DNA of 64,000 bases from a virus: positions 1-64,000 of IMG/VR virus record IMGVR_UViG_3300025645_000067, one strand, 5' to 3'. The notes beneath the pieces were generated by a model that worked only from the letters and a program-made list of their open reading frames with translations, made no database searches and was not told the origin of the DNA. The position numbers and the translations under genes were made by a program. Numbering within the stretch: the stretch's first letter is position 1; each line of letters opens with the position of its first letter. Positions 1 to 64,000 of this stretch are shown in pieces.

Positions 1-2
1 AA

Positions 3-125
3 TACAACATCAACTTAAATCAAGACCCTTATAATTCGAGGGTTTTCAATTCAAGTTTTTACAACGTAAAAGAAGTTAATAACAGTATTTTTATACCGAA
101 AGTAAAACTAAGACGGAAGAAGTAA
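3..125 (+). CDS. C-terminal end of an upstream gene (5' truncated by window edge)
   Basis: One frame is open from the first bases to a TAA at 123-125, giving 40 residues with a strongly basic end (KLRRKK). The other two + frames close within about 35 bases. It lies directly upstream of the tail sheath, so it is probably the end of another late structural gene. Too little is visible to assign a function, and the reading frame itself is only moderately supported. Confidence 0.4.
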   Translation, partial: YNINLNQDPYNSRVFNSSFYNVKEVNNSIFIPKVKLRRKK

Positions 126-198
126 AGCAAAAAAAAGAGGCTTAAAGAGGAAGATAACTTAATAAATCAGTCTAGTAGGTTAGATTCCACAGCTTAAT

Positions 199-230
199 TT
201 TGTAACTAATGTTAAATGTTTTTACTTTAG
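199..230 (+). promoter_or_regulatory. possible promoter upstream of the tail sheath gene
   Basis: TTTG at 199-202, a 20-base spacer, then TACTTTAG at 223-230. This is a loose match to the Bacteroidota -33/-7 pattern (TTTG, about 19-20 bases, TAnnTTTG). The sheath start follows about 35 bases later. The -7 box is imperfect, so this is tentative. Confidence 0.3.
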
Positions 231-265
231 TGAAAATTTTAACGTAAAAATAAAATTCTAAAGAT

Positions 266-1786
266 ATGATTACAGGTACAGGAATAGGCAGAAGTCAAAT
301 TAATGTTGTAGATAATTCCCTAACTACAATCAATAGTATGATTGGAGTATGTGCAGTTTTAGGTATTACGGAGAGAGGGAATGCTACTACACCAAGTATA
401 GTTAGGTCATGGACAGAATTTAAGAGATTGTATGGGGGTTTAATAAGTGATTCTCTATTCCCTCTTTATTGTAAGAGAGCCTTGGAGAGAGGAGCTACAT
501 TATTGGTGGGTAGAGTACTGCACCGAACAGACCAAACCGATTTATCTACGATTAGCGCAGTCAAGGCGGTTTCAGGTGTTTATACTGCTAAGAATGCAGG
601 AGCTTGGGGAAATGGTATTACAATAGTAGTTAAGACTGCTACCTCAGGAGCATCAGGTAAAATGGATGTGTTAGTATCTTTAGCAGGGTATCCAGAACTA
701 GATGAGAAGTTTAGGGATGTGACGGCTGTATTAGCAGGTACAGAATTGGCTAAGTTAAATGCAGCTAGTAACTTAATTGATATTACAGCTAGTACTATAG
801 TAGTAGGTACAGTAACTTTGAGTACAGGAGCAGATGATAATGGTTCAGTAGTATCGGCTGATTATGTAGGAGATTTAGGAGGTAAGACGGGAGTACACCA
901 ATTCGATAATAATAATGATTTTGTTAGGATTTGTTTACCAGAGGTTTATGATGGTACTACTGAAACTGCCTTAGTGGCTTATGTAGAATCTCGTAAAGAT
1001 TGTATCGCACTCCTTAGAACTCCTAGCAATATTAGTGGTAGAGAGGCTATTAGTTATAGGGAGCGTAGAGATGCTTATACAGGAACAACCGCTATTGATA
1101 CATGGAAAGCTATGCTTTTTTATGGTGATATTACTGTAGTAAATCCTTTGACTGATACCACTTTAGATATTTCCATCATTGGGGATGTTATTGGTATTAT
1201 GGGAGCAAGAGATAAGAAAACTTACCAATGGTTGTCTTTTGCTGGTAGAGAAAATGGTAGGATTTTTAACAACCTAGGCATTGTTTATAATCTTATTTCA
1301 CCTGCTAGGACAGAAGAAGCGGATGATGTAGATTTTGCAGGAGTTAACTTCGCTATTGAACATAGTAGCTTTGGTACAGTAGTTTGGTCTAATTCCACTT
1401 TACAGAAGGATGATACCATGTTAAAGTTTGCTAATATAGCAGATTTAGTAATATACATCACTAGAGGTATTAAGCCTTTAGTAGATTCTGAATTATTCAA
1501 GCCTAATGATACTGAGACTTGGAGAAACATTTATAGAAAGGTTACAGGCTTTATGGATGTAGTACAAACCAATAGGGGTGTATCTGCTTATTTATACCAA
1601 GGTGACCAAGATGTAGATAATATTGCGGATGCTGTAATTAATTCTCCAGCCGATGTGGATAGTGGTATTTTCAAATTTAAGTTATATATCAAACCTATTG
1701 CATCTTTAAAATATATTGGTGTAGAAGTGGTAGTAACTAATACCTCAGTTGATTTTGAAGAATTAGCAGAGCAGCCTAATTTGTAA
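266..1786 (+). CDS. contractile tail sheath protein
   Basis: 506 residues. The protein forms the outer contractile tube that shortens to drive the inner tube through the host envelope. The N-terminus (ITGTGIGRS, then GVCAVLGITERG and SWTEFKRLYGG) is the typical sheath opening in which the chain is directed to wrap from one subunit to the next. The C-terminal third ends in a conserved domain with VEVVVTNTSVDFEELA. Length fits the family (about 400-650). It is followed directly by the tail tube gene, then chaperone and tape measure, the standard contractile-tail order. The ATG at 266 is preceded by an A-rich stretch rather than a Shine-Dalgarno site. This gene is the main evidence for a myovirus. 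Confidence 0.93.
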   Translation: MITGTGIGRSQINVVDNSLTTINSMIGVCAVLGITERGNATTPSIVRSWTEFKRLYGGLISDSLFPLYCKRALERGATLLVGRVLHRTDQTDLSTISAVKAVSGVYTAKNAGAWGNGITIVVKTATSGASGKMDVLVSLAGYPELDEKFRDVTAVLAGTELAKLNAASNLIDITASTIVVGTVTLSTGADDNGSVVSADYVGDLGGKTGVHQFDNNNDFVRICLPEVYDGTTETALVAYVESRKDCIALLRTPSNISGREAISYRERRDAYTGTTAIDTWKAMLFYGDITVVNPLTDTTLDISIIGDVIGIMGARDKKTYQWLSFAGRENGRIFNNLGIVYNLISPARTEEADDVDFAGVNFAIEHSSFGTVVWSNSTLQKDDTMLKFANIADLVIYITRGIKPLVDSELFKPNDTETWRNIYRKVTGFMDVVQTNRGVSAYLYQGDQDVDNIADAVINSPADVDSGIFKFKLYIKPIASLKYIGVEVVVTNTSVDFEELAEQPNL

Positions 1787-1792
1787 ATTAGG
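1775..1792 (+). repeat. short perfect inverted repeat at the end of the sheath gene
   Basis: CCTAATTT and AAATTAGG flank two bases and contain the sheath stop codon. It could form a weak hairpin between the sheath and tube genes and might reduce read-through or protect the transcript end. No U-tract follows directly. Confidence 0.35.
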
Positions 1793-1848
1793 TGACTTGA
1801 AATTTTTAATTAAATCCTAATTAGAATAACCTTTTAAACTTATAATAT

Positions 1849-2304
1849 ATGTCGAATGCAATTAGTAACCCAAGAAAGGCGGCTAATTTTTTAATTGAAA
1901 TTGATGGTCTAAACCAATTTTCTGCACAGGAAGTTAGTGGTATCAAGATTGGTGTAGAGACAGTAGAGCATGGAGGTACTAATGTAAAAGTAAAAACAGC
2001 AGGGCAAGCCACTTTTGGAGATATAACCATCAAGAAATTAAGAGCCTTACCAAATTCTGATAAGTGGGCTTGGGATTGGGTCAAGCTAGTACAGAATACT
2101 CAAACAGGTACAGGCGGTATACCTTCTAACTACAAGAAAAGTGTAGTAATTAGAGAAGTGGATGGGGCAGGAGCTACCGTAAATACTTACGTATGTTTAG
2201 GATGTTTCCCTAAAGAATTGACGGTAAGTACTATGAGTAGAACTAGCTCAGATAATTTAATGGAAACCGTTGTTTTGTGTGTGGATGAAATCATAATTAC
2301 GTAG
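1849..2304 (+). CDS. tail tube protein (T4 gp19-like)
   Basis: 151 residues, the usual size for a tail tube subunit. The sequence has the family signature: an N-terminal FLIEIDGLNQFSAQEVSG strand region, a VETVEHGGTNVK loop, a GDITIKKL strand and a WAWDWV helix. It polymerises into the inner tube inside the sheath. It lies 62 bases after the sheath gene and before a terminator, so sheath and tube are probably co-transcribed and made in large amounts. The ATG is preceded by an A/T-rich leader. Confidence 0.92.
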   Translation: MSNAISNPRKAANFLIEIDGLNQFSAQEVSGIKIGVETVEHGGTNVKVKTAGQATFGDITIKKLRALPNSDKWAWDWVKLVQNTQTGTGGIPSNYKKSVVIREVDGAGATVNTYVCLGCFPKELTVSTMSRTSSDNLMETVVLCVDEIIIT

Positions 2305-2361
2305 TGAGAATTTTTTCGTAGCCTTCATTTTTCAGATTCAATTATTTTTAGTTTTGTTACA

Positions 2362-2396
2362 GAAAGCCTATGTTAGTACCATAGGCTTTCTTATTT
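2362..2396 (+). terminator. rho-independent terminator after sheath-tube
   Basis: Perfect 11-bp stem: GAAAGCCTATG at 2362-2372 and CATAGGCTTTC at 2380-2390, loop TTAGTAC, followed by TTATTTT. It separates the high-copy sheath and tube genes from the chaperone gene. Confidence 0.85.
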
Positions 2397-2417
2397 TGGG
2401 TAATTGAGTTATATTTG
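2388..2417 (+). promoter_or_regulatory. promoter-like site before the tail assembly chaperone
   Basis: TATATTTG at 2410-2417 is an exact match to the Bacteroidota -7 consensus TAnnTTTG. The -33 region at the usual distance is only T-rich, and a TTTG at 2395-2398 is too close. It follows the terminator directly, so it would restart transcription for the chaperone and tape measure genes. Confidence 0.5.
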
Positions 2418-2452
2418 TAGAAATATCTTTTTAAAACTAAACTAAAAGTAAT

Positions 2453-3193
2453 ATGAATTTTACAGGAACACACAAATTTAAGCTCCCTAGTGGGGTGGAA
2501 GCAGTAGTAGGGGAGCTATTAGGAAAGCATCAAAGGATACTGACTACTGATAGTAACATCCCATTTATTGAACGTTCTAATGAAGTACTGGTAGATGTAT
2601 TACAAAGCGTAGAGGGAGTAGATAAGATTGACATGGAGTTTGTCAAGACTATGTTATCTACAGATAGGAGGTATGCTTTAATTATGGCTAGACAATTTTC
2701 GACTGATTTTTCTGAGGTGTTTAAGTATCATTTTAAGGATGGTGATTTTGAACATACCGAAGAAATTGACATCGTAAATGGATTGTTTCCGATGAAAGCT
2801 AATTTATTACAATTCTCTAAGTATCCAGAAATTGTAAGAGAAAAGGAGTTAGTATTACCCAGAAGCGGTTTAAAGTGTAAGTATAGATTACTGGATGGAG
2901 GAGGAGAGGCAATTATGTTGAATACTGCCAAAAAGAAACGCTCCTCACATACTCCATTAATAGCTAGGAGATGCCAGTATTTTAATGCCAATGCAGGAAA
3001 AGATGGTCTTTGGATGGTATTACCTTATGATAAAATGAGTCTAAAGGATTTAGCAGCCATTAGAGAGGATATTAAAAGACAGGAGGGGGAAGTTATCACT
3101 CATGCAGAGTTTGACCATCCAAATACAGGACAATTGATTAGAGTGGATTTATTAAACACAATTGATTTTTTCTTTTTAACGAGCAGTCTTTAG
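2453..3193 (+). CDS. tail assembly chaperone, short form
   Basis: 246 residues. It lies between the tail tube and the tape measure, the conserved slot for the tail assembly chaperone that coats the tape measure during tube growth. The opening (GTHKFKLPSGVEAVVGELLGK) resembles T4 gp26/gp51-type proteins often found in this position; that family link is from memory. The reading frame ends at 3193, but a T_TTT_TTC heptamer just before the stop allows a -1 shift into a second open frame ending at 3339. That would give a long form of about 295 residues, the same logic as lambda G and G-T. Position plus frameshift make the chaperone role likely; the primary sequence alone would not. Confidence 0.75.
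   Translation: MNFTGTHKFKLPSGVEAVVGELLGKHQRILTTDSNIPFIERSNEVLVDVLQSVEGVDKIDMEFVKTMLSTDRRYALIMARQFSTDFSEVFKYHFKDGDFEHTEEIDIVNGLFPMKANLLQFSKYPEIVREKELVLPRSGLKCKYRLLDGGGEAIMLNTAKKKRSSHTPLIARRCQYFNANAGKDGLWMVLPYDKMSLKDLAAIREDIKRQEGEVITHAEFDHPNTGQLIRVDLLNTIDFFFLTSSL
3166..3172 (+). other. -1 ribosomal frameshift slippery heptamer
   Basis: T_TTT_TTC lies in register with the chaperone frame (codons TTT 3167-3169 and TTC 3170-3172). The -1 frame has a TGA at 3163-3165, immediately upstream. The 0 frame stops at 3191-3193. The heptamer therefore sits in the only short interval where a switch could produce a fusion. After slipping, the next codon is CTT at 3172-3174. Confidence 0.75.
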
Positions 3194-3339
3194 TATGTTT
3201 TTGGGCGAATTGTGTTTTCGGTGGGATGACCTCTTTAACATTGACCGAATTAGAAAGGCTCTCGTATAAAGAAATGAATCAATTAGAGGAGATGCTACAG
3301 ATGTATCAGAAAATGAAAGAAGAAGCATATAACAAATAA
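3172..3339 (+). CDS. frameshift extension of the tail assembly chaperone
   Basis: In the -1 frame, 55 codons stay open from the slippery site to TAA at 3337-3339, ten bases before the tape measure start. The end is strongly helical and charged (LTELERLSYKEMNQLEEM, then QMYQKMKEEAYNK), as expected for a T-like extension that contacts the tape measure. An ATG in this frame at 3226 could in principle start a 37-residue protein on its own, but it lacks a convincing leader. Fusion by frameshift is the better reading because of the slippery site and the gene order. Confidence 0.7.
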   Translation, partial: LFNEQSLVCFWANCVFGGMTSLTLTELERLSYKEMNQLEEMLQMYQKMKEEAYNK

Positions 3340-3348
3340 ATATCAATT

Positions 3349-5253
3349 ATGCCTTTAGGTAATTTTAACAGAGGTGGTTTAGGGTTCGGTTTAGCCTTTT
3401 CGTTGGATGATGAGTTTACTCAACCATCCAACGATATTAGAAATGCTATGAGGGGTCTAGATGCTGAGACTGATAAATTTACATCATCTATTACTAATAG
3501 CTTTAATCAAATTAAGATAGGTGCAGCTTTGCTAACAGCAGGGCTTTTATTCTTAATTCCAGCAGGTATGGGATTACAGGCAGCAGGAGAGTTAGAACAG
3601 ATTAGAATAGGGTTTGACACTATGCTAAAATCAGCAGAAGTAGGAGGTAAAGTATTGGCAGATTTAAAGCACTTTTCTGATGTTACCCCGTTTACCTCAG
3701 AGCAGGTAATTAATGGGGGTAGAGCACTGGTAAGTTATGACCAAGATGTCAGTAAATTAATTCCTAGGATGCAAATGTTAGGAGATGTGGCAGCAAGTGG
3801 TATCATAAACTTATCGGATTTAATTGATATTTATGGAAAGAATTTATTACAGCCTTATTTAGAGCGTAGAGATATTATGCAAATGGCTAGTAGAGGTATC
3901 CCAATTATACAAGCTTTAGCGGATGTTATGGGAGTAGCTAGTACGGAAGTACTAGGATTAGCCTCTAAACAGAAAATTACAGCAGATATAATGGAGGATG
4001 CCTTTAAAAGGATGACTACAGGAGATGGAGTATTTACAGGATTAATGGAAAAACAAAGTCAGTCCATGAATGGATTAATAAGTACTCTAAAATCTTACTT
4101 GCATCAAGTAATTTTATCTTTTGGTGAGCCTTTGATACCACTAGTAAAACCAGTAATTAGATTTTTTATAGATTTAGCTCAGAAAGTTAGAGACTTTATG
4201 AGAACGGACTTGGGAAAAGGAATAGCTTTGACTATAACAGCAATAGGAGGCTTGCTTACAATAGGAGGCGGTTTACTATTGTTTGTAGGAACAGCCAAGA
4301 TAGCCATAGGAGGGCTAATGGCAACGGTAGGTTTGTCAATTCCAATGCTGGGGGCGTTGTTAGTTAACGTTCTTGCCGTTGTCGCTCCTGTAGCTTTATT
4401 AGGTTTTACAATCTATAAGGCGGTAAGGGCATTCCAAGACATGGAAACACCTGCTAATGGTTTCCTAGGATTTCTACAAAGATTAGGGGGCTATATTACA
4501 ACCATTAATCAAGTTTGGAAAAGCTGGGATAGATTGACAGGTACTTTCAGCTTAACCAATGACTTGAAAAAGAAATTAGATAATTTGGGTATTTTAGATA
4601 CTGCTCTAGCTATTGGTACGTGGGTTGTAAGGGTAAAAGAGTTCTTTTATGGGGTATATGAAGGTATGAGTAATTTGTACGCTAGAATAAGCCCTATACT
4701 GACTAATTTGTATGAGGCATTCACAGGTACAGTTAATGGAATGTTTGATTTATTTGATGTGACATTAGGTAAAAATACATCCAGTTTAGAAAGGTGGAGT
4801 ATGGCAGGTCAAAATTATGCTGATTTAGTAGTTTTAGCCTTGACTCCTTTAATTTGGTTAATGGAAACGATTACCTATTTCCTTGATACGATGACTGAGG
4901 CAGTAGATGGATTCCAAAGTAAGAATTGGAGTCAATTACTTTTAGGAAATACGGTAAGTGAATATTTAGGTTTAAGTGAAGAGCCTACTTCTAAAGTTAA
5001 TAGGGGGAACTCTTCGAACTTCGGTAAACCTCAAAGTAGACTTAAATTAGCAGGAGGTTTAGATACTGGTATAGGAGCTACAGCAGTAAAGTTCCAAGGC
5101 AAAACGATGATGCGACCACCAGAGGTAGCACAAGTACAAGATAATATAGGAGGAGGGCAACCTATGGTAATACATACTTTTGTACAATTGGAAGGAGATA
5201 CTATTGCCACAGCTATAAATAATGTAAATGAGTTCAACGATTCAAGACAATGA
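3349..5253 (+). CDS. tail tape measure protein
   Basis: 634 residues. It sets tail length and sits inside the tube before DNA ejection. Residues about 80-240 carry the conserved tape measure N-terminal domain (GELEQIRIGFDTMLKSAE, then FTSEQVINGGRALV and LERRDIMQMASRGIPIIQAL). Glycine-rich hydrophobic segments lie near residue 60-75 and between about 290 and 360. These are usual for tape measures and may insert in the host membrane. The length implies a short tail of very roughly 95 nm at 1.5 angstroms per residue. The start follows the chaperone extension by nine bases, and the end overlaps the next gene by four bases. Confidence 0.92.
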   Translation: MPLGNFNRGGLGFGLAFSLDDEFTQPSNDIRNAMRGLDAETDKFTSSITNSFNQIKIGAALLTAGLLFLIPAGMGLQAAGELEQIRIGFDTMLKSAEVGGKVLADLKHFSDVTPFTSEQVINGGRALVSYDQDVSKLIPRMQMLGDVAASGIINLSDLIDIYGKNLLQPYLERRDIMQMASRGIPIIQALADVMGVASTEVLGLASKQKITADIMEDAFKRMTTGDGVFTGLMEKQSQSMNGLISTLKSYLHQVILSFGEPLIPLVKPVIRFFIDLAQKVRDFMRTDLGKGIALTITAIGGLLTIGGGLLLFVGTAKIAIGGLMATVGLSIPMLGALLVNVLAVVAPVALLGFTIYKAVRAFQDMETPANGFLGFLQRLGGYITTINQVWKSWDRLTGTFSLTNDLKKKLDNLGILDTALAIGTWVVRVKEFFYGVYEGMSNLYARISPILTNLYEAFTGTVNGMFDLFDVTLGKNTSSLERWSMAGQNYADLVVLALTPLIWLMETITYFLDTMTEAVDGFQSKNWSQLLLGNTVSEYLGLSEEPTSKVNRGNSSNFGKPQSRLKLAGGLDTGIGATAVKFQGKTMMRPPEVAQVQDNIGGGQPMVIHTFVQLEGDTIATAINNVNEFNDSRQ

Positions 5254-5714
5254 TTTTAAACAACGGTAACTTATTAATTATTGGGTTAGAAACTTTAGAG
5301 CGTATTGAAATCCAATATATACCAGAGAATTTGAATCTATCTAGAAATGCCTCTATAAATGAGATAGGAGTAATAGGTAGAAATACTCCTTTGTTCCAAC
5401 ACTCAGGAGGAAGTACAGACTTGACTATGAATTTAGATTTTCATTCAGTAGCCGAAAGTCGCACAGACGTTCTAAAGAAGGTAAATTGGTTAAGGTCACT
5501 AACTTATAATGATGGCTTTAATAGACCTGCTCAGAAGGTTAAAATCGTTTTTGGGGATATTTTTAGGCATGAGTTATGGGTAGTTAAAAGAGTATCGGCT
5601 AATTTGTCTTTATTTGACCCTCAATTTGAATACTTACCTAAACAGGCTTATGTAACGGTAACTTTTGGTTTAGACCCTCAATTAAATTTCACTTGGAACA
5701 ATTTACTAAGATGA
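5250..5714 (+). CDS. tail tube initiator / baseplate hub protein (CIS tube-like, gp48/gp54 role)
   Basis: 154 residues. It follows the tape measure with an ATGA overlap. Features such as IEIQYIPENLNLSRNASINE, DLTMNLDFHS and YVTVTFGLDPQ resemble tube-initiator proteins of contractile injection systems, which seed the tail tube on the hub and carry a peptidoglycan-binding-like tail. The conserved pattern of one tube-like domain followed by a LysM-like partner (the next gene) supports this. The family call comes from pattern and position rather than a strong motif. Confidence 0.65.
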   Translation: MILNNGNLLIIGLETLERIEIQYIPENLNLSRNASINEIGVIGRNTPLFQHSGGSTDLTMNLDFHSVAESRTDVLKKVNWLRSLTYNDGFNRPAQKVKIVFGDIFRHELWVVKRVSANLSLFDPQFEYLPKQAYVTVTFGLDPQLNFTWNNLLR

Positions 5715-6022
5715 TAGAAGTAAACAGTAACAATTTATTTAGAAATGGTAAGGTGCATCAATTTGACAATGGAGATGACTTACTAATTAGAGAACCTATA
5801 GAAAAGGAGGGTACTTTAGAGGATGAATACCATGTACTAGCTAAGAATGAGGAGTTAGATTATTTAGCTTGGAAATTCTATAGATATAATGTACAAGACC
5901 CTAGTAAATTTTGGTGGATTATTGCGGATGTAAATAAGATAACCAATCCACTAGATTTAACCGATTTGATAGGAACGACTTTATTAATACCAAATATTAC
6001 AAAGGTATTAATCGAACTTTAA
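5711..6022 (+). CDS. baseplate wedge protein with LysM-like fold (T4 gp53-like)
   Basis: 103 residues from the ATG at 5711, which overlaps the previous stop as ATGA; an upstream start at 5693 is less likely. The segment LDYLAWKFYRYNV, then PSKFWWIIADVNKITNP and GTTLLIPN is the LysM-like pattern of gp53-type wedge proteins. These join neighbouring wedges around the hub. A hairpin terminator follows, before the hub gene. Confidence 0.75.
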   Translation: MIEVNSNNLFRNGKVHQFDNGDDLLIREPIEKEGTLEDEYHVLAKNEELDYLAWKFYRYNVQDPSKFWWIIADVNKITNPLDLTDLIGTTLLIPNITKVLIEL

Positions 6023-6043
6023 TGATGTTTTTAATATGAATAG

Positions 6044-6079
6044 GCGGTAAGAAAGTTCTTTGCATTCTTACCGCTTTTA
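6044..6079 (+). terminator. rho-independent terminator within the baseplate block
   Basis: 10-bp stem: GCGGTAAGAA at 6044-6053 and TTCTTACCGC at 6065-6074, loop of 11 bases, followed by TTTTAT. It separates the gp53-like gene from the hub gene and may lower expression of the low-copy hub and spike. Confidence 0.8.
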
Positions 6080-6093
6080 TAAAACTAAGTTTA

Positions 6094-7299
6094 ATGCAGA
6101 CTCACTACCTCAAAGTGTTTATTGACTCCGATGGTAAAAAGGATATATCCCACATGGTGGATAGCCTTACCTATGAGGACTCTATAAAAGAGGCTAATGT
6201 ATTAGTATTGAATATTAATGTAAAGTTTATAGAAAATTTTAAATCAGATGTAAACCTAAAAACAGGACAAACTTTAACTTTCCAATTTGGCTATTTAGCA
6301 GGTTTAGCCTCTAAATTTTATAAGGTCAGGGTAACAGATATTGAGTATAGGTATGGTAAGATTATCAATCTAAGAGTAAAAGGATTAGATAAAGGAACAA
6401 CTTTAAAGAAAGTAGCCTCTAGAAAAATATGGAAGGATAAAACTACCAAAGAAATTGTAACAGAAATAGGAGCTAAATATGATTTATCAATTATAACGGA
6501 TAGTGATGGTAGAACATGGGATAGTTTACCACAGGGTGGATTAGATGACTTTGAATTTCTTCAACAATTGGCTCTAAAGGAGAAGGATGGTAATTATATC
6601 TGTTTTATCCAATCAGATAACTTGCATTTTGTACGTAGAGGACTTGACAAGGAAAGTAAATTGATATTTCTTTATGGTCATCCAGAAAGTGGTATACTTA
6701 GTTTTAATGTTGGATTGAAAGAAAGTACTACTAAATCAGAATCACAAAAAACGAATATAGTAGGGATTAAATCCAATAATGAAAAAGTAGCGGTAGAGAC
6801 TACCAATAGTTCAGAATTAAATGATATTACCCTAGGTTCGTATAAATATGTGTATGATGAGAATGGAGATGAAATAGGTAGAGTACCTTTGGTAAATAAG
6901 ACCATACCAGTACCTCATAAGGATGCAGGAGTAGTAAGTAATATTTCCAACTCTCTTAAAAAATCGAATGCCTTAAGTAAGTTAAAAGCTAGTTTAGAAA
7001 TTTATGGAAATCCTACTTTAGAATCTAATGAGATTATAACCATAGGAGGTGTATTTGATGCTCATAAAGGTAATTATCTAATTGAGAAGATTGTACATAA
7101 GATTAGCTCCACTTATATTAGTAGCCTCCAATTAAAAAAGAATGGTAAACAAGTAACTACCTCTAAAGCAGCAGATAAAAAGAATGTTAAGCAGGGAAGT
7201 AATTTGACTAAAGAAAAGAAAATATCTTTGACTATTTTTGATGCCGATGGTAATGAGATAGCTAATGTAGACAATAATTTATATCAACCACCACAATAA
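6094..7299 (+). CDS. baseplate hub protein (gpD / gp27 / VgrG N-terminal-like)
   Basis: 401 residues. It forms the trimeric hub beneath the tail tube and holds the central spike. The order is typical of the late control D family: an N-terminal beta domain (residues 1-100), the KIWKDKTTKEIVTEIGAKY segment near residue 115-135, then DFEFLQQLALKEKDGNYICF. The C-terminus includes a second barrel region (NPTLESNEIITIGGVFD). The stop overlaps the ATG of the spike gene by one base, suggesting coupled translation of interacting partners. Confidence 0.85.
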   Translation: MQTHYLKVFIDSDGKKDISHMVDSLTYEDSIKEANVLVLNINVKFIENFKSDVNLKTGQTLTFQFGYLAGLASKFYKVRVTDIEYRYGKIINLRVKGLDKGTTLKKVASRKIWKDKTTKEIVTEIGAKYDLSIITDSDGRTWDSLPQGGLDDFEFLQQLALKEKDGNYICFIQSDNLHFVRRGLDKESKLIFLYGHPESGILSFNVGLKESTTKSESQKTNIVGIKSNNEKVAVETTNSSELNDITLGSYKYVYDENGDEIGRVPLVNKTIPVPHKDAGVVSNISNSLKKSNALSKLKASLEIYGNPTLESNEIITIGGVFDAHKGNYLIEKIVHKISSTYISSLQLKKNGKQVTTSKAADKKNVKQGSNLTKEKKISLTIFDADGNEIANVDNNLYQPPQ

Positions 7300-7979
7300 T
7301 GCTAGTACAATTTAAACAGATATTACAAAGATTTGGGCTAGAGTATTGGAATAAGTACTATGGAGTTTATAGGGGTTCGGTGTATGATAATAAAGACCCT
7401 GACAAACTAGGTAGGTTAAAACTGATAGTACCGCAAGTTTGGGAGCAAGACCATCATAATTATTGGTGTAATGCCGTTGGTACACCATCTGGTAATAATA
7501 CAGGTCTTTTAGCTGTACCAGATATTGGTGAGACAGTTTGGGTAATGTTTGAGAATGGTAATCCAGAGTTCCCCGTATGGTTACATGGTTGGTTTAAGCC
7601 TACAGAAGGGATTACAGATGATTCTAGCAACTATCCAGAGACTATGGTACTATCACATCGTTCGGGCAATAAAATAGTCTTAAATGGAGAATATTTGAGT
7701 TTGGTAAGACAAAAGAGAATATCTTTAGGGCAATTAGGAGGAAGTGCAGAACCAGTAGTATTGGGAGATAAGAACGAAATAGTATTAAATGAGATACTTT
7801 CAGAGCTAAAAATGTTAAAGACCCAAGTACAGCAACTAAGTACAGCCTTTCCACCTACACCAAGTGGGGTATCTGTAATAGCACAATCCCAAGCAGCATT
7901 AATACAATTAACTGTAGATATTGCAGCTACGGAAGCAAAAGTAAAATCTACTAAATCTAATAACGTAACTACAGACTGA
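7299..7979 (+). CDS. baseplate central spike protein (gpV / gp5 OB-fold)
   Basis: 226 residues. The first 100 residues are a typical OB-fold spike base: YYGVYRGSVYDNKDPDKLGR, KLIVPQVWEQ, then LAVPDIGETVWVMFENGNPE and PVWLHGWF. This is the domain that docks on the hub. The rest is too short for a lysozyme domain or a long beta-helix. It ends in a helical region with LSELKMLKTQVQQL, so the piercing tip may be made by another protein. It overlaps the next gene by one base. Confidence 0.87.
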   Translation: MLVQFKQILQRFGLEYWNKYYGVYRGSVYDNKDPDKLGRLKLIVPQVWEQDHHNYWCNAVGTPSGNNTGLLAVPDIGETVWVMFENGNPEFPVWLHGWFKPTEGITDDSSNYPETMVLSHRSGNKIVLNGEYLSLVRQKRISLGQLGGSAEPVVLGDKNEIVLNEILSELKMLKTQVQQLSTAFPPTPSGVSVIAQSQAALIQLTVDIAATEAKVKSTKSNNVTTD

Positions 7980-8368
7980 TGTTTTATAAATTTTTAGGAA
8001 CAGCTTTAAAGGATGGAGTAGATATAGTAAATGGTAAATGGACTATAGCTTACGGTAAGACTGTAGTGGAACAGTCTATTAACCGATTGCTTAGGACTCC
8101 GATAGGGGAACGTTTCTTCCTTAGAGAATATGGTAGTAGATTAGACGAACTACTATTTCAACCAAATGACCAAGTATTAAATAGCCTCCTTAGACAATTT
8201 ATAAGAGAAAGCATTGATACGTGGGAGGGTAGAGCTAAATTTGTAGATTTACAAATACATACAACTGATGACCCTCAAAAGTTAACTTGTGTGGTAGAGT
8301 ATAAACTTTTACCATCCAATGAAATTAATAGTTTTGTATTTCCTTTTTTCAAAGAACTAATATACTAA
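7979..8368 (+). CDS. baseplate wedge protein (gp25 / gpW-like)
   Basis: 129 residues. It has the gp25 signature: INRLLRTPIGERFFLREYGSR, then LDELLFQPND. This protein starts sheath assembly and is part of the conserved wedge core with the J- and I-like proteins that follow. Overlapping start and stop with the spike gene, and a four-base gap to the gp6-like gene, indicate one operon. Confidence 0.9.
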   Translation: MFYKFLGTALKDGVDIVNGKWTIAYGKTVVEQSINRLLRTPIGERFFLREYGSRLDELLFQPNDQVLNSLLRQFIRESIDTWEGRAKFVDLQIHTTDDPQKLTCVVEYKLLPSNEINSFVFPFFKELIY

Positions 8369-8372
8369 GAAT

Positions 8373-10031
8373 ATGCCATTACAAAATAAATGGGTTAAAT
8401 ATATCGACCGAACCTACACCCAAATTAAGGATTCGGTATTAGTCCGTATGAAAACAGCCATACCAGAAATAACCGATTTAACAGAAGGTAATATTTTCGT
8501 TAAATTAATTAGTGTTTGGTCAGGACTAATGGAAATGATTGGCTATTATATTGATAATGCAGCTAGGGAGTCTTTATTGTTAAAAGCAAGGCTGTATGAA
8601 TCAGTAATACAAATAGCTAAGGCTAATAATTATAGGGTTAAAACAAAGAGTTATGCTAGTGTAGATTTATTGTTTACGTTGGATAACCCAGCAGCTACAC
8701 CCGTAGTTTTTGGATTAAATAGTGAAGTTACGGATAGTAGCGGTACGATTAGATTTTTTACAAGTGCCGTAGGTACTATAGGAGTAGGAGAAACCCAAGT
8801 ATTAATACCATCCATCCAAGGAGTGCAACAAACTAATATTGCAGTAGGTACAACTACAGGCATTATCAATGAAAGTATGATTATTGGGGATATATTTGTA
8901 GCTGATAATACATTAGTAGTTAGGGTAGGAGGTGTAACATGGTCAAGGGTAGAAAGCTTAGGCTATTCAAATGGAACTGATACCCACTTTATACAGACTA
9001 TTGATAAAGATAAAAATCCAATTATTCAATTTGGTGACGATGTGAATGGAGCAGTACCTACCAATGGCTCAGTTATTGAAGTAGATTATAAGACCACCTT
9101 AGGAGATTTAGGCAATGTACCTGCTAATACTATCACTACCCATGCAATAACTCCACCAGTAGGCTATATTCTTACAATAACCAATCCTATAGCAGCTACA
9201 GGAGGAAGTGATTTTGAAAGTATAGAAAAGCTAAGGTATAGAGTACCTAGAGCAACCAGAACACTTTTAAGGATGGTTACTAGACAGGATTATATTGATG
9301 TCACAGAATTAGCTACAGGAGTAGCCTTAGTGGGAGTGGTACATGATTGCGGTAAGGATGTAGATATTTACATAGTACCAGAAGGAGGAGGTATAGCATC
9401 TACTCAATTGATTACGGATACAGGTAATTTTATTGAAGATAAGCGATTGATAGCGGTAGGTGTAAATGTGAAAGCAGCAGGAGAGGTTAACATCATTTTA
9501 GATATTGATGTGAAGGTAAATGCTAATGAGTCCAATGTAGTAGTGGCTAATAGGGTTACCAATAATTTAGCAGACTTCCTATCAGTACTTAATCAAAAGA
9601 TTTTTGGTACAGTATATTTATCAGATATTTATAATGTGATAGAAGAAACGGAAGGGGTAAGGAACTCAGTAATAAATTTAATTAATACTATACCTTTTGC
9701 AAGAGCAGTCACAACAACTACCGCTTTAGATTGGACTAGGGCGGTTTTAAGTCAATCCAATAGTATTGTTAAATGGAGAATTAGAATTATATCTGCCACT
9801 CAATATCAATTATTTAAGGACGGCTCTTTTATCGCAGCTTATGATTTAGATGTACTGGTAGTACAGAATGAAGTACAATTTACAGTAATAGATTCAGTTA
9901 CTTATTCAATTAACGATGAATGGGAGTTTTATACCTACCCATACCAAGCTAATACTTTGGCGATTGTAGAGCCTAGTTTACCTGTTGCTATAGCTGATAA
10001 TATTACTGTTAATGCTACAGGAGGTTTATAA
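8373..10031 (+). CDS. baseplate J-like wedge protein (gp6-like)
   Basis: 552 residues. The N-terminus carries a helical region with TEGNIFVKLISVWSGLMEMI and the domain typical of baseplate J proteins. The middle has QFGDDVNGAVPTNGSVIEVD, then TGGSDFESIEKLRYRVPRA and TRQDYIDVTELATGV, the classic J signature. These proteins form the ring that changes shape during contraction. The C-terminal 90 residues look like an added domain. The length is larger than P2 J (about 300) and close to T4-like gp6 variants. Confidence 0.9.
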   Translation: MPLQNKWVKYIDRTYTQIKDSVLVRMKTAIPEITDLTEGNIFVKLISVWSGLMEMIGYYIDNAARESLLLKARLYESVIQIAKANNYRVKTKSYASVDLLFTLDNPAATPVVFGLNSEVTDSSGTIRFFTSAVGTIGVGETQVLIPSIQGVQQTNIAVGTTTGIINESMIIGDIFVADNTLVVRVGGVTWSRVESLGYSNGTDTHFIQTIDKDKNPIIQFGDDVNGAVPTNGSVIEVDYKTTLGDLGNVPANTITTHAITPPVGYILTITNPIAATGGSDFESIEKLRYRVPRATRTLLRMVTRQDYIDVTELATGVALVGVVHDCGKDVDIYIVPEGGGIASTQLITDTGNFIEDKRLIAVGVNVKAAGEVNIILDIDVKVNANESNVVVANRVTNNLADFLSVLNQKIFGTVYLSDIYNVIEETEGVRNSVINLINTIPFARAVTTTTALDWTRAVLSQSNSIVKWRIRIISATQYQLFKDGSFIAAYDLDVLVVQNEVQFTVIDSVTYSINDEWEFYTYPYQANTLAIVEPSLPVAIADNITVNATGGL

Positions 10032-10054
10032 TTCATTGTTTTTAAAGTAAATTT

Positions 10055-10720
10055 ATGTGGAACTTAAAAGATAATATATTTTCATATTTTGGTAGGTATG
10101 AGAAGGAGATAGACCCCAACAAAGACATAAATAATAAAGGTACTTTGGAGAGGTTTAACGAGTCAATGGCAGAAGAGTTTGATGTCGTGTACGCTCCTCT
10201 AATTACAAACCTGTTTGATAATGTATTAAATCCTGTTACGAATCTAGAAGTTTATCTAGATTGTTTGTTAGAACAATTGGGAGGAGAAGAGGTAATAATT
10301 TCTTTGGATTTAACTATCCAAAGAAATCTAGTTAAGTACATCCATGATTACTACAGGGTAAAAGGCACTATTTTAGGTTATCAATTACTTTTATCTCTAA
10401 TAAGTTTGGAGGGAGTCTTTGTGGAGTTTGATAATGATTTTACTTTCGATGGTGATACTACCATACTGGATGACGATGTTAGATTTTTAGATAGTGGTGC
10501 ATGTAATGATTGTTTGGAATATGAGATAACTGTTAACAGGATAACAGGTGCAGGAGATTTGACAGAAGCCGAGACTACTGCAATAAAAAACATTATAAAA
10601 TTTAATCAACCTATAAACGTAAAGATAAGAACATTGATAGATGGTAATAGCGGTGCTCCAATTGAATTAGGAGATTTCGACCCTGTTGCGTACAATGTTG
10701 ATTACTTCACATCAAATTAA
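10055..10720 (+). CDS. baseplate wedge / tail protein I-like
   Basis: 221 residues. It follows the J-like gene as in P2 (J then I). The pattern TNLEVYLDCLLEQLGGEE, then RNLVKYIHDYYRVKGTILGY and QLLLSLISLEGV matches tail protein I, in which a KGT motif precedes a helical segment. It completes the wedge and often holds fibres. The acidic middle part (FDNDFTFDGDTTILDDDVRF) is unusual and may bind metal. Confidence 0.75.
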   Translation: MWNLKDNIFSYFGRYEKEIDPNKDINNKGTLERFNESMAEEFDVVYAPLITNLFDNVLNPVTNLEVYLDCLLEQLGGEEVIISLDLTIQRNLVKYIHDYYRVKGTILGYQLLLSLISLEGVFVEFDNDFTFDGDTTILDDDVRFLDSGACNDCLEYEITVNRITGAGDLTEAETTAIKNIIKFNQPINVKIRTLIDGNSGAPIELGDFDPVAYNVDYFTSN

Positions 10721-10726
10721 AATAAT

Positions 10727-12457
10727 ATGGCTACAGGAGCAGCACAAGATAGATTCCACGAATTTAAAGATAATGATACTACCCTTTGGATGAATTGGAA
10801 AAATAGTAGCTATCATCCAAAAGGAAGGTATGCAGGGTTTGATTACGATAATACTAGTGCTAATTTAACTTTAAAGTTAAACCACGCCTCTAGTGGTTGG
10901 GCAAAGGTGGAGCTAGATACCGCAATAGTAAATAATAAGGGGGTTTGGACAACCAATCAAGGAGTTAACATCGTAGAGCATGAAGGTATTACTTTGACAG
11001 TAGAGGCTAATGCTACAGGTAATTATAGAATTGATTTAATTATAGGTACTCATGCCTATAATCAATTAATTGGCGGTCAACTAGGTACATACTCAGTAAT
11101 TAAAGGAGTAGCAGCAGCTACACCAGTAGAGCCTAGTTTACCTAATCCTAATCAAGATGTAATTATAGGTAGGCTGTATGTTAGTCCTAATGGTGCAGCC
11201 GTTACAGACATGCAGTATATACCTGCTAGTGTACCTACGCTTAGTGCAGGTGTACGAACAGACAAAGAGAATACATTTACTGACAAGCAAACTATAAAGT
11301 CTCTACAAGGAGCTATGCTAGTGGCTAGTATTGATGAGAATACAAATAACACCATAGTACTTGCTCCAATCAATCCAGAAGCAATACCTACTGAGCAAAA
11401 AATAGGTAACTTTTATGAGTTGGTTATTACCAATGATGCAGGAGGGGATGATATAGTATTTGTAGATAATATTTTACCAGAAATTAATGTAGCAGATGGT
11501 TTTAGGGTCTGGATTAAGACACCTACTAGATTATGGTTTATCACTAATGGTCTAAGTGGGATTATGTCGCCTAGGAATAACGCTGAATTTATTGTACATG
11601 AAGGAGAATTTTTTGAGGTAGTACGGATTAATGGTAAGTGGCTAGTATCTGATAGTGGGGCTAGAACTTCCTTTTACCCTAATAAATTTAGAGGCATCCA
11701 AGCATGGAATGGAATACCAGTAAGCTTGGTAGATAATAAGCTAGGAGGGTTCAATTTAGATGGTAGTCTATTTGAATTAGGTAACCTTTGGGAAATTAAT
11801 AATAGTGGTTCTGAAACCATCAATTATATCCATAGCCCTAAGCATGTTAGATTTGGAGAAGAGAGGGGAACAATGATAAATGTTTTTATTAAAAATGAAG
11901 GTACTATTACCTTTGCTCACGATGCAGCCAATGTACCTGTAAATTATAAACCTATTAAGATAGGAGCAGGTAAAGACTATATAATTAGTGGGGATGGTTT
12001 AATTATTCAATTGGTTGAGACTGAAACACATTGGTTAGTAGTTAACCAAGGAGAAAGCGGTAGTTTATCAGAAGATTGGATTAATGTAACAGGAGATTTA
12101 GATGGTAGTAAGTTTGCCTCTGCTCTGGTAGGTGTACCTCAGATTAGTTATAGGAAGGAAGGTAACTTATTAAGGCTTAGAGGAGTACTGAAAATTTTCC
12201 ATGCAGGACAAGCAACAGGTAACCCTATTGGAGAAGTATTTACTTTGCCTTTGTCTCATAGACCCAAGCAGAATTGGTATAGGAAAATTAGAATATATCC
12301 CAATGCTGCTAATTTAGACTCTAGCAGTTTAACAGGAGATAGAGTGGTACTAATAACCATAAGTACTTTAGGCTCAGTCTTTTTGTCAGGAGGTCAAGGA
12401 GATTTAACTGAGGACATGAGGCTATCTTTGGATGGTTTGATGATTGACCTAAAATAA
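10727..12457 (+). CDS. tail fibre-like / receptor-binding structural protein
   Basis: 576 residues, rich in beta-strand, Gly, Asn and Thr. The first 200 residues have a baseplate-attachment look, with residues near QDVIIGRLYVSPNGAAVTD and then a TDKQTIKSLQG segment resembling fibre shaft starts. It comes last in the baseplate operon and is followed by a strong terminator, where phages usually keep fibre genes. There is no chaperone gene behind it. Receptor binding is inferred from position and composition. Confidence 0.6.
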   Translation: MATGAAQDRFHEFKDNDTTLWMNWKNSSYHPKGRYAGFDYDNTSANLTLKLNHASSGWAKVELDTAIVNNKGVWTTNQGVNIVEHEGITLTVEANATGNYRIDLIIGTHAYNQLIGGQLGTYSVIKGVAAATPVEPSLPNPNQDVIIGRLYVSPNGAAVTDMQYIPASVPTLSAGVRTDKENTFTDKQTIKSLQGAMLVASIDENTNNTIVLAPINPEAIPTEQKIGNFYELVITNDAGGDDIVFVDNILPEINVADGFRVWIKTPTRLWFITNGLSGIMSPRNNAEFIVHEGEFFEVVRINGKWLVSDSGARTSFYPNKFRGIQAWNGIPVSLVDNKLGGFNLDGSLFELGNLWEINNSGSETINYIHSPKHVRFGEERGTMINVFIKNEGTITFAHDAANVPVNYKPIKIGAGKDYIISGDGLIIQLVETETHWLVVNQGESGSLSEDWINVTGDLDGSKFASALVGVPQISYRKEGNLLRLRGVLKIFHAGQATGNPIGEVFTLPLSHRPKQNWYRKIRIYPNAANLDSSSLTGDRVVLITISTLGSVFLSGGQGDLTEDMRLSLDGLMIDLK

Positions 12458-12503
12458 ATCGAAAATAATTTCAAAAGCCATAGCTGATAATCAAACAGTT
12501 ATG

Positions 12504-12546
12504 AAATCTAGTAAATCTTTTATTAAATTTACTAGATTTTTTTTTG
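12504..12546 (+). terminator. rho-independent terminator ending the tail operon
   Basis: 13-bp perfect stem: AAATCTAGTAAAT at 12504-12516 and ATTTACTAGATTT at 12527-12539, loop of ten bases, with the stem running into a T-tract to 12545. It marks the boundary between late tail genes and early genes. Confidence 0.85.
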
Positions 12547-12554
12547 TAAAATCC

Positions 12555-12586
12555 TTTTTATAACTATAAAATAATCGTATCTTTAC
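12555..12586 (+). promoter_or_regulatory. early-type promoter, copy 1
   Basis: TTTTTATAACTATAAAAT at 12555, followed by AATCG and TATCTTTAC at 12578-12586. The same string recurs before several early operons (19385, 23530, 37514, 41861, 48617, 52558). It precedes the RadC-like gene by about 50 bases, with a leader containing AACTGAATAACTG and AAACTGAAAAA. Confidence 0.75.
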
Positions 12587-12635
12587 ATCATCAAATAAAA
12601 TAACTGAATAACTGTAAACTGAAAAATACCTAATA

Positions 12636-13310
12636 ATGTCAAATCTTACTACCTTAGTACAAGAATCCCAACCTTTCTATAAAATTCAAAATTCTGGATT
12701 AAGAAATCTCACAAATACTGATTTATTGTCTTTTATCATTTCCCAATCAGGCAAGCAATGGTCACAGGTAGCAGCTAATGAAATATTATTGATGGCTAAC
12801 GGTAATCTATCAGATGTGGCTAAACTATCCATTAAGGAGCTTACAAGTATCCAAAATATAGGGGTTAAAACTGCACACATAATTTTGACAACTTTAGAGG
12901 CAGGAAGAAGAATGTCACATGAAGATAATTATCAGATGAAAGTGACTTGTAGCAGAGACTTTTACAAAATTCTAGCAAGTAGATTGAACGACCTAGCACA
13001 TGAGGAAGTTTGGGTAATTTTCCTAAACAGAGCTAATAATTTATTAAATGTGTACAAACATACTCAGGGTGGAATGGCTAGTTCCATAGTGGACAACAGA
13101 TTGATTTTTAAGAAGGGTTTCGAGGTCGGTGCTACATCAATGTGTATTGCTCATAACCATCCATCCAAAAATTTATTTCCTTCCCCAGAAGATTTAAAAA
13201 TGACTAAGAAATTAAAGGAGGCAGGAAATATAGTAGGTATCACATTATTAGACTCCTTGATTATTGGAGAGAATAATTATTACTCCTTCGCTGATGAGGG
13301 AAAAATGTAA
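12636..13310 (+). CDS. radC: RadC-like JAB/JAMM domain protein
   Basis: 224 residues, the usual RadC length. Residues 1-90 form a helix-hairpin-helix-like part (LTNTDLLSFIISQSG, then ISIKEL-type and IQNIGVKTAHIIL). Residues 100-224 are the JAMM metalloprotease-like domain with E123/E124, H173, H175 (AHNHPS) and D186, so the metal site appears intact. The cellular role of RadC is unsettled; phages and mobile elements often carry it. It is the first gene after an early-type promoter. The start is the ATG at 12636. Confidence 0.88.
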   Translation: MSNLTTLVQESQPFYKIQNSGLRNLTNTDLLSFIISQSGKQWSQVAANEILLMANGNLSDVAKLSIKELTSIQNIGVKTAHIILTTLEAGRRMSHEDNYQMKVTCSRDFYKILASRLNDLAHEEVWVIFLNRANNLLNVYKHTQGGMASSIVDNRLIFKKGFEVGATSMCIAHNHPSKNLFPSPEDLKMTKKLKEAGNIVGITLLDSLIIGENNYYSFADEGKM

Positions 13311-13336
13311 ATTTAATCACAAAAAATATTTGAATT

Positions 13337-13606
13337 ATGGAATGTTTGAACAAATTTAAATTAGAAGTAACCGCCAAGCATATTAGTAATGCTATTGTAG
13401 GTACACCTAATTGCCCCATCAAGTTAGCTTTTCAAGAAATGGGTTTTATTTGCGTTGTTAGGCGTGGTTACGTAGATTTTTATACCTCTGAAATTAGACA
13501 CACTAAAATAGTACTAGGTAGACTACCTACAGAAGCTAGAAGATTTATTGATGCTTTTGATAGTGGTTCAACTGTCAAGCCTTTTGCCTTCATTATAGAA
13601 TTGTAA
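13337..13606 (+). CDS. small early protein of unknown function
   Basis: 89 residues. It has a pattern I recall from small phage hypothetical proteins: an opening beta strand with VTAKHISNAIVGTPNCPIKL, and an end with LPTEARRFIDAFDSG followed by VKPFAFI. No catalytic motif is evident. It sits between the radC-like and DUF932-like genes with short gaps and an A-rich leader, so it is probably co-transcribed with them. Confidence 0.7.
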   Translation: MECLNKFKLEVTAKHISNAIVGTPNCPIKLAFQEMGFICVVRRGYVDFYTSEIRHTKIVLGRLPTEARRFIDAFDSGSTVKPFAFIIEL

Positions 13607-13639
13607 ATTTTATTTTTTAACTTCATAAATATATTGATT

Positions 13640-14533
13640 ATGACTACTTTAGTTAGTAAGCCTACCAAGAAGATTATTGAAACGACCTCTTTTATCGAAC
13701 AAACGTCAAGTATTAGATTTGATGAGCGTCAAAAGCTTTTTGTACCAGTAAGACAGGTGGAAACGAAAAGATTGATTAACCAACCTGCAATGAGTTTAGA
13801 CCATTGTACCAAGTTGAATGTAATCACTCATCCAGATGGACATGATTTAATTGTTAACGCTTGCTCTGATAAGTACGCCTTAACTCCATTACAAGCGATT
13901 TTAGAACCTTTTGAGGCTCTACTGGATAAACACTTCGAGTTTGAGGTTAAGTACACTCACAGGAACTTTGCAGAATTTTTTATTGATTACAAATTGATTG
14001 GGGAAACGATTGGTAGTAGTGTTGACCAACTTTGCCCTAAATTGAGATTATGCCACTCCTATACTGGTTGTGTGAATTTTCAACTAGTTGCAGGAGTTTA
14101 CAGATTCATTTGCTCTAATGGTATGGTAGGATGGGCTGAGGATGGTAAGGTAACTCATCTAAAGCGTAAGCACATGGGAGGAGTGGATGTTAATTGGATT
14201 ATGGAGAACTTGACTTCTACAGTTGAAACCTTACTTACCAAGTTCCCACAGTATAAGAAGGTTTATGAGGTCTTAAATGACCGAATGGTTGACAACCTTA
14301 CAGAACGATTTGAAATTTGTTCCAAGGCTACTAAGTTCCCTAAAACGTTTTTAAAGGAGGTTTTAGAGCGTACTTCTTATGAGCAGCGTAGGTATGATAT
14401 TCCTAACAATGATTGGTTATTATACAATGGTATGAATTTCGTACTGAACCACAATTACAAGGAATTGAAAATGAAGGAAGAAAACCGCATGGTACTTGAC
14501 CAAAAAGTATCAAGTTGGTTTATGAATAACTAG
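13640..14533 (+). CDS. DUF932-like phage/plasmid protein
   Basis: 297 residues from the ATG at 13640; a TTG two codons upstream is a poorer start. The central part (SYTGCVNFQLVAGVYRFICS, then NGMVGW and HLKRKHMGG) matches DUF932, a family common in phages and plasmids, where a RFxCSNG-type motif precedes HxxKH. Function is unknown; the family is usually near replication or early genes, as here. It ends before a stable hairpin at 14567-14607. Confidence 0.78.
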   Translation: MTTLVSKPTKKIIETTSFIEQTSSIRFDERQKLFVPVRQVETKRLINQPAMSLDHCTKLNVITHPDGHDLIVNACSDKYALTPLQAILEPFEALLDKHFEFEVKYTHRNFAEFFIDYKLIGETIGSSVDQLCPKLRLCHSYTGCVNFQLVAGVYRFICSNGMVGWAEDGKVTHLKRKHMGGVDVNWIMENLTSTVETLLTKFPQYKKVYEVLNDRMVDNLTERFEICSKATKFPKTFLKEVLERTSYEQRRYDIPNNDWLLYNGMNFVLNHNYKELKMKEENRMVLDQKVSSWFMNN

Positions 14534-14566
14534 AGGCTGTTCCAAACCGATAAGTATTTGAAACCT

Positions 14567-14607
14567 TTGGGGAGGTAGTGGATGATTAGAGTTGCTACCT
14601 CCACCAA
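14567..14607 (+). terminator. stable hairpin after the DUF932-like gene
   Basis: TTGGGGAGGTAG at 14567-14578 pairs with CTACCTCC, a bulged A, and CCAA (14595-14607). The loop is 16 bases. No proper U-tract follows (TTAATTAAAATTTT), so it may attenuate transcription or protect the 3' end rather than terminate fully. Confidence 0.45.
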
Positions 14608-14633
14608 TTAATTAAAATTTTAAATCTAGATAA

Positions 14634-14861
14634 ATGATTTATTATCAAGTGTATAAAACGACTGATTTAGAAAAGGGTGCAAAATGTAAGTGTAAACATT
14701 GTGGAAGAAATAGACCTTACTTTCATGCAGTACCTTTATGCTTTACTCCAAGTGAGAAAATTTGGAAACCTTTATGTAAGGTGGGAACAACGTTAGTAAG
14801 ATGTACTTATGCAGATTCCCAATTTAAAGGAGAGAAAAAAGAAATTTTAACTGTATATTAA
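14634..14861 (+). CDS. small cysteine-rich protein, putative zinc binding
   Basis: 75 residues. Residues 18-24 read CKCKHCG and another pair of cysteines lies downstream (LCFT, PLCK), suggesting a small zinc-binding fold. Function not recognised. It begins an operon of four small early genes (14634-16031) spaced by 2-36 bases. Confidence 0.6.
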   Translation: MIYYQVYKTTDLEKGAKCKCKHCGRNRPYFHAVPLCFTPSEKIWKPLCKVGTTLVRCTYADSQFKGEKKEILTVY

Positions 14862-14875
14862 AACGTAAAATAATT

Positions 14876-15274
14876 ATGTATAAGACAATAGGAGATTTCA
14901 AAAATAAGAAGGATGCTGATACCTCTAAACTTTTCGCCAAATTTAAAATATTTTTTGCCCTTAGTCCTGAGCAATTTGCAAAAGGTAAGGCTAAGTACCC
15001 AGAAGTAAAAGAATGGGTGAATATGTTTGGTGGAGGTATTTGTCCTAAAGGGCAAAAGAAAGCATTTTACGAAGCTTTAAGCGAATTGACTGATAAACAT
15101 ATTGAGGAGGAGAAGAAAGCATTTTCTAAGGAGCGTATCATCTGTTACCATTTAGCAAATTATGAGTCTTGGTACTCCCATGATATTACAGAAGCATTAG
15201 CTATTTGTAAGGATTATGGGTATACGGAAGAAGAGGTAGTAGAAGTATTTCGTAATAATGTACCTAATTACTAG
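14876..15274 (+). CDS. hypothetical early protein
   Basis: 132 residues, soluble, mostly helical and lysine-rich. No motif recognised. Its end (DITEALAICKDYGYTEEEVV) looks like a UBA-like or helical bundle segment, but this is only an impression. The A-rich leader before the ATG and compact spacing support it as a real gene. Confidence 0.65.
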   Translation: MYKTIGDFKNKKDADTSKLFAKFKIFFALSPEQFAKGKAKYPEVKEWVNMFGGGICPKGQKKAFYEALSELTDKHIEEEKKAFSKERIICYHLANYESWYSHDITEALAICKDYGYTEEEVVEVFRNNVPNY

Positions 15275-15309
15275 ATTTAAAACAAGAAGTAAATTAAAAC
15301 TAATTTAAA

Positions 15310-15714
15310 ATGATTAAGACAAAACAGGATTTCTTAGAATACCTTAAATTTAGAGGCTTTATAAAGGGATTCGATTTCTTCGATTTTGACGAGCCAAAAC
15401 ATAGGTATAGTAATTCCATACAAGAGGATGAAGAGAATTTTTATTTACATCAATTACCTCCTTTACTAAAGTCTAGATATTTTACAGGGGTTAGTATCAA
15501 AAAATCCTTTTATACCCTATCCAAGTGCCCTAAGGAGCAGAAAAAAGTAATTGGTGACTTTATACCTTTGTCAGCTAAAACAGTCACAGGAAAGAGCCTA
15601 ATAATGGTGGAAGTGAATTTTAAGTTTGATAACGAGGGCGAGAAAACAAAATTTATTAATCGGATGCTAAGTAAGGATAGAGTTACCAAGTTTAGTATCA
15701 CAGAAATTAAATAG
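15310..15714 (+). CDS. hypothetical early protein
   Basis: 134 residues. Aromatic- and acid-rich N-terminus (FRGFIKGFDFFDFDEP). No known domain seen. It is two bases from the next gene, so the two are translated from one message. Confidence 0.65.
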   Translation: MIKTKQDFLEYLKFRGFIKGFDFFDFDEPKHRYSNSIQEDEENFYLHQLPPLLKSRYFTGVSIKKSFYTLSKCPKEQKKVIGDFIPLSAKTVTGKSLIMVEVNFKFDNEGEKTKFINRMLSKDRVTKFSITEIK

Positions 15715-15716
15715 TT

Positions 15717-16031
15717 ATGATTAAGTGTAAATTTACTTTAAATAGTTGGTGTGATGAAGAAAGTTATCACATGTTAAATGCCTACCTAAATAATACATTA
15801 TTTAATCTACCTTGTAAACCCGATGTTTGGGATGATATAGATTTATATAGTTGGTTAAATGAGTCTGATAATAAAACTGAACAGCTATTTGAAATTTTAC
15901 AAAATCATACTTTAATTGTAGTCAGAACTACAATTATGAAAAATTCCATACTTATTTATTTAAGTCCTGATGAATATTGCCATAGAGATATAGTATCTTG
16001 GAGAAGTAAAAATAGTGACGAAAAAGATTAG
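15717..16031 (+). CDS. hypothetical early protein
   Basis: 104 residues, Asn/Leu/Trp-rich, with no recognised motif. It follows the previous gene at a two-base gap and ends this small operon. The downstream intergenic region carries a promoter at 16131-16163. Confidence 0.62.
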   Translation: MIKCKFTLNSWCDEESYHMLNAYLNNTLFNLPCKPDVWDDIDLYSWLNESDNKTEQLFEILQNHTLIVVRTTIMKNSILIYLSPDEYCHRDIVSWRSKNSDEKD

Positions 16032-16130
16032 TAAAAAAAATACCTCTAAAATCTTACGACTTTACAGGTATATATTAAATAACTTTTCTGACCGTACAAA
16101 GATAGTATATTTTAATTAGTTATAAAAACA

Positions 16131-16163
16131 TTTGCCCGTTTAATTAAAAAATATTATCTTTAC
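16131..16163 (+). promoter_or_regulatory. promoter upstream of the winged-helix-like gene
   Basis: TTTG at 16131-16134, a 20-base spacer, and TATCTTTA at 16155-16162. The -33 box is closer to the Bacteroidota consensus than in the other early promoters, while the -7 box is the early TATCTTTAC form. The leader contains AAATAACTG, as in other early operons. Confidence 0.65.
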
Positions 16164-16284
16164 GGCTAATTATTATTTAAAACCTTAAATAACTGTTCTG
16201 ATAAAATCATTCACACATATAAATAATGTTACCCTTACCTACTTCGCCAACCAAGGCAAGTTTTCGGCATTAAGAGTATATGTT

Positions 16285-17028
16285 TTGATTCAGTCTTTAT
16301 ATAGTGGGAATATCCACACCAACCAAGTTATAGAATTAGCAAGCATCTTAGGTACTTCCAAATACAATATACAGCGTATACTGAAACAACTGATTAAAAT
16401 GGATGTAGTAAAGCATCCTACTGAGAACTGGTATCATATTTCATCTTGGAGGAATAGACCTAATGTTATCACTAATCCTATCACTAATAAACCACTCAAA
16501 AATTATGTATTCGATGTAGATATTAACCAACTTATCCAAAAGGACGGTTTAAAATACCTACGTGCTATTTATTGGACTTATTGCCATAAGGTAGCTATCA
16601 AATATTCCAAAAGAAACCAAAAGACAAAACCTTTAGATACCCTAAAGATTAAGACAACTTATCCACATATTGATAAAACCCGTCTCCGAACATTTGCAGA
16701 GGTATCCAGCAGTTTTGTAAAATCAGTACTAGATTTAGATAAATCACTCACTACTATTGCTAGAGGGGCTAAGTTAGCGGCTAAATATGGACTTTTAACC
16801 ATATTGCCTAACTTTTCCTATTTTCGTACTAAATGTAAAGATGGTATTTTACGTCCTATCTTCTATGATTCCTTAAGTCAGGCTCAGGCAGTCTTACTCC
16901 ATATTCATAGAACTAGTCAAGTATGCTACTCCGAACACTATGTTACTAGGAAATCTCTCAATATTAAAACAAATAGTATTAATTACTCCATAGTAAAGTA
17001 TGAAAGTAATTACATCAGTATTATCTAA
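16285..17028 (+). CDS. winged-helix-like DNA-binding protein, possible replication initiator or regulator
   Basis: At least 247 residues. Residues 1-55 (NIHTNQVIELASILGTSKYN, then IQRILKQLIKMDVV) form a good winged-helix region. The rest is basic, with a second helical part. The listed start is a TTG. The frame is open upstream to 16189 and encodes protein-like sequence (FANQGKFSALRVYVLIQSLY) that would supply the first helix of the wing domain. The real start may therefore be a rare codon between 16189 and 16285. The only nearby ATG (16226) is out of frame. It precedes the methyltransferase and helicase genes. A role in replication start or gene control is a guess from the fold. Confidence 0.65.
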   Translation: MIQSLYSGNIHTNQVIELASILGTSKYNIQRILKQLIKMDVVKHPTENWYHISSWRNRPNVITNPITNKPLKNYVFDVDINQLIQKDGLKYLRAIYWTYCHKVAIKYSKRNQKTKPLDTLKIKTTYPHIDKTRLRTFAEVSSSFVKSVLDLDKSLTTIARGAKLAAKYGLLTILPNFSYFRTKCKDGILRPIFYDSLSQAQAVLLHIHRTSQVCYSEHYVTRKSLNIKTNSINYSIVKYESNYISII

Positions 17029-17186
17029 AACCTCCAAACCTTAGAAAGCCTTAGCCTTTTTGCCTACTGCCTTTCTTTTTTCCTAGGAGGACTATTTATC
17101 TGCAAATTTTGTAAATTATTTGCTTGCGTTTGGAAGGACGTATGGGAATTTATTGTTTAATAAATAAAATAATAATAAAAATAAAA

Positions 17187-17963
17187 ATGGAGAATTTATT
17201 GATTGAAGGAGATTGTCTAGTAGAACTAAAAACTATCGAAAGTAATAGTATTGATATGATACTAGCGGATTTACCTTATGGAACAACTCAAAATAAATGG
17301 GATTCAATAATACCATTAGATTTATTGTGGGTGGAATATAAAAGAATTTTAAAACCTAATGGAGTAATAGCGTTAACCTCACAAGGTATTTTTACTGCTA
17401 AACTTATATTAAGTAATGAAAAGTGGTTTAAATATAAATTGTCTTGGGTTAAATCTAAAGCTACTAATTTTCTGAATGCTAAGAAGCAACCACTAAGGAA
17501 GCATGAAGATGTCTGTATCTTTTACAATAAAAAACCTACATATAATCCTAAAATGTCTTTAGGTGATGCTTACGATAAAGGAGTTAGAAAAAATCAATTG
17601 ACAGGTAGTTATGGTGTATTTAAACAAAGTCATGTAAAAAGTGATGGATTAAGATACCCTACGGATGTTATCTATTTTAAAACCGCAGAGAGCGAAGGAC
17701 AAGTATATCATAGTACACAAAAACCTATAGAATTAGGTAGGTATCTAATAAAGACTTATTCTAACGAAGGTGATGTAGTATTAGACAATGTTTGTGGTAG
17801 TGGTAGTTTTCTTGTGGCAGCGGAATTAGAATATAGGAAATATATCGGTATAGACTTAAATGATGAGTCTATGAGGTTTAAAAAAGAACCTATAGATTTA
17901 ATAGGTATAACTTCTAAAAGACTATTGGCAATAGGTAGTAAATTTAAAACTGTTATCAAATGA
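17187..17963 (+). CDS. DNA (adenine or cytosine-N4) methyltransferase
   Basis: 258 residues from the ATG at 17187; open frame continues upstream through TTG 17124, but the family starts at this Met (ENLLIEGDCLVELK). Catalytic motif IV is DLPY at 28-31 (a DPPY variant). SAM-binding parts are TQKP at 177-180 and DNVCGSGS at 200-207 (usually DPFxGSGT). The motif order puts it with the amino-methyltransferases that modify N6-adenine or N4-cytosine. I see no paired restriction enzyme nearby, so it probably protects phage DNA. It overlaps the helicase gene by four bases. Confidence 0.87.
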   Translation: MENLLIEGDCLVELKTIESNSIDMILADLPYGTTQNKWDSIIPLDLLWVEYKRILKPNGVIALTSQGIFTAKLILSNEKWFKYKLSWVKSKATNFLNAKKQPLRKHEDVCIFYNKKPTYNPKMSLGDAYDKGVRKNQLTGSYGVFKQSHVKSDGLRYPTDVIYFKTAESEGQVYHSTQKPIELGRYLIKTYSNEGDVVLDNVCGSGSFLVAAELEYRKYIGIDLNDESMRFKKEPIDLIGITSKRLLAIGSKFKTVIK

Positions 17964-19357
17964 TTAAAGAATATCAACTAGAGATACTAAAATTTCTTTG
18001 CACCGATAAGCAAGGAAAAATCCATTTGCCAAGATTAGATAATACATTATTTGATTTTGAAGAATTGAAGGTAATTTTCAATTTATTATTTGAATACTTT
18101 GAGAAGTGGGAAAGGTTACCTACCAAAGTAGACATGTTACAACATTTACAGGAGTTCGGTAAGAAGAAAGATTTAAAAAGTGCAGTTGTAAGGACTTTAA
18201 AAATATCGGTCAATAGTGTTTATGATAAGGAATTAGCAGCTAATGTAGAAAAGATTGAGGCAGACCTAATTAAATATGCTCAGTATAAGATGACTAAGAA
18301 ACTCTTTACAGAACACGCTAAGGAATTGAAGGATGCAGACATGGGTTTATTTGAAACTATCTCAGATAAAATGCTAAAGATAGTAGATTTACCAAAAAAC
18401 ACCAACAAGCAGGTAATTGGTACAGGGTTTCTTTTAGCGGATGCAGATAAGCCAGAAAAAAGAAATGATACTATTTACCATCGTACATTCTTACCGAAGC
18501 TGAATATGTTGTCAGGTGGTAAAGGGTGGGCATCGCCAGAGCTTATAATCTTTGCAGGGGAGCAGAAAATTGGGAAAACCGCAGTAGTGGTTAACCTTGC
18601 TAAAAACTTTGTTCTAAGCGGCTTAAAAGTGTTCGTAGCGGATGCAGAGAATGGCAAGTACCAATGGAAATCCAGAGTAAAACAATCAATGTTAGATTGT
18701 AAGGAGTCAGAGATAACTACAGAAGAAAATAAAAAGTTATATAAACAACTGGTAGAGACTTACAAATTATTGGGAGGAGACATGGTAATAGAATTTTATC
18801 CAGCAGGTACAGCAAGTGCTAGAGATGTAGAAAATGACCTAGACATCTTAGAAGATAAATTTGGATGGATTCCAGATGTAATAATATGGGATTACCCTGA
18901 CTGGTTTGTAGCGAATGATAAGTACAAGCGGAGAGAAAAGCGTATTAACATCCAGCATGTTTATATGGACATCGTAGCTTTAAATGATTCAAAGGGTTGT
19001 TTTAGTGTTGGTTTATCGCAAATAGTTAGAAGTGCTATAGGTAAACCTTCCTATGATAATACGGATTTAGATGAGGATTTTGCTAAGACAAAAAATGCTC
19101 ACAGGGTATTTGGTATCTGCCAAACCAAGCATGAGATTAGGAACAAGAAAACCAAGGAGATTATTTATGCTAATGAAGAAAAGCTAGGCATCTTAAGATT
19201 AGAACCAATTGCACAACGTCAAGGCTCGTCAAGAGGAGCATGTACTGTTAGGATAAATAAGGAGCATAGTTACATTGAGCCTATGACTATTGAGGAAGTC
19301 AGAGCAATTAGGGGGCAACGCCCTAAAGTGGATATTAAAAATGTTAAAGACGAATAA
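17960..19357 (+). CDS. replicative DNA helicase (DnaB / T4 gp41-like)
   Basis: 465 residues. The N-terminal 150 residues are helical (primase-interacting part). A RecA-type ATPase follows with Walker A GEQKIGKT at 200-207. Walker B-like DVIIWDYPDW lies at 306-315. Near residue 350 SVGLSQIVRSA matches the DnaB motif with a sensor-like Gln, and an arginine-containing RQGSSRGACTVRI follows. It unwinds DNA at the fork as a hexamer. It overlaps the methyltransferase gene and is followed by a separate promoter and the primase gene, its functional partner. Confidence 0.88.
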   Translation: MIKEYQLEILKFLCTDKQGKIHLPRLDNTLFDFEELKVIFNLLFEYFEKWERLPTKVDMLQHLQEFGKKKDLKSAVVRTLKISVNSVYDKELAANVEKIEADLIKYAQYKMTKKLFTEHAKELKDADMGLFETISDKMLKIVDLPKNTNKQVIGTGFLLADADKPEKRNDTIYHRTFLPKLNMLSGGKGWASPELIIFAGEQKIGKTAVVVNLAKNFVLSGLKVFVADAENGKYQWKSRVKQSMLDCKESEITTEENKKLYKQLVETYKLLGGDMVIEFYPAGTASARDVENDLDILEDKFGWIPDVIIWDYPDWFVANDKYKRREKRINIQHVYMDIVALNDSKGCFSVGLSQIVRSAIGKPSYDNTDLDEDFAKTKNAHRVFGICQTKHEIRNKKTKEIIYANEEKLGILRLEPIAQRQGSSRGACTVRINKEHSYIEPMTIEEVRAIRGQRPKVDIKNVKDE

Positions 19358-19361
19358 ATAT

Positions 19362-19393
19362 CTTTATAACTGTAAAAAATATTGTATCTTTAC
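19362..19393 (+). promoter_or_regulatory. early-type promoter before primase
   Basis: CTTTATAACTGTAAAAAATATTG then TATCTTTAC at 19385-19393, an altered copy of the repeated early promoter. The leader contains AAAACTGAAAAA just before the primase start. Confidence 0.65.
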
Positions 19394-19421
19394 AAAAACT
19401 TTTAAAACTGAAAAATGTACG

Positions 19422-20414
19422 ATGAGTGATATTTCAAACTTATACTCCTATTTTCAAGAAACACACCAAATAAAAAAATCTAGTAAAAATTGGTGGATTT
19501 TTTCTTGTCCTTTTTGCGACCGAAACCGCCTAAAGAAGAAATGTGCAGTTAGATTTGATTGGAATAGGGTAAAGTGTTGGTCATGTAATTACTCTGCTAC
19601 TGTTCTTGGGTTCGTACTAGATTTGGAGAGCCTTGATTATAAATCAGTACATAATTTTTTGACAGGGTATACCCAGCACAAGTTTAAATTAGAGGCTTCG
19701 GAAGAGGTACAGCCATACAGTAAAATAACTTTACCAGTAGGTTTTAAGAATATTTTGGATGGAGATTCTTTATTAGGAAATAAAGCTCGAAAGTACCTCA
19801 GAAAAAGAGGTTTTAATATTGAGCACCTTAGTAAAATGGGTTTTGGTTATTCAGATGAGCATGATACGAATGATGAGCCCCTAGATTACTTTGGTTATAT
19901 CATAATTCCTTTTAAGATAAAAGGGATACTACAATACTACATAGGAAGGGATTTTATAGGGAATTTTCTGAGGTATAAAAATCCACCAGCAGAAATGTTC
20001 GAAGTATCCAGAAAAGATATATTTTTTAATGAGGATGCCTTAAGTATCTGTAAGGAGGTAGATATAGTAGAGGGTTGGGCAGATGCTATGACGATGGGTA
20101 ATACTGGTATATCTGTTCAAGGCTCAATTTTTAGTGATACCCAAACTAATAAACTTATAAATGCTAGATGTGATAATTATGTATTTATTCCAGATAGCGG
20201 AGTAGATGGTAAAGGAGAAACCTTTTACCAAAAAACGATACAATATGTTTTAGATTTTTTAATTGAGCACAAAAATGTTAAGGTAGTAAACCTTAACATT
20301 ACAAAAAGAGAGGGAAAGGATATAAATGAGTTAGGTAAACATTATATTGATTATTTAAAACACCAGACTCCCTATCTCACTTTTTCTAGTGCTATGCAAA
20401 TATTAATGATATGA
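19422..20414 (+). CDS. DNA primase (DnaG-like, zinc ribbon plus toprim)
   Basis: 330 residues from the ATG at 19422, placed just after a promoter; a longer frame overlapping the helicase is unlikely. Zinc ligands are C29, C32, C52 and C55 (SCPFCDRNR, then VKCWSCNYS). The toprim part starts near residue 210 with VDIVEGWADAMTMG and has FIPDSGVDGKGE, giving the E and DxD-like metal site. It makes RNA primers for lagging-strand synthesis and should work with the adjacent helicase. Length fits short phage primases. Confidence 0.88.
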   Translation: MSDISNLYSYFQETHQIKKSSKNWWIFSCPFCDRNRLKKKCAVRFDWNRVKCWSCNYSATVLGFVLDLESLDYKSVHNFLTGYTQHKFKLEASEEVQPYSKITLPVGFKNILDGDSLLGNKARKYLRKRGFNIEHLSKMGFGYSDEHDTNDEPLDYFGYIIIPFKIKGILQYYIGRDFIGNFLRYKNPPAEMFEVSRKDIFFNEDALSICKEVDIVEGWADAMTMGNTGISVQGSIFSDTQTNKLINARCDNYVFIPDSGVDGKGETFYQKTIQYVLDFLIEHKNVKVVNLNITKREGKDINELGKHYIDYLKHQTPYLTFSSAMQILMI

Positions 20415-20680
20415 AAGTACCTAGGTTAAGAATGAAAACCCAATATACTAAATGTGCAGGTTGTGTAGGTCTAGCAATTTCTGAGAGTGGTAAAAGTTAT
20501 AAATGTAAGTTAGGACATACTATACATTATACATTTGACCAAGAAGGGCAATTTCCCTTCGCACCCAAACCTGTTGAACTTTGCAGGAAACCAAAGACGA
20601 AGCAGCATTTAGATGTGATAATTGAGCACCGAAAAAATAAAATCTATGCAAAGAAATCCAACAATAAAGATAACCCATAG
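20411..20680 (+). CDS. small zinc-ribbon-like protein
   Basis: 89 residues. Residues about 15-18 read CAGC and later YKCKLGH and LCRKP, a possible zinc-binding set. It overlaps the primase stop (ATGA) and extends 35 bases into the next gene. Function not known; position suggests a replication accessory role. Confidence 0.6.
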   Translation: MKVPRLRMKTQYTKCAGCVGLAISESGKSYKCKLGHTIHYTFDQEGQFPFAPKPVELCRKPKTKQHLDVIIEHRKNKIYAKKSNNKDNP

Positions 20681-21464
20681 TGATTTTTTAAAAGTTTGTA
20701 AGGATTATGGACTAACTGCTACAATAGCTAGGAAATTGTTTAAGGAATGCGGTAAATTTAATATTGTAGATAGGATAGCGGTAGGAGGCGGTAAAGCTAA
20801 ACTTGCTTTAATCTCTAAGGAGATAAGTATCGAATCTAATACAAAAGCTATCAACCAATTGAATCAATGTTTAACCTCAGTAAGAGCTAAGATTACAGGT
20901 ATAAATTATGTAAAGGTTGTTACAAAAGGTACTGCTCAGTACAAGCAATTGGATTCCATCCTACCATTAGCACAAGCATTTTGTATGAATTTTAGAATGA
21001 CTCAAATGGATGGTTTTACTGAATATCTAAGAATAGGTATCGGTCTAATGGGTAAAAAATATGGATTAAATAAATTCCAGTACTATAATGATAAGATATT
21101 TTCCATATATAAATACAAGCAAGAATTAGATAAGGATACCGATAAAATAAGTACTATTGATTTCTATAATTTTTATAGGGAGATTTTAATAAGCAGGATA
21201 GGAGTAGAATACAGTATAGAAGAAAGTGATTGGGAAAGGAAAATAGATTTCCTCTATGGCAAACAGGAGGCAGACGATAATAAAGCATTATATAGAGATT
21301 GGATAAATGCTCAATTTGATGGACTTTCCTTTTTAGATGTAGTACCAGAGCCTAGTCAATTATATGGCGGTAAATCTAAAGAGAGGTATATATCTTATAT
21401 GAGTAGTGAAAATTTAACCTCCGATAAGTCTAATGATTTATTGGAAAGTTCACCATACGAATGA
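20646..21464 (+). CDS. hypothetical protein within the replication operon
   Basis: 272 residues from the ATG at 20646 (an upstream TTG at 20622 is less likely). Mostly helical, basic N-terminus (QRNPTIKITHSDFLKVCKDY), acidic Ser-rich C-terminus. No enzyme motif. It sits between primase and the UvsW-like helicase with overlaps on both sides, the kind of place where helicase loaders or other phage-specific replication factors lie. I do not recognise the family. Confidence 0.65.
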   Translation: MQRNPTIKITHSDFLKVCKDYGLTATIARKLFKECGKFNIVDRIAVGGGKAKLALISKEISIESNTKAINQLNQCLTSVRAKITGINYVKVVTKGTAQYKQLDSILPLAQAFCMNFRMTQMDGFTEYLRIGIGLMGKKYGLNKFQYYNDKIFSIYKYKQELDKDTDKISTIDFYNFYREILISRIGVEYSIEESDWERKIDFLYGKQEADDNKALYRDWINAQFDGLSFLDVVPEPSQLYGGKSKERYISYMSSENLTSDKSNDLLESSPYE

Positions 21465-22945
21465 AATTAGTAATTGGAAATGTAAAAAGTAGGGCAATAC
21501 TAGGAGGTAATGACCTAGTATTAAAGTTGGATAAGGAATTGAAAAAATATCTAAGAGTTAGAAGAGATGGGTATGATAGGTCACAAGCTTATAGGGAGCA
21601 TAGATGGGATGGTTATACTAGTTTGGTAACTTCTAAATGGGAGTTCGCTACAGGTTTCGTACCCAATGTGCTAAATTTAGCAAAAAGTCTAGGATGCTCC
21701 ATAACAATAGGGGATGAGCGAATTAATTTACCGACATTTGTAAAAGAGCCTGTTTTAGGTATAGGTAACGATGAGGGTTGGGAATTGAGAGACTACCAAT
21801 TAGAGGCAGTACAAGCAGTAAATAATTTTATTGATGTGGAAGGTGTAAAATTATATTTTCCTAGAGGTATACTAGATGCAGCCACAAATGCAGGTAAGAC
21901 CTCTATTATAGCAGGATTGTTAAATAATTTAGAGGAGTTCAACTGCTTGTATTTAGTAGATAGGCAAGTAAATTTTACAGGTACTTACCATTTTTTTAAT
22001 CAATTGTATGATGTTGGGATAATCTGCTCCACCGCTTTAGCTAGGGAATGTGGTAAGACAGGTAAAGAGAATTACCAGCCTACTAGTGAATTTACTTTAG
22101 CTATGATTGGTACTATTAAAGGACACCTACCCAAAGCTAATTTCCTAAAGTATATGAATAAGAAAACAGTAGTTATTGTAGATGAAGCTCATAGAGGAGC
22201 ATCCGATACCTACATAAAAGTTTTGAGGAAAATTAATGCAGGTATGAGAATTTTTATGTCAGGTACTTCTATGGATATAAAGAGTAAGTATAAGAAACTT
22301 ATGCTAGTGGCTCAGTCAGGTACAAAATTAGCTACAATTGAAAACAAGGAATTAATTGATAAAGGAGTATCCCTACCTCCAATTGTTAACATTTATTTGA
22401 ATGATAGTCATGTATTTGCGCAAGAATACCACTCTAATTATAAGAGTAACCTAGTTTATTCTGATCCTAGGATGGTTACAGTAATAGAAGATTTGAAAAA
22501 AGACTCAGATGGTGTAGTAGTTGTAGTAAAATTTCTAGAGCATGGACAGTTATATTATGATGCTATTTGTCAAGTGTTGGGAGCAGAGAACGTAGAATTT
22601 ATTCATGGTAGTGATAAGCAGAGGTTTGAAAAGATACAGGATTTTAAAGACAAGAAATTTCCTGTAATTGTATCCACCTCAGTACTTCAAGAATCTGCCA
22701 ATGTGCCAAGGATAAGAAAAATATGGTTTTTGGCAGGAGGTAAGGACGTAGTAGCAATTAAGCAATGGTATGGCAGGAGTGCTAGAGAGGATGGAGAAAA
22801 TGACCATGTAGTATTTAATGATTTTTTCGATGGTTACGATGTTTTAGCAAAACATTCTAGAATAAGGATTAAAGCCTTAAAAAAACAAGGCTTTGATATT
22901 AATTTTCATTATGAGTGTAATGCTCACTTCACACCTACAAAATGA
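21461..22945 (+). CDS. superfamily 2 DNA helicase (UvsW-like)
   Basis: 494 residues. After an N-terminal 100-residue domain (REHRWDGYTSLV, as in UvsW-like proteins), the Q-like motif LRDYQLEAV begins near 109. Walker A is ATNAGKTS at 141-148 and the DEAH box lies at 241-244. A SAT-like motif reads FMSGTS near 265-270. The second RecA lobe has VIVSTSVLQESANVPRI and QWYGRSARE (arginine fingers). Such helicases remodel forks and branched recombination intermediates. Overlaps with both neighbours show one operon. Confidence 0.87.
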   Translation: MKLVIGNVKSRAILGGNDLVLKLDKELKKYLRVRRDGYDRSQAYREHRWDGYTSLVTSKWEFATGFVPNVLNLAKSLGCSITIGDERINLPTFVKEPVLGIGNDEGWELRDYQLEAVQAVNNFIDVEGVKLYFPRGILDAATNAGKTSIIAGLLNNLEEFNCLYLVDRQVNFTGTYHFFNQLYDVGIICSTALARECGKTGKENYQPTSEFTLAMIGTIKGHLPKANFLKYMNKKTVVIVDEAHRGASDTYIKVLRKINAGMRIFMSGTSMDIKSKYKKLMLVAQSGTKLATIENKELIDKGVSLPPIVNIYLNDSHVFAQEYHSNYKSNLVYSDPRMVTVIEDLKKDSDGVVVVVKFLEHGQLYYDAICQVLGAENVEFIHGSDKQRFEKIQDFKDKKFPVIVSTSVLQESANVPRIRKIWFLAGGKDVVAIKQWYGRSAREDGENDHVVFNDFFDGYDVLAKHSRIRIKALKKQGFDINFHYECNAHFTPTK

Positions 22946-23481
22946 TGTACCCTAAACCTAAGAAGTCGGAAAAGAAGAAGCCTAAACCTATCAGAAAAAA
23001 ATCTAATAAGGTAGCAGTTAGGGATAAGAAGATGAATGAAGTAAAAAGACAAGTAAGATTAGAAAGAACTGAGTTTGGTTGTGAAGGTACAGGAGTTACA
23101 AATGAGAAGTTAGAAGTTAGTCACACCTTATCCATACGTAGAAGAGAAGATTTAGCTTGCGACCCAAATAATATGCTATTGGTTACTAGAGACGTACACC
23201 TAAAAATAGAATCTTGGGATATAGTAGGTTTGAAATGTGAAGATAAGATAAGAGAGTACGTATTAGAGCATGATGAGGAGTATTATAAGGAGATGGAGCA
23301 CAAGCAGAAAAGAGCCTATATTATAATTGAAAAGCTCCACCGCTACACCACCAATGGATTAACCTTTAATCATTATAAGGATTGTAAGGCAGGTTTAATA
23401 CTAATTGTAGACTTAGAAAATTTAAGTGTTTTAAATTTGGATGGTGAGGTACAAAAGTTATCTCACAAAATAAGTACCTAA
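22942..23481 (+). CDS. HNH-type nuclease-like protein
   Basis: 179 residues with a very basic N-terminus (KPKKSEKKKPKPIRKK). The middle part LEVSHTLSIRR, then DLACDPNNMLLV and TRDVHLKIE fits the HNH beta-beta-alpha metal pattern: His, then Asn, then His. The second half has no recognised domain. It could resolve recombination structures or be a selfish endonuclease. It shares a four-base overlap with the UvsW-like gene and ends before a promoter. Confidence 0.6.
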   Translation: MMYPKPKKSEKKKPKPIRKKSNKVAVRDKKMNEVKRQVRLERTEFGCEGTGVTNEKLEVSHTLSIRRREDLACDPNNMLLVTRDVHLKIESWDIVGLKCEDKIREYVLEHDEEYYKEMEHKQKRAYIIIEKLHRYTTNGLTFNHYKDCKAGLILIVDLENLSVLNLDGEVQKLSHKIST

Positions 23482-23506
23482 AAGCGGAAATTAACTATGA
23501 AAAAAC

Positions 23507-23538
23507 TTTTTATAACTATAAAATATCCCTATCTTTAC
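23507..23538 (+). promoter_or_regulatory. early-type promoter upstream of the polymerase operon
   Basis: TTTTTATAACTATAAAATAT at 23507, then CCC and TATCTTTAC at 23530-23538, followed by ATCAACAAATAAAAA. It matches the repeated early promoter except in the spacer. The ATG of the next gene is only 23 bases behind the box. Confidence 0.75.
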
Positions 23539-23560
23539 ATCAACAAATAAAAATCTAATA

Positions 23561-23980
23561 ATGAGCAGAAAAAAACGAGAAAGTAAAACTAATGTAGATT
23601 TGTTAGTACCTGTAACTGATTATAAAGACGATGGTAGTTGTTTCGGTAAGATGTGGAATATGAAAAATACTACTTGTAGTAGTTGTGCTGATAGGATATT
23701 ATGCGGTGTACATTTCCAAAACAATATAAAGAAAGTCATAAGTAAAAAAGAATCTCAAAAAAAGTTTATTGACCTTGAATGTTTTGACTCTATACCCCTA
23801 GCAAAAATTAAAAGTTTGTTGGTTAAACATTCTGGGCAATATTCCCAAAGTGATTTGTTACAGTTAATTTTAGCTAAAAGTAAATCTAAGAATAAGCGTC
23901 TAGCGAATGCTTATATCAAAAAGAATTTTTATACTACTAATGAATTTAAGGTTATAAATGAATTAATTGTAAAACTGTAA
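23561..23980 (+). CDS. cysteine-containing hypothetical protein
   Basis: 139 residues. Residues about 27-50 read GSCFGKMWNMKNTTC, SSCADRILCGVHF, a four-cysteine pattern I recall in small phage proteins near replication genes. It may bind zinc. The remainder is helical and basic. It is two bases from the polymerase N-half gene and should share its message. Confidence 0.6.
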   Translation: MSRKKRESKTNVDLLVPVTDYKDDGSCFGKMWNMKNTTCSSCADRILCGVHFQNNIKKVISKKESQKKFIDLECFDSIPLAKIKSLLVKHSGQYSQSDLLQLILAKSKSKNKRLANAYIKKNFYTTNEFKVINELIVKL

Positions 23981-23982
23981 AA

Positions 23983-26220
23983 ATGAAGAATAAGGATTGT
24001 ACGTTTTGTACTCGCTATCAAAAATGTAATGTAGTTTGCCAAATACCTCCATTTAAAGAGTCAGAAGTATTGATGATTTTAGGTGATTCTCCATCTAAGG
24101 AATCAGATAATGGACTTTCCTTTATGAGTGGTAAATATGAAGTATTGAAATCAGTATTAAAACAGGTATTAAAAGTAGATTTTGACAAGATTTATTTTAC
24201 TCATGCTGTTAAATGTTATGATTCTGACATTATTACAGATACCCAAATAAAAGCTTGTAATGATTATTTAGCGGAGGAGATAAATTTAATAAAACCTAAA
24301 GTAATTTTAACCTTAGGAAAAACTGCTACTTTAGCCCTGTTGGAAGAGCAAGATTTAAAAGGGGCTACCTTCAATAAAGTAGTAGGTAAGAAATACCATC
24401 AGATTGATAATATCACTAAGTTAGAATTTACTATTATCCCTATCTATTCCCCTAAGTATATTTCTTATAATAAAGGGGCATTGAAGAAGTGGGCAAAAGA
24501 TATTTATACTGCCTACAATTTAGCGACCGATACCAAGGTAATTTATGAGCAGACCAAAATACAAGTAGTAGATACACCAGAGCTACTAAACCAGCTAATA
24601 GCTTATACTAAACTTAGTGGGTGGATGTCACATGATTTTGAAACTACAGGACTCAATACCTTTGCAGATGATTTTAAATTAACCTGTTTTAGTTTATCAT
24701 TCCAGCATGGAAGTAGTTGGGTAATACCTCTCCACCATAAAGATTCCCCAATATTAGAAAATTACAAAGAGTATTTAGAAGTAATCAATAAAGAATTACT
24801 CCAAGACCCAAATGTAATTAAGATAGCTCATAATATCCAATACGAAAAAGATTGTTGGGCTACAGTAGGAGTAAAATCTTTTAAGGGTAGGATTATGGAT
24901 ACCATGTTACAGCACTACCTATTGTACAATGATAAGCCTCATGGTTTGAAGATGATTATTCCTACTTATTTTCCAGAATACGATGGTTATGATGTGGAAG
25001 TAAATAAGCATAATTGGGATAATTTGCCTTATGATGTATTAATAAATTATTGTGGTATTGATTCCGACCTTACGTTAAGATTGGCGGTACAATTTGAAAA
25101 TGAGTTACTACAGCAACCTAGGCTATACGCTATTTTCCGTAACCTTCTTATGCCAGCGTTGCATACTTATTGGACAGCCCACAATGGAGGTATTGATATT
25201 GATGTGGATTATTTAGATAATGCGATTATAGAAGTAGATAAATTAATATCTACACAAGAAGGTATCTTAAGAGAAATTCCTACTGTGTATAAATATGACT
25301 TACATAGGGCAGAAAAAGAGCAGGAGGCATTTATAAAATCGTTGGAGAGTAAATACAAAGTAGCGGAGCTTAAATGGGTGGAAAGTACAGATAAGATGCG
25401 AGCGGAAGAAAAGGGTAAGATACAAGATTGGTACGAATCTCAATTTAATAAAGGTATTGACGATGATGTTTTAGAGGATAAACGTAAGGCTAAATTATCC
25501 AAACTAGAAGAAAAATTATGTAAGCGTATTGAAGGTTCAGTAAGGATGAATAAATACTTGAAGCAGATAGCGGACATTAGAGCAGGATTAATAGAACCTA
25601 TTGAGCCTTTAAATTTCGGCTCACATACCCAATTAGGGGGCTTACTTTATGACAAGCAGGGGTTTGGTATGAAAAAACCAATTGACTGGAAAACAGGTAA
25701 GGAGGGAGGTACAGGTGTAGCGATACTAAAAGATTTTGAAGGGGTAGAAATAGAGGAGTTTGTAGGGAGTCTTTTATTATTAAGGTCACTAAGGAAAACT
25801 CAGTCCACCTACTTAAGAGGCATCCATAAAGTTTTAGATAAAGATAATAAAGTACATCCATCTTTTTTACTTCATGGTACAAGCACAGGTAGGTTATCTT
25901 GTGTAACTAAAGACACTTTATTGAAAACTGATATAGGTCTAATTGCCATTGGTGATTTAATACCAGATGATTATGGGATAGTAGAATTAGATAATGAAAT
26001 CAATGTTTTAACTCATACGGGGGAATATCAAAAAATAACTCACGGTATAAATAAGGGGTACGAGCAGATGTATGAGGTAGAGTTAGAGAATGATGCTACA
26101 ATAGAATGTACTGAGGAACATAGATTTTTAACTAACGAGGGATGGTTAACTCTGAAAAGTATTTTATCTTTGCGTTCAAAACGTACCATAAAGATAAAAT
26201 ATGAAATTAACGACATTTAA
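23983..26220 (+). CDS. DNA polymerase family A, N-terminal half, fused to N-intein
   Basis: 745 residues. Residues about 5-175 are a family 4 uracil-DNA glycosylase-like domain: cysteines C6, C9, C15, C19, then ILGDSPSKESDNGLSFMSG and FTHAVKCYDSD, as in SPO1 polymerase. The proofreading exonuclease starts at D218/E220 (SHDFETTGL), with HNIQYEKD and NYCGIDSDL as Exo II and III. The thumb region runs to HGTSTGRLS. At residue 640 the polymerase stops being polymerase and an intein begins with Cys. The frame ends 106 residues later without the palm. The gene cannot make an active polymerase alone; it needs trans-splicing to the product of 27133-28158. An endonuclease gene starts 20 bases before its stop. 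Confidence 0.92.
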   Translation: MKNKDCTFCTRYQKCNVVCQIPPFKESEVLMILGDSPSKESDNGLSFMSGKYEVLKSVLKQVLKVDFDKIYFTHAVKCYDSDIITDTQIKACNDYLAEEINLIKPKVILTLGKTATLALLEEQDLKGATFNKVVGKKYHQIDNITKLEFTIIPIYSPKYISYNKGALKKWAKDIYTAYNLATDTKVIYEQTKIQVVDTPELLNQLIAYTKLSGWMSHDFETTGLNTFADDFKLTCFSLSFQHGSSWVIPLHHKDSPILENYKEYLEVINKELLQDPNVIKIAHNIQYEKDCWATVGVKSFKGRIMDTMLQHYLLYNDKPHGLKMIIPTYFPEYDGYDVEVNKHNWDNLPYDVLINYCGIDSDLTLRLAVQFENELLQQPRLYAIFRNLLMPALHTYWTAHNGGIDIDVDYLDNAIIEVDKLISTQEGILREIPTVYKYDLHRAEKEQEAFIKSLESKYKVAELKWVESTDKMRAEEKGKIQDWYESQFNKGIDDDVLEDKRKAKLSKLEEKLCKRIEGSVRMNKYLKQIADIRAGLIEPIEPLNFGSHTQLGGLLYDKQGFGMKKPIDWKTGKEGGTGVAILKDFEGVEIEEFVGSLLLLRSLRKTQSTYLRGIHKVLDKDNKVHPSFLLHGTSTGRLSCVTKDTLLKTDIGLIAIGDLIPDDYGIVELDNEINVLTHTGEYQKITHGINKGYEQMYEVELENDATIECTEEHRFLTNEGWLTLKSILSLRSKRTIKIKYEINDI
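25900..26217 (+). other. split intein, N-terminal half
   Basis: 106 residues fused to the polymerase after TGRLS. Block A is CVTKDTLLKTDIGLIAIGDL, starting with the catalytic Cys. Block B is the segment with MYEVELENDATIECTEEHRF, including the TxxH motif (T-E-E-H). It ends with KSILSLRSKRTIKIKYE and a stop. Size fits natural N-inteins (about 100 residues). Confidence 0.92.
26165..26172 (+). promoter_or_regulatory. possible internal promoter for the endonuclease gene
   Basis: TATCTTTG inside the N-intein coding part is an exact -7 consensus match, 28 bases before the endonuclease ATG. No good -33 box is visible at the right distance. It could let the endonuclease be expressed separately. Chance occurrence is quite possible. 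Confidence 0.3.
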
Positions 26221-27178
26221 AAAATTCGGTGTAGATGGGGATCCTAAGAGATTTATATCTATCATAACTAAGGAGGTATTCGATTATTATTTCCTAGAGT
26301 CAGATTACACTAGAGAGGATTTTAGATTAAAATTAAAAGTTTCTAATCGCACCTTTAATAATAGTTATTGGTATCATTATACAAGAGAAGAGAGGGTAGT
26401 ATTTGCAGGAAGAAAAATATCAAAATCCCAAAAAAGAAGGAATAGTAATGCGGTTAATACAGGAAAACCTAGAAAACTATTAGATAAGGAGAAATTAATT
26501 TACTATTTAATCGAAAATAATAGGTCAGTTGAGTGGGTAGCTAAAAAGTTAGTGTGCGCTCCGCAGACAGTTAGAAAGAATATTGATTATTATAAATTAG
26601 ATGTTATAGACACTAAAAATTTACCTTATTTCTTAGGACGGTCTGAATTATTAGATTTACAAAAACTAGATGAGTTTTTCGGTACGAACTTACTACATGA
26701 ATTTAAACAAACTACTAGAGACGTACAAAGTATAGAGGATTACTGTTTTCTTATAAATGATTCTTTAGAAGATTTGAGAATTATAATGAAGAAGATTAAG
26801 AAGAATAATAGAAGTTACGCTAGAGATAATAATATACCGTTTACCAAATTAATGCAAGCAGGGAGTATATTAAATCATAATGTAGGTAATGCTTTTAAGG
26901 ACTTAGGTTATGATTTAGAATTTGAGTATGAATTAAAGGGTAAATTTTACGATATAAGGTTAATAGGCTATAATATTCTAATTGAGGTAGATTCAAGATA
27001 CTATCACAATACACCAAACCAATTAGCTAATGATAAATACAAAACGACTTTAGCAAAAAATGAAGGATTTTATTTAGTAAGATTATTTTCTGAAAAAGAG
27101 AAATATCCAACAATAGTAAAAAAAGTTAAATTATGTTTAAAGAACTTAGTATCAAACGGATTACTCCAACCCAAATAA
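26201..27178 (+). CDS. Vsr/DUF559-like homing endonuclease embedded in the fractured polymerase locus
   Basis: 325 residues. The C-terminal part is a PD-(D/E)XK/Vsr-like nuclease: FYDIRLIGYNILIEVDSRYY then HN, with likely active residues D251, E262, D264 and H269, and a C-terminal strand with FYLVRLFSE. Residues about 93-130 look like a helix-turn-helix (NNRSVEWVAKKLVCAPQTV), and the N-terminus may hold another. It overlaps the N-intein gene by 20 bases and the C-intein gene by 46, in a different frame from both. It should cut polymerase genes lacking the insertion and so spread the split arrangement. This fits the EDxHD-type endonucleases described with fractured genes. Not an intein-fused enzyme: it has its own start and stop. 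Confidence 0.8.
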   Translation: MKLTTFKKFGVDGDPKRFISIITKEVFDYYFLESDYTREDFRLKLKVSNRTFNNSYWYHYTREERVVFAGRKISKSQKRRNSNAVNTGKPRKLLDKEKLIYYLIENNRSVEWVAKKLVCAPQTVRKNIDYYKLDVIDTKNLPYFLGRSELLDLQKLDEFFGTNLLHEFKQTTRDVQSIEDYCFLINDSLEDLRIIMKKIKKNNRSYARDNNIPFTKLMQAGSILNHNVGNAFKDLGYDLEFEYELKGKFYDIRLIGYNILIEVDSRYYHNTPNQLANDKYKTTLAKNEGFYLVRLFSEKEKYPTIVKKVKLCLKNLVSNGLLQPK

Positions 27179-27246
27179 AACAAGTTTGCGATATAACAGT
27201 TGATGTTGACCATTCTTACGTAGGTAACGGTTTTGTGAATCATAAC
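27133..27246 (+). other. split intein, C-terminal half
   Basis: 38 residues. Block F is VCDITVDVDHSYVGNGF, and block G is VNHN followed by Cys39, so the penultimate His, terminal Asn and +1 Cys nucleophile are all present. Typical length for a natural C-intein. It starts with its own ATG inside the 3' end of the endonuclease gene. Confidence 0.92.
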
Positions 27247-28158
27247 TGTGTGAATCCAAATGTGCAAAATATAACGCAACCCGACCGAATTAAGAACCCT
27301 ATAGCCAAGAGTGCTGCCACTCACGTAAAAAAGATATTTGCAGTACCTAAAGGTTATACATGGGTACAATGTGACTATTCCCAATTAGAATTAAGATTGA
27401 TAGCTTGGTATTCCCAATGTAAATACATGCTAGATGCTTATGATAAGGATATTGATTTACATTCACTCACAGCAGCAGATGTAGCAGGTATAAGTTTAGA
27501 AGAGTTTTTCACATGGGATAAGAAGAAAAGAAAGTTAGCTAGATTCCAAGCCAAGGCGGTAAATTTCGGATGGAATTATGGACAATCTCCCAAAGGTTTC
27601 CAAGAGTATGCTAAAAATAATTATGGTTTGGAGTTTACTTTAGCCTATTGTGAGGAGTTAAGGGAAATTTACTTCGATAAACGACCCGAAATATTAAGTT
27701 ACCACGATTTATATTTAGCTAAGGCTAATCAATTTAAATATGTGCGTACTAGGTTCGGTAGTAAGATACATTTGGAAGATATTGATAGTTGGGAGAAATT
27801 TAAGGTGGGTAGTGCGGAGAGATTGGCTATTAATGCCCCTATACAAGGCTCAGGAGGGCAAATAAATACTTTTGCTGCCTTACAGATACAAAAATATTTA
27901 AATCCTTCCACACGCTTTATATTGAGCGTACACGATAGTAATAACTATTATATCAAAAATGAATATTTGGATGAGGAGATAGGTAAAATAAAATACTTAT
28001 CTGAAAATTTGCCTATAGAGGAATATTTTGGAGTAACTTTTGACTCTACAGATAAAAAGAGGGGGGTAAAATTGAAAGTGGACATCGAAACAACCACTAC
28101 CACGTGGAAGGATTTACAAGAATTACCAAAAGATTATAAGTATCAAAATATTTTTTAA
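27133..28158 (+). CDS. DNA polymerase family A, C-terminal half, preceded by C-intein
   Basis: 341 residues. Residues 1-38 are the C-intein; from Cys39 the polymerase resumes (CVNPNVQNITQPDR). Motif A is CDYSQLELR at 80-88, motif B RKLARFQAKAVNFGWNYG at 133-150 and motif C SVHDS at 265-269, so all catalytic residues of the palm and fingers are present. A TAA six bases upstream in the same frame (27127-27129) shows that this gene has its own start. Joined to the N-half it gives about 942 residues. It needs the N-half because it lacks thumb and exonuclease. Confidence 0.92.
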   Translation: MFKELSIKRITPTQIKQVCDITVDVDHSYVGNGFVNHNCVNPNVQNITQPDRIKNPIAKSAATHVKKIFAVPKGYTWVQCDYSQLELRLIAWYSQCKYMLDAYDKDIDLHSLTAADVAGISLEEFFTWDKKKRKLARFQAKAVNFGWNYGQSPKGFQEYAKNNYGLEFTLAYCEELREIYFDKRPEILSYHDLYLAKANQFKYVRTRFGSKIHLEDIDSWEKFKVGSAERLAINAPIQGSGGQINTFAALQIQKYLNPSTRFILSVHDSNNYYIKNEYLDEEIGKIKYLSENLPIEEYFGVTFDSTDKKRGVKLKVDIETTTTTWKDLQELPKDYKYQNIF

Positions 28159-28193
28159 CTGTATTATTTTTTAACTGTAAAAACTGTATTATT

Positions 28194-29132
28194 ATGGGTT
28201 TAGATTGGAATGCTTTAGAAAAATTAAGTAAAGAAGTAGAAAAAGATGCTAAGGGAGCATCGGGTAGTATTATTGCTGAGTGGGCAATCCTAAAAGCAGG
28301 GGAAGAAGTAGCAATAAAATTGTTACCTCCTACCGATGGTATGAATGGGTCTTTCTTCCAAAAGAAAATGACTTACAAAATTGGAGGGAAGTACTGTACT
28401 AGTAAGGCAAGTTTTGGAGATAGTTGTATTATCGCCGAAACTATTGCAGACTTCGGTAATTTGAATGACCCAGATGTAGACAAATTGATGGACAACTGGA
28501 AAGTATTCTCTAGACGACCGCAAGTCACCTACTTGCTACCTGCTTTGTTATTAAAAGCGGATGGTGACACCTACACCGTTAATGAGCCTATCATTTTAGA
28601 ATTGAAACCAGACACTTTACAGGCTATTTTATTGATTGTTTCCAATCCTAAAATGCGGAGAAAATGTGGAAATGATGATTCTATTATGAGTAGAGAACGT
28701 GGGTATCCAGTAATCTTGACACCGAAAGGGAAAAAGAAATTATTGGTTACTAACGACATCGAACCTTTTGACACTAGTGGAGAAGAATTCGAGAAGTACT
28801 ACGAGAAGCCACCGAATGTATTAAGATTTATTTATGCTCAGATGAAAAGTGATGCTCACTTAGAATCTATTGTAGCTAACTTCTTTGATGAAGAGGATAT
28901 TATTGACGATGACGGAAGTACTAAAAAAGAGTACTTGGATAGATTGGCGGCAATAATCGAAGCGGCTGCACCAGAGGGAGAAGAGGAGGAGAAAGAGGAG
29001 GAGGATACACCACCAGTTAAGAAGAGAAAAACTACTAGGAGAGTTAAGAAAGTTTTGGAGGGTAAAACTCTGCCAGACACTAAGGGTAAAACTAGGAATT
29101 TGATGGATGATGTTGAAAACTTAGACGATTAG
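28194..29132 (+). CDS. single-stranded DNA-binding protein (gp32-like)
   Basis: 312 residues. The layout fits T4 gp32-type proteins: a short basic N-terminus (LDWNALEKLSKEVEKDAKG), a central OB-like core with AGEEVAIKLLPPTDGMNGSF, and an acidic C-terminal tail. The tail includes EGEEEEKEEEDTPP, a basic patch (KKRKTTRRVKK) and the end DDVENLDD. It would coat ssDNA at forks and recombination sites and bind partners by its acidic end. It follows the polymerase C-half by 35 bases. The core motifs are weak, so the call rests on tail, size and position. Confidence 0.7.
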   Translation: MGLDWNALEKLSKEVEKDAKGASGSIIAEWAILKAGEEVAIKLLPPTDGMNGSFFQKKMTYKIGGKYCTSKASFGDSCIIAETIADFGNLNDPDVDKLMDNWKVFSRRPQVTYLLPALLLKADGDTYTVNEPIILELKPDTLQAILLIVSNPKMRRKCGNDDSIMSRERGYPVILTPKGKKKLLVTNDIEPFDTSGEEFEKYYEKPPNVLRFIYAQMKSDAHLESIVANFFDEEDIIDDDGSTKKEYLDRLAAIIEAAAPEGEEEEKEEEDTPPVKKRKTTRRVKKVLEGKTLPDTKGKTRNLMDDVENLDD

Positions 29133-29135
29133 ATT

Positions 29136-29744
29136 ATGGCATCAGGTATGGAGAAAGAAATAATCCTACCTGTTCAATTAAAGCAGGTGTTAAGATTAAC
29201 AACTAATGAAACTTTTGTAGCTTGTAAGGTACTTTTAGAAAAAGGTACGCTAGGCATAACAGGACAAAAGAATTTATTTAAATTGTTAGAACAATCTGAA
29301 ACACTTGCTTTACTTCCTGCTAAAAGTAAAGTACTTAGTAGGTATATCAATAAGATGAAAGATGATGAGGGAAATATACAAGCCATTTTGAAACCTATCA
29401 GATATAAATTATCAGATGCGCAGCGTAGGTTTTATTTTGGAGTTTGTTGTATAACGGTAATGAGTTGGTATAAGAACAATCAAGGAGAGCGTATTACAAA
29501 GGATGAGGTTTATGCTATGGATTTAATAAGTTATGGTACGAAACCTGTTATTAAATCCATACTAGACCCAACCAAAGGAAAGAGGGTGGATATACTAGTA
29601 ATGGAAGGTAAAACCTTATCACAAATGAATACTTTAGAGGGAACGGACTTTTTAGAACACGTTCTCAATAAGTGGGCAAAAGTAGGGTGTTACATTCCAG
29701 AACCTAGAAAACATAATTTCATAACTGAATTTTTAGACGATTAG
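29136..29744 (+). CDS. hypothetical recombination/replication accessory protein
   Basis: 202 residues. The central part (YKLSDAQRRFYFGVCCITVM, then SWYKNN) recalls small phage proteins of recombination modules that carry an 'x-LS-x-QRR-x-Y' pattern, but I cannot name the family with certainty. It is three bases behind the SSB gene, and both end in an acidic LDD tail. It may work with the SSB or the SbcCD pair downstream. Confidence 0.6.
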   Translation: MASGMEKEIILPVQLKQVLRLTTNETFVACKVLLEKGTLGITGQKNLFKLLEQSETLALLPAKSKVLSRYINKMKDDEGNIQAILKPIRYKLSDAQRRFYFGVCCITVMSWYKNNQGERITKDEVYAMDLISYGTKPVIKSILDPTKGKRVDILVMEGKTLSQMNTLEGTDFLEHVLNKWAKVGCYIPEPRKHNFITEFLDD

Positions 29745-29748
29745 AATT

Positions 29749-29940
29749 ATGCAGAAAGTTAGTATAAATGCTCCTAATGAGTATCATCTAAATAAAATAT
29801 ACGCAATACTCCATGCTTTAGATATACCTTATAAATTCGATGGTAAAACTATAATTACTTTCGATAAACCAAAAAGGCTTAGTGAGTCTAATATCAAAGC
29901 TATATTTAGTGGTTATATTTTTAAAATTATCAAGATATGA
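29749..29940 (+). CDS. small hypothetical protein
   Basis: 63 residues, basic, with a beta-alpha pattern (VSINAPNEYHLNKIYAI). Its stop overlaps the SbcD-like start as ATGA, so it is translationally coupled. No function recognised. Confidence 0.6.
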   Translation: MQKVSINAPNEYHLNKIYAILHALDIPYKFDGKTIITFDKPKRLSESNIKAIFSGYIFKIIKI

Positions 29941-30917
29941 AAATAGCAGTATTCACCGACCCACACGTACACAACTACAAGCAATTCAATATTGACGATT
30001 CGAGATTAGATAATAGCATCTCCGCTATTAATGAAGTTTTCTTCTATTGTGAAAAGAATAATATTAAGTCAATCCTTTTTTGTGGTGACTTATTCCACAA
30101 TCAAAAATTATTGCCTACAGTAGCAGTAAACAAGATTACACATTTATTTAAATACTGGGAGCATAGGGGTATTGAGTTTATAGCGATTAGTGGGAATCAT
30201 GATTTTGCTACTAAGAGCCTATATGATAATGGTGAGTATACAGGACAAAGTGCTTTAGTCCATCTATATCACTCTATATCTTATTTTACCTTGCTGGATG
30301 GTAAGGCAGTAGTATTAGAGGGAGCTAACAATATAGTATGTTTTGGAATACCTTATTTAGACTACCCAGAACATTTTACAGATGCGGTAGAACATTTGTC
30401 AGAAAGTACAAATGATACTGATTTCAATATCTTACTAATCCACCAGACACCTAGCGGATTAATTGATTTTGATATTCCTTTTGATTGTGACCCTAATTCT
30501 AAAATATTTGATAAATTTGATTTAATATTATGTGGGCATATTCATATAAAGAGGAAGTTAAACGATAAATTTCATTTAGTTGGTAACTTACTGCCTCAAA
30601 ACTTTGGGGATAACCAAGATGCAGGTTTTATACTTCTTGATATTGAGGATGATTTTGGTAGTTCTGTTGGTTATGAATTTATACCTTTGAATTACCCAAG
30701 ATTTGAAAAGGTATTAGAAGGAGAGCAGCCGACCCACTCTAAAAACTATATAAAAATTATTCCTAAGATTACTAGTAAGTTAGATTTAGGAGATAAGGGA
30801 GATATAGCAGATTTCCAAGTAAATCTAACTAAGCAGGAGCTAGTAAAAAATTATTGGACAGCAGTTGATGGACAAGATAAAGAACTATTAGAAATTGGAC
30901 TTAAATTTATTTCATAA
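29937..30917 (+). CDS. SbcD/Mre11-like nuclease (T4 gp47-like)
   Basis: 326 residues. It has the calcineurin-like phosphoesterase motifs in order: D8-x-H10 (FTDPH), CGDLFH at about 49-54, SGNHDF at 85-90, then LIHQTP near 170 and CGHIH near 200. With the SbcC/Rad50-like ATPase at 31755 it forms a complex that trims DNA ends and opens hairpins for recombination-dependent replication. A ParB-like gene is inserted between the two subunits, which is not usual. Confidence 0.9.
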   Translation: MKIAVFTDPHVHNYKQFNIDDSRLDNSISAINEVFFYCEKNNIKSILFCGDLFHNQKLLPTVAVNKITHLFKYWEHRGIEFIAISGNHDFATKSLYDNGEYTGQSALVHLYHSISYFTLLDGKAVVLEGANNIVCFGIPYLDYPEHFTDAVEHLSESTNDTDFNILLIHQTPSGLIDFDIPFDCDPNSKIFDKFDLILCGHIHIKRKLNDKFHLVGNLLPQNFGDNQDAGFILLDIEDDFGSSVGYEFIPLNYPRFEKVLEGEQPTHSKNYIKIIPKITSKLDLGDKGDIADFQVNLTKQELVKNYWTAVDGQDKELLEIGLKFIS

Positions 30918-30934
30918 CTTTTAAACTGAAAAAT

Positions 30935-31762
30935 ATGTCTACTGAAAAAGGCACAAGAAAAGACAGCTACAAAGTATTACCTGAAAACATCAAGATTAGG
31001 GAAGGATTCAATATTAGAATTGATTATGGGAATATAGAGGAGTTAGCACAATCCATCTTAGAAAATGGTGTAAAAGTACCTCTAATAGCTATGTGGATAG
31101 CTAAAGATAATTATTGGTTATTAAATCAAGGTCATCGGAGATTAAAAGCGGTACAACTATTGCATTCTAGAGGGCATACAGATGTAAGATTACCTGTATT
31201 ACCAGAGCCTAGGAAGTATGAAGATTCCGACCGCTACTTTGATATGATTACTACCAATAGCGGTAAGAATTTAACTATATTGGAAGAGGCTTATGTCTAC
31301 CAAAAATTATCAGAGTTAGGTACGTTGGATGCCGATATTGCTAGAAGGGTGGGTAAGAGCCATACTCACATTGTAAACTGTAGTATTTTATTAACTGCTT
31401 CTGATAGTACCCAGCAAATGGTGATAGATGGTAAGGTAGCAGCTACTACAGTATTAGACATGCTAAAGAACGGAGGTACACCAGAGGAGGTGGAGTATAC
31501 TTTAAAGCATACGTTAGAAACTACAGGTAAAGATAAGGTTACCAAGAAACACATTGAACCGAAAAAGGAAAAGGCTAAACCTACTGTAGATGAAAAATCA
31601 TTAGAGTGGGTATGGAGCAAAGTAGTAGAAGAAGAACAAGCAGGTACTAAGATTGATGAGTGGTCTAAATATTTCCTTAAGCGAATTTGGGAATACCAAG
31701 CAGGGGATATTAACCTAGCTGAATTAATGAATGATTTAGTAGAGGGAGAGATAAATGATTAA
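30935..31762 (+). CDS. ParB-like domain protein
   Basis: 275 residues. The N-terminal 100 residues have the ParB/Srx-like pattern: IRIDYGNIEELAQSILENG, then NQGHRRLKAVQLL (GHRR box). A helix-turn-helix region follows (ARRVGKSHTHIVNCSILL), and the C-terminus is helical. ParB folds bind CTP or act as nucleases or ADP-using enzymes in phages. There is no ParA gene here, so chromosome-type partitioning is unlikely. Its leader carries AAACTGAAAAA. It overlaps the SbcC-like gene by eight bases. Confidence 0.78.
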   Translation: MSTEKGTRKDSYKVLPENIKIREGFNIRIDYGNIEELAQSILENGVKVPLIAMWIAKDNYWLLNQGHRRLKAVQLLHSRGHTDVRLPVLPEPRKYEDSDRYFDMITTNSGKNLTILEEAYVYQKLSELGTLDADIARRVGKSHTHIVNCSILLTASDSTQQMVIDGKVAATTVLDMLKNGGTPEEVEYTLKHTLETTGKDKVTKKHIEPKKEKAKPTVDEKSLEWVWSKVVEEEQAGTKIDEWSKYFLKRIWEYQAGDINLAELMNDLVEGEIND

Positions 31763-33656
31763 ATTTGTAAGTATTACAGTCGAGGGGTTTGGTTCAATAT
31801 GTAACCAGACCCGATTCGATTTTACTAATGGTTTGCATATTATAAAGGGGCACAATGGAGCAGGTAAAACTACTATTTTTAATGCTTTATATTGGTGCTT
31901 GTTTAAGGATACTTTGAAAAATGTAAACCTTAGTAAAATTCCTACTTGGGCAGATAATAGAACAGAAAATTACAGGGGTACTAGAGTAGTTTTAATATTG
32001 AGCATAGATGGAACTACCTACATGATTGCTAGACATTATAAATTTAAGGGTAAGACTAAGGGCATTAAATATGGTAGTGAGGTAGTAGTACTAAAACATA
32101 CGGATGCAGGTTTTACAGATGTAGGAGAAAAATACAAAAAAGACATTCAGATTTATATAAATACATTGTTAGGTTTTGATAAGAGTATTTTCCTAAATTC
32201 TGTTTTGTTTGGTCAAAGGCTAAACCGCTTTACCTCTCTAAAGGATGCAGAGAAGAGAGTATTTTTTGAAGGTATCTTTGAACTAGAGTTTGTAGGACAA
32301 GCCAAAGAGAAAGCGGTATTAGTTCAAAGCGAGCTATTTGAGGAGATTGATTTAATAGATAGGAAATGTGAGAAATTGGAGCACAAGAGAAAAATGATAT
32401 TACAACGTATTGAAGATTCAAAGGAGGCAGAAGATAGATTCCTATTAGATTTGAGTGAGAGGAGAGAAAAGATACAAGCTAAACTTACTTTAAACCAACA
32501 GAAATGGGATACTTGTTCTAAAGAACTGACTGTACTAAATGTACAGCTATCACAGTTACCAGAGCTTCAAGATTATTCTAATTTGACCAAGGCTAGAGCA
32601 AAACAAGATAAGTTATATAGAGAGGTTTCAAAAGAAATAAACCAAGTAACCTCAGATATTAGGAATGGTGAAAATACTATTGATACATCAAATAGGAATA
32701 TAGCCAAACATCAAAAAGTATTAGATTCTGATCATAAATGCGGTGCTTGTGGTCAACCACTCAAAAAGGAGGATATTACAAGTATCAAAAAGGAGGCTAT
32801 AAAGAAAATTAAATTGGAGGAGCAAGCACAAGAGATTGTTAGGAATATGATTGAATCTTGTAAAAAAATATTACCTAACTATATACAAAAGAGGAGTAAT
32901 TTTGAAACCGAAATTAAATCCATTAATACAGATATTAACGAAATAGAAAATCTAAAAAAGAGGCATAGTGATTTAGATTACAAGATTCATAATAAGACTA
33001 GTGATATAGCTAATTTAAAATTGAATGTTGAATTGAATAAAGATGATTTATTCGAGTTAGAAACCAGAAAATTTAAAGGTATTGATATTGCACCCTTAAC
33101 TGTAGAGTTATCCACCATCAAGGATAAGTTAGAAACTTATCAATTAGAGCATAGCCAGCATTGTTCCAAGCATAAGAAAATTGGTTGGTGGATTAAAAAG
33201 GGTTTTGGCTCATCTGGTTTAAAGTCTTTTGTTTTTCAATCCATGTTAGGTAAGTTAAATTCTTACATTTCTAATTATGCAGTAGTGTTGGGATTCAATG
33301 TGACCTTTGGTATCGACTTTTCTAAGGATTCCAAACCATTTACCACGTCAATCACTAAAAACAATATTATCGTTGATTACAATGAGCTCTCAGGCGGTCA
33401 AAAGCAACGAATTGATATAGTTATTGCCTTTGCTATACATGATTTGATTTCTCAAACATCTAATGTTAATATTTTAATCTTAGATGAATGTTTTACTGAT
33501 TTGGATGCAGAGGGTATAGAACTTATTTTTGAACTGGTAGCTATGAAAAATAAGCAGTCAGTTTATGTTATCACTCATAGAGAGTATTTGGATATTTTGA
33601 ATGCTAATATAATTGAAGTATCTTTGGATGGTAACAATAACACTATAATAAATTAA
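31755..33656 (+). CDS. SbcC/Rad50-like ATPase (T4 gp46-like)
   Basis: 633 residues. Walker A GHNGAGKTT is at 32-40, a long coiled coil runs from about 190 to 480, and the zinc hook is C329-x-x-C332 (CGACGQPL). The ABC signature LSGGQKQR is at 545-552 and Walker B LILDECFTDLD follows near 575. It is the ATPase partner of the SbcD-like nuclease. The coiled coil is shorter than in bacterial SbcC (about 1000 residues) but similar to T4 gp46 (560). Confidence 0.92.
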   Translation: MIKFVSITVEGFGSICNQTRFDFTNGLHIIKGHNGAGKTTIFNALYWCLFKDTLKNVNLSKIPTWADNRTENYRGTRVVLILSIDGTTYMIARHYKFKGKTKGIKYGSEVVVLKHTDAGFTDVGEKYKKDIQIYINTLLGFDKSIFLNSVLFGQRLNRFTSLKDAEKRVFFEGIFELEFVGQAKEKAVLVQSELFEEIDLIDRKCEKLEHKRKMILQRIEDSKEAEDRFLLDLSERREKIQAKLTLNQQKWDTCSKELTVLNVQLSQLPELQDYSNLTKARAKQDKLYREVSKEINQVTSDIRNGENTIDTSNRNIAKHQKVLDSDHKCGACGQPLKKEDITSIKKEAIKKIKLEEQAQEIVRNMIESCKKILPNYIQKRSNFETEIKSINTDINEIENLKKRHSDLDYKIHNKTSDIANLKLNVELNKDDLFELETRKFKGIDIAPLTVELSTIKDKLETYQLEHSQHCSKHKKIGWWIKKGFGSSGLKSFVFQSMLGKLNSYISNYAVVLGFNVTFGIDFSKDSKPFTTSITKNNIIVDYNELSGGQKQRIDIVIAFAIHDLISQTSNVNILILDECFTDLDAEGIELIFELVAMKNKQSVYVITHREYLDILNANIIEVSLDGNNNTIIN

Positions 33657-33661
33657 AACTA

Positions 33662-33901
33662 ATGCAGGGTATAAAAAATAATGTAGATAGCTTAGAATTA
33701 AAACTAAAGGAGTTAGGAGAGGAGTTAAAGCAGTTAAATGAGAGGCTAGAAGAGCAAGAAAAGCATTATGAAGATTTAATCTATTATGAATATATTAAAG
33801 TAGATGATTCGGAAGGATTATGGGGAAATCAATTACATGATTTATTAACAGAATTGATAGAAAAAAAAGGGGCTAAGTTTATTTATCAAAAATTAATCTA
33901 A
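33662..33901 (+). CDS. small coiled-coil protein
   Basis: 79 residues; the first half is a heptad-rich coil (NVDSLELKLKELGEELKQLN). It overlaps the next gene by one base. It might associate with the SbcC coil, but this is only from proximity and shape. Confidence 0.6.
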   Translation: MQGIKNNVDSLELKLKELGEELKQLNERLEEQEKHYEDLIYYEYIKVDDSEGLWGNQLHDLLTELIEKKGAKFIYQKLI

Positions 33902-34431
33902 TGCTTGAACATGACATCTTTGGTACTAAACCAAGGAAGAAGTCCATCAATTCTAAAAAGAAGGGGAATAACAATGAAGTACAAGCGGCTAAATGGTGGG
34001 CATCTTGGACAAGTTATGAATTTCAAAGAGTACCACAAAGCGGAGGATTACGCTGGAAGGACACTAGAGGCATTACAGGAGATTTATTTTGTTCTGAGGA
34101 CAATTTCCCCATTTCTATAGAAACAAAGGCTTACAAGAGCTTATCTATCCCTAAAATATCTAAGAGGCTTAGAAATGATTCTAAGATTTACCGCTTTTGG
34201 GAGCAAGCTTTAGCAGATGGTAAAAGGGCAGATAGAGAACCCTGCTTATTTGTTAGAGAAAATGGTATGAAAGCTAATACTTGGTACTTTGTAGTAAAAT
34301 CTAATTTGGGAGTATATATGAGGATGATGAACAAGAAGTTAAATTTTTACATGGGTAATGGGATAATGATTTTTAAATCTGAGGATGTTATTAAGTTAGA
34401 TTGGATAAAAATAAAGAATTTCCTTTTATAA
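33901..34431 (+). CDS. PD-(D/E)XK nuclease, Holliday-junction-resolvase-like
   Basis: 176 residues. The core reads GNNNEVQAAKWWASW, then RVPQSGGLRWKDTRGITGDL and PISIETKAYKSL. This gives the E, D and ExK pattern in the right order, with the SGG segment typical of archaeal-type resolvases and related nucleases. It probably cuts branched DNA before packaging. The C-terminal third has no known motif. Confidence 0.7.
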   Translation: MLEHDIFGTKPRKKSINSKKKGNNNEVQAAKWWASWTSYEFQRVPQSGGLRWKDTRGITGDLFCSEDNFPISIETKAYKSLSIPKISKRLRNDSKIYRFWEQALADGKRADREPCLFVRENGMKANTWYFVVKSNLGVYMRMMNKKLNFYMGNGIMIFKSEDVIKLDWIKIKNFLL

Positions 34432-34455
34432 CTGCAAAATTAATCGTACTTTTAC
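34424..34455 (+). promoter_or_regulatory. early-type promoter at the end of the resolvase gene
   Basis: TTTTATAACTGCAAAATTAATCG then TACTTTTAC at 34447-34455, a diverged copy of the early promoter. It lies at the 3' end of the preceding gene. The next ATG is just four bases behind the box, so the message would be nearly leaderless. Confidence 0.55.
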
Positions 34456-34458
34456 CGT

Positions 34459-34755
34459 ATGAAAAAACTAGTAACAACACAAAAGAAGGGGAAATTAGGA
34501 AAATGGGATAACCCTAATTTACATCAACCGATCAAGCATAGTCAAATATTCAAGATACGTATCTATACCGTATCTCAGTATATAAAAAAGTTTAAGCTAG
34601 GTGTTAGCAACCAAGCTATAGGTTATGCAATGGATAAAGGTTTATTAGATTATGTTAAGATTGGTAGAGATAGATTTGTAGTAATGACTAAACTTACTAA
34701 AACCTATGTGCCTAGTAACTCAGGCAGGAGAGCAGTAATGAGCGTAGCAGTATAA
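34459..34755 (+). CDS. small putative DNA-binding protein
   Basis: 98 residues, very basic. The middle (IYTVSQYIKKFKLGVSNQAI, then GYAMDKGLLDYVKIGRDRFV) resembles an excisionase or MerR-type winged helix with a following wing. It could be a transcription factor. It stands alone between a promoter and a terminator. Confidence 0.55.
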   Translation: MKKLVTTQKKGKLGKWDNPNLHQPIKHSQIFKIRIYTVSQYIKKFKLGVSNQAIGYAMDKGLLDYVKIGRDRFVVMTKLTKTYVPSNSGRRAVMSVAV

Positions 34756-34777
34756 ATTGTTAGTCAGTATATTAACT

Positions 34778-34818
34778 TTAGGAGGGAATAGTAAGTACAC
34801 TATACCTCCTAATTTTTA
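34778..34818 (+). terminator. rho-independent terminator
   Basis: TTAGGAGG at 34778-34785 and CCTCCTAA at 34805-34812, with inner ATAGT/ACTAT pairing, followed by TTTTT. It closes the short operon of the putative DNA-binding protein. Confidence 0.85.
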
Positions 34819-34852
34819 AACCTATAGCTTTATAATTATAAAAATAAAAAAA

Positions 34853-34984
34853 ATGCTATTGAAATCTCAAGGCATGTTAACCCCAGACGAAAGAATTAGT
34901 ACTATCCAATTTAAAGGTATTGCAGCTAGAGCAGGGTATATAGTAACTGTTAATAACGATGTATGGACTTTGACAAAATTGTGA
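34853..34984 (+). CDS. small protein (43 residues)
   Basis: ATG at 34853 after an A-rich leader, stop TGA at 34982-34984, overlapping the RNase H gene by 22 bases. Sequence includes GMLTPDERISTIQFKGIAAR. The overlap, leader and absence of another gene here support it. Function not known. Confidence 0.5.
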   Translation: MLLKSQGMLTPDERISTIQFKGIAARAGYIVTVNNDVWTLTKL

Positions 34985-35376
34985 CCATTAATTTCGATGG
35001 TGCTTGTAACAATAGGGGAGATAAGATAATGGGTATAGGGGTTGTAGCATACGAAGATGATGAAATACTTTGCGAGTCTGCCAATTATTTTAATTTTCAA
35101 GGTACATCGAATATAGCAGAATGGTTAGCATTAATTGAGGGGCTAACAGTCCTAAAAGAATTACAGGTTAAAAATGGTATCTTGTTAGGAGATTCCCAAT
35201 TAGTAGTAAAACAATTTAATGGTATATACGATACCAGCTATAAATTTATTGATTATTATAATGAGGCTTGGAAAATTGCTAAGTATCTAAATGTAGAGGT
35301 TAGATGGATACCGAGAGAGCAGAACACTTTAGCCGATGAGTTATCAAAGGAAGGATTGAATCAATTTTATAAATAA
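34963..35376 (+). CDS. rnhA: ribonuclease H (RNase HI-like)
   Basis: 137 residues. The four catalytic acids are visible: D12 (NFDGACN), E53 (SNIAEWLALI), D77 (LLGDSQLV) and D125 (NTLADELSKE). It removes RNA primers from Okazaki fragments, a good fit beside helicase, primase and polymerase genes. It lacks the basic handle of the E. coli enzyme, like many archaeal or phage types. The start at 34963 lies within the preceding small gene. Confidence 0.9.
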   Translation: MDFDKIVTINFDGACNNRGDKIMGIGVVAYEDDEILCESANYFNFQGTSNIAEWLALIEGLTVLKELQVKNGILLGDSQLVVKQFNGIYDTSYKFIDYYNEAWKIAKYLNVEVRWIPREQNTLADELSKEGLNQFYK

Positions 35377-35390
35377 CATAAACTGAAAAA

Positions 35391-36830
35391 ATGAAAGTAG
35401 CGAGCGATATAAGGCAGGTAATATTTACCCTGCCTAATTTATTAGAGGTAGCAGAGATAAAGAAAAGACCTCTTAAAAATCCAGACTTAACCTTTTTGAC
35501 TAGTGGGCAAAATGAAGGATTTACAGAAATGTTAGATTATCTAAAGTTGGAAGATAATAGCCTAATGATGTTTTTATTGACGGGGTATGCTGGTACAGGA
35601 AAAAGTACTCTAATCTCCACTTTAATTGAGTGGGTACTTTACAACAAGCCTATAGGTCAAATAAGGATAGCTATGACTGCTCCCACTAATAAAGCGGTCA
35701 AGGTTCTAAGGTCTATGGCAGAGTATGAGCATGGGAACTTAAGTTACTCTACTATTCACAGCCTGTTAGGGCTAAAACACAAAATTAATTTTAAAACAGG
35801 AGAAGAAGAATTTTCTAGGGATTTCGATACACCTTCTAGAATTGAGACTATTGACGTACTGGTATTGGATGAGGTAAGTCAATTGAATGATGAGTTAATG
35901 GATTATATCCAACCCTATGTAGCTATGGGTATGAAATTGATTTTTATTGGAGATTCAGCACAAATACCACCAATTGGAAAAACTCAATCACAGCCATTAA
36001 AAAGAAAATGGAGGGAAAAGAATAGGGTAGGGCATTATAATTTGTCGGAAATAATAAGACAAGCAGCAGATAACCCTATTATCAAAGGCTCAATTAAGAT
36101 TAGAGAGAACCTATGGGAGGATAAAGTAGTGTTGAAGGATGAAATCAAAGGTACAGGAGGCATTTACAATTTATATAGAGATGATAGGGAAGGAAATAGG
36201 GAGTTATTAAATCATTATTTCACATCTAAAAATTTTAAAACTAATCCAGATTTTTGTAAGGTAGGGGCATGGACTAATAGAATAGTCGATAGTTATAATA
36301 AATTGATTAGAGGCATGATTTTTGGACAGAACCAGCCTAAGATGGTAGTAGGAGATTTACTATTAGCAGATTCCCCTATAATGGATGGGGATGAGATTAT
36401 ATTTGCTACTAATAGTGAGTTTGAGGTTACCAGTATTAGGTATGAAACAAGAGAGTTACAAGATTTACAACTCCAATTTTATATTTTAGGTGTAGTTACC
36501 AGAGATGGAGATAAGAACTTTATCAATGTGATACATGAGGTATCGGAGCAGCCCTACAAAAAATTATTAAAAAAGATTGTGGATACCGCCAACAGAAGTA
36601 AGGGAAAAACTAGGACGGACGCATGGAGAATGTACTGGACTCTAAAAAAACATTTTGCGGATGTTAAATACAATTATGCTTTGACTATTCACAAGATGCA
36701 AGGCAGCACTTATGGAAATGTTTTTATTGCTACAGGAGATATTGACCGCAATAATAATTTAGTAGAAAGAAATCGAATTAAGTATACAGCAGTAACTAGA
36801 CCAAAGAACTATTTATTTATCATCAATTAA
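35391..36830 (+). CDS. Dda/RecD-like superfamily 1 helicase
   Basis: 479 residues. Walker A GYAGTGKST is at 65-73; a Walker B LVLDEVSQLND follows near 160; motif III is IGDSAQIPPIG. The C-terminal UvrD-like part has ALTIHKMQGSTYGNVFI and YTAVTRPKN, typical of Dda. It moves 5' to 3', removes proteins and helps fork restart. The leader has AAACTGAAAAA before the ATG. Confidence 0.9.
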   Translation: MKVASDIRQVIFTLPNLLEVAEIKKRPLKNPDLTFLTSGQNEGFTEMLDYLKLEDNSLMMFLLTGYAGTGKSTLISTLIEWVLYNKPIGQIRIAMTAPTNKAVKVLRSMAEYEHGNLSYSTIHSLLGLKHKINFKTGEEEFSRDFDTPSRIETIDVLVLDEVSQLNDELMDYIQPYVAMGMKLIFIGDSAQIPPIGKTQSQPLKRKWREKNRVGHYNLSEIIRQAADNPIIKGSIKIRENLWEDKVVLKDEIKGTGGIYNLYRDDREGNRELLNHYFTSKNFKTNPDFCKVGAWTNRIVDSYNKLIRGMIFGQNQPKMVVGDLLLADSPIMDGDEIIFATNSEFEVTSIRYETRELQDLQLQFYILGVVTRDGDKNFINVIHEVSEQPYKKLLKKIVDTANRSKGKTRTDAWRMYWTLKKHFADVKYNYALTIHKMQGSTYGNVFIATGDIDRNNNLVERNRIKYTAVTRPKNYLFIIN

Positions 36831-36840
36831 AAAAAGCTAA

Positions 36841-37155
36841 ATGATTTTAACATCTAAAAAAGGTTTCGAGGCTAATTTACAAATAATCAACCATGATGCT
36901 TTATGTCAAACCAATAAGGAGAATTTGGAGAGGGGCTTTAGTGCTTTTGTTTATGTAACCAGAAAGGGGGATAGGCAAGCTTTAGGCACTTTGCATACCT
37001 CCCTAATCGCTAATTTGATTAAAGAACCAGAGGCAGTCGTACAATTACAGGTAGATAAGTCTACAAGAGATAACTCTCAATATTACTTTGATTTAGAAAA
37101 GTTATCTTGGAGATGTTATAAAACCATTAATCTATTAGCTATTATAAACCAATAA
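36841..37155 (+). CDS. hypothetical protein
   Basis: 104 residues, mixed alpha/beta, with no known motif. It is ten bases behind the helicase gene and six before the next gene, in one operon. Confidence 0.62.
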   Translation: MILTSKKGFEANLQIINHDALCQTNKENLERGFSAFVYVTRKGDRQALGTLHTSLIANLIKEPEAVVQLQVDKSTRDNSQYYFDLEKLSWRCYKTINLLAIINQ

Positions 37156-37160
37156 AAACA

Positions 37161-37457
37161 ATGCAGTACCTCACAATAGTATTAACCTCGTTAAACCAAT
37201 CTCAATATGTTGTAGAACTCCCTAGAGTGTTTGCTGATTATATTAAAAATTGGGTGCAGGAGTATATGGAAAATTATGGTATGGTTTCTCTTGATATTTT
37301 ATTATCTAAGTTAGAAACTGTACCTACTAATATAATACCTGAGCAGTACAGATGTTCGGATGACCCTATGGACTATGTAACTTACCAGAAGAAGGGTATT
37401 GAACAGACTGATATAGGAACAGATTCTATAGAAGATTATAGATTCTCATTGAACTAG
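37161..37457 (+). CDS. hypothetical protein
   Basis: 98 residues. Some helical content (VFADYIKNWVQEYMENYGM). Last gene of the operon before the promoter at 37491. No function recognised. Confidence 0.6.
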   Translation: MQYLTIVLTSLNQSQYVVELPRVFADYIKNWVQEYMENYGMVSLDILLSKLETVPTNIIPEQYRCSDDPMDYVTYQKKGIEQTDIGTDSIEDYRFSLN

Positions 37458-37470
37458 AGAAAAATAATTT

Positions 37471-37540
37471 AAAAATAAATTGCTAAAAACTTTTTATAAC
37501 TATAAAATAATCGTATCTTTACATCATCAAACGAAATAAA
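37471..37540 (+). repeat. promoter-leader cassette, copy C
   Basis: Shares a 70-base core with 48561-48671 and 52502-52613, including AAATTGCTAAAAACTTTTTA upstream of the promoter and ACATCATCAAACGAAATAAA in the leader. It diverges after that. Confidence 0.8.
37491..37522 (+). promoter_or_regulatory. early-type promoter
   Basis: TTTTTATAACTATAAAAT at 37491 followed by AATCG and TATCTTTAC at 37514-37522. Precedes the Rho-N/SAP-like protein gene by about 50 bases. Confidence 0.75.
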
Positions 37541-37572
37541 AATATTTTTTAAACTTTTAAAACATCTGAATT

Positions 37573-38022
37573 ATGAAAATTTCTGAAATGAGTTACAACG
37601 AATTACGTGCAACGGCAAAGCAATTAAATATCAAATTAGATAGAAATCCTAAGAAAGAGGTATTACTGGATTTGATTACATTGTATGCAGAAGCCGATGA
37701 GTTTAATTTAACTATTTATCCAGATATGGATGCGGATGAGGTCAGAGATGCGCTTACAGAGCATAAAAAGGTTTTAGCGGATACACCTAAACCAGAGCCT
37801 AAAAAAAGAGCCTCTAGTACGCATAAGAAGCCTCTAGTACCTATCATCTCCTTATCTAAGGGGGCTAAATTAAAAACGGCAAGTGGTAAGTTTGAATGGA
37901 CAATTACGGAAAGAGTTGAAAGAGATGGAAAAATCATCAGAATCTTGATGGTAGATAATCAAGGTAAACCTTGGAATTGCACAAGTGTAAAAGATTTGGC
38001 GAAAAATGTAGTAGCCATCTAA
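37573..38022 (+). CDS. Rho N-terminal/SAP-like domain protein
   Basis: 149 residues. The N-terminus (MSYNELRATAKQLNIKLD, then KKEVLLDLI) is the helix-extended-loop-helix of Rho-N or SAP domains, which bind nucleic acid. A Pro/Lys linker (KPEPKKRASSTHKK) and a beta-rich C-terminal part follow. It is alone between a strong promoter and a terminator, so it is probably made in quantity; a small nucleic-acid-binding role is likely. Confidence 0.65.
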   Translation: MKISEMSYNELRATAKQLNIKLDRNPKKEVLLDLITLYAEADEFNLTIYPDMDADEVRDALTEHKKVLADTPKPEPKKRASSTHKKPLVPIISLSKGAKLKTASGKFEWTITERVERDGKIIRILMVDNQGKPWNCTSVKDLAKNVVAI

Positions 38023-38045
38023 GATAGTTCATGGGATTATGTAGA

Positions 38046-38080
38046 GGGGTTGGGTATATAATGGCTCAACTCCTTTTTTT
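38046..38080 (+). terminator. rho-independent terminator
   Basis: GGGGTTGGGT at 38046-38055 and GCTCAACTCC at 38064-38073 pair over ten positions with three G-U pairs, followed by seven T. Confidence 0.8.
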
Positions 38081-38088
38081 TACCAATT

Positions 38089-38409
38089 ATGTATATAGAA
38101 ACACCATTATCAAAAATAAAATTTCGCACTATGTCGAAACCTGCTAATAATTATACGACAACCACCTATAAGTTTAATAAGTACCACCATGATAGAGGGA
38201 TTAGAATTGCTACTTATTCAAAAGACTCCTATCAATTGCTTAATAAGCAGGGAGGTAGGATTTTAATACCGAAAAGTCTTGTTGCTTATGACCAACAGGA
38301 TGACGGTAATATTTTGGTAAGTATTCCAGATTGGTTGTTAGATTCTCACAACGGCTTTTTGGAGACTACCAATAGAGAATTTGTAATGAAATATTGGATA
38401 AATCTATAG
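38089..38409 (+). CDS. hypothetical protein
   Basis: 106 residues, basic and Tyr/Thr-rich. No motif recognised. It is followed by another hairpin at 38451, so it appears as a one-gene unit served by read-through from upstream. Confidence 0.6.
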   Translation: MYIETPLSKIKFRTMSKPANNYTTTTYKFNKYHHDRGIRIATYSKDSYQLLNKQGGRILIPKSLVAYDQQDDGNILVSIPDWLLDSHNGFLETTNREFVMKYWINL

Positions 38410-38450
38410 AGGCATTGTTTATTATTTTTTATTTTCAGATGTTTTTAATT

Positions 38451-38478
38451 GGGGAGGTGTTTGAGCCTCCTCTCTTTT
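38451..38478 (+). terminator. probable terminator
   Basis: GGGGAGGT at 38451-38458 and GCCTCCTC pair over eight positions with two G-U pairs, then TCTTTT. Similar in design to the hairpin at 38046. Confidence 0.6.
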
Positions 38479-38498
38479 AACCTCTCTAAAGCTTAATT

Positions 38499-38771
38499 AT
38501 GAAGATATTACCTTTATATACGGATGAACAAATAACTACCACCTTAGCTGACCTAAGGAAGCGGATGGAGGAAGGAGAGCCTATTTTAATATTGAAAGCC
38601 TCTGATAAAATTTCTCACTATGCTTTAGATAAGTACCTTTGGTTATCGGTACAGGAGGCAGCAATGGGTTTAGTAACCTGTAAATTTAAGGCATCAATTT
38701 TGTCTAAATGTGCTAAGTTCTCAGATTGGGCTAGATTAAATAACGATAAGTTAAAATATCCTAAAATATGA
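38499..38771 (+). CDS. hypothetical protein
   Basis: 90 residues, helical (LADLRKRMEEGEPILILKAS). Stop overlaps the next start as ATGA. No function recognised. Confidence 0.6.
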   Translation: MKILPLYTDEQITTTLADLRKRMEEGEPILILKASDKISHYALDKYLWLSVQEAAMGLVTCKFKASILSKCAKFSDWARLNNDKLKYPKI

Positions 38772-39184
38772 AACCTGTAATGTTTGAAGGCTGTAATGCG
38801 GAAATAGCCAAAAATCAACCGCAATTTAAAACCCTACCTGCTATGGCTACCATAGGTACTACTTTTTCCTGTTGGGAACTATCTCAAAAGGAGATAGAAA
38901 GAGTTTTAAAAACTAAGAAAATTTGGGTGAATCAAATTAATGGCGGTAAGCCGATGCAGCCGATTTGTCTGACTAGTGAGAATTTGCTTACTGTATCTAA
39001 GGAGGGAGGCGATTGTATTTGTAAGAATTGTGGAGATATAGTAACGTTAATAAAATTTAACCCTAAGGATTATAAGTATTGGGCTTGTCCTACCTGTAGG
39101 CATACTAATGAAATAATCTTAAGAAGGGGCAAGAAAAATAAATTTGTTAGTTGGTTAATAAAATCATTAGTCAAGTTTCTTTGA
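38768..39184 (+). CDS. zinc-ribbon protein of unknown function
   Basis: 138 residues. Near the C-terminus CKNCG and WACPTCRH form a clear CxxC...CxxC zinc ribbon. The N-terminal half (FEGCNAEIAKNQPQFKTLPA) looks like a small domain seen in phage early proteins. Coupled to the upstream gene. May bind nucleic acid. Confidence 0.65.
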   Translation: MKPVMFEGCNAEIAKNQPQFKTLPAMATIGTTFSCWELSQKEIERVLKTKKIWVNQINGGKPMQPICLTSENLLTVSKEGGDCICKNCGDIVTLIKFNPKDYKYWACPTCRHTNEIILRRGKKNKFVSWLIKSLVKFL

Positions 39185-39188
39185 ACGG

Positions 39189-39212
39189 TACAATAATTTA
39201 TGTATTATTGTA
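39189..39212 (+). terminator. hairpin between zinc-ribbon and membrane protein genes
   Basis: Perfect 9-bp stem, TACAATAAT and ATTATTGTA, loop TTATGT. It lacks a U-tract, so termination would be weak. Confidence 0.4.
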
Positions 39213-39242
39213 TCAATTAATCAATCATAAAAATCTTTTAAA

Positions 39243-39767
39243 ATGAAATCAGCAAAGCAATTAGGCTTTTTATTTATAGGCTTGTCCTTTTTATTCCTAC
39301 CTTTTGGGGGCAATAGTCAAGAACCTCTTACAAAAGATACTGAGCCTAAGACAGAGGCAGCACAATTAAAAATAGCTATGCAGCCTACAGCAGACCCTAC
39401 ATTAGAAGAAGCTATAGACGCTTTAAGGGGCGGTGATATATCTGCTACTTCTTATGTATACGAAGGACTATTAGCCTTATTTACTTTTCTAAGTGGTCTT
39501 TTATTAAAGTGGTTTAATATAAAGTGGCAGTTGCCTAGTATAGCTTTACCGTTAGTAGTTGTAGCTATCATAAGTATTGGAGTCGTAGTATCCCTAGGTT
39601 TAGCTAATGCCTTACCTGCTCTCTTATCGGTCTTGTCAACAAGTGGAATATTTGGACTGTTAAAAGGTATCAATAAATTTACTAAACCTACCGAAACTAC
39701 TAATGATAAATTACAAAGCTTGGAGAGACAAACTTTAGAATTAAAACAAAGTCTAGGCATAGCATAG
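39243..39767 (+). CDS. membrane protein with signal-like N-terminus, holin candidate
   Basis: 174 residues. Hydrophobic segment at about 7-22 ending in GGNSQ (signal-like), then hydrophobic segments near 66-88 (LLALFTFLSGLLLKWF) and 98-132, and a helical C-terminus (DKLQSLERQTLELKQSLG). The two-transmembrane layout with a charged tail fits many holins or phage membrane factors. It is 7.5 kb from the endolysin and next to early genes, which argues against a simple lysis cassette. Confidence 0.6.
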   Translation: MKSAKQLGFLFIGLSFLFLPFGGNSQEPLTKDTEPKTEAAQLKIAMQPTADPTLEEAIDALRGGDISATSYVYEGLLALFTFLSGLLLKWFNIKWQLPSIALPLVVVAIISIGVVVSLGLANALPALLSVLSTSGIFGLLKGINKFTKPTETTNDKLQSLERQTLELKQSLGIA

Positions 39768-39788
39768 TAGTATTTTCCATATTAAATT

Positions 39789-39826
39789 AAATGGGGGATA
39801 GGTAAAGTACCTCATCTCCCATTTTT
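39789..39826 (+). terminator. rho-independent terminator
   Basis: AATGGG, GAT and GGTA pair with TACC, ATC and CCCATT in one long interrupted stem around the loop AAG, followed by TTTTT. Ends the membrane protein unit. Confidence 0.75.
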
Positions 39827-39847
39827 AATTAAAAATAATTGAATAAG

Positions 39848-40504
39848 ATGATAAACTTAAATCCTTTTGGTTTTACATTACTAGAAATTACCTTGACTGA
39901 TATTAAGGCTAATGTTAAAAACCCTAGAAAAATAAATGCTAGAGAGAAAAAAGAATTAAAGGCAAGTATCAATAAGTTCGGTCTTATTGATAAACCGATT
40001 TTAAACAAACAAAATAAGGATAAAACCTATGATTGTATAGGTGGTCATCAAAGACTTGATTTATTAAAACAGGCAGGAGTAGAAACCTGTCTTTGCTATG
40101 TACCCACCAAAAGATTAAGCCAGCCAGAAGTAGAGGAGCTATTATTGAGAGTTAATAAAAATACTGGTACATTCGATAATGATTTGTTAAGGCAGAACTT
40201 CAAAGCAGAAGATTTATTAGCTCATGGTTGGGCTAAATCAGAGCTAGACAATATTTTCATTAAAATTGATTTGGACACCAAGGAGGCATCCTACCCAATT
40301 GTGCCTAAGATGGGAGAAAAATACGGGTGTATCATCATTGTTTATGAAAGTGATGTAGAAGAAGCCAGCCTAAGGACCATATTAAATACTGCTAGGGCAA
40401 AAGATTATAAATCTAATCGTGTTGCAGAGTCCTCAGTAATTACCTTTGACCACTTCCAAAAAGCTATAAATGAAAGAATTACCTTTAATAATATTGAGTC
40501 ATAA
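39848..40504 (+). CDS. ParB-like domain protein, second copy
   Basis: 218 residues from the ATG at 39848 (a TTG nine bases upstream is less likely). The N-terminal domain has NVKNPRKINAREKKELKASI, then FGLIDKPIL and GGHQRLDLLKQAG (the G-G-H-Q-R box). The C-terminus is different from the first ParB-like protein. In phages such proteins often sit with DNA-modifying enzymes or terminases. Here it overlaps the glycosyltransferase-like gene by 35 bases, so the two may act together. Confidence 0.75.
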   Translation: MINLNPFGFTLLEITLTDIKANVKNPRKINAREKKELKASINKFGLIDKPILNKQNKDKTYDCIGGHQRLDLLKQAGVETCLCYVPTKRLSQPEVEELLLRVNKNTGTFDNDLLRQNFKAEDLLAHGWAKSELDNIFIKIDLDTKEASYPIVPKMGEKYGCIIIVYESDVEEASLRTILNTARAKDYKSNRVAESSVITFDHFQKAINERITFNNIES

Positions 40505-41225
40505 AAGAGCAGACAGGGTAGATACTTTGAAAATTGTATCTAACTGCTCTATATGTATTCCAGAAAGTCAGGCAAAGGATTATAAACACTTTAATCCTAA
40601 TACGCCTTTAATCGTTCACCCAGACGATGTAAGAGGGCTAACAGCTAAAATTAAATGGGTATATGATTTGTACCCTAATGTAGTAATGTTAGACGATGAC
40701 CTTAATAAATTCAATAGAAATTTCGTAGACGACACCTTTGAGTTAGGGCAGCATGTAGATGACCCAGATTTAGTTTATGAGATTATACAGCATACAGGGT
40801 GGATAGCGGAGCAAATGAAAGTCAAGCTTTTTGGTTTTGCGGCTAATGCTGTACCTGTAACCTATCAATCTCATAACCCTTATAAATTAAGCGGTTTTGT
40901 AATTGGTGGGATATTTGGTTTATTAGAAGGATTCCGTTTGGATATAATGCCCGAAGATTCTACAGCAGCTTGTGATTATTTTATTAGTGGTATTAGTGCT
41001 TACTTTGAAAGAAAATGCTTATTAAATAATAGGTATGCAGTTACCTCTAAAGAGGGTACATTTAAAAGTAAGGGAGGTACAGCCGACTATAGAACTCCAG
41101 ACACCGAAAAAAAAGATCTCCAACTTTTAAAGGAATACTTTGGGGATGCCATAGTAAGAAAGAAACCGTCAAGGGTAAGAAAGGAATTATACGAATGGGA
41201 AAAAACTCTCAAAATTCCATTTTAA
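40470..41225 (+). CDS. GT-A-type glycosyltransferase-like protein
   Basis: 251 residues. It starts with a nucleotide-binding strand (LPLIILSHKRADRVDTLKI). Near residue 72-76 there is MLDDDL, the metal-binding DxD, preceded by VYDLYPNV. GGIFGLLEGF and MPEDSTAACDYF are likely acceptor and catalytic parts. It resembles the small GT-A enzymes found in phage DNA-hypermodification loci, but the acceptor (base, protein or glycan) cannot be read from sequence. It overlaps the ParB-like gene and precedes a methyltransferase. Confidence 0.7.
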   Translation: MKELPLIILSHKRADRVDTLKIVSNCSICIPESQAKDYKHFNPNTPLIVHPDDVRGLTAKIKWVYDLYPNVVMLDDDLNKFNRNFVDDTFELGQHVDDPDLVYEIIQHTGWIAEQMKVKLFGFAANAVPVTYQSHNPYKLSGFVIGGIFGLLEGFRLDIMPEDSTAACDYFISGISAYFERKCLLNNRYAVTSKEGTFKSKGGTADYRTPDTEKKDLQLLKEYFGDAIVRKKPSRVRKELYEWEKTLKIPF

Positions 41226-41250
41226 TTTTTAAACTAAAAATAATTGGTTA

Positions 41251-41832
41251 ATGAGTAACAAGGCATTTTATTTAGACAAGTTAAAAACAGAAGTAAACCC
41301 AGTTAAAAAAGTAGGGTGGGATAATGTAGAACGTGCTCAACTAAGGTATGAGCATACAGCAGGACAATTAAGATATTTGGGATGTACCTCAGTATTAGAT
41401 TATGGTTGTGGTATTGGAGGGCTTTATAAATATGTGAAGAATGACATGTACTATGTAGGTTACGATATTGTAGAGGAGTATAAACAAGATTTACTTATCC
41501 CATCAGAGCAATTTGTAACCAAGTTTCCTTATACCTCAGTATTCGATGCCTCAGTTTTATTAGGTACGTTTACACTAAACAAGGAGGAGTTAAGCAATGA
41601 TGCTTTTTTTGCGGAGTTTGCTAAGGTTATAGAAAATAATATAACTTCTAATACAGATTATTTAGTTATGACTGGATTCCATGAAGGAGTAGATAAAAAA
41701 GACCCCAAATTATACTACTTCAATATAAATCAACTAGTTAAATATTTGCATTCAATTGGTTATGTAGATATTAAAATAACTTTTCCTATTTCTCCTTATG
41801 AAATATTCCTAAAAGCTAAACTTTCTTTGTAA
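41251..41832 (+). CDS. class I SAM-dependent methyltransferase
   Basis: 193 residues. Motif I is VLDYGCGIGG near residue 48-57, followed by YVGYDIVEEY (acidic loop). No DPPY or cysteine motif for a DNA base is visible, so it probably acts on a small molecule, sugar or protein. It is between the glycosyltransferase-like gene and a new promoter. Confidence 0.78.
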   Translation: MSNKAFYLDKLKTEVNPVKKVGWDNVERAQLRYEHTAGQLRYLGCTSVLDYGCGIGGLYKYVKNDMYYVGYDIVEEYKQDLLIPSEQFVTKFPYTSVFDASVLLGTFTLNKEELSNDAFFAEFAKVIENNITSNTDYLVMTGFHEGVDKKDPKLYYFNINQLVKYLHSIGYVDIKITFPISPYEIFLKAKLSL

Positions 41833-41837
41833 AAAAC

Positions 41838-41869
41838 TTTTTATAATTATAAAATAATCGTATCTTTAC
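41838..41869 (+). promoter_or_regulatory. early-type promoter
   Basis: TTTTTATAATTATAAAAT at 41838, AATCG, then TATCTTTAC at 41861-41869. The leader has AATAACTGAATAACTGAAAA before the ATG at 41905. Confidence 0.75.
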
Positions 41870-41904
41870 TTTAAATATTAAATAACTGAATAACTGAAAA
41901 ATTT

Positions 41905-42543
41905 ATGGCACAGTACTTGAACTTAGAGTCTGGAAAAAATTTCTTTGTAGTATCTTCTTTATTTCAAAAATCCATTAGGAGAGGATTAGAGGAAGAAGCT
42001 ATATGGTGTGCGAGTGAGTTTTACATCTCAGGGTATGCTAATTATGCTTGGAAGAGGATGTTAATTATGGTATCGGAGGATGTAGGTTTAGCCAATCCAC
42101 AATTACCACAGCAAATGAGTAGCTTGTATGAATTGTACACCACTTTAAAAAGTATGAAAGATAAGGGGCTACCAGAAAAACTACCTTTCGTACAAGCAGT
42201 ATTAATGTTAGTACGTTCTCCTAAATCTCGATTGGTAGATAATAAGTTATGTGCTTATTTCGACTGTAGAGAGGAGATGGAAGAGCCAAACTTTCAAGAT
42301 TTTAAAAAGTACGATTGGGTTTACGACATGCACACCAGTAGAGGCAAAAGATTAGGAAGAGGGAATAAACACTTTTTTGAGGTAGCAGGGCATATTGAAA
42401 ATGATAACTTACAAGAAGTACCAGACGAATATAAATTTAGGGATTTTGTGGCTAAACTCTATGAGAAAAAGGACGAGGCAGAAAAACAACAGGTGAAGGT
42501 TAGAAAGAGTAATCAGACTACACTTGATTTAACCGATGATTGA
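41905..42543 (+). CDS. RarA/MgsA C-terminal-domain-like protein
   Basis: 212 residues. Residues about 18-65 (SLFQKSIRRGLEEEAIWCAS, then WKRMLIMVSEDVGLANPQL) match the C-terminal domain of RarA/MgsA replication-associated ATPases, whose pattern is KSIRG...A...ASEDIGLADP. No ATPase domain is present. In cells RarA acts at stalled forks and binds SSB and the clamp loader; a stand-alone C-terminal domain could compete with or cap host RarA. The end (TTLDLTDD) resembles clamp- or SSB-binding tails. Confidence 0.72.
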   Translation: MAQYLNLESGKNFFVVSSLFQKSIRRGLEEEAIWCASEFYISGYANYAWKRMLIMVSEDVGLANPQLPQQMSSLYELYTTLKSMKDKGLPEKLPFVQAVLMLVRSPKSRLVDNKLCAYFDCREEMEEPNFQDFKKYDWVYDMHTSRGKRLGRGNKHFFEVAGHIENDNLQEVPDEYKFRDFVAKLYEKKDEAEKQQVKVRKSNQTTLDLTDD

Positions 42544-42553
42544 AACATTTATT

Positions 42554-42680
42554 CCCCTCCCATTTGGGGCATTAAGCAGCCTGACATTTATTTGTCAGGT
42601 TGCTAATGTGTAAAGAAGGTAGGCGATACGTTGTATCGTCATAGTGCGGTGTATCCCTAGTCAGAGATGATTAGGGGTAC
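42554..42680 (+). ncRNA. structured intergenic RNA region with four hairpins
   Basis: Four stems in 127 bases. (1) CCCC/GGGG at 42554-42569. (2) a 16-bp stem with one bulge, 42570-42608, with GCAGCCTGACA and TGTCAGGTTGC. (3) GGCGATAC/GTATCGTC at 42622-42640 with a GTT loop. (4) a 13-bp stem at 42651-42680 closed by a GAGA (GNRA) tetraloop. No U-tract or open frame. It lies upstream of the PIG-L gene. Could be a cis-regulator, a processed small RNA or an RNA-stabilising element. Confidence 0.55.
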
Positions 42681-42700
42681 TCTTTATTAAAAAAGAAATT

Positions 42701-43360
42701 ATGTGGCATGATAAATCAGTATTGGTAGTGGTAGCTCATCCAGACGATGTGGTTTTAGGATGCTCAGGTTTAATATGTAAACTAAAATCTTTGGGCTGTA
42801 CTATCCATCTTTGTTATCTTAGCGGAGGCTATAATGGAAGAGCTAAGAGAACCAAGATGGAAAGTTACGTAGAGACAGTAGCCAATAGATTAGGAACAAC
42901 TAGTTTTGAAATATTAGATTTCCAATCTTCTAAATTTGACCAATACCATCAAAGCGTTTTGAATGATGCTATATATGGTGCTATTGTGCGTACTAATGCG
43001 GAGATAGTATTAACCCATGATAGTAACGACCTTCACAATGACCATTTAATGGCTTTTAAGGGGGTTATGGTTGGATGCCGATACAAACCGACCTCTACAG
43101 TAAAACAAGTCCTTACATTTCCTGTAATTAGCTCTAGTGACATTTCCCCTACCTATAAATTCAAGGCAGACCTCTACACCGATATAACCGAGTACATTGA
43201 TTTTAAATGTAATTTGATGAAGGTATATAAAGAAGAATTTGAAGCTATGCCTAAAAAGAGGGGAGGAGAGCATATTAAAATACATGCAGCTTATTGGGGA
43301 AGTCACATTAATGTAGACTATGCAGAACCTTTTAAAATAATTAGGTTAATCCTAAACTAA
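42701..43360 (+). CDS. PIG-L family deacetylase (LmbE-like)
   Basis: 219 residues. The zinc site is present: AHPDD at 12-16 (H13, D15, D16) and the H112-x-x-H115 pair (LHNDHLMAF). These enzymes remove N-acetyl groups from amino sugars or related compounds. Context with glycosyltransferase-, methyltransferase- and WbqC-like genes points to making or altering a sugar attached to DNA, virion or host glycan. The start at 42701 lies 20 bases after the structured region. Confidence 0.87.
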   Translation: MWHDKSVLVVVAHPDDVVLGCSGLICKLKSLGCTIHLCYLSGGYNGRAKRTKMESYVETVANRLGTTSFEILDFQSSKFDQYHQSVLNDAIYGAIVRTNAEIVLTHDSNDLHNDHLMAFKGVMVGCRYKPTSTVKQVLTFPVISSSDISPTYKFKADLYTDITEYIDFKCNLMKVYKEEFEAMPKKRGGEHIKIHAAYWGSHINVDYAEPFKIIRLILN

Positions 43361-43365
43361 GTATA

Positions 43366-43512
43366 ATGCTAACAATAATTTTAATAAGTATATTTAGGAA
43401 AGACTACCAAAAGACTAAGACTATCATCTCAGGAGAGTTGCACCTAATTATAATTTTATTTTTGACAGCATTATTCATTGATATATTTTGTTTATCCCTT
43501 ATCCCATGCTAA
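43366..43512 (+). CDS. small membrane peptide (48 residues)
   Basis: ATG at 43366, TAA at 43510-43512. One strong hydrophobic stretch (LIIILFLTALFIDIFCLSL) after a basic N-terminal part. The stop overlaps the next start by seven bases. First of three tiny overlapping frames in an otherwise gene-free 357-base stretch. Confidence 0.45.
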   Translation: MLTIILISIFRKDYQKTKTIISGELHLIIILFLTALFIDIFCLSLIPC

Positions 43513-43601
43513 TATTAACTTTGTCCATAATTATAGTAGGTAGCGGTATATACGCTGACACTAAAAAACAAATAACCAATGGTAATAAATTTACAAGATG
43601 A
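43506..43601 (+). CDS. small membrane or exported peptide (31 residues)
   Basis: Starts inside the end of the preceding frame. Hydrophobic N-terminus (MLILTLSIIIVGSGIYADTK) resembling a signal or anchor, with a short polar end. Ends as ATGA overlap with the next frame. Confidence 0.4.
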   Translation: MLILTLSIIIVGSGIYADTKKQITNGNKFTR

Positions 43602-43681
43602 CATTTATTGCGTTTGTATCCCTTCTTTTGATACAAGTACTGTTTATGTTTGTCCTAATTGTAACACTAGTTTTATACTAA
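43598..43681 (+). CDS. small membrane peptide (27 residues)
   Basis: ATGA-coupled to the previous frame; almost entirely one hydrophobic helix (FVSLLLIQVLFMFVLIVTLV). Membrane insertion is likely. A holin- or regulator-like role is possible but not shown. Confidence 0.4.
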   Translation: MTFIAFVSLLLIQVLFMFVLIVTLVLY

Positions 43682-43717
43682 AAACTAATAATTTAGTAAC
43701 AATCAGAATTAAAAATA

Positions 43718-44200
43718 ATGAAAGTACCTAAAAGATTAACAGAAGATTTAATAGCAGTAGCTAAAGACCCCTGCACTAAACAGGAGGCATTAAACTTATT
43801 CAAAAAGAATAAGATTATCTTAACTATTAAAAAGATAATGAAGGATATAAGCTTAGTTAGGAAGGAAGGAGATGAAATAAAAACCCTTCTCCACAAGAAT
43901 AGGGAACAAGAATTAAAAATGGAGGCTAAGTTAGAAGAGACAAAACAAAAATTAACCTACCTAGCCAAGTACCGCTTAGGAGATACCGTATTTATTAAAA
44001 ATAAATACGGTTGGGGAGGTGGATACCTAAAAGGTAAGGTATCCAAAGTATGTGCTACAGTACCTTTAGATAAATTGACTTTTATGTATAAAGTCAATAA
44101 GGTATTAAAAAATGGGGGCATGGGCAAATATGCTATAGAGCATAGTTATAAGAATTATAAAGAAGAGGAGTTATATCCAACAGACCCACAAAACAAGTAA
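43718..44200 (+). CDS. hypothetical basic coiled-coil protein
   Basis: 160 residues. Helical and lysine-rich (residues 30-80, with REQELKMEAKLEETKQKL), then a beta-rich part including KYRLGDTVFIKNKYGWGGGY, which may be an SH3-like fold. It is one base from the WbqC-like gene. Function not recognised. Confidence 0.62.
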   Translation: MKVPKRLTEDLIAVAKDPCTKQEALNLFKKNKIILTIKKIMKDISLVRKEGDEIKTLLHKNREQELKMEAKLEETKQKLTYLAKYRLGDTVFIKNKYGWGGGYLKGKVSKVCATVPLDKLTFMYKVNKVLKNGGMGKYAIEHSYKNYKEEELYPTDPQNK

Positions 44201-44201
44201 T

Positions 44202-45011
44202 ATGAAATTAGATCATAAAGGAGCTAAGATATACGAGAACCTAGGGGATGTACCTACTTATGATTCAACACCCAAAAAAGTGTTTATATCCCAACCAAGA
44301 TACCTACCTAATCTATCTTATCTCAAAAAGATATTAGATTCAGACATCTTTATTATACTGGATGATGTACAGATAAACAAGAGAGCCTACCAGCATAGGA
44401 ATAAGATGGTAAGAAAAGGACACCTACCCAAATGGTTAACTATCCCATTAGCTACAGGTAATAGAGAGGAGATAAGGAGTAGTATGATAGAAAAGACTTT
44501 TAGCTTTAATCTCCATTTTAATACAATTGATAATTGGTACAAACCTATAAAGGGCGGTTATGATGATACTTACTATTTAGAGTACATGAATTACCTCTCT
44601 TCTATCTTAGAGGATGATGATAATCATAATTTAGGAGAAGTATTAGCTTTTGGATTACATAGGTTACTAACCGATTTAGGATATAAAGGAAAGGTAGTAT
44701 ACTCCTCAGATTTATCTCAAATTATTAATGATAGGCTAGGAATTATTGTTCAGGGTAAACAAAAACTAATGTTACTTTGTAGAGAAGTGTATGGTAATGG
44801 TTTAATAGTGGGAACAGGAGCAGCAGATTATGGATTGACTGCTAATTATGGTAATTTGTATAATATTGACGTAGATTTAAGAGATTATGAGGTAAAGGGG
44901 TACGAAGGAACACCAGAGCAGCATTTACCATTTGCCCACTTTGAATTGATTGGGGAAAATGTAAAAGATTTGCTAGAGAATAAAATGATTAATTATGGAA
45001 TTAAAAGATAA
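44202..45011 (+). CDS. WbqC-like family protein
   Basis: 269 residues. The family signature is clear: VFISQPRYLPNLSYLKKILD, DIFIILDDVQINKRAYQHRN, then WLTIPLATG and GTGAADYGL. WbqC-type proteins occur in O-antigen and glycan loci, and the reaction is not well established; the fold suggests transfer of an amino-acid- or sugar-like group. It is the fourth enzyme of the modification cluster and overlaps the terminase small subunit gene by 17 bases. Confidence 0.8.
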   Translation: MKLDHKGAKIYENLGDVPTYDSTPKKVFISQPRYLPNLSYLKKILDSDIFIILDDVQINKRAYQHRNKMVRKGHLPKWLTIPLATGNREEIRSSMIEKTFSFNLHFNTIDNWYKPIKGGYDDTYYLEYMNYLSSILEDDDNHNLGEVLAFGLHRLLTDLGYKGKVVYSSDLSQIINDRLGIIVQGKQKLMLLCREVYGNGLIVGTGAADYGLTANYGNLYNIDVDLRDYEVKGYEGTPEQHLPFAHFELIGENVKDLLENKMINYGIKR

Positions 45012-45513
45012 GGACGGCAAGATAATTAGTAATAGAGGTAACCGTACAGGTAATAGAGTAAGTGATATTGAGATTATAGAGAGGATAGGTGCTGTATATC
45101 AAGGACTTATGAAAGGTTGGTCAAGAACTAAATTAATTCAGTATGGTTCAAATGTATGGGGTGTAGGTACTAGACAGGTAGATAATTACATTAAAAGAGC
45201 TAGGGGTATTGTGCTTGGGGAGGTTACTAAAAACATGGTTTATGATTATAAGTTAGCCATACTCAGGTTAACTGAATTATACTCAAAAGCGCAAGCAGAA
45301 AATAACTATTTAGCTTGTAGATTTATTTTAAACGATTTACACAAGATTCAAGGTCTTTACACAACTAAGGTTCATGTACAAATTGACGGTGAAGTAAATG
45401 TAACGCATGAGTTAGCCAAGAAATCTCCAAAAGAGTTGAAAGACCACATTAGAAAGTTACGAGCAGCTAACAAAAAGCGTAGAAAAGAGCTAGGTTTACC
45501 TGACATAAAGTAA
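44995..45513 (+). CDS. terminase small subunit
   Basis: 172 residues directly upstream of the large subunit. The N-terminal part (DIEIIERIGAVYQGLMKGWS then LIQYGSNVWGVGTRQVDNYI) is a helix-turn-helix DNA-recognition domain as in phage small terminases, followed by an oligomerisation helix and a basic end. It recognises the phage DNA for packaging. Confidence 0.8.
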   Translation: MELKDKDGKIISNRGNRTGNRVSDIEIIERIGAVYQGLMKGWSRTKLIQYGSNVWGVGTRQVDNYIKRARGIVLGEVTKNMVYDYKLAILRLTELYSKAQAENNYLACRFILNDLHKIQGLYTTKVHVQIDGEVNVTHELAKKSPKELKDHIRKLRAANKKRRKELGLPDIK

Positions 45514-45541
45514 CTATAAATATTTTTGGTACTACATGAGT

Positions 45542-45549
45542 GGGGGGGG
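45542..45549 (+). repeat. run of eight G upstream of the large terminase gene
   Basis: An eight-G tract in an AT-rich intergenic region between the terminase genes. Could be a length-variable tract or a polymerase or packaging signal. Confidence 0.5.
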
Positions 45550-45566
45550 TAGACTAAGGTATTGGT

Positions 45567-45597
45567 AATCAAGTGTTTAGAAAAATCGTATTTTTAC
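45567..45597 (+). promoter_or_regulatory. weak early-type promoter before the large terminase
   Basis: AAATCG followed by TATTTTTAC at 45589-45597 resembles the AATCG-TATCTTTAC part of the repeated promoter; the upstream half is poorly conserved. Confidence 0.35.
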
Positions 45598-45613
45598 TAG
45601 AAAATAAGTTAAA

Positions 45614-47281
45614 ATGGTTACTAAAGATGAGACATTACAGCAGATAGAGCAGGACTTAGCAGCAGCCTTAGAATATGAGTTTATAGATGAGCAAAAGAAG
45701 TATTGGCAATTACATCCTATCAAGTGGTTATCAGAACGTTTTGGGGAAGAGGAGTATTTTGCGGAGTGGTCACAATTACCAGAGTATAAGAAACACGAAC
45801 ACGATGGAGATAAAGACCCTTTAGCGCAAGCATGGCGTTCTTTAGCAGCTAGGGAATGGACATCAATACAAGCAGCTACAGCTACAAGTAAGACTTTTAT
45901 GGCGGCTAGGATTGTACTTTGGTTTTTAGATTGTTTCCCCAACTCCTTAGTTGTAACGTCTGCACCTAAGGAATCTCAATTAAAATTACACCTTTGGGCA
46001 GAGATAGGTAAGATATTCCCCAAGTTCAAGAAATTAAATCCAAAAGCAAAACTTTACTCCTTACGTTTAGTAATGGATGATACCGATGTAAATACGGTGG
46101 AGGAGGATGTAGCTAATTCAGCATGGCAAGCAGTAGGATTTGTTTGTGGTACAGGAGCAGATGAGCAATCAGCAACAAAAGCGCAAGGATTCCATAGAGA
46201 GGACATGCTCATCATAACCGAAGAAACTCCCGGGATGAATAAGGCAGTTTTGACAGCTTTTGAAAATACCTCAACTGGTGACAATAACCTAATTTTGGCG
46301 ATGGGTAACCCAGATAGTGAGTTTGATACTTTGGGGCAATTTAGTAAGTATTCAAATGTAAACTCCTTTAGAATTTCAGCGTATGACTATCCTAATGTAG
46401 TCTGTAAGGATTCTAGTCTAATGGCAGGTGCAGTCACCCAAACTAGTATAAATAGAAGAGCCTTGATGTACGGAGAGGAGTCTGGTTTATTTAAGTCAAG
46501 GGTAAGAGGACTATTTCCAAAACAATCAGAAGATAGTTTAATTAAGTATGAGTGGGTAGAAAGGTGCGTTGATGCTGATCCATTAGATTCTAATGATGCT
46601 GATGTAAAAAGAGATTTACGACCTTCTTACAATGCTGTAGGGGTAGATGTAGCTAATTCGGCAACAGGAGATAAAGCGGCTCTAGCTTGGGGGGAAGGAC
46701 ATTGCCTAATGAAGATTGTAGAATTTCAATGTACTAATGCTAACCATTTAGCTTATAATTTAATTTATACCTCAGAGCAATTAGAAAAGAATAATTGGAC
46801 TGATTATGATACGGCAACAATAACCGATTATGATGTAATGCCCGAAATGATAGGAGTGGATAGTAATGGTTTAGGTATAGCTACTCTTAATACTCTAATG
46901 GATTTCCCATGCAATTGTTACCCAGTACCCCTACATGGTGGAACATGGAAGGAAGTCATCCCAGAAGATGAAGGAGGTAGACCTATGTATAAATTCCAAA
47001 CCTTAAGAGCACAAATGTATTGGGAGGCTAGAGAGGATTTAAGAAAAGGGCTAATAGGTATTTTTATTAGCGACCCATCAGTATTGCTACAGTTGAAAAA
47101 GGAGTTATGTATACCGAAATTTTGGGTGAAGGATACTTATACAGTAGTGGAGAGTAAGGAAGCTATTAAAAAGAGGCTAGGCGGTAAATCTCCTAACTTA
47201 GCAGATGCCTTTATTTATTGGAATTGGACAAGGAAGGGGTATAGATTTGAAATGGAAGCTCCTATAGCAGGAGGTATTTAA
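45614..47281 (+). CDS. terL: terminase large subunit
   Basis: 555 residues. The ATPase has a Walker A-like IQAATATSKT at 85-94, a Walker B DMLIITEE near 197-204 and a coupling motif LAMGNPDSE. The RNase H-like nuclease has VGVDVANSATGDKAAL near 343, GVDSNGLG near 416 and SPNLADAFIYWNW near the end, giving three acids. It packages DNA into proheads and cuts it. The Walker A differs from GxxxxGK(S/T), as often in terminases. Confidence 0.9.
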   Translation: MVTKDETLQQIEQDLAAALEYEFIDEQKKYWQLHPIKWLSERFGEEEYFAEWSQLPEYKKHEHDGDKDPLAQAWRSLAAREWTSIQAATATSKTFMAARIVLWFLDCFPNSLVVTSAPKESQLKLHLWAEIGKIFPKFKKLNPKAKLYSLRLVMDDTDVNTVEEDVANSAWQAVGFVCGTGADEQSATKAQGFHREDMLIITEETPGMNKAVLTAFENTSTGDNNLILAMGNPDSEFDTLGQFSKYSNVNSFRISAYDYPNVVCKDSSLMAGAVTQTSINRRALMYGEESGLFKSRVRGLFPKQSEDSLIKYEWVERCVDADPLDSNDADVKRDLRPSYNAVGVDVANSATGDKAALAWGEGHCLMKIVEFQCTNANHLAYNLIYTSEQLEKNNWTDYDTATITDYDVMPEMIGVDSNGLGIATLNTLMDFPCNCYPVPLHGGTWKEVIPEDEGGRPMYKFQTLRAQMYWEAREDLRKGLIGIFISDPSVLLQLKKELCIPKFWVKDTYTVVESKEAIKKRLGGKSPNLADAFIYWNWTRKGYRFEMEAPIAGGI

Positions 47282-47290
47282 AAAACTATT

Positions 47291-48067
47291 ATGACTACTT
47301 TTATAAAATTTCTTCTATATTTGTACGGACTTCTTAATATAGAAAAGCCTACTACTATAGAAGAGGATAACAAGCCAGTAGAATTTATTGAGCCTACTCA
47401 TTCAGATGAGGATGAGATAAGACAAGGAGATGATACTAAGGTTAAGGCTGGTTACTTGTGGCATCTAGATTCAGGGCATGGAGAAATGACTTTAGGTAAA
47501 CGTTCTCCAAAGTTCCCAGATGGTTCAAGGTTCTATGAATGGGAGTTTAATAGAGATATAGTAGAACTGGTATCACAAGGATTACAAGAAAGGGGTATAA
47601 GCTTTAATATAGTAGTACCAGAAAATAGGGAAGGCTCTAATGCTTATGTAGGCAATATCCTAAAAGAACGAGTAAGGAGAGCCAATACTTTTGTATCGGA
47701 TAAAACCCAAGTATTCTTATCCATCCATGCTAATGCTTATGGTGATGGAGTGAGATTTACAAGTGCTAGAGGTATCGAGACATGGATACATCATGGTAAT
47801 GAGTTAGCTAGGAGGGTAGGACAAATATTCCAGACCCATTTACTAAATGCCTATGATACAAGGGATAGGGGTATTAAGAGTAAAGAAAATAAACAGTTTT
47901 ATGTGCTAAGGAATACCAACATGTTAGCTATTCTACTAGAGTGTGGTTTTTATACTAACTTGGAGGAGTGCAGTCTATTAAGGTCAAAAGAAGTAAAGAT
48001 GGAGATAGCCTTCGCTATAGTTAAGGCTATTACCAAAATAGAGATAAACGGATTATATCAAGTATAA
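47291..48067 (+). CDS. endolysin: N-acetylmuramoyl-L-alanine amidase (Amidase_3)
   Basis: 258 residues. The zinc ligands and catalytic acid are seen: H63 (LDSGHGE), E85 (EWEFN), H146 (SIHANA) and E217 (LLECGFYTN). It cuts the amide between MurNAc and the stem peptide. The N-terminal 15 residues are hydrophobic (FIKFLLYLYGLL) and may form a signal-anchor, followed by an acidic linker to residue 50. If it functions as an export signal the enzyme would not depend fully on a holin. It follows terL by nine bases. Confidence 0.9.
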   Translation: MTTFIKFLLYLYGLLNIEKPTTIEEDNKPVEFIEPTHSDEDEIRQGDDTKVKAGYLWHLDSGHGEMTLGKRSPKFPDGSRFYEWEFNRDIVELVSQGLQERGISFNIVVPENREGSNAYVGNILKERVRRANTFVSDKTQVFLSIHANAYGDGVRFTSARGIETWIHHGNELARRVGQIFQTHLLNAYDTRDRGIKSKENKQFYVLRNTNMLAILLECGFYTNLEECSLLRSKEVKMEIAFAIVKAITKIEINGLYQV

Positions 48068-48098
48068 AAGGCATTAATAAACAAAAAAAAAGTAACTT

Positions 48099-48200
48099 AT
48101 GTTTTACACTCTCATCATTTTGGTATCAATATTGGTATTAGATATATTGTACAAGATTTATAAATATTTCAAAAATAGGTATAATGGAAAGCATCTTTGA
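48099..48200 (+). CDS. small membrane peptide after the endolysin (33 residues)
   Basis: ATG at 48099, TGA at 48198-48200. One hydrophobic helix (TLIILVSILVLDILYKIY) and a basic end. It overlaps the next gene by 17 bases. Its place behind the endolysin makes it a candidate for a small lysis protein (holin or pinholin-like). Confidence 0.5.
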   Translation: MFYTLIILVSILVLDILYKIYKYFKNRYNGKHL

Positions 48201-48501
48201 TTTGGTTGGTACATTGTTCGCTGTAGTAGATAACCTAGAGCCTACCAGAGGAACAAAAGTACTAAGAGAAAACAGGCGTTGGTTAAGATTCATCAAGAAA
48301 GTGAATAGAGATGTACGCAAGGGTAAGATTTCCCCACTCGTAGCGGAGCGTATGTTAAACCCTAAATTAAACACCATAGGCATTGAAGAGGCAGTAGAAG
48401 TTAGGGAGTTTATGAAATACCTACTCTCCACCGATTTAGCCGAAAGTATCAATACTAAGTATAGAGAGTTCCAAAATGTAAGGGAGGAGTACAAAGATTA
48501 G
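48184..48501 (+). CDS. hypothetical protein in the lysis-packaging block
   Basis: 105 residues, helical, basic N-terminal half (RENRRWLRFIKKVNRDVRKG) and acidic end. No transmembrane part after the weakly hydrophobic first 15 residues. No function recognised. Followed by a terminator. Confidence 0.6.
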   Translation: MESIFDLVGTLFAVVDNLEPTRGTKVLRENRRWLRFIKKVNRDVRKGKISPLVAERMLNPKLNTIGIEEAVEVREFMKYLLSTDLAESINTKYREFQNVREEYKD

Positions 48502-48533
48502 TACTATTACATACTATGTAGCCTATAAAAAAT

Positions 48534-48563
48534 CTGTTAGCGAAAGTTAGCAGGTTTTTTTTT
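48534..48563 (+). terminator. rho-independent terminator after the lysis genes
   Basis: CTGTTAGC at 48534-48541 and GTTAGCAG at 48546-48553 pair over eight positions (two G-U) around a GAAA tetraloop, followed by a G and nine T. Confidence 0.85.
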
Positions 48564-48671
48564 GGTTTATAGTAAAAATAAATTGCTAAAAACTTTTTAT
48601 AACTATAAAATAATCGTATCTTTACATCATCAAACGAAATAAAATTTTAAAAACATCAAAAAATAAGAAAA
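48561..48671 (+). repeat. promoter-leader cassette, copy A
   Basis: About 111 bases nearly identical to 52502-52613, with only a handful of differences up to the start codons. It covers an upstream AT-rich element, the promoter and the whole 5' leader. Confidence 0.9.
48594..48625 (+). promoter_or_regulatory. early-type promoter within cassette A
   Basis: TTTTTATAACTATAAAAT at 48594, AATCG, TATCTTTAC at 48617-48625, followed by ATCATCAAACGAAATAAAA leader. Confidence 0.78.
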
Positions 48672-49064
48672 ATGAAAAAGGTAATCAGTAATGAAGATTT
48701 AGCTAATCTATTTGAGTCAGGCAGTCTTTTTAAGTTGTTCAATAAGACTATTAAGAAGCTTATTAAGAACGATAGCATCAAATGTGTGGGATATATTAAT
48801 TTAGACTTGGATAAGGGCTTATATGCTCCTATGACCCATTTAATGTATGATTCTATAGGTAAGGCAGGAGTGGTTTATTTAGTGAGTCGAGAAGGTGATA
48901 TAACCAAGATAAGTGAGGAGCAGGAAGGAGAGGTAACATTAGGCAATATCTTTGAGCCTATTGAGGTAGAAGAAAATAAAGATTTGATACTACGTACAAA
49001 TGGTATTACAGTAGTAGCAGGGTTAAAAGGTGAAGGATTAAGAGAATTAGAACTTCCTTTTTAA
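48672..49064 (+). CDS. hypothetical early-promoter-driven protein
   Basis: 130 residues, mixed alpha/beta, acidic. The pattern LANLFESGSLFKLFNKTIKK is helical. No motif recognised. It has its own promoter cassette and terminator inside the late region, so it is probably expressed early and independently of the packaging genes. Confidence 0.62.
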   Translation: MKKVISNEDLANLFESGSLFKLFNKTIKKLIKNDSIKCVGYINLDLDKGLYAPMTHLMYDSIGKAGVVYLVSREGDITKISEEQEGEVTLGNIFEPIEVEENKDLILRTNGITVVAGLKGEGLRELELPF

Positions 49065-49138
49065 GATTAGCAAAAGTTAAGAGCAAGTGGGATGTTAGGT
49101 ATCCCTACTATATAAAGATATTTCATAGTGTTTGTTTT

Positions 49139-49178
49139 TTGGGGGGTAGTTATAATTACTGCTCCTCAATTTTTTTTT
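49139..49178 (+). terminator. rho-independent terminator
   Basis: TTGGGGGGTAGT at 49139-49150 pairs with ACTGCTCCTCAA at 49158-49169 (three G-U pairs), loop TATAATT, followed by nine T. A second, smaller hairpin (GTGGGAT/ATCCCTAC) lies just upstream near 49087-49108. Confidence 0.82.
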
Positions 49179-49199
49179 AAATTCCCTTAAAATAATGGT

Positions 49200-49442
49200 A
49201 TGAATAATACACCTAAAGTCAATCAATTACATGTTGATATTTTTACTGCTGCTGTAATGGGTACACAAGCCTTTAAAGACGGTAAGGTCAAAGCGGCAGG
49301 AGCTAATTTAGCTTTAATGAAAATAGTCTATGCTTACAAGACAGATAGCGGTTATGACCACAAATGTAGATGTAAAATAATGCGTACTTATACTAACAAT
49401 TGGATATTAGCTAAGGAGGAAGCTGAAAAATTAAAAGTATGA
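49200..49442 (+). CDS. small hypothetical protein
   Basis: 80 residues. Middle part DHKCRCKIMRTY has two cysteines; no known domain. ATGA-coupled to the next small gene. Confidence 0.58.
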   Translation: MNNTPKVNQLHVDIFTAAVMGTQAFKDGKVKAAGANLALMKIVYAYKTDSGYDHKCRCKIMRTYTNNWILAKEEAEKLKV

Positions 49443-49603
49443 ACGCTAAGGATAAGCACACCCTTACTTTAAAGTTATTTTTCGATGGTATCCAATTTGA
49501 ACCAATCACTACGGATGGTTTATTGAAAGTGCATCAGAACAGTATTTTTAAATTAAGTTCTATCTTGGCAGATTTACCAGAGTACCTAAAAAGAGTAAAA
49601 TGA
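49439..49603 (+). CDS. small hypothetical protein (54 residues)
   Basis: ATG at 49439 overlaps the previous stop and its TGA at 49601-49603 overlaps the next ATG, both as ATGA. Sequence includes KHTLTLKLFFDGIQFEPITT. The double coupling is good evidence for translation. No function recognised. Confidence 0.6.
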   Translation: MNAKDKHTLTLKLFFDGIQFEPITTDGLLKVHQNSIFKLSSILADLPEYLKRVK

Positions 49604-49794
49604 CTATATTTAAAAGCGGAGAAAATTTAAAAGTAGGAAATAGCCTTTTGTACTGGTATACTCCTACACCTATTATAAGAATAGGGGCTAGATTTTTACA
49701 TAAAAGTATCAATCGTTATTGTAGGGTAGCTTATTTTGCAGAACGCCCAGCAATGACTATTATAGAAGATGATATTTATAAAATAAATGTATGA
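49600..49794 (+). CDS. small hypothetical protein
   Basis: 64 residues, basic, beta-rich. ATGA-coupled to the preceding gene. Ends about 90 bases before a terminator. No function recognised. Confidence 0.55.
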   Translation: MTIFKSGENLKVGNSLLYWYTPTPIIRIGARFLHKSINRYCRVAYFAERPAMTIIEDDIYKINV

Positions 49795-49884
49795 AAAAGA
49801 AATTTAAAGAAGTAGGTTTTAGTAAATGTTAACGAGTTAAAGAAGAAAATAAGAATATAGAGATATATTCAATTGTTAACCATT

Positions 49885-49917
49885 AGAGATGTCCAATCAT
49901 TTGGGTATCTCTTTTGT
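49885..49917 (+). terminator. rho-independent terminator before the portal gene
   Basis: AGAGATGTCCAA at 49885-49896 and TTGGGTATCTCT at 49901-49912 form a 12-bp stem with two G-U pairs and loop TCAT, followed by TTTTG. Confidence 0.78.
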
Positions 49918-49942
49918 ATTGTTTGTTAAACTCCTATCTTTG
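49913..49942 (+). promoter_or_regulatory. late-type promoter for the portal gene
   Basis: TTTG at 49913-49916, an 18-base spacer and TATCTTTG at 49935-49942: a full match to the Bacteroidota -33/-7 consensus. The portal ATG is 17 bases downstream. Confidence 0.75.
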
Positions 49943-49959
49943 TCTAAAAACTAAGTTAT

Positions 49960-52398
49960 ATGAATATCTTCCAACAGTTTTATAATAGAATGTTTGGTAG
50001 TACCTCAACTATAGTTAAGGACACTACCACTACCATAGCGAACAGGTCAGGCAATGATGGTAGAAAAGCTTTAGAAACTAGTATGCCAGTAGCAGGTGGG
50101 AGGCAGACCCAGCCCAAGTATGGTAACCTAATGAATGTGGTACTAGATGAGTTAAGCTTTGTTAATGCCGATTTCCCTTTTGAACTATTACCTGTATTGG
50201 AGCATCTAGCGGCATTTAACTCAGATTTCTCCTATGGAGTAGATAACTTAATACAGCTAGGTAACACTTCCTATTTAATTGAATTTGATAAGGATGTAAG
50301 CGAGGAGGCAGCAGCCAAGATGCAGGACGAAATAAGCAGTTGTGAGGCACTTTGGTATAAAGGGGGAATAAACAGTTTAAGAAATGATTTATTTGCACAG
50401 GTAGCGGTAAAAGGGGCTCTATGTGCAGAAATTGTACCTACTCTTTCTTTGGATGGTGTAGAGAAGGTAGTACTAGTAGATAATAAAACTATTAGATTCA
50501 AGTATGATAGTATTGGAGAAGATTACCATCCATATCAAGATATAGCTTTAGCAGCCTCTTCCAATAAGTCTGCCAATACAACACAAGTAAAATTGAATAC
50601 AACTACTTTTAAGTATTACGCTCACAGGAGATTTAATGAGAAGCCTTATGGTATGCCTCCTTTCCTATCATCATTAGAATCCATCCAAATTGAGCAGGAG
50701 ATGATTTGCGGATTAAAGAACGTAGTAAGTAAGTTGGGAGTATTCGGATTTCTTCATGTATTGGTGAAAGCTCCAAAAGCTACACAAGGAGAAAAGCCTA
50801 GCGAATACCAAGCTAGATTAAAAACTTATCTAACAGACCATATTAACCCAGAGTTAGAAAAAGGATTAAATAAGGGTTTTGTATCTGGTTTCAAGGATAC
50901 CCACGAATTTAAATTGGAGAACACCATAGCGAATATGGCAGGTATTAAGGATTTAGTAGAGCTAATTACCATCAATAAGCATAGCGGTATGAAGCAAGAC
51001 TCTATTATGTTCTCTAGGAACTTCACCACTACTGAGACACTAGGAAGGGTAGTGCTTGCTAAAATGACCAACCAAGTAAGAAATTATCAAAAACTTATTG
51101 ATACATTTATTAAAGATTTGGTTTTTCTCCACCTGTTTTTAAAAGGGTATCCTATTAAACATGTTAAGGTAACCTCAGAAGCACCGATGGTACAGGATAG
51201 AAAGAATGTAGCAGATGCTAGGAACATGGAGATAATGAATGCTAAAGAGCTTTACTATGAGGGTATCATTAGTCAAGCACAGCGAGCAGAACTTCTAGGA
51301 TTTGATGAGCCTTTTGCCAAAGAGCCTATAGAACGCCCTGAGAATAAAGTACCTGAGGTGAAGAAGGAAGAGGATAAAGGAAACAAAAAGTCAGACCTCC
51401 CAAAGTCTACAGCCGTCAATAGCTTAAGTTGGATGGATGCAGCAGTAGGATTAGGTAGCAATTATGATACTTTTCGATACCATTCTAATTGTGGGCATGT
51501 CCATACTAAAGAATCTTGGGGCATTACAGAAGATATTAATCAATTCTTTTCTCAATACTTCGGAAAAATAAACGAAGGTTATAAGAAAGCTGTAGATAAG
51601 GCTATGAATCGTATAGGTACTGCTCTACTAGCCTTGGATGCTAGGGCAAGTGTAGAATTAGTAATAGAAACCGTTCTCTACTCCCTTTATGTTAATTGGC
51701 AGACTGATTTTACCAGTAAGCAAGGGGAAACGATTGGTAAGTTTATCAACTTGATTTATAACAGGTTCAGAAAAGATACTAGAATTTTTAAGGCATTCGA
51801 CCCTAACAACATTCCAGATGCAGTATTCGACCAATTAGATTTAAGAACTTTGCAATATTTCAAGAAATCAGATAACCTGTACCTAGGTAAATTCATTACA
51901 GATGATGATACAAGGAAAAAGGTAATTACTTTCATTAAAGATAAGTTCGTAGTAGAGGGGCTACCTATAGGCGATAATAAGCAAGTTATTAACGAATTTA
52001 AATCTACATTCTCTAAACTAATGTTAAATGAGGATTGGAAGATTAGAAGGATAATAGAAACTACCATCAACCAGATGCGTAACTATGGAGCTGTTAATTA
52101 CATGCAACAAGCGGAGGTATCAGAGTTTGAAAGGTTAGAGATAATCGACCAAAAGACTTGTGGATGGTGCAAAGAACTAAACGGTAAAAGATTCAAAGTA
52201 GATAAGGCGGTAGGCAGCATTGACCAATTAATGAGAAGTGAGCCACAACTGGTAGGAAGCATTTCACCATTTATGACATCGTTGTACAAGAAGCCAGAAG
52301 ATTTAAAAGGGGTGACTGTAGAGGAGTTACAAGATAAGGGATTAGGGTTCGGCTCTACCCATCCACATTGTAGAGGTCAAAATATCGCAGTCTTGTAA
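49960..52398 (+). CDS. portal protein fused to a MuF-like minor head domain
   Basis: 812 residues. Residues about 1-460 are a portal: LLPVLEHLAAFNSDFSYGVD, RRFNEKPYGMPPFLSSLESI, and a long helix with RNYQKLIDTFIKDLVF. Residues about 540-812 are a MuF-like domain: IIETTINQMRNYGAVNYMQQ, then CGWCKELNGKRF and THPHCRGQNIAV, with the CxxC...HxHC set. The portal is the vertex through which DNA passes; MuF-like proteins are packaged minor head proteins. In most phages these are two genes. The linker includes a Lys/Glu-rich part near 465-480 and a His/Cys stretch (YHSNCGHVH). Confidence 0.88.
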   Translation: MNIFQQFYNRMFGSTSTIVKDTTTTIANRSGNDGRKALETSMPVAGGRQTQPKYGNLMNVVLDELSFVNADFPFELLPVLEHLAAFNSDFSYGVDNLIQLGNTSYLIEFDKDVSEEAAAKMQDEISSCEALWYKGGINSLRNDLFAQVAVKGALCAEIVPTLSLDGVEKVVLVDNKTIRFKYDSIGEDYHPYQDIALAASSNKSANTTQVKLNTTTFKYYAHRRFNEKPYGMPPFLSSLESIQIEQEMICGLKNVVSKLGVFGFLHVLVKAPKATQGEKPSEYQARLKTYLTDHINPELEKGLNKGFVSGFKDTHEFKLENTIANMAGIKDLVELITINKHSGMKQDSIMFSRNFTTTETLGRVVLAKMTNQVRNYQKLIDTFIKDLVFLHLFLKGYPIKHVKVTSEAPMVQDRKNVADARNMEIMNAKELYYEGIISQAQRAELLGFDEPFAKEPIERPENKVPEVKKEEDKGNKKSDLPKSTAVNSLSWMDAAVGLGSNYDTFRYHSNCGHVHTKESWGITEDINQFFSQYFGKINEGYKKAVDKAMNRIGTALLALDARASVELVIETVLYSLYVNWQTDFTSKQGETIGKFINLIYNRFRKDTRIFKAFDPNNIPDAVFDQLDLRTLQYFKKSDNLYLGKFITDDDTRKKVITFIKDKFVVEGLPIGDNKQVINEFKSTFSKLMLNEDWKIRRIIETTINQMRNYGAVNYMQQAEVSEFERLEIIDQKTCGWCKELNGKRFKVDKAVGSIDQLMRSEPQLVGSISPFMTSLYKKPEDLKGVTVEELQDKGLGFGSTHPHCRGQNIAVL

Positions 52399-52465
52399 GC
52401 CTAACAAAGTACGCTGCGTACCACACCTAGGGAGAGAAGAGACTAAATTACTGATAATCAAAGAT

Positions 52466-52504
52466 TTACGGAATTAGTACTTAACAGACTGATTCCGTAA
52501 TTTT
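52466..52504 (+). terminator. rho-independent terminator after the portal gene
   Basis: TTACGGAATTAGT at 52466-52478 and ACTGATTCCGTAA at 52488-52500 form a 13-bp stem with one G-U pair, loop of nine bases, followed by TTTT. Confidence 0.82.
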
Positions 52505-52613
52505 GGTTTATAGTAAAAATAAATTGCTAAAAACTTTTTATAACTATAAAATATTCGTAGCTTTACATCATCAAACGAAATAAAATTTTAAAAACATCAA
52601 AAAATAATAAACA
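52502..52613 (+). repeat. promoter-leader cassette, copy B
   Basis: Direct repeat of 48561-48671; begins just after a terminator and ends at a start codon, exactly as in copy A. Confidence 0.9.
52535..52566 (+). promoter_or_regulatory. early-type promoter within cassette B
   Basis: TTTTTATAACTATAAAAT at 52535, then ATTCG and TAGCTTTAC at 52558-52566. The G in the -7 box differs from the other copies (TATCTTTAC) and might change strength. Confidence 0.7.
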
Positions 52614-52922
52614 ATGTCAATACTAGAAAAAGTACTTTTAGGCTACGGTAAAAACACCGATATTAGCAGAATTAAAGTAGACCTGTTCCATCGAAATGAT
52701 GATTCACCTACTTACATTTTTGAGTTATGGGCAGATAATGGACATAAGTACAGAACCCACCCAGATAAAGAAAAGACCCTAGTACAGGTGGATGTAGAGA
52801 CTTTGGAGATGATAAAATTTTACCCTTATGATGTAACCCCTATTTTTAATACTCTTGTCGATTTAGACAATGGTCTAGAAAATTTGAAGGTTTCTAGAGA
52901 AGTAACAGTTAAATTTTTATAG
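52614..52922 (+). CDS. hypothetical early-promoter-driven protein
   Basis: 102 residues, acidic, beta-rich (YIFELWADNGHKYRTHPDKE). Not recognised. It sits alone between portal and protease genes with its own promoter cassette, like 48672-49064, suggesting an inserted expression unit. Confidence 0.62.
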   Translation: MSILEKVLLGYGKNTDISRIKVDLFHRNDDSPTYIFELWADNGHKYRTHPDKEKTLVQVDVETLEMIKFYPYDVTPIFNTLVDLDNGLENLKVSREVTVKFL

Positions 52923-53015
52923 TTCTTAGATATATGTAAGAAATCGAAATAAAGAATCTTTTCATGTGGATGTTTAGCAAATTACCTTAGTTGTTTCGAC
53001 AATTGGGGTTTTTTA

Positions 53016-53045
53016 TTGCCTAGTGGTTAAGTTTTTGTATATTTG
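53016..53045 (+). promoter_or_regulatory. late-type promoter for the head operon
   Basis: TTG at 53016-53018, a 19-base spacer and TATATTTG at 53038-53045. The ATG of the protease-scaffold gene is 17 bases downstream. Confidence 0.7.
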
Positions 53046-53062
53046 TATAAAACTTACCAAAT

Positions 53063-54685
53063 ATGTTATTGAATACTATAAAACTATCCAAAGGTAATTA
53101 TCGCTCTAAGATGTCCTACGACCTGTTTAGTGGCTCAGAGCAGAACAAATTGGATTTAGGTATGACAGGAGTTAATTACCAAGTAGATAGGAATTTTCTC
53201 TCAACGACTCAGGATAAAGTTAGAAAATTAGCAGAAGATTCCTTACAGTTTTTTGGTACTAGAGGAGCAGCAGGATTAGATTCTACTATTGAATCCATTT
53301 TACCCAAGCCAGAAGATTTCGTAGGTGTACCTTTTAGACAACTCTCCTCCACTATCGTAGCTCCTAATACTTGGAGGGCTACAGATTTCTCCAAGGGTAA
53401 CATCCTAAGAAATTCTACTCAGAGGTTAAATAATAAGCCTGTTTATATTAACCACGATACCTATACAGTAAATAGTTGGGTAGGTTTAGTAACTGAGCCT
53501 AAATGGTCTAAAGCATCGGAGCAGAACGGGGTAAAAGTACCAAGCGGTATTGATGCTATGATTTTGATTGATGCTAAAAGTAACCCTAAGATTTTGAGAG
53601 GTGTAATGTCAGGAGGTATTTTTTCTATGTCAGTTACAGTAGTTTTTGATTGGAAACCATCCCATCAATTTGATAATGAAAGAGACTTCATAAATTCGAT
53701 TGGGAATAAGGCAGAGGACGGCTCAATGTTTAGGAGAATTGTTACCACCATCCATGATTATTATGAGTCTAGTTTAGTATGGTTAGGAGCAGACCCCTTC
53801 GCTAAATTAATTGGAGAAGATGGTAACTTAGTACACGTTGACCATGCCCAAGCGGCACAAAGTTCTTTTGAAAAAGAGACAGAAAAGGTAAAAAGGGGGT
53901 ATGATGTGGGGAAAAACTACTATGTTGGTTGCGCTATTGACAGAAATATTTTAAGTTTGGCAAAAAGTAATTATATTTGTGATGACTTCACAGATAAGCA
54001 TAATGTAAATCAAATCATTCCTAATATGAATCAAGAAACTTTTTTAGCCTTATTAACCTTGTTAGGTTTACCTACTGATACAAAGCAGGAAGCTTTAACG
54101 ACTGAGCAATTAACTTCTTTGAAGTTAGTAGATAAGGCAGTAGAAACGGAAATTACTGAGAAGGTAGAAATGTTTGGTAAAGTTGCTGATAGCTTTAAAG
54201 CTTTGGATGAAACCTTAGAATTATCAGAAGATAATTTAAATAAGGTAATTCTCCTAAAGGTGGAAGAGCATGCCACTTTAGTAGCCAATGCTGCAAAAGT
54301 ACCTACTCTAGTGACTGAAAAGAATATTTTAGTAGCAGAAAAAGAAGCTTTAGCAAAGGAGGCGCAAGTAGGTAAAGCCTTTATTGCAGCCAAACGAGTA
54401 GAGGCTATTCGATTATATAAGGCTAAGAACATGGAGAATGTGGATGAGGCGGTCATCGGTTTATTTAATAAGGCTAACTCTGAGGAGTTGGATGGACTTA
54501 TTAAGAATTATACTGAGGGGGTTACTTTAGCTTTTAGTGGTAAATGTAAGGATTGCGGTTCAACTGAATTTACTTTCCAAAATTCTGTTAATAGTCTTGC
54601 GGCTAATGCAGAGGAGGATAATGATGAGGGGTTTGATTTTGAAACTTACAGAGATGCGAAATTAGCCAAGGCTACAGGTTTCTAA
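53063..54685 (+). CDS. prohead protease fused to a scaffold-like domain
   Basis: 540 residues. Residues about 80-260 look like a prohead protease: NKPVYINHDTYTVNSWVGLV with the likely catalytic His, then GVMSGGIFSMSVTVVFDW with the likely Ser. From about 330 on, the chain is a long acidic helical region (LEKEALAKEAQVGKAFIAAK-type) like a scaffold, which the protease would remove. Near residue 493-497 CKDCGS forms a CxxC, unusual in a scaffold. It immediately precedes decoration and capsid genes, the standard order. Confidence 0.75.
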   Translation: MLLNTIKLSKGNYRSKMSYDLFSGSEQNKLDLGMTGVNYQVDRNFLSTTQDKVRKLAEDSLQFFGTRGAAGLDSTIESILPKPEDFVGVPFRQLSSTIVAPNTWRATDFSKGNILRNSTQRLNNKPVYINHDTYTVNSWVGLVTEPKWSKASEQNGVKVPSGIDAMILIDAKSNPKILRGVMSGGIFSMSVTVVFDWKPSHQFDNERDFINSIGNKAEDGSMFRRIVTTIHDYYESSLVWLGADPFAKLIGEDGNLVHVDHAQAAQSSFEKETEKVKRGYDVGKNYYVGCAIDRNILSLAKSNYICDDFTDKHNVNQIIPNMNQETFLALLTLLGLPTDTKQEALTTEQLTSLKLVDKAVETEITEKVEMFGKVADSFKALDETLELSEDNLNKVILLKVEEHATLVANAAKVPTLVTEKNILVAEKEALAKEAQVGKAFIAAKRVEAIRLYKAKNMENVDEAVIGLFNKANSEELDGLIKNYTEGVTLAFSGKCKDCGSTEFTFQNSVNSLAANAEEDNDEGFDFETYRDAKLAKATGF

Positions 54686-54761
54686 TTGGTATAAGTTTGA
54701 CCATTAATAACTAATATTTTTTATTGCTCCTTTAAAATTAGAGCGCAAAAATTTAAAATTT

Positions 54762-55202
54762 ATGTATACATTAGATAATACAGCAGATACTAAGTTAACT
54801 CACCAAATGGAGCGTATTATCGCTTTGCATTTTGATACTGATGTAACTGATTATGTTGAGGGTGCAGTAGTAGCCCTAGACCCATCCACTAGTAAATTAG
54901 TAGATATTGCTACAGGAGTTTACCCAATAGGGTTTATTACTTCTAATGCTAATGCTAGGTACAAGGAAGGAGGAGCTACAGTACATACCAATTTTGCAGC
55001 AGTTGTAAAAGGTAAAGCTGATGGAGCTATAGCTGTAGCAGATTTATTAGAAGCTACTAGTTGGGATGAAGTGAATGGTTATACTGCCTATAAGGTAGCA
55101 GCAGCAGGTAAATACGCTTGTGCCTTTGCTTTAACGGCTGTATCTGATACAGAAGTAGTAAAAGTAGGTATTTTGAGAAGTCCTGTATCTGTTCCTGTTT
55201 AA
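54762..55202 (+). CDS. head decoration-like protein
   Basis: 146 residues, beta-rich, with YVEGAVVALDPSTSKLVDIA, then YPIGFITSNANARYKEGG and HTNFAAVVKGKADG. This fits DUF2190-like capsid decoration proteins or stabilisers, which lie just upstream of the major capsid gene, as here. It should be on the capsid surface and abundant. Confidence 0.65.
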   Translation: MYTLDNTADTKLTHQMERIIALHFDTDVTDYVEGAVVALDPSTSKLVDIATGVYPIGFITSNANARYKEGGATVHTNFAAVVKGKADGAIAVADLLEATSWDEVNGYTAYKVAAAGKYACAFALTAVSDTEVVKVGILRSPVSVPV

Positions 55203-55266
55203 TTAAGGAGGAAGGGAGATAGAGCATTATTTGATAATCAATAAAAAATAACTAAAACCATATAAA

Positions 55267-56517
55267 ATGGCAGAATTATTGAAAGAGTCCTTTGTTAAAA
55301 AGGCTATCATAGAGAACAAGGGTAAGGCATTATCCAGTAACCAGACTGTAGATGTTTCTTTGAACAAGGGAGCACCTCAATCAGTAAATGCTAAGTCGGT
55401 ACAGAAAAGTATGGTAAATGACTTGAAAGGGGCTATGTCTCAATTAAGGTCTTTACGAGCAGGTTCAGCCGATGCTCCACCTGTTGATATTTCTTTAGCG
55501 GAATATGCACAAGAACGATGGGGATTTGCTCCTATGGGAGAAAGTCAGACACCAGACTCTTTTTATAATGCGTTAGGTCTTAAATCAACTTATACCATTG
55601 ACAAATTGATGACGTTGGGAGAAATTGATGAGGGATACCGTTGGTTGATTCCAGAACTTTTCCGAGAAGCGGTAAGATTAGGTATGCGAAAAGACCCTAT
55701 CTATCCATCTTTTACTAGGGAGTCTATCCCAGTATCACAAGTAAAGGTAACCATGCCAGATATTAAAATGTCTGAAATGGGTTTGAGAACTGTAGGGGAA
55801 GGAGAAACCATTTCAACTGGTAGCATGTCTTTTGGTACTAAGGATGTGAAGATTAATAAGTTGGGTAGAGGTTTCAAGATTACAGATGAGGCAGTAAGAT
55901 ATACCCAATTGAATATGGTATCTATCGCTTTTGAGGATGCAGGAGTAAAGTTGAGAATGGGGTTAGATGCTTTAGGTATTGATACCTTAATCAATGGTGA
56001 CCAAACGGACGGTAGCGATTCTTGTGCAATAATTGGTACAGCCAATGGTACAAGTTTTGCTTATCGAGATTTGTTAAAAGCATGGATTAGATTACAGCGT
56101 TTGGGAATGCGTCCAGATGTTATGTTATCGAATGAAGATCCAGCCATTGATATTTTAGAATTAGCAGAATTTAAGGGTTTTGCAGGAGAGACTAGAACCG
56201 CTAATTTGAGTTTAAAAACTCCTGTACCTCAATCACAGGATTTCTACATTCATGGAGCTATGCCTAATGCTAATTACCTATTGATGGTAAATAAGGCGAA
56301 TGCTTTAATCAAATTGGATGCAGTAGCTTTGACTGTAGAGAGTGATAGAATTGTTAATCGCCAATTAGAAGAGTTTTATGTAACTTTGACAACTGGTTTT
56401 GCGACCATGAAAAGAGATGCTAGGCTAATTATGAATAGAGGCGTTGCATTTTCTGGTAATGGATTCCCTACATGGATGGATGTATCTGCTCACGAAAATA
56501 TTAATTTTAACCGATAA
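55267..56517 (+). CDS. major capsid protein (HK97 fold)
   Basis: 416 residues. The N-terminal 70 residues are charged and helical and may be cut by the protease. The body has GAPQSVNAKSVQKSMV, YPSFTRESIPVSQVKVTMPD, and a long P-domain region with DVKINKLGRGFKITDEAVRY. An E-loop-like part near 130-190 precedes it. The C-terminal domain includes FYVTLTTGFATMKRDARLIM. Size and position between protease, decoration and neck genes support the call. Confidence 0.87.
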   Translation: MAELLKESFVKKAIIENKGKALSSNQTVDVSLNKGAPQSVNAKSVQKSMVNDLKGAMSQLRSLRAGSADAPPVDISLAEYAQERWGFAPMGESQTPDSFYNALGLKSTYTIDKLMTLGEIDEGYRWLIPELFREAVRLGMRKDPIYPSFTRESIPVSQVKVTMPDIKMSEMGLRTVGEGETISTGSMSFGTKDVKINKLGRGFKITDEAVRYTQLNMVSIAFEDAGVKLRMGLDALGIDTLINGDQTDGSDSCAIIGTANGTSFAYRDLLKAWIRLQRLGMRPDVMLSNEDPAIDILELAEFKGFAGETRTANLSLKTPVPQSQDFYIHGAMPNANYLLMVNKANALIKLDAVALTVESDRIVNRQLEEFYVTLTTGFATMKRDARLIMNRGVAFSGNGFPTWMDVSAHENINFNR

Positions 56518-56584
56518 TTTTCACCTTACTCAGGTAAATAGTAATTAGTGATTTTATTGTTTAACTAAAAATAATTTTTTTGTT

Positions 56585-56896
56585 ATGAAAATATTTGTGA
56601 CTTTAACGCACCCGCAAGGCTCATTCTACGACCCTAGTTGTAAGGAGAATGAAAATGTGATTGTGACTAATCAGATACCTGCATACCTTTCTAAAAGTAG
56701 GGCGGTATCGGTAGCCTTGAACAACAATCGTTTAAAGGAGATAAAGGAAGCCGATGCTAAGAAGTATTGGAAAGAGAATAACATTAAGCCAGAAAGCTTT
56801 AGTTGTATTGATATTCCTAATCCAATGCTTGTAGTTAAAAAGAAAGTAGATACTACCGCACCTGCAAAAAAGCGCAGCAGTAGACGAGGTTTATAA
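56585..56896 (+). CDS. hypothetical structural-operon protein
   Basis: 103 residues with a basic C-terminal tail (APAKKRSSRRGL). No motif recognised. Lies between the capsid gene and a terminator. It might be a small head protein that binds DNA or capsid through its tail. Confidence 0.6.
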   Translation: MKIFVTLTHPQGSFYDPSCKENENVIVTNQIPAYLSKSRAVSVALNNNRLKEIKEADAKKYWKENNIKPESFSCIDIPNPMLVVKKKVDTTAPAKKRSSRRGL

Positions 56897-56930
56897 AGAT
56901 ATACCTAAAAAGTAAATCAATTCAAAGTAT

Positions 56931-56970
56931 AAAAAGCCTTTGCCCACAATTTGAGGGTGGGGGCTTTTTT
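56931..56970 (+). terminator. rho-independent terminator after the capsid block
   Basis: AAAAAGCC at 56931-56938 and GGCTTTTT at 56962-56969 form the base; CCCAC and GTGGG form the upper stem, with TTTG bulging on the left. Ends in a T-tract. Confidence 0.82.
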
Positions 56971-56981
56971 AATTATAGAAT

Positions 56982-57545
56982 ATGCTAGTAGACCACACAT
57001 TAAATGATATGAGCGTTTTTCAAATGCTCTTAGACCGTTTACCCTTCTTAGTAAATGATTATGTAGCAGTACCTACTGAGGAGATTCCCCAAGGTGTTAA
57101 TGCTTTAATTAGTAGTAGATTCACCTTTGAGGTAATGACTGATTTACAATGCTGCTTAAATATCGACCCAGAAGAGGGAGTAGGAATAGAGACTAATTAT
57201 AGTCAAGCGGAATTATCTTTGATAGCTGATATAGTAACACTCCACTTTTTACTAAGGCTATCCTTAATTAATACGGATGGTACAGCCGAAGAGGTAGCGT
57301 CAAGTACTTTCCTTAAAAAGGCTAAAGCAGGAAGTACCGAAGTAGAATATGCTCAGATAGATGTTAAGAATGAAGCAGCAGGTAAATTGACCTTAGATGG
57401 ATTGTTTGATAAATTTACTTCATCGGCTGTAAGACGGGGAAGAAAGCTAGGTTGTTTATTCCAAATTTTACCAGATGCTAGTATTGAATGGTATATGGGA
57501 GATGTGTTACCTTTTTCTACGGATTTTAGTAGTTATTGTTGTTAA
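56982..57545 (+). CDS. probable head-tail connector (adaptor) protein
   Basis: 187 residues, first gene of the neck block, in the slot of gp6/gp15-like adaptors. Helical N-terminal half (VFQMLLDRLPFLVNDYVAVP, then LSLIADIVTLHFLLRLSL), as in adaptor proteins that bind the portal. The end (DFSSYCC) is unusual. Assigned by position and shape. Confidence 0.5.
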   Translation: MLVDHTLNDMSVFQMLLDRLPFLVNDYVAVPTEEIPQGVNALISSRFTFEVMTDLQCCLNIDPEEGVGIETNYSQAELSLIADIVTLHFLLRLSLINTDGTAEEVASSTFLKKAKAGSTEVEYAQIDVKNEAAGKLTLDGLFDKFTSSAVRRGRKLGCLFQILPDASIEWYMGDVLPFSTDFSSYCC

Positions 57546-57560
57546 AATAAAATTAATCCA

Positions 57561-58007
57561 ATGGCAGATTTATTAAGTGATGTTCAGCATTTAGAAATTA
57601 GAGCAGCTTTACAGGATGTATTAGATACTTTCCATGATACACCTGTATTTCTCCATATCCCTAGTGAGGATTATGTGCAAGAGTTCATGGAGGATTTAGC
57701 TCCTGCTACTACAGTCTATGAAGTGAACGCTTTAGTAGAATACCCTAATTTGACGCAAAGTACTGTAACCAATACTGAGGATGGAAGTATTTTACATTTT
57801 GAAGTCAAGGCTCAAATTGGTATAGATGACATGGATGAGGTAGGTTTAATCAATGGAGATGGTTTACCTATATTCGTACCTAAAAATGGTCACATGGTAA
57901 TTAATGAGGAGAAGTATGAGATTGTTTATTTCAATATAGATGGTGCTTTTGAGCAGAAAAATATTTTATGTTACATTTATGGTAAGAAATTTGCAAAAAC
58001 ATTATAA
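57561..58007 (+). CDS. probable neck / head completion protein
   Basis: 148 residues, beta-rich second half (GHMVINEEKYEIVYFNIDGA). Position between the adaptor and gp10-like genes matches a stopper or head-closure protein. The sequence itself gives no firm family. Its stop is directly followed by the next ATG. Confidence 0.5.
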   Translation: MADLLSDVQHLEIRAALQDVLDTFHDTPVFLHIPSEDYVQEFMEDLAPATTVYEVNALVEYPNLTQSTVTNTEDGSILHFEVKAQIGIDDMDEVGLINGDGLPIFVPKNGHMVINEEKYEIVYFNIDGAFEQKNILCYIYGKKFAKTL

Positions 58008-58487
58008 ATGGCACTTAGAAAAGCAGGTAATTGGGGGAGAGTAACTAATCTTATCCATCGTTTAGGCAAGGAGGCAGAAAGAGCACAAGCATTATCCTTA
58101 AAAAGGTTTGGGCTAAAAGCAGAAGGACAAGCTAAAGGGCACATAAGTAAACAGGATTTACAATGGCGACCTCTTAAGCCTAGTACGATAGCTCAGAAAA
58201 TAAGAAAAGGGTATTCTACTAATATCCTAGTAGCCACTTCTAGTTATTTTCAAGCGATTACAAGCTACGTAAGTGATGATACTGTATATATCGGTGTAAG
58301 GAGGTCTGCTAGGAGCAGCGATGGAGTAATACTAGCTAATATTGCAGCAATACATGAATTTGGTAGTACGTCTGGTAGTATACCTGCTAGACCTCTTTGG
58401 AAACCTACCTTTCTAGAGACTTTAGCTTGGCATAGTAAGAATAACCGACCTGAGATAATTTTAATCAAGAATCTAAGTAAATACTAA
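58008..58487 (+). CDS. HK97 gp10-like / virion morphogenesis protein
   Basis: 159 residues. AAIHEFGSTSGSIPARPLWKPT is the hallmark of phage virion morphogenesis (Mu gpG/HK97 gp10) proteins, which have an IHxFG...PARPF pattern. It joins head and tail or completes tail ends. It shares one base with the next start. Confidence 0.82.
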   Translation: MALRKAGNWGRVTNLIHRLGKEAERAQALSLKRFGLKAEGQAKGHISKQDLQWRPLKPSTIAQKIRKGYSTNILVATSSYFQAITSYVSDDTVYIGVRRSARSSDGVILANIAAIHEFGSTSGSIPARPLWKPTFLETLAWHSKNNRPEIILIKNLSKY

Positions 58488-59209
58488 TGACCATAACTCA
58501 ATTAGATAGAACGATAGAAAAGCTGATTAAAGACACTATAATTAGTAAAGGGTACTTATCTGCCTATACAGGTGATAAAGTTGCGTACAAGGCGGCAAAT
58601 GATGCCATAAGAGCTGGTGGAGATAGTCTTATCGAAGTCTTTGGAGTAGGTAGTAATTCAGATAGAAAAGATTTACAACCAAATAGGATTACTGTAAATA
58701 GGGAAAGCTTACTACCTAGCTTGTCAGGAGGCTTTGACATTGGTACATCTCCACTAGGAGGGTTACATACAACTTCTTATGAAGAGTATGTGGATGGTGG
58801 AGCAATGACTAAATTTAGGAAGTTAAAAAATGTGTCTAGAACAGTTAATATAATTTACCATATTCGCACCTTGACCAATACAACCAAGTATGAAAGAATA
58901 TGCTTAGAGGCATTACTAGAGACTTTTGACATTCATAGTTATGTGCCTGTTTTGAATAGCGATTATACAGCGTTAGATAATGATACTTTAGTACTGGTAG
59001 AAGTAGATAATTACAGCGATTTAACTACTCGAATGGATTTGAAGGAGATGTTATTAATTATACATGCTAAGGATGTTTGTTTACAGTACGGAAATAATGT
59101 ACTTTTGGATGACATAGCCCCTTTAACTGAGGTACATAATATCGTACATGACCAATTACCAGACGATGAAACTTTAGTAGACACCATAACCTATAGAACA
59201 GATGATTAA
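58487..59209 (+). CDS. probable tail terminator / neck protein
   Basis: 240 residues, alpha/beta. It follows the gp10-like gene, the usual place of a tail terminator, but is longer than most (about 130-180). Part TNTTKYERICLEALLETFDI has the look of a terminator helix. Overlaps the next gene by eight bases. Assigned by position. Confidence 0.5.
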   Translation: MTITQLDRTIEKLIKDTIISKGYLSAYTGDKVAYKAANDAIRAGGDSLIEVFGVGSNSDRKDLQPNRITVNRESLLPSLSGGFDIGTSPLGGLHTTSYEEYVDGGAMTKFRKLKNVSRTVNIIYHIRTLTNTTKYERICLEALLETFDIHSYVPVLNSDYTALDNDTLVLVEVDNYSDLTTRMDLKEMLLIIHAKDVCLQYGNNVLLDDIAPLTEVHNIVHDQLPDDETLVDTITYRTDD

Positions 59210-59894
59210 GACCACTATAAAGACAGTCCTTTCCAACTATGTCGATACAAACATAAATACCAATAATGCCCAAGCAATTACAGGCAGTATTATGAATGTC
59301 TTTTTAAAGGATTTTTTAGATGCTATTGAATCTTCTATGATAAGGAGTAATACACCACCCACGTTAGATACTGATAAAAGATTTTGGTATGACTTGGATA
59401 ATGATGTATTAAAGGTAAGGAATGCAGCCGATAATGATTGGGTAACTATTGGAGGCTTGGCAGGAGCAGTATTGGATTTAGGGGATGGGTGTATCGTAGA
59501 AGTATTAGGAAATACTACCGTAGGGGATTGGAGCTATACCAAGGCTAATGGTCAAGGTACTATAATCATACCTCTCAACTCTTTTCTTTTGAATGGTACG
59601 ATTAGAGGCAGTATGGCTGATGGTAATTATGCCGATGGTAATTATGTAAGTGCTTTTAGATTAAATATTAGGAATACAGGAGGGGGTTATAATTTGAATT
59701 ATGCTACAGCTTTAATTAAGAAAATGGACATCGTAGATGCGACAAACCAAGGGCAAATAAATGTCAATACTCCGATGGTATTTGACCAAGGATTAATCCA
59801 AAAATCTATTTGCGGTATTACTAGTAATGAGATTGGTATAGGCTTTAATAGAATTAGTCAATTTTATACCGCGGGATGGATGATAACCTTTTAA
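59202..59894 (+). CDS. probable structural / fibre-associated protein
   Basis: 230 residues. N-terminal helical part (IKTTIKTVLSNYVDTNINTN, as in trimeric fibre bases), then TPPTLDTDKRFWYDLDNDVL, a segment common in fibre and adhesin proteins that introduces a beta-rich domain. The end is beta-rich. It is the first of the genes separating the neck block from the sheath in the presumed circular order. Confidence 0.5.
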   Translation: MIKTTIKTVLSNYVDTNINTNNAQAITGSIMNVFLKDFLDAIESSMIRSNTPPTLDTDKRFWYDLDNDVLKVRNAADNDWVTIGGLAGAVLDLGDGCIVEVLGNTTVGDWSYTKANGQGTIIIPLNSFLLNGTIRGSMADGNYADGNYVSAFRLNIRNTGGGYNLNYATALIKKMDIVDATNQGQINVNTPMVFDQGLIQKSICGITSNEIGIGFNRISQFYTAGWMITF

Positions 59895-59903
59895 CCCTAA
59901 GAA

Positions 59904-60797
59904 ATGAGAATTTTATATACAGTATTCTTCTTCCTATCCTTAGGAGCTAATTTAATAAGCCAAGACTCATTACATCAAACATTTAATGCTTTGATTACTA
60001 TTGAGTCCAGTAGTGGATTTGAACCTAGCTATAGAATAGTAGGGAATGTGAACAACCCGTCAGGTAAGTTTTTACCAACTGCTCAGAGTATTACAGAAGG
60101 TATGTTTATCACAGCCGAATATGCCCAAGGAATAAATAGATTTACAGCAAGTTTTGAAATAGATTCAGTAGTTAGTGTAGTAGGGAGTAGGGTTACATTG
60201 GATTTGACTAATAGAAGTGGTAAGCCTGTTTACTCTTTTCCTGTAGGTACTCATGGTATTGGGGGAAGGGCAGGAGTATTTATAGCGGTCACTACAGCCG
60301 AGCCTCAGGAGGAGAGGGTAAGTAAGATTAATGACGTGTTTTATAGGCTAAGAAACTCCTTAGATACTTTCTACATAAATAAGAATTTAGATACAACTAT
60401 TATTTGTTATTCATTTATAAAAAATGATAGTGTTTTGTGTGATACCTTACTAGATGTTTCTTTGCATCCATTATTGAAAGATACTGTCACAATTTCAGGT
60501 TTCGTACCTACTTTATATGCTCCTTTACATTATAATGGCGCAGATTTTGAGTTAGCTGATACTAGTAAATTAGCCTCAGTATTAATTGTAGATATATTAG
60601 ATGCCACAACTGTAGTTATAACCCATGAGGGTACTTACGAGAACATTTTTAGTATACCCTCAGGTATTTATTTTTTAGGGGCGACTATAGGAGTAGCCAC
60701 TACTACCATATTTGATAGAAATAAACAATTTCTATATGAAGTCTATGGGAATAGAATACATATAGATATAGGCGATATAATATTGAATACAAATTAA
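59904..60797 (+). CDS. exported protein with signal peptide, unknown function
   Basis: 297 residues. A signal-like N-terminus (MRILYTVFFFLSLGANLISQ) is followed by beta-rich sequence. VSKINDVFYRLRNSLDTFYI resembles a coiled linker seen in fibre-like proteins. It could be a virion fibre with a hydrophobic head or a protein secreted from infected cells. First of four signal-bearing genes here. Confidence 0.6.
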   Translation: MRILYTVFFFLSLGANLISQDSLHQTFNALITIESSSGFEPSYRIVGNVNNPSGKFLPTAQSITEGMFITAEYAQGINRFTASFEIDSVVSVVGSRVTLDLTNRSGKPVYSFPVGTHGIGGRAGVFIAVTTAEPQEERVSKINDVFYRLRNSLDTFYINKNLDTTIICYSFIKNDSVLCDTLLDVSLHPLLKDTVTISGFVPTLYAPLHYNGADFELADTSKLASVLIVDILDATTVVITHEGTYENIFSIPSGIYFLGATIGVATTTIFDRNKQFLYEVYGNRIHIDIGDIILNTN

Positions 60798-60838
60798 TCT
60801 CTCTATTTCAAATTTTTTCAACTTTGTAAACAGGCTAT

Positions 60839-61234
60839 ATGATGGACATAGACCTTTTAATGGTTAAGGAGGGGTTAACCCAATTATTAATGGTTACGGG
60901 AAGTGTAGGGTTAGCCGTATCAGAAAAGACACAAATAAGCCTACTTAATATTTTATATGTATTAGTACTTACTTTATGTTTTATATTATTTATTTCTCCT
61001 TCTGTATGTGGTATTACTGAGGCTATAAAATGCGAGGCTATAGAATTTATAGTAGGAGCATCTAGTTTAAGATTAGTTAGTATTTTTCAATTATTATTAG
61101 AGGGTACTATTAAAATAATTACTAAGACAATAGTTAAAATAACCGAACAACCTTTACAATTTTTATCTAAGATTTTTGGAATAGATTTAACTTTAAATAA
61201 TAAAGATGGAAAAAATAATGATGATATTAACTAA
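60839..61234 (+). CDS. membrane protein of unknown function
   Basis: 131 residues. Hydrophobic segments near 38-63 (LLNILYVLVLTLCFILFISP) and a less marked one near 85. The end is amphipathic and Lys/Asn-rich. It overlaps the next gene by 29 bases. Its leader has a weak CAACTTTG box. Could be a holin or membrane partner of the next protein. Confidence 0.55.
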   Translation: MMDIDLLMVKEGLTQLLMVTGSVGLAVSEKTQISLLNILYVLVLTLCFILFISPSVCGITEAIKCEAIEFIVGASSLRLVSIFQLLLEGTIKIITKTIVKITEQPLQFLSKIFGIDLTLNNKDGKNNDDIN

Positions 61235-61829
61235 ACAATTTACTCCTCTAAAAGAAAGTAAGGGGTTAGATTTAAATTTAAATATGAAAGGTATATTCAA
61301 TGTAATTGTACCTTATGTTTTAATTATTTTAGGAATAGTTATTATGTTAGGTTGGCTCTGCGAGTGGGAGTGGGTAATTAAGGACGAAGTAGGTATGAAA
61401 TTCCAAACCGCTTTATACTTTTTTATAATTGGGATAGTGTTTATTAGGTCAGAGAAGAAACGCTCCCAACATTATTTTTTAGGTTGGATTAGTGGAGTAC
61501 TTATTTGTTTTGTTATTAGTGTTTTATTAGGTAAAACTGTATCTTTTCTCCCTCCCTTTGCTCTTAGTACAGGTGTAGAAATTCCTACTGTAATTATTCC
61601 TTCCTACTTAGCTATATTCCTAGCTGTAACATCTATAGCAGGAACTTATTTCCAACTTTATAAAATGAGTTTAATTATTATTATCTTTGCTATAATTGCT
61701 CTCTTAGGGCATACTCTACAAGTACCTATATTATACGGCTACTTACCTCAGTTAAGTAAAGGTATGGCGTTTACTACTTCTATTGGTATGCTACACGTAG
61801 GAGCATGGATGTATCATAAATACAAATAA
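61206..61829 (+). CDS. multi-pass membrane protein
   Basis: 207 residues with about six hydrophobic helices (for example VIVPYVLIILGIVIMLGWLC, YFFIIGIVFI, GWISGVLICFVISVLLG, SYLAIFLAVTSIAGTYF, LIIIIFAIIALLGHTL). No known transporter signature. Such a protein is unusual within a phage late block. It lies between two membrane/secretion-type genes. Possible roles: host envelope change, superinfection exclusion or lysis. Confidence 0.65.
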   Translation: MEKIMMILTKQFTPLKESKGLDLNLNMKGIFNVIVPYVLIILGIVIMLGWLCEWEWVIKDEVGMKFQTALYFFIIGIVFIRSEKKRSQHYFLGWISGVLICFVISVLLGKTVSFLPPFALSTGVEIPTVIIPSYLAIFLAVTSIAGTYFQLYKMSLIIIIFAIIALLGHTLQVPILYGYLPQLSKGMAFTTSIGMLHVGAWMYHKYK

Positions 61830-61832
61830 AGC

Positions 61833-62798
61833 ATGAGGTTATTAGTTACCATCATTTTTAGTTTACTCTCCATTGTATGTATGGGGCAAAGTAATAATAG
61901 GAAACAAACTATTAGTGCTGATAAATATGTAGTATCGGTTATTTATAATGACTCATCTACTATATTTAAGCTTAGTGATAGTACAAGCTTTGAGGTCGCT
62001 ATTAATGAGGTATCCATAGTCAATGGAGTACCTATAGGAGTGATACCTAATGTAGAAATTGTAGCAGATACATCTAGTGGCATACCTATTTTTTATATGG
62101 ATTTGGGAGGTACAGGTAATTGGATAAAAGCTTTTGGTGGTATAACAGGAGGAGAGGTAAAGACAGATACTTTAGTACTATATGGTATAGGTAGTGATTC
62201 TATTAAGATAACTATACCAGAAATAAACCTAAGTGGGGATATAGGTACTGGTAAACTAGGGTTGGGAGATACTTTAAATTTTAGGAGTGGGAAAAATGTA
62301 ACGGTATTAGAAGTTATAAACGATGGTAATAATAATTTGAGGTTGTTATTGAATCTAAATTTTAGTAACTTGGATAGTACCGATACGGGGAATATAGCTA
62401 CTAAATTAATGACTGATTCAGTAGCTAATAGACTCTTTAAAGACAGTTTACACATTGACTCTATCCAATACCTTTTAGATAATTCTATTGACTCTATTAA
62501 GTTTATAAATGATAGTATTAGTATCTATTGGCATAGGAAGGAGGTGGATAGAATAAGGTCAGGTATAGGGCTTATTACAGTAGATACGGTAACGATAGGT
62601 AGTAGTAGTTTTATTGATGTAGCTTTTGACCTTCCTACTACCAATATTGAAAATGAACTAGAAATAGTACGGGATGGTTTTAGTTGTACTCATGGTAGGG
62701 ATTATACCATAGGATTGAATGGAGTAGGTTTGAGGAGAAGGATTACATTTATTATACCTCTCTTAAATGAGAGGGTAAGAATAGAATTAAGATTATGA
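61833..62798 (+). CDS. exported fibre-like protein with signal peptide
   Basis: 321 residues. Signal-like N-terminus ending in CMGQS. The body is rich in Ser, Asp and Ile with repeated short motifs (DSIQYLLDNSIDSIKFINDS), typical of fibrous or adhesive proteins. The C-terminus is beta-rich. Overlaps the next gene by four bases. Confidence 0.6.
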   Translation: MRLLVTIIFSLLSIVCMGQSNNRKQTISADKYVVSVIYNDSSTIFKLSDSTSFEVAINEVSIVNGVPIGVIPNVEIVADTSSGIPIFYMDLGGTGNWIKAFGGITGGEVKTDTLVLYGIGSDSIKITIPEINLSGDIGTGKLGLGDTLNFRSGKNVTVLEVINDGNNNLRLLLNLNFSNLDSTDTGNIATKLMTDSVANRLFKDSLHIDSIQYLLDNSIDSIKFINDSISIYWHRKEVDRIRSGIGLITVDTVTIGSSSFIDVAFDLPTTNIENELEIVRDGFSCTHGRDYTIGLNGVGLRRRITFIIPLLNERVRIELRL

Positions 62799-63382
62799 AG
62801 TATTTACTTTTATGTATTTTGGCACTATGCTCTATTAGGACTTCTGCTCAGGTATCTTGTGTAGTAGATAGTATAGGTATCGCTCCTTGTGTTTTTGACC
62901 AAAAGGTCTATGTAATACCTGTTCATGTAGCTTATACAGGTACACCAGATAGTGTTTTGATTGAAGTTACAGGATTAGACTATACCTTCCAGCCACAATA
63001 TTTTAGGATGTTCCAACACTTCACTAATCCAAGCAGTACAAATACTTTTAATTTTCCGATATATGATAAGGATGTTTATACTGATAGCGTTGATGTTAAA
63101 ATTACTTTAATCGGTCATACTTGTAATAGTGTTACTGACTTCCTTATGGAAACATTAATTGTTGATGACCCAATATGTTTTTGTCAGGAATATTATGTTT
63201 TGAGTGGACAATTAAATGAGGATAAAAACTACATTGTATCTACTTATATAGAATCAAGCCAAGAAATATTAACAGGAAATAATGTATTATATTCAGCTAA
63301 AACACATATAGAGTTAACCGATGGATTTGTATTAGAAGATGAGTCCATTTTAGAAATAAACCATATAGGATGCGATTTATAA
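62795..63382 (+). CDS. exported cysteine-containing protein with signal peptide
   Basis: 195 residues. MKYLLLCILALCSIRTSAQ is a good signal peptide with an SAQ cleavage site. The mature part has about seven cysteines (VSCVVD, APCVFD, HTCNSV, DPICFCQEY, GCDL), suggesting disulphides in the periplasm or outside. Beta-rich; ends with LTDGFVLEDESILEINHIGC. Overlaps the next gene by 13 bases. Confidence 0.62.
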   Translation: MKYLLLCILALCSIRTSAQVSCVVDSIGIAPCVFDQKVYVIPVHVAYTGTPDSVLIEVTGLDYTFQPQYFRMFQHFTNPSSTNTFNFPIYDKDVYTDSVDVKITLIGHTCNSVTDFLMETLIVDDPICFCQEYYVLSGQLNEDKNYIVSTYIESSQEILTGNNVLYSAKTHIELTDGFVLEDESILEINHIGCDL

Positions 63383-64000
63383 TTATAGTAATATTAGGTT
63401 TATTCCCTTTTCTCCTTACAGCACAAAATGAGGGGCTAAATTATTATTTAATTAAGCCTGCTACTGGTGAGGGTTTTGTACTTTATAGTACCGACTTAGG
63501 AGGCAGATTTTCTCCTGTTTTATTATCTACTTTAATAGATACTACAGGAGTAAATACTGACTCTTTAGTGGCAAGTAATCAATTAATATCTATCTCTCCT
63601 TTCCTTTCGCCAAATGGAGATACTATAGGAACAATATTTATGTTGTCAGGTAGTGGAGGGCAATTATATTATAAAAATGGTTACGGTATGAGCATTCAAA
63701 CCGATGGATTAAGTACTATTTTAAATACAGATACTTCTACATTAGATAATAGATATTTTAAATTGCTTGAAGGATTAAGAGTATTAGACACCTTAGGGTT
63801 TCATGCAGATACACTATTAGTTTTCAGAGATTCCATTGATAGCCATTCTGACCGATTAGATAATATAGAGGCAAGCAGTAGCGATAATCAAACATTAAGC
63901 TTTATTTTTCCAGACCTCAGTATCCTAAGGGGGAATAGTGTAAGTTTGTCAGCATTAAGAGAGTGGGCAAATATAACAGGTAAACCTACTACTTTTCCTG
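63370..64000 (+). CDS. exported fibre/adhesin-like protein, 3' truncated by window edge
   Basis: At least 210 residues from the ATG at 63370, still open at 64000. Signal-like N-terminus (IIIVILGLFPFLLTAQN). Later sequence includes FHADTLLVFRDSIDSHSDRL, then DNQTLSFIFPDLSILRGNSV and SLSALREW. The last is a repeat unit common in flavobacterial adhesins and phage fibres (the DNQTLS...GNSV-LS type). A surface fibre or host-binding role is likely. Confidence 0.6.
   Translation, partial: MRFIIIVILGLFPFLLTAQNEGLNYYLIKPATGEGFVLYSTDLGGRFSPVLLSTLIDTTGVNTDSLVASNQLISISPFLSPNGDTIGTIFMLSGSGGQLYYKNGYGMSIQTDGLSTILNTDTSTLDNRYFKLLEGLRVLDTLGFHADTLLVFRDSIDSHSDRLDNIEASSSDNQTLSFIFPDLSILRGNSVSLSALREWANITGKPTTFP

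What the first reader, a model, noticed from the sequence alone, without database searches (positions are those of the whole stretch)
23983..28158. Fractured family A DNA polymerase rebuilt by a natural split intein, with an endonuclease gene between the halves
Seen: the polymerase frame breaks after TGRLS into intein blocks A and B, then stops. A second gene starts with blocks F and G (ending VNHN+C) and continues with CVNPNVQNI and motifs A, B and C. All splicing residues (Cys1, TxxH, His-Asn, +1 Cys) are present. Known: this matches 'fractured genes', in which split inteins flank a free-standing EDxHD/Vsr-type endonuclease. Inference: the two products trans-splice to about 942 residues, and the endonuclease spreads the arrangement to intact polymerase genes at the conserved TGRLS(S)xxPNxQN site. 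An essential replicative polymerase dependent on trans-splicing is a notable case, with obvious value as a split-intein pair.
Basis: partly seen in the sequence, partly recalled or inferred. Interest (0 to 1): 0.92.

Follow-up and report, generated by a model that had tools for sequence, protein, structure and literature searches.

The report
Phage DNA polymerase in two spliced halves
In this phage the gene for the DNA-copying enzyme is cut in two by a selfish DNA-cutting gene, and each half carries half of a self-removing protein (an intein) that should rejoin the enzyme; relatives at the same spot suggest how such broken genes arise: the cutting gene first overlaps an intact intein in another reading frame, and the gene then breaks.

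Summary
Confirmed. 23983-28158 is a family A DNA polymerase (UDG + 3'-5' exonuclease + PolA) broken at TGRLS|C. The first ORF ends in a 106-aa IntN. A 325-aa endonuclease ORF follows. The third ORF starts with a 38-aa IntC and resumes the PolA profile at the next position (123/124). Splicing residues and polymerase motifs are intact. No other PolA or PolB was found in the 66.9-kb record. The endonuclease's best structural match is the EDxHD enzyme I-Bth0305I. This is a 'fractured gene', a known class.

The new part is context. The same PolA site holds many viral inteins. In 34 distinct cis-inteins (32 HNH, 2 EDxHD) the endonuclease lies in the +1 frame, overlapping an intein frame with no stops; typically 3-14 would be expected. 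The window's endonuclease is in the same +1 frame, but its intein frame has 49 stops, so the intein must act as two pieces. The window's intein, a second fractured PolA (L136, GIY-YIG) and a cis-intein with an out-of-frame EDxHD gene (L132) form a supported clade (94/96). Overlapping cases have GC 0.40-0.68; the two fractured ones 0.34 and 0.26. Trans-splicing and cutting are untested. An unread preprint may already report overlapping endonucleases in inteins.

The parts
23983..25899 (+). N-extein, 639 aa: UDG domain (aa 30-174), 3'-5' exonuclease (aa 194-375), PolA N-part ending TGRLS
   Evidence: Pfam PF03167, PF01612, PF00476
25900..26217 (+). IntN, 106 aa: Cys1, block A CVTKDT, block B TEEHRF; stop at 26218-26220
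   Evidence: PF14890; solved inteins; alignment with site-mates
26201..26220 (+). 20-nt overlap of the endonuclease start with the IntN end
26201..27178 (+). free-standing EDxHD (Vsr-like) homing endonuclease gene, 325 aa, +1 frame relative to both intein halves; helix-turn-helix around aa 95-131, nuclease domain around aa 236-298 (ILIEVDSRYYHN...NDK)
   Evidence: alignment with L035/L132; AlphaFold and Foldseek to I-Bth0305I 3r3p and Vsr 1vsr
27133..27178 (+). 46-nt overlap of the endonuclease end with the IntC start
27133..27246 (+). IntC, 38 aa, blocks F and G (DITVDVDHSY...GFVNHN)
27247..28155 (+). C-extein, 303 aa, +1 Cys then VNPNVQN and PolA motifs A (DYSQLELR), B (AKAVNFGWNYG), C (VHDS)
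   Evidence: PF00476 1.1e-44 from profile position 124; alignment

Best explanation
The phage's only detected DNA polymerase gene is interrupted by a mobile homing element made of a split intein plus an EDxHD endonuclease gene. The two halves are translated separately, IntN and IntC associate, and protein trans-splicing (Cys1 attack, TxxH, Asn cyclisation, Cys+1) would give a 942-residue UDG-exonuclease-PolA enzyme. The endonuclease would cut intein-free polymerase alleles at the conserved TGRLS(S)xxPNxQN codons during co-infection, and repair would copy in the whole 1.35-kb interruption. Most likely it descends from a cis-splicing PolA intein that carried the endonuclease in the overlapping +1 frame; once the halves could act in trans, the intein frame was free to fill with stop codons, and the intein became obligately split. 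Shown by sequence: anatomy, splicing residues, endonuclease family, site sharing, frame phase, stop-codon statistics, intein-tree placement. Inferred: splicing, cutting, homing and the direction of evolution (the last is less certain than the rest).
For: PolA profile breaks at 123/124 with nothing lost; both intein halves recognised; only PolA and no PolB in the record; endonuclease top structural match is the EDxHD catalytic domain of I-Bth0305I (prob 1.00) and Vsr is also matched; DNA-binding part homologous to the out-of-frame endonuclease of a same-site cis-intein, L035 (39% over 77 aa, E 3e-8). Homing site: RcKickapoo/RcMenchie intein-plus/minus pair, many diverse inteins at one site, HNH relatives interrupting PolA in the same conserved stretch. 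Route: 34 distinct +1-frame overlapping endonucleases with 0 intein-frame stops; homologous HNH genes elsewhere lack this; the linker's amino acids are no more conserved than the third frame, 0.285 vs 0.285, against 0.451 for the endonuclease frame, with 0 vs 316 stops; clade window+L136+L132 SH-aLRT 94.2 / UFBoot 96.
Against: No splicing, cleavage or homing data. The endonuclease model is low-confidence overall (mean pLDDT 52.7; nuclease domain mostly 63-88) and its best Foldseek E-value is 0.011. The intein tree rests on 130 columns, and window and L136 are both AT-rich, so composition could pull them together. Only two fractured PolAs were found at this site, and L136's endonuclease is GIY-YIG in the other frame, so its endonuclease was replaced or gained separately. 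The record may be incomplete.
Confidence: 0.88

Rival explanations
1. The two halves work as a non-covalent two-subunit polymerase and no splicing is needed (genes in pieces, as reported for the Aeh1 ribonucleotide reductase).
For: Precedent of an endonuclease-split enzyme that stays active as two peptides (reference 8 of PMC10448857).
Against: All splicing residues and intein blocks are intact in both halves; unspliced halves would keep 106 and 38 extra residues inside the conserved TGRLS...PNxQN polymerase motif.
Confidence: 0.06
2. Split inteins came first and endonuclease genes were inserted later into the gap; the overlapping cis-inteins are a separate development. (This rivals only the evolutionary route, not the anatomy.)
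For: L136 and the window carry unrelated endonucleases (GIY-YIG, EDxHD) in one split-intein clade, so endonucleases can be swapped in a split context.
Against: Fractured inteins fall inside the clade of out-of-frame-endonuclease cis-inteins next to L132, cis EDxHD (94.2/96); the window endonuclease is homologous to the out-of-frame one of L035 and in the same +1 phase.
Confidence: 0.25
3. A cis-intein made from one mRNA by two ribosomal frameshifts (IntN to endonuclease, endonuclease to IntC).
For: The ORFs overlap by 20 and 46 nt, and a T-TTA-AAG heptamer lies in the second overlap in the right phase (read by eye).
Against: Needs two opposite programmed shifts; no known signal at the first; the IntC ORF has its own ATG with an upstream signal no worse than most genes of this phage (rank 17 of 61).
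Confidence: 0.03
4. Group I intron, sequencing error or gene decay instead of a split intein.
For: HNH relatives of the site-mates sit in annotated introns of PolA in other phages.
Against: No intron family matches 22500-29500 at E up to 0.5, though Rfam also missed the interruptions in L197-L199; the polymerase ends carry intein, not intron, sequence; 49 intein-frame stops are not a one-base error; an identical second contig exists; PolA motifs are intact.
Confidence: 0.02

Closest known systems
Fractured genes (Dassa et al. 2009, doi 10.1093/nar/gkp095; paper not held, content from memory and from citing papers)
   Same: Conserved replication/repair enzyme broken by a split intein with a free-standing, often Vsr-like endonuclease gene between the halves
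   Different: Here PolA fused to UDG; the endonuclease overlaps both halves and keeps the +1 phase shared by overlapping same-site cis-inteins. Whether PolA was among the 2009 examples could not be checked
Split-intein PolB of Pseudomonas phage MIJ3 (PMC6892783)
   Same: Replicative phage polymerase split by an intein with an endonuclease gene between
   Different: Family B polymerase and HNH endonuclease; different site
Out-of-frame HNH insertions in phage methylases, 'ShiLan domain' (PMC11855218)
   Same: Endonuclease hidden in an alternative frame of a host ORF that stays open
   Different: That insertion is not an intein and is thought not to be spliced; the PolA cases overlap a true intein. 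A preprint cited there (10.1101/2025.01.02.630785, 'non-canonical architecture') was not readable and may cover overlapping endonucleases in actinophage inteins
HNH genes in interruptions (annotated introns in some records) of PolA in T7-like and other phages
   Same: Same HNH lineage as the PolA-intein HNHs, inserted in the same conserved polymerase codons
   Different: Annotated as RNA splicing instead of protein splicing; no intein

Membership tests
Fractured gene (split intein + free-standing endonuclease) | Conserved enzyme gene broken into two ORFs at one point | tested here: met
   PF00476 positions 123/124
Fractured gene (split intein + free-standing endonuclease) | Split intein halves with intact splicing residues at the break | tested here: met
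   Cys1, TEEH, His-Asn, +1 Cys; PF14890 and solved inteins
Fractured gene (split intein + free-standing endonuclease) | Free-standing endonuclease ORF between the halves | tested here: met
   26201-27178, different frame
Fractured gene (split intein + free-standing endonuclease) | Trans-splicing restores the enzyme | not testable with these tools
   needs protein expression
EDxHD homing endonuclease | Catalytic motif and Vsr-like fold | tested here: met
   IEVD...H...DK aligned with L132 and L048; top PDB match 3r3p I-Bth0305I, prob 1.00, TMt 0.60, but E 0.011 on a low-confidence model
EDxHD homing endonuclease | Cuts a long site in the intein-free allele | not testable with these tools
   needs purified enzyme
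Cis-intein with endonuclease in the overlapping +1 frame | Endonuclease ORF in +1 frame of the intein | tested here: met
Cis-intein with endonuclease in the overlapping +1 frame | Intein frame open through the endonuclease gene | tested here: not met
   49 stops, 43.4 expected by chance
Family A DNA polymerase | Complete palm/fingers motifs A, B, C after joining | tested here: met
Group I intron | Intron RNA match between the exons | tested here: not met
   no intron family at E up to 0.5

The most novel reading that the evidence does not exclude
Fractured genes and natural split inteins can arise from cis-inteins in which a homing endonuclease gene overlaps the intein in the +1 frame. That frame can always be kept stop-free by codon choice (no codon ending in T before certain A/G-starting ones), so GC-richer phages keep a dual-coded cis-intein, while in AT-rich phages the intein frame fills with stops and the intein is forced to work in trans.
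Probability: 0.5. Interest if true: 0.85.

Novelty: new member of a known kind. Interest (0 to 1): 0.7.

Why it matters
It adds a PolA case with a compact natural pair (106 + 38 aa, Cys+1) to the split inteins worth testing. More importantly, one insertion site now shows the series empty site, cis-intein with in-frame HNH, cis-intein with out-of-frame endonuclease, and split intein with separate endonuclease, in a tree that nests the split forms among the overlapping ones. That makes the origin of fractured genes and split inteins directly testable: freeing the intein frame should be tolerated only if the halves complement in trans.

Tried and rejected
Assembly error (identical contig, many stops): rejected. 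Group I intron: no Rfam match. A second polymerase in the record: none for PolA or PolB. Relatives by single-protein scans of the endonuclease and each polymerase half returned only the identical contig; DNA patterns for HNxxNPNxQN and variants worked much better. A profile of IntN was too diverse to scan with, and one pattern had too few fixed bases. PDB search with a two-sequence endonuclease profile found nothing; the fold comparison did. L168 was set aside: IntN and IntC are adjacent in different frames with no endonuclease, so a frameshifted mini-intein or a sequencing error. L012, L013, L016, L019, L029, L042 and L043 are chance pattern matches. L157, L159 and L183, flagged by the script, are cis mini-inteins with short upstream ORFs. 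Dassa 2009, Gorbalenya 1998 and the Gosselin 2025 preprint were not held, so PolA in the 2009 set and prior reports of overlapping endonucleases in inteins are unresolved.

Full report
What is there. Three ORFs on the + strand, 23983-26220, 26201-27178 and 27133-28158, encode a broken family A polymerase. The first has UDG, 3'-5' exonuclease and PolA up to profile position 123, then 106 aa of IntN; the third has 38 aa of IntC, then PolA from position 124. IntN matches solved DnaE and gp41-1 inteins, and PF14890 finds both halves in a search of the whole record. Cys1, TEEH, terminal His-Asn and +1 Cys are all present, and polymerase motifs A, B and C are intact. The joined product would be 942 aa. 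The 66.9-kb virus record holds no other PolA and no PolB. The phage looks like a myovirus with a DnaB-primase-UvsW-SbcCD replication module. An identical second contig exists.

The middle gene. Its 325-aa product has a helix-turn-helix and a C-terminal nuclease domain. AlphaFold is poor overall, but the nuclease domain reaches pLDDT of about 73-88 in its core, and the top PDB match is the catalytic domain of I-Bth0305I, the EDxHD prototype, with Vsr also listed. The gene starts 20 nt before the IntN stop and ends 46 nt after the IntC start, in the +1 frame relative to both intein halves, which share one frame. Upstream signals for the endonuclease and IntC starts are weak but rank 11th and 17th of 61 in a phage whose signals are weak in general.

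The site. The insertion lies in the conserved TGRLS(S)xxPNxQN codons. Rhodobacter phage RcKickapoo has a cis-intein there with an in-frame HNH, and the near-identical RcMenchie has the empty site. Pattern scans of viral contigs found many more inteins at this position. HNH relatives also sit in interruptions of PolA within the same conserved stretch in Acinetobacter, Providencia, Leptolyngbya and Vibrio phages. A few bacterial contigs have PolA inteins at the site without an endonuclease.

The overlap. In most endonuclease-bearing cis-inteins found at this site the endonuclease is not in the intein's frame. In 43 loci, 34 distinct at 90% identity, it is in the +1 frame while the intein frame runs through it without a stop; 32 are HNH (PF13392 matches of 1e-11 to 3e-13 in the four scanned) and two, L035 and L132, are EDxHD-like. 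Under shuffles that keep the endonuclease protein and codon usage, about 3-14 intein-frame stops are expected per locus and none is seen; the third frame has the expected number. Homologous HNH genes outside these inteins show no such depletion (L061-L074 and L115). Between 22 HNH loci, amino-acid identity is 0.451 in the endonuclease frame and 0.285 in both the intein frame and the third frame, with 0 against 316 stops. So the endonuclease protein is what is conserved, and the intein frame is kept open but otherwise free. The +1 phase is the one in which stops can always be avoided by codon choice: the minimum is 0 for the +1-frame genes, but 3 for L136's GIY-YIG gene in its own -1 phase.

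The link to the split form. The window's endonuclease is in the same +1 phase and its DNA-binding part is homologous to that of L035 (39% over 77 aa, E 3e-8), but its intein frame holds 49 stops against 43.4 expected: no constraint remains, so the intein can only work in trans. A second fractured PolA at the same site, L136 (GC 0.26), has a GIY-YIG endonuclease between its halves. On intein sequences, the window and L136 group together (FastTree 0.955), and with L132 they form a clade with SH-aLRT 94.2 and UFBoot 96, inside the out-of-frame-endonuclease cis-inteins. Overlapping cases have GC 0.40-0.68; the two fractured ones are 0.34 and 0.26. The simplest reading is that overlapping cis-inteins gave rise to split ones where AT-rich sequence made an open intein frame costly. 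Two fractured cases are few, composition may bias the tree, and the reverse order is not excluded.

Known and new. The locus meets the sequence features of a fractured gene (Dassa 2009, recalled, not held). Split replicative polymerases are known (MIJ3 PolB, PMC6892783; cyanobacterial DnaE, general knowledge). Out-of-frame HNH insertions without an intein were described in 2025 (PMC11855218), and a preprint cited there may cover overlapping endonucleases in inteins; it could not be read. The window is therefore a new member of a known kind; the proposed route from overlapping to split inteins is the part that seems new.

Noticed in passing
L021, L022, L026, L027, L033, L036, L039, L044, L050-L059, L132, L035 and others: PolA cis-inteins whose homing endonuclease is encoded in the +1 frame overlapping a stop-free intein frame (34 distinct).
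   Followed up: yes
L136:8612-12859: Second fractured PolA at the same site, GIY-YIG endonuclease between the halves, GC 0.26.
   Followed up: yes
L168 around 6285 on the reverse strand: IntN and IntC of a PolA mini-intein are adjacent in different frames with no endonuclease: a frameshift error or a minimal split.
   Followed up: partly
L017 / L040: A second intein further upstream in the same PolA (ends ...ANGFATHN|CFNATYDKS).
   Followed up: no
window 22942-23481: Small HNH-like gene (phrog_8048, E 2.7e-4) upstream of the polymerase, a possible further free-standing endonuclease.
   Followed up: no
L005 (RcKickapoo) and L006 (RcMenchie): Near-identical cultured phages with and without a PolA intein at the same site: a ready pair for a homing test.
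   Followed up: partly
L196-L199: HNH relatives of the PolA-intein HNHs interrupt PolA within the TGRLSSxxPNxQN stretch in cultured phages; annotated as joined CDS or intron-linked in some records, but Rfam found no intron in L197-L199.
   Followed up: partly
L180, L185, L186, L183: PolA-like genes on bacterial contigs with inteins at the same site and no endonuclease seen.
   Followed up: no
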